From Cochliopodium minus (taxonomy: Eukaryota; Discosea; Himatismenida; Cochliopodiidae): a stretch of DNA of 20,815 bases. The position numbers were made by a program, and so were the translations under genes. Where the stretch lies: assembly GCA_024220525.1 (NCBI GenBank), contig JAMYWO010000188.1, positions 1 to 20,815 on the forward strand, written 5' to 3'. Below are positions 1 to 20,815 of the stretch, one piece after another. The notes beneath the pieces were generated by a model. That model was not told the DNA's origin. It saw nothing but the letters and a program-made list of their open reading frames with translations, and did not search any database. The stretch's first letter is position 1. The number at the start of each line of letters is the position of its first letter.

Positions 1-150
1 TTTATTTTTTATTTTTTATTTTTTATTTTTTATTTTTTATTTTTTATTTTTTATTTTTTATTTTTTATTTTTTAAATATTTTCTTTTTATTTTTTATTTT
101 TTATTTTATTTTTTATTTATTTTTTTATTTTATTTTTTATTTATTTTTTT
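1..150. repeat. A/T tandem repeat (ATTTTTT)n and derived low-complexity DNA
   Basis: About the first 73 bases are a nearly perfect 7-base repeat of one A and six T. From there to about 150 it becomes irregular T-rich sequence with single A interruptions. It lies just downstream (on the minus strand) of the splice donor of the ZIP exon, so part of it is probably intron. A long repeat at the very edge is also where an assembly would break. Confidence 0.9.
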
Positions 151-152
151 AC

Positions 153-320
153 CTGTCGCAACAGCCAAGACTATAGCAGAAATGAACTCCGAAACGTCAT
201 CGGAAACAGAAAGATCGATGGCACTACCCAACAAAACTCCAAAAGGGGTCATGAAAGAAACTAAAATGATCTCTATCAAGTATTTCTTGAATGGTGTTTC
301 CACTCTGGCCAAGTTTATTC
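153..320 (-). CDS. ZIP-family zinc/iron transporter, single internal exon (partial)
   Basis: The exon encodes about 55 residues that resemble the middle of ZIP (SLC39-type) metal transporters: a short cytoplasmic stretch reading GINLARVETPFKK, a membrane helix containing SFMTPFGVLLGSAI, then a second helix ending in AVATG. ZIP proteins move zinc or iron into the cytosol across the plasma or an organelle membrane. The exon ends in a good donor (CAG|GTAAAA, G at 153), and the next residues in the family (usually TF-Y-V) would lie beyond the window start. The acceptor is read as AAAAAAG before 320. No upstream exon can be seen between 321 and 567, which is pure low-complexity DNA, so the first half of the transporter is missing. 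It may be displaced, lost, or lost in assembly. Family assignment is fairly secure; completeness is not. Confidence 0.65.
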
Positions 321-475
321 CTTTTTTGATTTAAAAAAAAAATGGTAAAAATAAAAAATCCAAAATAAAATAAAAATAATCAAAAATAATAAAATAAAAA
401 GATAATAATAATCATAAAATAATCAATAAATAAATTTAATTGAAAAAAATAAAAAATAAAAAATAAAAATAAAAT

Positions 476-506
<31 letters not shown>

Positions 507-567
507 TAAATAAGAATAAACAAAATTAAAAAAATGAAAAATAAAAATAAAAAAACATAAAATTATT
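321..567. other. A/T low-complexity spacer, no gene seen
   Basis: The plus strand is A-rich with irregular AAAAAT and AAAT units. There is no open frame of mixed composition on either strand and no candidate ZIP exon. It serves as 3' flank of the ROCO gene. Confidence 0.7.
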
Positions 568-3500
568 TTACTTGTTTTCTATCAATAAATACTTTGACAT
601 ACAGTTTTCGCAGTTGGTGGAGTGTTTGGTGTAGAGAGTCGGCAAGAAACAGCTCGCGCACAAACATTTGATCTTTTTCTTTTCTTCTTTTTTGTTGAAG
701 AGTTGCAAAGGGGTAGACCTTTCATTCTCAATCGATTTTTTTTTAACTAACAAAATTAAAAAATAAAATAATCAAAACAAAAAATTAATAAAAAATCATC
801 ATTGAAATATAAAAATTAGTTCAATCATTAAATATAAAATAAAAATTTAAAAAAAATTTGTTCAATCATGAAATAACAAAAAAATAGAAAAAATAAATAA
901 ATAATTTGAATGTAAAAAAAAATCATTAAAAATAAATAATAAAATAAAAAAATCATTTAAATTAATTAAAATAAATAAACAATTAAATTTGAAAAAAATA
1001 TTAAATAATAAATTTTAAATGTTAAAAACCTTCGTAAATAATATGTGAATCTTTGGGGTTCTTCTTCCCTTTGTTGAGCCATTCTGACACGAATTTTTTG
1101 ATGTTCTTCTGGAGTTTGAGAAAGAGGATTTGGAGATTGAAATGAGACTTTAAAATGATTTGCATAGTTTCCTTTTGGGAATTCTCCTTTAAAATGATCA
1201 AATCAACTATTATGGACTGGAAGTCATCTTAATAAAATTACATTAATTTAATTTTTTCAAATTTTTTAATTTTTAATTTTATTTTAGTTTCATCTTTAAA
1301 TTGACAATCTTTAAAAATTTTAAATAATTTTTAATTTTATTTTTATTTTTTATTTATTATTTAATAATCATAAAAAATTTAAATAATTTATTTTAATTTA
1401 TTTTATTTTATTTTTATTTTATATTTTTTTTTTCATTTTTTACCCAAATTTTTTTCTTTAAAATTGAAATAAAATCCATTGACCCAATACCTCTCATCCA
1501 ACATGACAAAGTTTTCGTTTTTGAGGAAAGATTTACGGAGTCTCAAGAACAAAAGTTTCCAGACAGAAGAAGGTTTGAAGTCAAAGTAATATATGATCTT
1601 CCACTCTTGGTTTTTCTCTATCTTCTTTAGTTTTGTTCCATTTACAAAAATGTCTTTTGGTTTATTGTTTGGAAAAAGGAAAGGAACCTAAGAAAAAATG
1701 AAACATTAAAAATAAATTATAAACAAAAAAAATGAGTAAAAAAATAAAATGAATAAACAAATCAAACAAAATTAATAAAATATTCAAAATATAAGAATAA
1801 ATAATTAATAAGAATCCAAAAATAAAATCTATAAAAATAAAAATAAAAATAAAAATAAGAAATATAATTTGATAAAAAAATGAAATATTCTAATCGAATT
1901 AAAAATTAAAATGAAATAATAAAAAATAAATATATTAAATATAAAAATATTAAATATTAAATATAAAAAATATTAATGTTGGAAAAAAAATTTACAATGT
2001 ATGTTTGTGAAACCTTGAAATTTCCATTAAGAGTTTTATCAACCTTGTTTTTCTCAATGGGCAAAATCAAGTCAAATTTCAACAAAATATTCCTCAAATA
2101 GTTGAGTTTGTCCATATTCTCGCCCAAAATCTTCTCGAAAATCTCCCCCAAACAAGCCTCGTTGATGAAATATATGGAATGGCAGATGTCTTTCTTGTCC
2201 GTGATGAATTTAGTGTCAATGAACTCTGTCACTTTTTCCACCACTTGTTCCAAGGAAATGAGAAGTCCTTCGTAGCTGAGCTTGTCTATTTTTGATTTTT
2301 TCAGCTCTTCTTCATTATTCCAAATTTCCTTCATTTAGAATTTAATTTATTTTAAATTTTTTTTTTTTGCAATATATTTTTAATTTAAAAAAAATTAATA
2401 AAATAAGATTTTTTTTTTTTCATATATTTTTAATTTTAAAAAATTAATAAATTTAATTTCAATTTATTTTATTTTTTAATTTTATTTTAAATTATTTTCA
2501 ATTTATTTTTATTTGAATATTTTATGTTGATCATTTCTTTAAATTTTTTTTTTTACGTCCAAAGAAATGTTCCTGCTGCTTCTTCCTTTTAAAAGTGATA
2601 TTGCCTGCTCTACTGTTTTAATAGCATTGGAAGCCTTCGAGTTGTTTGCTTCTTTTAAAGAGTACATCATTTTTTCGTACAAAGATCCTATTCTCCTTCT
2701 TCCATAATCCAAAATACTTTTGAAAACCTTTGAAAAAAAAATATTAAAAAAAAAATCAAAAAAATATGTTAAAAAAAACAAAAAAATAAAAAAATAAAAA
2801 AATTTTATTTTTTTTTACATTGTTTAAATATCCAGGAGAAGAAATGACAACACTGTTAAGTAAAGGATGGTCAAAGTATACAATGGTTCCCAATGTGTTT
2901 AAGTCTATGAGATGTCTTTCCAATATCTTTCTATCGAAAATTTCTTTTTCCATTCAAAAAAATTTTTAAAAAAATAAAAAATAAAAAATAAAAATAAAAA
3001 TAAATAAAAAATAAAAATGAAAAATAAAAAATAAAAATAAAAAATACCTTCTTTATGTTTGCTTTTAATTTCATTGATTTTCTCTTCAATAAATGAAACA
3101 TCAATGAAAGGATTAATAAATTTGTTTTCTGGATTTTCAGTAGACAATTTTGAATGACTTTCAATAACTACAAAAAAATAAAAATTATTCAAAAAAATAA
3201 TTAAAAAAAAATAATTAAAAAAATATATTTTTTTACATTCATAAACTAATTTGTGATCTAAGGTTGTCATTACATTATTTTCTACATTATAATACAATTC
3301 GGAGAGACTTTGATGAAGCTTCTTTATTCCAGATTTTTCCAGGTCAAAGTCTCTGTTGTTCACAACATGGAAAATGAATTCATCTTTCAAAAACTCTACG
3401 TTGAGAAATTTCAATTTGATTTTGTTTTCAACAATGACTTGTTTAATCACTAAAAAAATAAAAATGAAAAAATGAAAAAATAAGAAATAAAAATAAAAAT

Positions 3501-5111
3501 AAAAAATAAAAAATAAAAAATAAAAAATAAAAATAAAAATAAAAATAAAAAATAGATAAAAATTATTATTAAATCAATAAAAATGGTTTACATTCATTGA
3601 TTAGTTGAAGTGATTGATTTATTTTGTTTTGGTCGTATCCCATGAACGTTTTGTACTTGTCCCTCAAAATATCATACTTATTAGCAACAAGTAGAATTGT
3701 AATTTTCCTTCCGACGTGAGTCTAATAAAATTCATAAAAAATAAATCATAAAATTTTCAATAAATTTAAAAAAATAATTCTTAAAAAAATAATTCATAAA
3801 AAATTTTGTTTAAAGAAACATTTGCTATTTACCTGTAGAAAATGGAACCAATATAGCAATTTGTTATAAGAAACGAGATTGTTTGATTCAACTGAACAGT
3901 CAAAAGCCAACAAATAAACACACCCAGCACTAAAAAAAAATGAGTGCGCAACATGATATTCTAATGATTAAAATTAAAAATTAAAAAAATAAAATGTGAT
4001 GATACCAAATAAAATAAAAAAAAAGAAATAAATACCTTCGTGTCCTAAAAAAAATTTTGAAAATGATTTTAATTTTAATTTTGACGAAAACTCTCTTTAC
4101 CTGCAAAATCCCAAATTGAAAATAACTTTTGGAAACAAAAATAAAATTAAATATTAAAAAAAAAAATAAAAAAAAAAAATTTAAAATTACTTTTCCGTCT
4201 TTTTCATCTCTCCATTGTATTATCTCAACTCCATGTGTCCTTTTTTTAAAAAAAAAAATAATTTAAAAAAAATTTTTTAAAAAAAAAAAGTATACATTTC
4301 TTCCTCCTTTTTTTCCGTTTGAGATTTTTTAAAGTATATTCTATTAAATTCTTCATTAGTTGTTCCAAGTAACCTGTTCCTCAAAGTAGTCTTTCCGACC
4401 TTTCAAAAAGAAAGAATGAAAATAAATTACATAAAATAATCAAAATAAAAAAACTTTAAAAAGAAATAAAAATAAAAAATAAAATGATAAAAATAAAAAA
4501 TAAAAAATAAAAAATAAAAAATAAAGAATTTAAAATAAAATATTAATATAAAATATTAAATATAAAATAAAAATAAAAATAAAAAATCAAAAAATAAAAA
4601 ATGAAAAATAAAATAATGAAAATAATGAAAATAATGAAAAAATGAAAAATTAAAAAGAATAAAAAATAAAATAGAAAAAATAACATACATTCTCACATCC
4701 AACTATCATCAATCTTATCTAGAAAATAAAATAAATGAAATAAATGAGAAAAAAAATTAATGACAAAAAAATTGTACCCCTTCAAAAGTCCTTCTTGTAT
4801 TTCCCATTTCCTTACCTTGATCGTATTGTATATAATACTCTTTCCCATTCTGCATGACAATACCAATCCCACTTCTCTTGCCGCCAACAATTTTTCCCTT
4901 GTAAGAATCTCCATTGAGAGTGTTTTTCATGTTGATTTGCCCATCTTTCGGAATTCCGTTCACAATTTCTCCTTCATACTCCCAAATACATTGCTCGTTT
5001 TCTCTCCATCTACACTTTCCCTTTCCACTGAAATGGTTTCCTTGTTGATAAGTCCCTTCCTTAAAATATAATATTTAAATTTAAAAATAAAAATAAAATC
5101 AAATCAAATAA

Positions 5112-5142
<31 letters not shown>

Positions 5143-6992
5143 TAAAAATAAAATATAAAATATAAAAAAAAAATAATAATAATAAAAAATAAAAATAAAA
5201 ATAAAAATAAAAAAAAAATTGAAATTAAAAAAATTAAAATATAAAAATAAAATATAAAAATAAAAATAAAAATAATAAAATATAAAAAATAAAAAAAAAA
5301 TGAAAAAAAAAATTGAAATTAAAAAAAATTAAAGATAAAAATTTTTTTACCCAAACGACAACATCACCATTGAATTCCTTTCCTTTTGATACAACTCCCT
5401 CTTTTATTTCCCCCTCAAAAGAAAATTTTTCAAAATCTATTTTCCCATTTCCATTCCACCTTAGACCCGAGACAAACTTTCCTTCAAAAATTTTCTTGTT
5501 GGATTTATCCAGTAGAAGTCCATTTCCATGTGGATTACCATACTTTGTTTCTCCAGAATACAAAAGTGAATTAATTTCTACCTATTGAAATTATTATTAA
5601 ATTAAATTAAATTTTATAATAAATATTTACTTTAATTTTAAATAATTATTGAAATATTTATTACATTTTTCACAGTTATTGAGTCACTTGCTTTAACTAC
5701 AAAATTGAAGGGAATGTTAAAGAATGGTTGATCTTTCAGGACCATTGTGTTCTTATTGATTGGAAGATTTTCTCCACTGTCACTCAACAAAACTCTTTTT
5801 TATTTTTTTTTTTTTTTGAAAATTTTTCAAGAATCAATTTTTTTAAATTATAAAAAAATCTCAAAAAAAAAATAATTACGTGGGTATTCCTAATAATAAA
5901 GTTTTAAAAAAAAAAAAAAAGAAAATTAAAGTATTTTTTTTTAACCATAAATACAATTATGCCCAAAATCTCCCTTAACCTGAAATCCTCGATGAAAACT
6001 CTTCAACAAAGAAGTTTCGTTTCTATAGATGTGAGCATACTCATGTGTCCATCGATCCAAATCTTCGTGAGATTTCCAAGTGTATACAACACTATTTTTG
6101 ATGATCAAGGAAGGAAATATTTCCCCCCTTAAATTTCCCTCGTTAGAAAAATAACGGATAAAATCTCCGACAGAACCTGCGTACTTGGTAAATTTGTGCT
6201 GAAAAAAAAGAGATTGGAATAGATCTGCTACAAAATTTTGGGAAGAAAAACTTGGATATCCATACAAATTTAAAACGTTCCATTTTTGGACAACTAAAAA
6301 GAGGATAACAATTTGTTTAAAAAACGAAAAATAAACAAAAATAAATGAAAATTAAATTATGTTTTACCTTCACAGATGATCTTTCTGTTTTCTTCCGTGT
6401 TTTCTATCATTGGTATTTCATCTCCGAAAACATTTTGAGGATAAAATAGAGCAGTTGCTTGGTTACTTTTATAATCAGAATAACAAACGAAACTGTTCAC
6501 AAATTGAAGAGATAATAGTTTTTAAAATAAAAAAATTAAAATAAATAAAGGTTTGAATATTCCACCTTGAATCATTCCAGTGCAATATCACATTGTTTAT
6601 TTGTACAGCAAGATATGTATTTCCAAAATCCTCTGTGAAATTGGTTACAAATTTTCCATATAATTTGTCAATCAAAGATGATACTCTATTCAGCTTTACA
6701 TACAATCTATCAGAGGCAAAAAATATTGAACTCGATTTCTCAATTTTATAATCAATTTAATTTACCTCACCACAATACTGTTCAAATTTTTTGATTCTGA
6801 AAATATATCTTCCTCTATTGTTTTGATATTTGTGAATCTATCAAAGAGATTCTGATCGAAATTCTCGAAAATAAGATAGAGCATCTCTATTATTTTCTTT
6901 TTTGAGTGATTAAATTTTTCAGGAAGGGGAAATCGTTTTTCCATCACTATATCTCCTTCTAATTTCAAAAAATCATTTATAATTTGATACAT
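568..6992 (-). CDS. ROCO-family protein: papain-like N-terminal region, MORN repeats, Roc GTPase, COR domain
   Basis: The chain has 23 exons, high to low: 6766-6992, 6566-6706, 6368-6492, 5946-6293, 5880-5889, 5665-5776, 5351-5581, 4778-5059, 4689-4718, 4296-4399, 4191-4239, 4101-4125, 4036-4044, 3833-3960, 3592-3721, 3237-3449, 3048-3167, 2819-2943, 2557-2727, 1996-2328, 1444-1687, 1030-1227, 568-746. All phases agree, giving 1177 residues. Residues 77-186 carry the motifs LAVQI...HWNDSSF and SSQNFV (see findings). Residues about 326-490 hold six or so MORN repeats, such as YSGETKYGNPHGNG and YKGKIVGGKRSGIG. Roc follows directly: GCENVGKTT (499-507), WDFAGHEEY (558-566), NKYD (621-624). COR follows: LGTIVYF (779-785), IVPFLFPNNKP (971-981), WVNGFYF (1039-1045). 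The C-terminus has four to five cysteines (CLCASC, CENC), possibly zinc-binding. No kinase follows COR, unlike LRRK2 or many amoebal Rocos. Roc-COR proteins are dimeric GTP switches. The start ATG at 6992 is the first in frame. Family call is sure; individual small exons are inferred. Confidence 0.88.
4036..4044 (-). other. 9-nt microexon completing the Roc G3 motif
   Basis: TTTTAG|GACACGAAG|GTATTT on the minus strand supplies the residues G-H-E between exon 4101-4125 (LFSIWDFA) and exon 3833-3960 (EYHVAHSFFF). Joined, they read WDFAGHEEY, which matches the WDFAGQEEY of Roc domains. Skipping it would leave the frame intact (phase 1 to phase 1) but delete three residues of the nucleotide-sensing switch. 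Confidence 0.8.
5880..5889 (-). other. 10-nt microexon of the ROCO gene
   Basis: On the minus strand, ATTAG|GAATACCCAC|GTAATT lies between two larger exons. It joins phase 1 to phase 2 and yields ...CIYGIPTGENL... across the junctions. Without it the flanking exons (5946-6293 and 5665-5776) are out of frame. Confidence 0.7.
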
Positions 6993-7277
6993 TTTTGAAA
7001 TTAGGGGTTTTTTTCTTACCTTTCTTTTGAAAGACAAAAATTTTTTTTTATTTTATTTTACAGATTAAGTGAAAATAATAAAGTTTGAAAAAATTATTCA
7101 GTTATATAACTGAAAAAAGAAATTGAAAGATATGTCATCAATTTGGAAACAAAAAGAGTCAGAAAGAAAAAGAGATTTTTTAAAATTTAAATCTTTTTAT
7201 TTTGTGTTTGTGAAAAAAAAAAAATAATATATTTTTAAATAATTAATTTATAAATATCCAGAAAAACAAAGACAAAA
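6993..7277. promoter_or_regulatory. Intergenic region upstream of the ROCO gene
   Basis: This is the gap between the end of UDP-glucose dehydrogenase and the ROCO start, both on the minus strand. It holds long T runs next to the ROCO ATG and an 18-bp perfect palindrome (7097-7114). A donor-like AAAG|GTAAGA at about 7017-7022 has no acceptor before the ATG, so a 5' UTR intron is not supported. No gene is seen. Confidence 0.4.
7097..7114. promoter_or_regulatory. 18-bp perfect palindrome
   Basis: TTCAGTTATATAACTGAA reads the same on both strands. It lies 105 bp upstream of the ROCO ATG and 163 bp past the stop of UDP-glucose dehydrogenase. The form suits a site for a dimeric DNA-binding protein, but that is inference. 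Confidence 0.4.
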
Positions 7278-9195
7278 TTATTTTCCAAGAACACGAGTAA
7301 TAAATCCGATCTTCTCCATGGTTTCAACATCAACAACCATACGACCATCAAACAAGAAAGCAGGATGTTGCATCTTGTCATAGATAGCTTGATAATCCAA
7401 AGTCTTAAATTGAGGCCATTCAGTACAAATGACAATAGCTTGAGCATTCTCTGCAGAAGCAATAGGATCAGTGGAAACAGTGATAGTAGGAAACAATTCG
7501 GTGATGTCCTTTTCTTTAACCTTTGGATCATAAACATGCACATTAGCCTTTTCTTCCAACAAGTATTTTGCAACGTTGAGAGCAGGAGATTCCCTGATAT
7601 CACCAGTGTTCGCTTTAAAAGCAAAACCGAGGATCAAAATTTTTTTCCCACGTAAATTGTTGTACCTATTCAATTAAAATTAATAATTTAAATGATATTT
7701 AAATTAATTCTTTTTTTTTCAGTGAAAAAAAGTTTTTTTTACATGGTAGAATAAATTCTTTTACAGAAAGTATCAGTTTGATAATCATTCATTTCTACAA
7801 CCATTCTCCAGTATTGAGCTACAAGTGGTAATTTGAGGGATTCGCAAATGTAGGTGAGTCCGAGTAAATCCTTTTTAAAGCAAGATCCTCCAAATCCAAG
7901 AGATGCTTGAAGAAAGTGAGGCCCAATTCTTTGATCTTTTCCTACACCCAAAGATACTTCAGAGATATCTGCTCCCTTAAAAAAAAAAAAGAATGATTTA
8001 ATAATTGATGAAATTTAACAAGGAAATAAGTATAATGAGGATACTGTTGAATATTTTACATAAAATTCTTTTTTTTTGAACTTTAATTGATAATCAATTT
8101 TTATATAATTTTATTCATTCAACTAATAAGAGATAAATATTTGTAATATATGTGATTTGTTAAAGTTTTTGAGAACAAAGTTAAAATAGTACTTTAATTA
8201 ACCAAATTTAAAATTTTTTTGAATCCAAATTTGAAATGAGGATATATTTAATTAAATATATGTTTGTGTATGAATAATGAAAATTTTATAAAATTTTTAC
8301 AGTCTTTTGGCAAATGATACTCAATGAATTGATGGATGAAATTCTTTGTGCAAGAATGGCATTTCCTGCGAGTTTAGTGAGCTCAGATGAGAATGTATTG
8401 ATGGTGATAATCTTGCTTTCAGGGACCCATTTGTTATACAATTTGGCCAATCTATTTGCAGCTCTTCTTCCACTCTCAGTCTTATCACTTCCCAAAATGA
8501 CTCTGTGTGGATCTTGTAAATCCTTGATAGCACATCCCTCTGCGAGAAATTCAGGATTACTGATGATTTCAAAATTAGGTGGTTTGGTTCCTCTTTTATT
8601 TGATTCATTGATTGCTACAAGGTTCAAAATCTCTTTCAAATTTTTCGCAGTTCCAACAGGTACTGTTGATTTTTCTACGATGATTTTATCTGTTTCCGCA
8701 TGAGTTGCAATTGCTCTTGCTACTGATTCGAATGCAGACAAATCATAAATCACATCTTTTCCTTCTCCATATGTTTTGGTACCAGTATTCACTGCAATCA
8801 TGATGATATCTGAATTTTTGATGTGGTGGGCCACTTCAGATGAGAAAAACAAATTTTTTCCTCTTGTTTCTTCAATCACATCTTGCAAACCTGGTTCGAA
8901 TATTGGCAAATCTTTTGAATTCCAAGCATTGATTCTGTTTTGATCGATATCTACAACTATGAATTTTGATTCTGGACAATTTTTTGCAAATATTCCCATT
9001 GTTGGTCCTCCAACATAACTAATTAAGAAAATTGGAATTAAATGATCAATATCAGCATAAAGTATCAAAAAAAAATTTTATAATTGAGTATCAATCCAAT
9101 ATAAAAAAAATATTTCCATAATTTCTTATAATTTCAAATTTTTACCCAGCTCCAATACAGCACACTGTTTCAACCCATTTTTTTTCTTCTTGCAT
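7278..9195 (-). CDS. ugdh: UDP-glucose 6-dehydrogenase
   Basis: The enzyme oxidises UDP-glucose to UDP-glucuronate with two NAD+, in the cytosol, feeding glycan synthesis. Four exons join in phase: 9146-9195, 8301-9018, 7743-7975, 7278-7665, giving 462 residues, normal for eukaryotic members. Visible marks are the NAD-binding GAGYVGGPT (15-23), split by intron 1; the IVEKSTVPVGT motif; the central ELTKLAGNAILAQRISSINS helix carrying the catalytic Lys and Asn; the catalytic cysteine in GFGGSCFKKD (C288); and the C-terminal UDP-binding domain with ILGFAFKANTGDIRESPA. Every expected catalytic residue is present, so it should be active. The start at 9195 is the only ATG ahead of the Rossmann motif and gives a short N-terminus (MQEEKKWVETVCC). 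Intron 2 (7976-8300) is long for this window and contains a 20-bp all-A/T palindrome at 8242-8261. The gene is divergent from a glycosyltransferase. Confidence 0.95.
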
Positions 9196-9731
9196 TTCTT
9201 GTGATTTTGTTTTTGAAGGAATATTAAATTCAAAAGAGTTTTTTTTTTTTATTAATTATTCAAAAATAATATAAAAATCAAAGGATACGCTTTGTTGATT
9301 GGGATTCAAATTCAAATTCAGTTTATAATTGGAACTATCGATTTATTTTATTATATTTAAAATGGTAAAAGGATTGAGATTTAGTTCAAAATATTTTGAA
9401 CCAATTATTTGTGATAGAAGGGATAAATAAGAAAGATATTTCTCATTTTATTTTATATTTTCCATCATTCTCCTAAATATAACAGAATAAATGTATAATC
9501 CATCATATAGAAGATCCTATCAATAATATAAAAGGTTCAATTTGAAATAAAGATCAAATGTAGTTATATTCGTCAAATATTTCCAAAAGAATTTAAAAAT
9601 ATAAACCTCAAGATTTATATGTAAGGAAATGGAAAATATCTAATCTTAAAATCAAAATGCTATTAAAAATTATTTTGTTTGGAAGATGATTTGTCTTTTC
9701 AAACAAAGATTTAAAAAAATTAAAAAAAAAA
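9196..9731. promoter_or_regulatory. Divergent promoter region between UDP-glucose dehydrogenase and glycosyltransferase
   Basis: The 536 bp between two outward-facing starts have no open frame of coding composition. They contain an 18-bp palindrome at 9384-9401, a short direct repeat of ATTCAA near 9308-9320, and an imperfect inverted repeat (TTTGTTTGGAAG, then CTTTTCAAACAAA) about 25-60 bp before the glycosyltransferase ATG. Shared control of the two genes is possible; the sequence alone does not show it. Confidence 0.5.
9384..9401. promoter_or_regulatory. 18-bp perfect palindrome in the divergent promoter
   Basis: GTTCAAAATATTTTGAAC is a perfect dyad, 188 bp from the UDP-glucose dehydrogenase ATG and 330 bp from the glycosyltransferase ATG. 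Its two GTTC arms make it less likely to be a by-product of A/T richness than the all-A/T palindromes here. Confidence 0.45.
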
Positions 9732-11320
9732 ATGATGAAGATACTCTTATTTATTCTATTTATTTTCTATTTTGTATATTCATCAGAAGTTGATAGTATG
9801 GAATCTTCACAAACATTACCCACATTGCATATAATAGGGATATATAACACAATAACAAATAAAGATTTCATAAACGACAAAAACACAAGCAAAGTTTTGA
9901 AATTTTCAAAGATGATGCATCTATACAACTGGAAAATCGTTGAATATGGAAATGTATATACTGAATCAGGTGCAGATGAATTTGTACAGATAATGAATAA
10001 TGAAATTTTTTTCAAGGAATTGAAGAATGGGATAGATGATAAGCAGATCTTGGAATATTTCGAAAGAATATTGATCTTAAAGATGAAATCCAAAGTCAAA
10101 CAGGGAGATATTGTGGTACATCCCATGGGAAAACTTCATCAAACAATAGAGAAGGAAATTGATGGAGCATATCATGTTGATTTGGTAAATAAAAAACTGT
10201 TTAAATATAATTATGTATATTATAAGGAAAATAAATCTTGGAGAATAAAAATATAAAATTAACTAATTTTCAAAAAAAAAAAAATTCAGACATTAATCAA
10301 AAATTTTTCCACAAAATTTTTTTATAGGGATCAGCAGATTCAACCATGAGTTTAAAGGTTTTCGAGTCACAAGCGTTGATCCATTATTATTATGGAACAA
10401 AACCAAGTCATGGAAACCACTATCACTGGGTAGTCCCAAGATACTATGACCTTGACCAATATCCTTTTTCCGACAAAGTATATGAGGAGAAACCAATTGT
10501 ATTCTTGGGTAAATTAGACTCAAAGTACAGTTTGGGAACTATATATGAAATAGCAAAGTAAATTTAAATTTTTTATTTGAATGTTTTTTTCGGTTTTAAA
10601 ATTTTTTTCTTCAAACCTTTTCAAAATTAACTAATTTTTTTTTTTTCGTAAGATCACTCCCAGAAAGAAATTTTGTTATAATTGGAAAAGGAAATTTCAA
10701 GGCACATTTTCAAGGACTCACTAATGTTAGACACATAAGTTCGTATTCTGGTAAAACGAGAAGCGAAGTTTTGAGTGGAGCAGCTGCTGTTATTTCGCCT
10801 GCCCAAAGCGCCATTTTTTTTGCTTCTTCTATTGCAGAAGCACAATTATTAGGTACCAAACAAATATTTTTTTATTTATAATCTTAAAAGATGAAACAAA
10901 TCTTTACATTCATTTGTCTTTGAAAAGTTTTCGATAATAATTCAAATCTTTTTCTTTTATCATTTTTTTGACAAAAAATTCATAAATTTTTTAAATTAAC
11001 ATTTAGTCTTTACAAAAAAAAAAAATTGAAACTAATTTTTAATTTTTTTTTTGTTAGGAATTCCTGCTATAGCTCCTAATTATGGAGCTTTTTCGGAACT
11101 TATTGAACATGGTATCACTGGATTCAGATGCAACACATTGGGAGACTGGCTTGAATCCATCAAAATAGCTGATAAGTTAGACAGAAAGTATATCAGAGAA
11201 AGAGCTGTAGGGTTGTACTCTCTTGAGGCTGTTGGTAATAAACTCAATGCTATTTTTAGACAGGTTGCTGATTTGAATGATGGTGGTTTTTACAAGGATG
11301 TTTCATACACAATACTTTAA
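9732..11320 (+). CDS. Secretory-pathway glycosyltransferase, GT4-like (group 1)
   Basis: Four exons join in phase: 9732-10184, 10328-10557, 10653-10852, 11058-11320, giving 381 residues. The N-terminus MMKILLFILFIFYFVYSS is a clear signal peptide or anchor, so the product probably works in the ER/Golgi lumen or is secreted. The N-lobe has HIIGIYNT and WKIVEYGNVYTESGADEFV, typical of a GT-B fold that binds an acceptor. After the intron come VFES and HWVVPRYYDLDQYPF. The C-lobe has PIVFLGKLDSKYSLGTIYEI, FVIIGKG, and the nucleotide-sugar-binding stretch SIAEAQLLGIPAIAPNYGAF followed by SELIEHGITGFRCNT, which carries the E-x7-E-like acidic pair of GT4 enzymes. The protein ends ADLNDGGFYKDVSYTIL. 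Donor sugar and product are unknown; being divergent from the UDP-glucuronate-making enzyme hints at a shared glycan route. The MMKILLF start directly follows an A run, and no earlier in-frame ATG was seen. Confidence 0.85.
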
Positions 11321-11501
11321 TGTTATTCTTGTACCCTTTGAATTATTAAAAGAATTTGAATAATTTTATTTTTTTCTCTGAAATATAAAAAAAAAAAAAA
11401 AAAATTAAAATTGAGAAACAGATTTAGAATGAGAAATATAAATCCCAGATTCCCAATTATGAATTGCCAATTTAATTAAATAAAAAAAAGAAACAAAGGA
11501 T
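11321..11501. other. Intergenic spacer between two tandem plus-strand genes
   Basis: This holds a 7-bp inverted repeat (AATTATT...AATAATT) near 11341-11364 just after the stop and a run of about 20 A. It must contain both the 3' end of the glycosyltransferase transcript and the promoter of the next gene. Confidence 0.4.
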
Positions 11502-12875
11502 ATGTTTTCAAAAGTTGAAAAAACTTACAAATTTTGGTAATTTAAATTTCTTTATAACATTTAAAGATAAATTTTAGGATTTAGTGTTTTGGGAGATGAA
11601 TTTGTTGGAAAAAGCACTTTTATTGCATCTTGCTGCAAAAGTGAATGCTTCAAAAAAAAATTTTATAAAAATATTTTTTAATGAAATTCCCTTTTTTAGC
11701 TAGTGTGAAACAGACATATGAAAAATTTGATGGAAATAATTACTCGAGGTCAAAATAATCGTTATAAATTCAATTAGAAAAAAAAAAATTTAAATTTTCT
11801 TTTTTATAGATACATAAAGGTGGATGGGAGAGGTATTACGTTGGCTTTTAATGATAAGGATGGAAAAGACGTGAAAGATTACTATGAATTTGATGACATG
11901 ATAAAAGGAAAACAAGGATATTTCGTTGTTTTTTCACTGACGGACAAAAAGTCATTCGAGAGGGTTCCTTTTTACTTAGACCAAATAAGAAAACATAGAT
12001 CATATTTAGAAGAATCATACACAATAACACTAATAGGAAATGTAATTGAAAGAAAGTTGATAAGAACAGTTGATCCCTTTGACATCTCTTCTCTTTGTTT
12101 CAAAGAAAAAATGGAATATTTCGAAATTTCCTGTAAAGACGAAATAAAATGTGAAAAAAGTATTTTATATGCTTTGAAACAAACCTTTGTATATGAGAAG
12201 ATAAACAAGTTCTACTATTTTGTTGGAGAAAAAAATAAACTCCCCTTTCAAACAAGCTGGTTGAATTTTCCAAACTTTAAATTGTCAATCCCCAAAATTT
12301 ATCCTAAAATTTGGCAACTCATCTTTGATTATTTAACTAGAAACACAAATACTTTGAAAAAATGCAGATTGGTTTGTAAACATTGGTACACCTTTATCAG
12401 TGAGAAACACATGAAGAAAATAAACTATCCCAAATACTTTATCCCTCCTTCTTCTGCTTTGTTGGTTGACAATTATGTTCCCTATACTTGTTATGATAAA
12501 TTGATCAAAGCATTTCATATTGTGGATATGTGCGATTATCTGTCAAAACCTCCCACAGAATTAATTAAAATACTCAATCTTAGAACGAATGGAACAATAA
12601 AAGAACACAACCTAGATAAAGATCGTCTTGTCATCCTGTTTGCAAATTATCAAAATTTTGATTTGTATTTCAAAAACTTTGATAAACAAGAATTAAAATC
12701 ACCAAGATGGAAATCCAATGTAACAAGTGAAAATGCAAAAATCTTGGAGAAGGAGTTTTTTCCTTATGAAGTTTACTATTACGAAGGATTGGAAAATCTT
12801 GCCAAAAAAATGGATCCAACAAATTCAAAAATAATTTTGAAAGCTTTTTCCAGGAATTGTGATAAATTAAATTAA
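11502..12875 (+). CDS. Ras-like (degenerate) GTPase domain fused to an F-box
   Basis: Four exons: 11502-11536, 11585-11640, 11700-11748, 11810-12875; 401 residues in one frame. The N-terminus reads MFSKVEKTYKFCVLGDEFVG and continues KST, an intact P-loop (GDEFVGKST, 15-23). A Ras-like core follows: GYFVVFSLTDKKSFERV matches the helix-strand region after switch II. The DxxGQ switch is replaced by NDKDGKD, and the base-specifying NKxD has become GNVIERK (123-129), so nucleotide specificity or binding is probably changed. An F-box follows at about 208-248 (IPKIYPKIWQLIFDYL, then KKCRLVCKHWYTFI). F-boxes bind Skp1 in SCF ubiquitin ligases, so the G domain may act as substrate sensor or regulator; that is inference. 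The last 150 residues are unrecognised. The gene is convergent with the R3H/2H gene, with only 31 bp between stops. Codon use is like its neighbours. Confidence 0.8.
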
Positions 12876-12906
12876 AAATAAAAAAAGGTTTTCTCAAAAA
12901 ATAATT

Positions 12907-14302
12907 TTATTTGTCAATAATGGTGGATTCATCTTTAACTCTATCATGAATATCACATTCTTTGAAACCAAGGGTGATATGAAAATCCCTGGGAGGAAGA
13001 TTACGAGCCTTACGCCAAAGATTCATGGACTCCCAAGAGACAACCACGAAGAAAACTTCATTTTCTTTATCTACCAGCTTTCCCAGACCTTTCTCTTCCC
13101 AATCATTTTTTACACTGTTAGAAATATCTTTCATAAGGGTGCTTGCAATATGTTTGACATTAATTGATTTATATTTTACTAATTAAAAAAAAAAATTTTC
13201 ATTTAATTTTTTTTTTTTAATTTTAATTTTATTTGTTTTTTAATTTTTATTTATTTTTTTTTACCACTATCTTCATTTTTCAAGCTTTCTAATATATTTT
13301 CAAGATCTCCTTTGTTCAATAAAGTTATATGATGACCAACACCATCCCTTTGTTCTCTTTTTTTTATGTAATCTTGATCAACCTTTAACAAATAATTATA
13401 AAAATTTCAAAAAAAGAATGTGAAATTTAAAAAAAAAATAAATGGAAAAATAAAATCTAAAATTAAAAAAATGTTAATTTTTTTACTTTATGTTTCCATC
13501 TTTTAGAAAAATATTCAACAGTTTTTCCTTTAAGTCCTATGTATCCAGTGTAAAAAATATATTCATTCAAAACGTTTTTGTCTTCTTTTTTGTTAGGCTG
13601 AACAGACAGTTTGTCATTGGAAACAACTATGTGCCTTTCGTTTCCCTTTCCTTGACTTTCGTGTTTAAGCCCATAAGACTCTGCAATTGCATGAACAATC
13701 TAAAATTTATAGTTCAATTAATTATGATTGTTTACAAGTAAAACAATAATATTTTATTATTTATTAATAATATTAGGATATGATAATGTATGGATATTAT
13801 TCTCTTATCATTTCCATTATATAAAAATGTATATTTTGTTTCCAAAATCAAAGGTATATCCAAAATATATCCAAAATTAATGAATAGAAGGATATATTTT
13901 TCTTTTTGAAGAATTATAAACTCAAATATATTTTTGATTTAAAGGTTATTATATACTTACTTGTCTTTCTTTATTTGTTAGTGTGCTTGGAAAACTATGC
14001 TTGCACTTTTCCTTTGAATCTGATATCTTTTTGATTTCTTCCAATAGTGATGGATTTGTCTTTTCATACTCCATCATCTCCTGTTCCAACATCTGCTTGT
14101 TATAATTTTCGATTTCTTGCAACTTATCTTCATTTAATATTCTGATCATCTCCAGATCATTAAGTTTAGGTTTATTTGATCCTTCACTAGGATAATTGAT
14201 GGTATTGAACTGCATTTTTTTTATTTGTGGAGAGAAATTGTAAGAAATTTTTGTTGAGAAGTAATTTATTCCAATAAATTTCTTCAATTTGAACAAATGC
14301 AT
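12907..14302 (-). CDS. R3H domain plus 2H-phosphoesterase-like protein
   Basis: Four exons: 13961-14302, 13487-13699, 13265-13382, 12907-13178; 314 residues in frame. Residues 60-105 are charged and probably helical. An R3H nucleic-acid-binding motif starts at the first junction: R113 and H117 (ERQIVHAIAESYGLKHESQG, then KGNERHIVVSN), with the classic Arg-x3-His spacing. The second half holds two HxT motifs about 88 residues apart: GHHITLLNKGD (H203, T205) and DFHITLGFKECDIHD (H291, T293). Paired HxT/S motifs define the 2H phosphoesterases, which open cyclic phosphates or work in RNA repair and decay, so an RNA-directed function is likely. The first 30 residues (MHLFKLKKFIGINYFSTKIS) are basic and hydrophobic and could be a mitochondrial presequence; the alternative start is the Met of MQFNTINYP. 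An RNA end-processing role is inference; the domain calls rest on motifs only. Confidence 0.78.
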
Positions 14303-14565
14303 AAAAGCTCAAAATGAGAAGCAATATTTTAATTTTTATATACTCTGAAAAGGGTCTCGCAATTATTTTTTCAGATTTAAAGGCTTATCTCAGTTTTGGC
14401 GTATAATGATTTCAAACAAATACTTTTTGCTTTAATTGGATGTTTTTCAAAGAAAATACTTCAAATTGAATGTTTTTTTAAAAAGAAATTAACAAAAAAT
14501 GAGATTTAATTATATCAACATAAATAAAAAATTTCCGCAATCTAAAAACTTAAAAAAAGATTTCT

Positions 14566-15437
14566 CTAAAGAATGATACAATGACCTTTCTTTTTCTTAT
14601 ACATCTTTCTCATCTTTTCCTTCTCACTCAACTCAATTTTGGATTTGTGTACCTGATAAATAAGCTCATAAAAAATTTCATCCACATTAACACCAGTCTT
14701 AGAAGAAGCTTCAAAGTAAGGCAAGTTAAATTTGTCACAAAAATTTTTAGCTTCTTCAAAGGAGACATCTCTTTCTTTATCCAAGTCTATTTTTGTTCCT
14801 ACAACTATAATTGGGACAGGATCCTCTTCCTTTAATTTAATAATATCTTCAAGATGGTCCATGATGTCTTCGAAGGTATCTCTTTGCGTTACTGAGAAAA
14901 TTATAAGAAATCCTTCTCCTAAAGGGTAGTATTCCTTCATATATCTTATTTCTCCAGCTGTGTCTAAAAGATCAACTAAAAATAAAATTAAATATTAATT
15001 AATTATTTTGAATTCGCTGAATGATCAATTAAAAATATTTTTATAAATAAAAAAAGCCAAAATTTAATTTATTTCACAGATTATTCATTCTCTTAAATAT
15101 ATTTCTATTTTTTTAATCATTTCTTACTCTGATGTTTTTCTCCTAGCATATCAATTATTTTTCTGTATGAATCAGCACATAGAGGATTGTAATTTTCAAC
15201 GAATTCACCAAACCTAAATTGAATGAATCAATATTAGTTTATTTGAAAATTGAAAAAAATTATTTTTTATTTTATTACATAAACATTTGAGTAAATGCAG
15301 ACTTCCCTATTTGAAAACTCTTTGTTAAAAACTTTTTTTATAAAAATTCTATTCTATCTGTTACCTGATCCTTGTGTTCCTACTACAATCACCTTGTGCT
15401 CACCTGACAAGGTTCTTGAACATTTTTCTTTTGTCAT
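14566..15437 (-). CDS. Atypical Ras-family small GTPase with CAAX box
   Basis: Exons 15365-15437, 15279-15306, 15128-15213 and 14566-14975 give 198 residues. The fold is plainly Ras: HKVIVVGTQGSGKSAFTQMF, FVENYNPLCADSYRK, LLDTAGEIRYMKEYYPLGEG, VVGTKIDL and EASSKTG, ending in a polybasic tail and CIIL. A CAAX box with terminal Leu predicts geranylgeranylation and membrane attachment. Several switch residues differ from ordinary Ras. The position of Gly12 is Gln (Q22), that of Thr35 is Leu (L45) in a changed effector loop (NPLCAD for DPTIED), and switch II is three residues shorter with Glu (E71) at the Gln61 place. These sites govern GTP hydrolysis and effector binding, so its cycle should be unusual. 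Exon 2 is only 28 nt. Upstream sequence has no earlier in-frame ATG. The Rab11-like gene lies just upstream on the same strand. Confidence 0.9.
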
Positions 15438-15851
15438 TCTTTTTCTCTTTTTAATTTAATTTTGCTTTTTTTTTTTTTTTTTTTGGAAATTTTTGGACAT
15501 TTCATTTTTAATCAAATTTGTTTTAATTAATTAGCTTAATAATAATCACAAATTTTCTGAAATTTCTTTATTGATGAATTTAAATTAAAATAAAAAGCCG
15601 ATTTAAACATCAAAAAAAAAAAAAAGAAAAAAGAAAAAAGATAGGAATTAAGTCAAAGAAGAATTAATTATGATAAATAAAAGAGAAAAAAAAAGACTTT
15701 TTTGATGGAAAAAGATTTCTTTGAAAAAAAAGATTTATAATAAAGATTTTTGGGTCAAGATAAAAATAAATAAGCTTTTTTTTTTAATAATTTACATCCA
15801 AATCATTGTTTTGTTATTGAGATAATTTAAAGATCCAAAATAAAAAAAAAA
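15438..15851. other. Intergenic region between Rab and Ras genes
   Basis: The 414 bp hold a T16-18 run just upstream of the Ras ATG, A-rich sequence at 15610-15660, and an ATCACAAATTTT element at 15544-15555 similar to one near the Rab start. No gene or RNA was recognised. It serves as Ras promoter and Rab 3' region. Confidence 0.4.
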
Positions 15852-16916
15852 TCAACAACAAGTAGCTTTTGGGACAACAACTTTTTTTTCTTCCAAAACT
15901 ACAGGTTTAGAATCATTATCAACGATCTCTTCCTTCTTTTTGTTCTTTAGCTTATTTTTGCTTTGGATACTTTGATGATAAATTTCTGAGACAATCTTTT
16001 GGAAAGCTTCTTGGACATTAGAAGAGTCAGAAGCAGAAGTTTCAAAGAAAAACAATCCTTTGTTTTCTGCAAATTTTTTGGCCTCACTTGTAGTAACCTA
16101 AATTGGAAAAAAAAGTTTGTTTGGGTTAAAATCTTAAGAAAAAAATTAAAATAAAAAAATTCCTTAAAGTAATAAAGTTAAAAAAGAAATCTTTTTTTTT
16201 TTACTTCTCTTGCAGAGTTGAGATCAGATTTGTTTCCTATTATCATAATCACCAATTCTTCTTGTGGAGTGTTGTTACCTTCTTTGAGGTCTTTCAACCA
16301 ATTTTCTATGCTTTCAAAGCTTGATTTTTGGGTTATGTCATATACAAGTAAGGCTCCTCTTACTCCTCTTTTATATTTGATGTGAGTCCATGAATATTGA
16401 GTTTTTTTTTTATTCTAAAAAAATGGTTACCTGTAGTATACTTTTGTTATTGCTCTATATCTTTCTTTGTTGGAATGAACATTATAAATTTTATGATTGG
16501 GTGAGTTTATTTCTTTGATAATATTTTAAATAATAATTTACCTTGTCCTGCTGTATCCTTTCATAAATCAATTTAATTTGTATTTTAAAGTTTGAGTTTT
16601 TGAAATAAGTGATACCCATATTCTATTGTTGATTTATTTAAATAAAGTAAAAATATTGAAGGATATTTCTTTGATTTACTGTGCTGTGATTGAAACATTA
16701 TCAACCAAAATATTCCTTGTGGCTATTTCTACACCAACAGTTGATTTGGTATCCATATTAAACTCATCTCGTGAATATTTTGAGAGAATACTGATCAAAA
16801 AAAAGAATTAATAAGACAAATTCAATCAAAATTATTTATGTTTCTTTCTACCTGGTTTTCCCAACACCACTATCACCTAATATAACTATTTTATATATCA
16901 GATTTGAGTTTTCCAT
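15852..16916 (-). CDS. rab11: Rab11-like small GTPase
   Basis: Seven exons: 16852-16916, 16680-16790, 16616-16622, 16542-16557, 16431-16464, 16205-16367, 15852-16097; 642 nt, 213 residues. All G motifs are intact: [16 protein letters not shown] (switch I Thr), IWDTAGQERYRAIT, GNKSDL, ETSAS. The run [35 protein letters not shown] and [16 protein letters not shown] point to the Rab11 group, and the C-terminus PKATCC ends in the double cysteine that Rab prenyl transferase modifies. Rab11 acts in recycling endosomes and, in amoebae, at contractile vacuole or secretory membranes. The two central exons are only 7 and 16 nt and both are needed to rebuild IWDTAGQ. The tail ([20 protein letters not shown]) is longer and more charged than in animal Rab11. 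The gene is divergent from the F-box gene over 94 bp. Confidence 0.92.
16542..16557 (-). other. 16-nt microexon encoding DTAGQ of the Rab gene
   Basis: GAAAG|GATACAGCAGGACAAG|GTAAAT on the minus strand encodes D-T-A-G-Q and the first base of the next Glu codon. The following exon (16431-16464) continues with [12 protein letters not shown]. Confidence 0.85.
16616..16622 (-). other. 7-nt microexon of the Rab gene
   Basis: AACAATAG|AATATGG|GTATCA on the minus strand. It joins phase 2 (CA from the upstream exon) to phase 0 and spells Q-I-W. That is exactly the triplet that precedes DTAGQ in Rab11 proteins, and omitting it shifts the frame. Confidence 0.8.
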
Positions 16917-17010
16917 TGCGTCAATATTAAATCACAATTTTTTTTCTCTGTTGATTTAAAAAAAAAAATTTGAAACTTGATCTTTCAAATATCACAATTT
17001 TATTAATCAA
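16917..17010. promoter_or_regulatory. Compact bidirectional promoter with an 11-bp direct repeat
   Basis: Only 94 bp separate the divergent Rab and F-box starts. ATCACAATTTT occurs twice, at 16931-16941 and 16991-17001, exactly 60 bp apart, each 10-15 bp from one of the two ATGs. Both copies point the same way. A poly-A/T tract lies between. Shared control is inferred. Confidence 0.45.
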
Positions 17011-17346
17011 ATGAAAAGAAAAGATGATAAGGATAAAATTGATAGTTCATTAGAAAAGAAACTTAAAGAAGAGAATGGATCTTTTTCATTATTATTTGGA
17101 TTCTATTGCAAAACAAGATCAAATGTATGGAAAGAAATAACAAAGTACCTATCTATTGAAGATATAATGAGACTATCCATTTGTTCCAAACAATTTTGGG
17201 AGATGATTAACAATGATATCAAGATATGGAAGCATATATCAAGCATCGAAAAGATAGATTCATTATTCGAGATATATCTGCAATACTGCAAAGACAAAAA
17301 TGGAAATTACAAAGATATCTTCAAGCAAATTTTGAACAGTAAAAAG
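17011..17346 (+). CDS. F-box protein, first exon (likely an F-box/ankyrin protein)
   Basis: The ATG at 17011 opens a 112-residue exon with a lysine-rich start (MKRKDDKDKIDSSLEKKLKE) and an F-box at about residues 37-78: NVWKEITKYLSIEDIMRLSI, then CSKQFWEMI and IKIWKHI. F-boxes bind Skp1 and tie a substrate-binding partner to SCF ubiquitin ligases. Three endings are possible. The exon may run to 17346 and splice with GTATGA to a 24-codon exon at 17423-17497 that stops there. It may use a donor at 17339 (phase 1), which fits the ankyrin exon starting at 17856. Or it may read on to a TGA at 17350. F-box plus ankyrin is a common pairing in protists, so the second choice is attractive, but the intron would be 517 bp with an ambiguous base inside. 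Confidence 0.72.
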
Positions 17347-17855
17347 GTATGAGAGATTACAAAGAAAAATATAAAGGAAATAGGTTCAATAATAAAATTT
17401 ATTGATTTATAATTAATAAAAGGTATCATTCTCAAAAATAGAATCTATCCATAATCAAAAAATATTTTCTAATCCATCTTCGATTATTAACAATTAAATC
17501 TCATTTTTTTTAATATCAATAAAGTTTAATTAATTTTTTGAATTAACCTTTTTCAATTTTGGGAAAGGAAGATACTAGAAATTCCATTGCAAATAAAATT
17601 TGGAGATTTAAATCTTANAATAAAAAAATAAAAAAATAAAAAAATAAAAAAATAAAAAAATAAAAAAATAAAAAAATAAAAAAATAATAAATAAATATGA
17701 TAAATGAACCTTTTTATTTTGTTTTTGAAGTTATTTTTAATATTAAAAAAAATATAAAAATGATTTTAAATATATTTTTTTTTTCAATTTGAACTCTTAA
17801 AATAAAAAAATAAAAAAATTGATTCAAAAAAAATTAAATTTTTAAAATTTTAAAG
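17347..17855. other. Intron or gap with ambiguous base and (TAAAAAAA)n repeat
   Basis: Three things sit here. At 17423-17497 there is a short open stretch after a usable acceptor (VSFSKIESIHNQ..., then TAA) that could be a last F-box exon. At about 17566-17617 there is unusually GC-rich sequence open in two frames (for example ILEIPLQIKFGDLN), which may be a piece of ankyrin-type coding sequence. It runs straight into the only N of the window (17618), after which an 8-base repeat of T and seven A extends to about 17686. The pattern suggests an uncertain assembly join at the repeat. Confidence 0.45.
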
Positions 17856-18878
17856 AACCAACGATTACGATGAATCATGTGTTGTCAAGCGAAAACGCCA
17901 TAAAATCATTCCCAATTCTCATAAAAGCAGGAATCAACCCAAATGTCCTCAACGTCAACTCCCACAACGCCTTCTTTACCATTCTACTGGGGAGGAATGG
18001 GGATGTTTCTCTTTTGAATGTTTTGAAGGAGAATGTGGGTTTGGAGGTTGGAGACTTAAATCATTTGGATTTTCATGGAAATTCTCTTTTGCATCATGTT
18101 TTCTTGAAGTCTGAGTTTTCTACTGAGGAAGTTGATCTTTTGTTGAAACTTCTTTTTGAAAAAGGTAAAAAAAAAAAAAAATAGAAAAAATAAAAAAATG
18201 AATTACAATAAAATAAAATAATTTACTTAATTTTTTAAAAAGGAGCCGATTTTTTTATTCAAAATATTTCTGGTTATTCCCCGTTCATGGAATTATTGAA
18301 GGTAAAAATTCTTTAAAATAAAAAATTAAAAAAAATTAATTAAATAATTTTTTTGAAGAGAGGACATGTTTGTTTTGCGTACGAAATATTGGAGAAAAAT
18401 AGCAGCAAAATAAATCAAAAGGATAACAAGGATTTAACATGCGTCAACCACTTTTTCATGAGATCTCCTTTCATAGGAACAAACAAGGGTTTTTATTACC
18501 ATGAATTACTTGTGTTAAAGATGTTGCAAAGTTTTGGTGCTGATTTGGATGTTCTTCATTGTTTTGTTGGAAAAAACTTTTATGAGGAAATTGATAATGT
18601 TTTATTGCTTGATAAAAGTGGTTTCTTTGAAATTTTTAGGCCTATTGGTAAAAAACATTTCATTCTTCATTTTATTTAATTTAATTTTTTTTTTACTAGA
18701 AAAACAACTTTTAAAGTCGAAAAAACAAAATGTAAAAAAAAAAAAGTTCTATATTTTATGTTTTTTTATTTTATGTTTTTTATTTTATCTATTAAAGGAA
18801 GTAGAAGTGGTGGTATTGAACAAGTTTGAGAAGATTGAAAAATCTTTAAATCAAAAATGGATAACCAGCATTTTATAA
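17856..18878 (+). CDS. Ankyrin-repeat protein, C-terminal exons
   Basis: Five exons link in phase: 17856-18164, 18243-18301, 18359-18647, 18700-18731, 18798-18878, ending in TAA. Ankyrin units are visible: FPILIKAGINPNVLNVNSHN, LNHLDFHGNSLLHHVF followed by LLLKLLFEKGADFFIQN, SGYSPFMELLKRGHVCFAYE, and LKMLQSFGADLDVLHCFVGK. Ankyrin repeats are protein-binding scaffolds. The first exon enters in phase 1 (EPTITMNHVL or KPTITMNHVL), so an upstream exon is expected. The ATG at 17870 could instead be a start, making a separate gene. The simplest reading is one gene with the F-box exon 0.5 kb upstream. The tail (EVEVVVLNKFEKIEKSLNQK) looks helical. The gene converges on the kinase gene, stops 104 bp apart. 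Confidence 0.75.
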
Positions 18879-18982
18879 ACCAAAAGAAGTTAGAATAAAT
18901 ATGTTAACATTAATCTTTTTATTCACAGAACTCTGAATTGAACAAACCAGAAATATAAATGATTATTAAAATTTTTTAATTT

Positions 18983-20702
18983 TTATTTGTCTCTTAATCT
19001 TTTCATCAACAATAAGTTTTTTTTGTTAATAGATTTGATTTCTTTTTCCTTTATTTTGATCAATTCCAAGTTGAACTTTATTTCTTTTTCAATTGAAATT
19101 GACAGAGGATCTTTGTTGGTGTTTCCGTTCTCAAAAATTGGAAAGTCCAAAGGAGAAGATGATATATCATTTGAATCAATACTGATATCATTAGAATTTG
19201 TTTCAAAGCTATCATTCAAATCTATTTTCAATATATAATAAAAAATAAAAAATAAAAAATAAAAATAAAAAATGAAAAATAAAAAATTATATTACTTGTT
19301 AGTTTTAAATTATCAAACAAAGGAGATAATTGAACATCCTCAAAAGACTGCTCCAAAGTGCTAACAAAAGAATCATAAACCTCATCCCTCAAATGAGAAA
19401 TGTACTTCAACAAAAACTCAAGGCACTCGCCACAACTCAACCTCCTCCCCAAATCCTCCAGCTGCATCAACCCTAAAAAGTTAGAGATCTCAGGGCTGAT
19501 TTTTAATTTGGAATAACTTAAAATCAAATTGAAAGAAAGTCCCAAAGAATAAATGTCCGATTTGAGAGACTCTTCCTTTTTGTTTTGTTCTGGTGCGCTG
19601 TACTTGCCTGAAGTAGTCGCTATTTTGGTGTTGCTGTCTGCGTAGTCGAGTGTGCCGAAGTCTATCAGAATGAAGTGGAATCTTTTGCTTGTTTTGTTTT
19701 CAACAAACCTAATATAATAAAAAATCAAAAAATAAAAAAATAAAAAAATAAAAATAAAAATGAAAATCAAAAAAATCAAAAATAAAAATAAAAATAAAAA
19801 ATAAAAAATAAAAAATCAAGAAATCAAAAAATCAAAAAATCAAAAAATCAAAAATCAAAATAAAATTTAAAATTTAAAATATAAATTTTTGAATAATAAT
19901 GAACAAAAAATAAAAAAAATATTAAATCAAAAAATTGATTAAATTTTACATTATGTTCTCAGGCTTTATGTCTCTATGTATCAAGTTTTGTTGATGGAGT
20001 TTATTGAGCTCTTTGAGCAAAATGATCATCATCCTCACAAAATCATCTTCCTTCTTGAACATTTTGGAAAATTCAAAATGAAAATCCGACATATTTCCAC
20101 CTAATAAATTAAAAATAATTTAATATATTTTAAAATTAATTTATTTTAAATTTATTCATTTTAATTATTTTAATTTTAATTATTTTAATTTTAATTATTT
20201 TTAAATTATTTAATTATTTTTTTAAACCTTCGATCCATTCTAAAACAAGAAACTTGTCCTTCATACTTCTTAGCGAATCGTTTTCTATGCAGATCATCTT
20301 TGCTGTAATCAAGGTAGGAACCTTCTCTTTTATCAACTTTAATGAATCTATTTCCTTTTTCCATGCTTCCAAATACTTTTAAATAAAATTTAATTTTTTT
20401 ATTATTTTAAATTTTTAATTTTTAATTATTCAATTAATTTTTAATTTAATTTTCAATTTAATTTTCGATTATCTATTTAATTATTTCATTTAATTTTTTA
20501 ATTTCGATTATTTATTTGATTTTTAATTAATTTTCAATTATTCGGTTTTTTTAATTTATTTAATATATAAAAATTTTTTTAAAATACCCTTTGGGAGACA
20601 TTCATTATTTCTTTGATTGCCACGAGCTTCCCATTCTCCAAATTCATTGCCTTGAAAACTCTCCCAAATCCGCCCTGTCCAACAATCTTCAAAATCAGGT
20701 AT
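18983..20702 (-). CDS. Eukaryotic protein kinase, 5' end outside the window
   Basis: Exons 20588-20702, 20228-20375, 19950-20100, 19296-19708 and 18983-19221 join in phase. Order of motifs: glycine loop GQGGFGRVFKA, VAIKEI (ATP-binding Lys), helix-C EIDSLKLI, hinge FLVLEWIEGG, catalytic HRDIKPENIM, IDFGTLDYAD, activation end SGKYSAPEQ, and KSDIYSLGL. All catalytic residues are present, so it should be active. The first exon opens with a split codon (phase 2 acceptor, YLILKIVGQGG), so a start exon lies to the right. The N-terminal part missing is probably short, since the glycine loop is near a domain start. After the kinase domain comes a Ser/Asn/Asp-rich linker and a C-terminal Lys/Glu-rich coiled coil (KEIKFNLELIKIKEKEIKSI). 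The subfamily cannot be set; the HRDIKPEN and APEQ forms suggest a NEK- or other Ser/Thr-type kinase, not a tyrosine kinase. Confidence 0.88.
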
Positions 20703-20754
20703 CTAATCAAAAAAAAAAAATGAAAAAATGAAAATAAAAAAAATTTTAAAAAAT

Positions 20755-20790
<36 letters not shown>

Positions 20791-20815
20791 AAATAAAAAA
20801 TAAAAAATAAAAAAT
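20703..20815. repeat. Intron or spacer ending in (AAAAAT)n
   Basis: Upstream of the kinase acceptor the plus strand is A-rich and becomes a nearly regular 6-7 base repeat of five or six A and a T up to the window end. It is probably intron of the kinase gene and the place where the assembly ends. Confidence 0.75.

Follow-up and report, generated by a model that had tools for sequence, protein, structure and literature searches.

A ROCO-family gene of Cochliopodium minus with MORN-like repeats directly before the Roc GTPase domain

Results

The stretch of Cochliopodium minus DNA analysed here (the window, 20,815 nucleotides) carries on its minus strand a gene (568..5745) whose predicted protein is, on sequence evidence, a member of the ROCO (Roc-COR) family with MORN-like repeats before Roc. 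This arrangement is a new variant within the known ROCO proteins, and no description of a MORN-ROCO was found in the literature searched, including the available parts of PMC6337361, PMC11378527, PMC4104024 and PMC8923023. In our reading, to which we give a probability of about 0.6, the gene belongs to a ROCO family expanded in this genome with a core of MORN-like repeats, an RTFEG junction, Roc, COR and a zinc-ribbon-like motif, in most cases with a kinase behind this core and often with a head domain in front of it, and the protein would act as a switch with the repeats as its rigid arm.

Gene model

Our own model of the gene, which is colinear with the paralogues, gives 883 amino acids over 17 exons if the Met at 5745 is the start (5745-5665, 5581-5351, 5059-4778, 4718-4689, 4399-4296, 4239-4191, 4125-4092, 3960-3833, 3721-3592, 3449-3237, 3167-3048, 2943-2819, 2727-2557, 2328-1996, 1687-1444, 1227-1030 and 746-568, all on the minus strand), with GT-AG splice sites imposed by the gene finder and a longest intron of 308 bases. 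The spliced frame is continuous from the MORN-like repeats through the P-loop GCENVGKTT, WDFAG and NKYD into the COR region. An alternative model of 1184 residues, fused with upstream exons, contains the same ROCO exons with the first one longer. The A+T content was found to be 91.6% in the introns of this gene, 75.9% in the window and 72.8% in the fetched paralogue loci. PMC11550330 reports A+T values of 91.86% for the introns and 80.65% for the genome of Anaeramoeba ignava.

The sequence-only reading had started the gene at 6992 and thereby assigned to it four further minus-strand exons (5941..6992). These exons probably constitute a gene of their own upstream, about 289 amino acids in length, judging from their relatives, which are found elsewhere in the genome away from ROCO genes and some of which match through the native end ...GHNCIYG-stop; this family gave no Pfam match at E<=0.01. 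The gene finder scored the fused model at 991 and the two genes at 758 + 226, which leaves the start undecided, so the relatives decide and a start at 6992 is not confirmed.

Roc, COR and the zinc-ribbon-like motif

The Roc GTPase domain (3659..4715, minus strand) matches Pfam PF08477 at 64 bits against a cut-off of 27, and its G-motifs are intact, namely the P-loop GCENVGKT (4700-4689 plus 4399-4388, minus strand), WDFAG for DxxG and NKYD for NKxD. Sequence search of the PDB placed 3dpu, 6hlu and 8r4b on top, under the title 'Rab family protein', followed by Rab11 and LRRK2 Roc; the first three are entries which we take to be Chlorobium tepidum Roco. Pfam found no leucine-rich repeat (LRR) before Roc in the window protein, and MORN-like units lie directly before the domain instead.

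COR-A and COR-B were placed at 1030..3449 (minus strand, limits approximate). Pfam did not report COR on the window protein, which is colinear with paralogues having Pfam COR matches and shows weak colinear stretches against 3dpu. Among these paralogues, COR-A of L061 (C4) exceeds the cut-off with 39.2 bits, and the other matches lie below theirs (COR-A 28.5 and 34.0 bits, COR-B 26.7 and 24.9 bits). Near the end of the protein a zinc-ribbon-like motif, CASC-x12-CENC, was recognised by its pattern (601..660, minus strand).

MORN-like repeats and their junction with Roc

The window protein has five clear and one weak MORN-like unit, all degenerate by sequence, within 4859..5560 of the minus strand (5560-5519, the weak one, 5488-5441, 5419-5378, 5059-5012, 4978-4940 and 4903-4859), and one intron interrupts the array. 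In the 1184-residue model they occupy residues 336-349, 360-375, 383-396, 406-421, 433-445 and 458-472. About six units had been counted from the sequence alone; five of them hold, scoring 6.6 to 11.7 bits with a profile trained on paralogues, and the remaining one, first in the array (336-349), scores only 1.7 bits, which is the chance level. The same profile, trained on the paralogues without the window, gave 23.6 bits for residues 286-500 of that model, the best of 1000 shuffles reaching 9.4. Fold search with the predicted structure of exon 5059-4778 returned MORN1 structures among its first three matches. Pfam MORN gave no match at E<=1 on the whole window protein and two matches on single exons, at 12.7 and 10.8 bits, below the cut-off of 22.5. 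A profile of the ordinary MORN units of this genome did not list the window protein, and its pre-Roc segment obtained 2.2 bits and rank 63 when placed with 500 shuffles. Because both Pfam and this profile were negative, the MORN assignment is drawn from paralogue homology and from the predicted fold.

Alignment showed that the conserved last strand and a junction motif, NGKEYYIQYD...RRTFEG (4778..4858, minus strand), join MORN to Roc, and this pattern is present in 10 of the 14 modelled paralogues. At two loci a MORN unit and the P-loop lie within one open frame (L056:6335-6820 and L054:5164-5586), and L069 is a single uninterrupted frame of 1284 amino acids with Pfam matches to Roc (76.7 bits), COR-B (24.9 bits) and kinase (86.5 bits). 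Since these linkages occur within single exons and a single frame, the domain order is independent of the splicing model. The order MORN-Roc-COR in the window gene is thus taken as real at the level of sequence; the spliced frame, the paralogue-trained profile and the single-frame linkage bear out the earlier proposal of a MORN-ROCO, along with its observation that MORN and Roc are joined almost without a linker.

Paralogue family

The window Roc-COR query, counting its own locus, matched 42 places in this genome, and the survey of the family covers this one genome. Of 13 paralogues, 10 align colinearly with the window protein up to its last residues, at 31-39% identity and across 805-929 columns; the remaining three give shorter or poorer alignments (L064, 34% over 555; L053, 27% over 485; L055, 22% over 573). 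Both the zinc-ribbon pattern and kinase motifs occur in 11 of the 14 modelled paralogues, and Pfam recognised the kinase in all three such proteins submitted to it (L056, L061 and L069). Another ROCO-family gene, which runs on beyond the window, has its terminal protein kinase part at 18983..20704 (minus strand). The statement that no kinase follows COR holds for the window gene as assembled and not for the family.

The N-terminal heads of the relatives vary, being RCC1 in L054, L056, L057, L060 and L063, LRR in L061 and L062, and ankyrin in L070, and MORN sits between the head and Roc, with only a MORN remnant between LRR and Roc in the two LRR-headed proteins. Simple replacement of LRRs by MORN, as first supposed, does not fit this order, since MORN lies behind exchangeable heads, LRR included. 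An AlphaFold model of MORN-Roc-COR-kinase from L069 (1061 aa) was uninformative on Roc-COR, with a mean pLDDT of 57.7 and low values across Roc; the 50 rows listed from the fold search with it were all kinases, and when the same alignment was searched as a profile against the PDB, the best 60 of 1909 rows showed kinases.

The end of the gene

As assembled, the window protein has neither a recognised head domain nor a kinase, and it stops where 11 of the 14 modelled paralogues run on into kinase. The end at 568 may be a real loss of the kinase or a truncation by the contig end. It is quite conceivable, though short of even odds, that the window copy is a full MORN-Roc-COR-kinase whose stop is in fact the start of an intron, the kinase exons having been lost to a contig break or misjoin within the next 570 bases. 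The in-frame TAA stop (570-568) overlaps a donor-like site GTAAAAT (571-570; together 568..571, minus strand) where the paralogues continue into kinase, and donors of this type recur across the gene models. The contig moreover begins at window base 1, 567 bases past the ROCO stop, and beside its end lies a lone internal exon resembling a ZIP zinc transporter (151..321, minus strand; weak Pfam Zip match of 21.9 bits, cut-off 35.1) whose 5' exons are not seen, as if genes had been joined or cut there. Against this, tblastn with 11 family kinases found no kinase match in window positions 1-7000; the best match was the zinc-ribbon flank of the queries (666-571, E 4e-4), the next place had E 0.10, and E was 7.9 within 1-600. 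Only those 567 bases are left, against introns of at most 308 bases in this gene, and in the roughly 3.5 kb downstream of L055, a MORN-Roc paralogue, the search likewise showed no kinase (best E 0.33).

The ZIP-like exon has itself as its only DNA match in the assembly, and a protein match of 46% identity lies on C139. No usable gene model was obtained for the ZIP paralogue locus L067. The gene finder offered a join that would carry the ROCO end in frame into this exon; it was rejected, as its acceptor lies inside the exon and, in our reading, the natural acceptor would shift the frame.

Decay of the gene into a non-functional copy lacking the kinase appears improbable. Kinase and recognised head are both missing and a partial ZIP-like gene adjoins at the contig end, but an open reading frame extends across all 17 exons with GT-AG sites (imposed by the gene finder), and the G-motifs and zinc-ribbon cysteines are retained.

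Discussion

By analogy with other Roco proteins, the protein may be a nucleotide-controlled dimerisation switch. The MORN sheet would stack on the first Roc strand with hardly any linker and form a rigid arm which makes a protein contact or a dimer and passes this state to Roc-COR, with the kinase as the output in the paralogues. As assembled, the window copy could be a regulatory partner of relatives that carry the kinase, pairing with them through MORN and COR; should its kinase be located past the end of the contig, the copy would be an ordinary family member. Dimerisation is described for Roco proteins in the part of PMC6337361 available and for MORN proteins in that of the TbMORN1 study (PMC7725318).

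Membrane recruitment through MORN, as initially suggested, is the weaker reading. A MORN array that brings the protein to membrane lipid, making Roc-COR a membrane-recruited switch, agrees with the supported MORN fold and is nevertheless unlikely: the accessible text of PMC7725318 reports that TbMORN1 bound no membranes or vesicles, though it bound individual phospholipids, describes dimerisation, and presents MORN repeats as protein-protein interaction modules, the units of the window protein are degenerate, and nothing lipid-related was noticed in its sequence. Of the two roles, protein contact is more likely for MORN than membrane anchoring.

More speculatively, and with considerable doubt, MORN-Roc may be regarded as a fixed, rigid supramodule in a ROCO-kinase family with plug-in sensor heads, in which the RCC1 propeller of the five RCC1-headed paralogues would serve the Roc of its own chain as a built-in exchange factor or regulator, much as RCC1 serves Ran, and kinase-less copies, among them the window gene, would be partners through MORN and COR. 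If the RCC1 reading is true, a GEF-GTPase-kinase cascade would be contained in a single chain.

For LRRK2, a central question is how the repeats before Roc communicate with the GTPase and the kinase. The presence of a MORN-like repeat next to Roc, with heads exchanged among RCC1, LRR and ankyrin, suggests that a Roc-COR-kinase protein does not require LRR contact, and the family offers natural variants for testing what portion of the front end controls the switch.

The group 2 proteins LRRK1/LRRK2 and the Dictyostelium Roco kinases share with most modelled paralogues a repeat domain, Roc, COR and a C-terminal kinase, as well as WDFAG in switch II and Roc sequence. Here, in contrast, MORN-like repeats lie between head and Roc, RCC1 is among the heads, a zinc-ribbon-like motif links COR to kinase, and no kinase is seen in the window copy. 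The group 1 proteins, Chlorobium tepidum Roco and the MFHAS1-type LRR-Roc-COR proteins, have Roc-COR without a kinase, as does the window copy as assembled, for which 3dpu is the best PDB match; they differ in having LRR directly before Roc, where MORN is found here, and the zinc-ribbon-like end sets the window protein apart from them. The MORN1 proteins of Trypanosoma, Toxoplasma and Plasmodium, junctophilin and the radial-spoke proteins resemble the pre-Roc exon in predicted fold, whereas here MORN is fused to a GTPase and, in the window copy, consists of degenerate units that fall short of the Pfam cut-off. The protist Entamoeba, too, has several ROCO kinases and a novel head at the N terminus, its IMLRK proteins being of the type inactive myotubularin-LRR-ROCO-kinase; there, myotubularin and LRR precede Roc, and MORN is unmentioned in the available text of that report (PMC4104024), whereas in the C. 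minus window gene it is MORN that leads directly into Roc.

Gene structure analysis

The MORN-Roc-COR architecture appears to be real, as judged from the paralogous loci (L-numbers) of the same genome. The sequence-only reading had linked MORN to Roc across positions 4778 and 4718, and this linkage is probably correct since three paralogues join both parts in single frames. In L054 a MORN unit shares one 141-aa open frame (5164-5586) with the junction RKRTFEG, the P-loop and WDFAG, and in L056 MORN units, junction and P-loop lie in a single 162-aa open frame (6335-6820). L069 has one 1284-aa frame containing a degenerate MORN stretch, in which the MORN profile gave no detection, Roc (76.7 bits), COR-B (24.9 bits) and kinase (86.5 bits). 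The window protein aligns through the zinc ribbon with L054 from residue 354 (37% identity) and with L069 from residue 405 (31%).

The gene finder was written for this analysis, with codon usage trained on long frames of the analysed DNA and GT-AG introns imposed. The full-span model has 21 exons on the minus strand from 6992 to 568 (1184 aa), approximately the span proposed earlier, and the model begun below 5941 has 17 exons and 883 aa with the start Met at 5745. The upstream part modelled alone gave a frame ending ...GHNCIYG-stop at 5941, and the scores were close, 991 for one gene versus 758 + 226 for two. The upstream part matched 44 stretches in the genome, five of them the window itself. 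A second upstream query of 120 residues with the native end kept matched 31 stretches, including the window once; the matches reached residue 120 on contig C488, 119 on C3, 118 on C587 and C215 and 117 on C382 and C3, and the remaining relatives end at 108-116 or match earlier parts only. Of the 25 positions of relatives that were compared, none had a ROCO place (a clustered match site of the ROCO queries) closer than 15 kb. Because some relatives match to or near the native end and those compared sit away from ROCO places, we consider with moderate confidence that 6992-5941 is a separate minus-strand gene, and the gene start previously set at 6992 is probably that of another gene. Pfam gave nothing at E<=0.01 for this protein family, the relatives of which form clusters on C93 and C3. 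The pre-MORN piece 'MVLKDQPFFNIPFNFVVKAS', resembling by eye the relatives' pre-MORN piece, was assigned to the ROCO gene.

The window (C188:1-20815) comes from an assembly of an intron-rich eukaryote (44.65 Mb, 598 contigs), and A+T is 75.9% in the window versus 91.6% in the introns of its ROCO gene. The available text of PMC11550330 gives 91.86% for the introns and 80.65% for the genome of Anaeramoeba ignava, the latter being higher than the window value. Judged by this composition, the DNA may come from A. ignava or a relative. Other window genes are an ordinary UDP-glucose dehydrogenase (7278-9195, minus strand; gene model, with Pfam on exon 8286-9077), a Ras-like GTPase fused to an F-box in one open frame (11778-12875, plus strand; Ras 45.4 bits, F-box 21.7 against a cut-off of 20.5) and an F-box-like start (21.7 bits, below the cut-off of 24.3) followed by apparent ankyrin repeats, seen by eye (16981-18878, plus strand).

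Domain analysis

Among the domains read from the sequence alone, Roc was recovered by Pfam in the window protein (64 bits) and COR was not reported. In the PDB sequence search (best 60 of 221 matches at E<=0.01) the top three were 3dpu, 6hlu and 8r4b, entries of the Chlorobium tepidum Roco that carry the label 'Rab family protein', followed by Rab11 and LRRK2 Roc. Two more weak stretches of 3dpu, each non-significant alone, are colinear with the COR-A and COR-B positions. The relatives scored 20.8, 27.5, 28.5 and 34.0 bits for COR-A, all below the cut-off of 35.3, and 26.7 and 24.9 for COR-B, both below 27; genome-wide, COR-A was above cut-off at L061 on C4 (39.2), on C461 (35.3) and at further loci outside the modelled set. 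The window protein is closed by CASC-x12-CENC, a pattern present in 11 of the 14 modelled paralogues, and its cysteines suggest a putative zinc site.

The ROCO family and the missing kinase

The Roc-COR-zinc-ribbon query of the window matched 84 stretches, falling into 42 places including the window when stretches on the same strand with gaps <6 kb were clustered. Together with the COR-kinase query (73 stretches) there were 53 places, which is not a ROCO count as this query also picks up kinases. From 127 MORN matches at E<=1, 49 representative positions, several below cut-off, were compared, and MORN was upstream on the same strand within 6 kb at nine of the 53 places; gene models added L053 and L055. 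A Roc match (51.8 bits) at C1:633812-634150 and COR-kinase matches at C32:86654-87982 lie within open frames listed as 14711 aa and 4360 aa.

Fourteen loci (L053-L058, L060-L064 and L068-L070), a non-random sample picked for MORN beside Roc or long frames, were modelled, and some models fuse neighbour genes at their ends, such as an apparent thioredoxin in L053. Ten of the first 13 align with the window protein at 31-39% over 805-929 columns; the others are L064 (34% over 555), L053 (27% over 485) and L055 (22% over 573). The heads seen by Pfam are RCC1 in L054, L056, L057 (RCC1_2, 29.7 bits), L060 and L063, LRR in L061 and L062, and ankyrin in L070 (strong) and L069 (weak, 18.5 bits, below cut-off); no head was assigned to L053, L055, L058, L064 and L068. 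Past the kinase, L068 and L069 show by eye an extra cysteine-rich, RING-like or B-box-like C-terminal stretch.

The earlier statement that no kinase follows holds for window 1-7000 but not for the family, as the motifs HxD and DxG occur in 11 of the 14 loci (HTD and DYG in L063, DYG in L064) and Pfam found a kinase in all three paralogues submitted (L056, L061, L069). Kinase is missing from L053 and L070, where the analysed stretches end before a whole kinase is readable and before the gene end, respectively; L055 had no kinase match within ~3.5 kb. In tblastn, 11 family kinases, each carrying the zinc-ribbon flank, matched window 1-7000 by this flank only (666-571, E 4e-4 at best), other matches being at chance level (E 0.10 and above). 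The sole kinase found in the window (20704-18983, minus strand, Pfam 79.8 bits) ends a second ROCO-family gene, 12 kb from the first on the same strand, with its upstream part beyond the window.

The window frame stops at 570-568 directly after ...KYLLIENK, where relatives read ...LLIEKEFALL...GGFG, and the stop overlaps a donor-like GTAAAAT. Between this stop and the contig start lies a ZIP-like transporter exon (321-151, minus strand; Pfam Zip 21.9 bits, below the cut-off of 35.1), of which the other exons, 5' ones included, were not seen; it has a protein match on C139 and no second DNA match in the assembly. Either the window gene lost its kinase through a rearrangement that cut the ZIP gene as well, or the contig end is misjoined.

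Discussion

A monomer-dimer cycle tied to nucleotide is described for Roco proteins (available text of PMC6337361); MORN proteins dimerise, and TbMORN1 shows no membrane binding (available text of PMC7725318). With next to no linker left at the conserved junction, Roc should sense a contact made by MORN. MORN would then be a rigid input arm onto Roc, the output would be the kinase in most modelled relatives, and kinase-less copies may be partners. The RCC1 heads suggest a bolder idea, a built-in exchange factor, by analogy with Ran, for which RCC1 has this role.

A survey of 1231 ROC sequences names LRR, ANK, TPR, kinase, death, TIR and helicase as neighbours and speaks of up to forty combinations in animals, set out in a figure (PMC11378527); 'MORN' has 0 occurrences in its available text, to which this count applies. 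The count is likewise 0 in the available text of PMC4104024, PMC8923023 and PMC6337361. The view that a MORN-ROCO is undescribed agrees with the accessible open-licence literature, in that no description was found among the papers listed on MORN, Roco and LRRK2; an unnamed entry with this domain order may exist in eukaryotic sequence databases. Hence, from its sequence, MORN-Roc-COR appears to be a real, so far as found undescribed, variant of the known ROCO kind.
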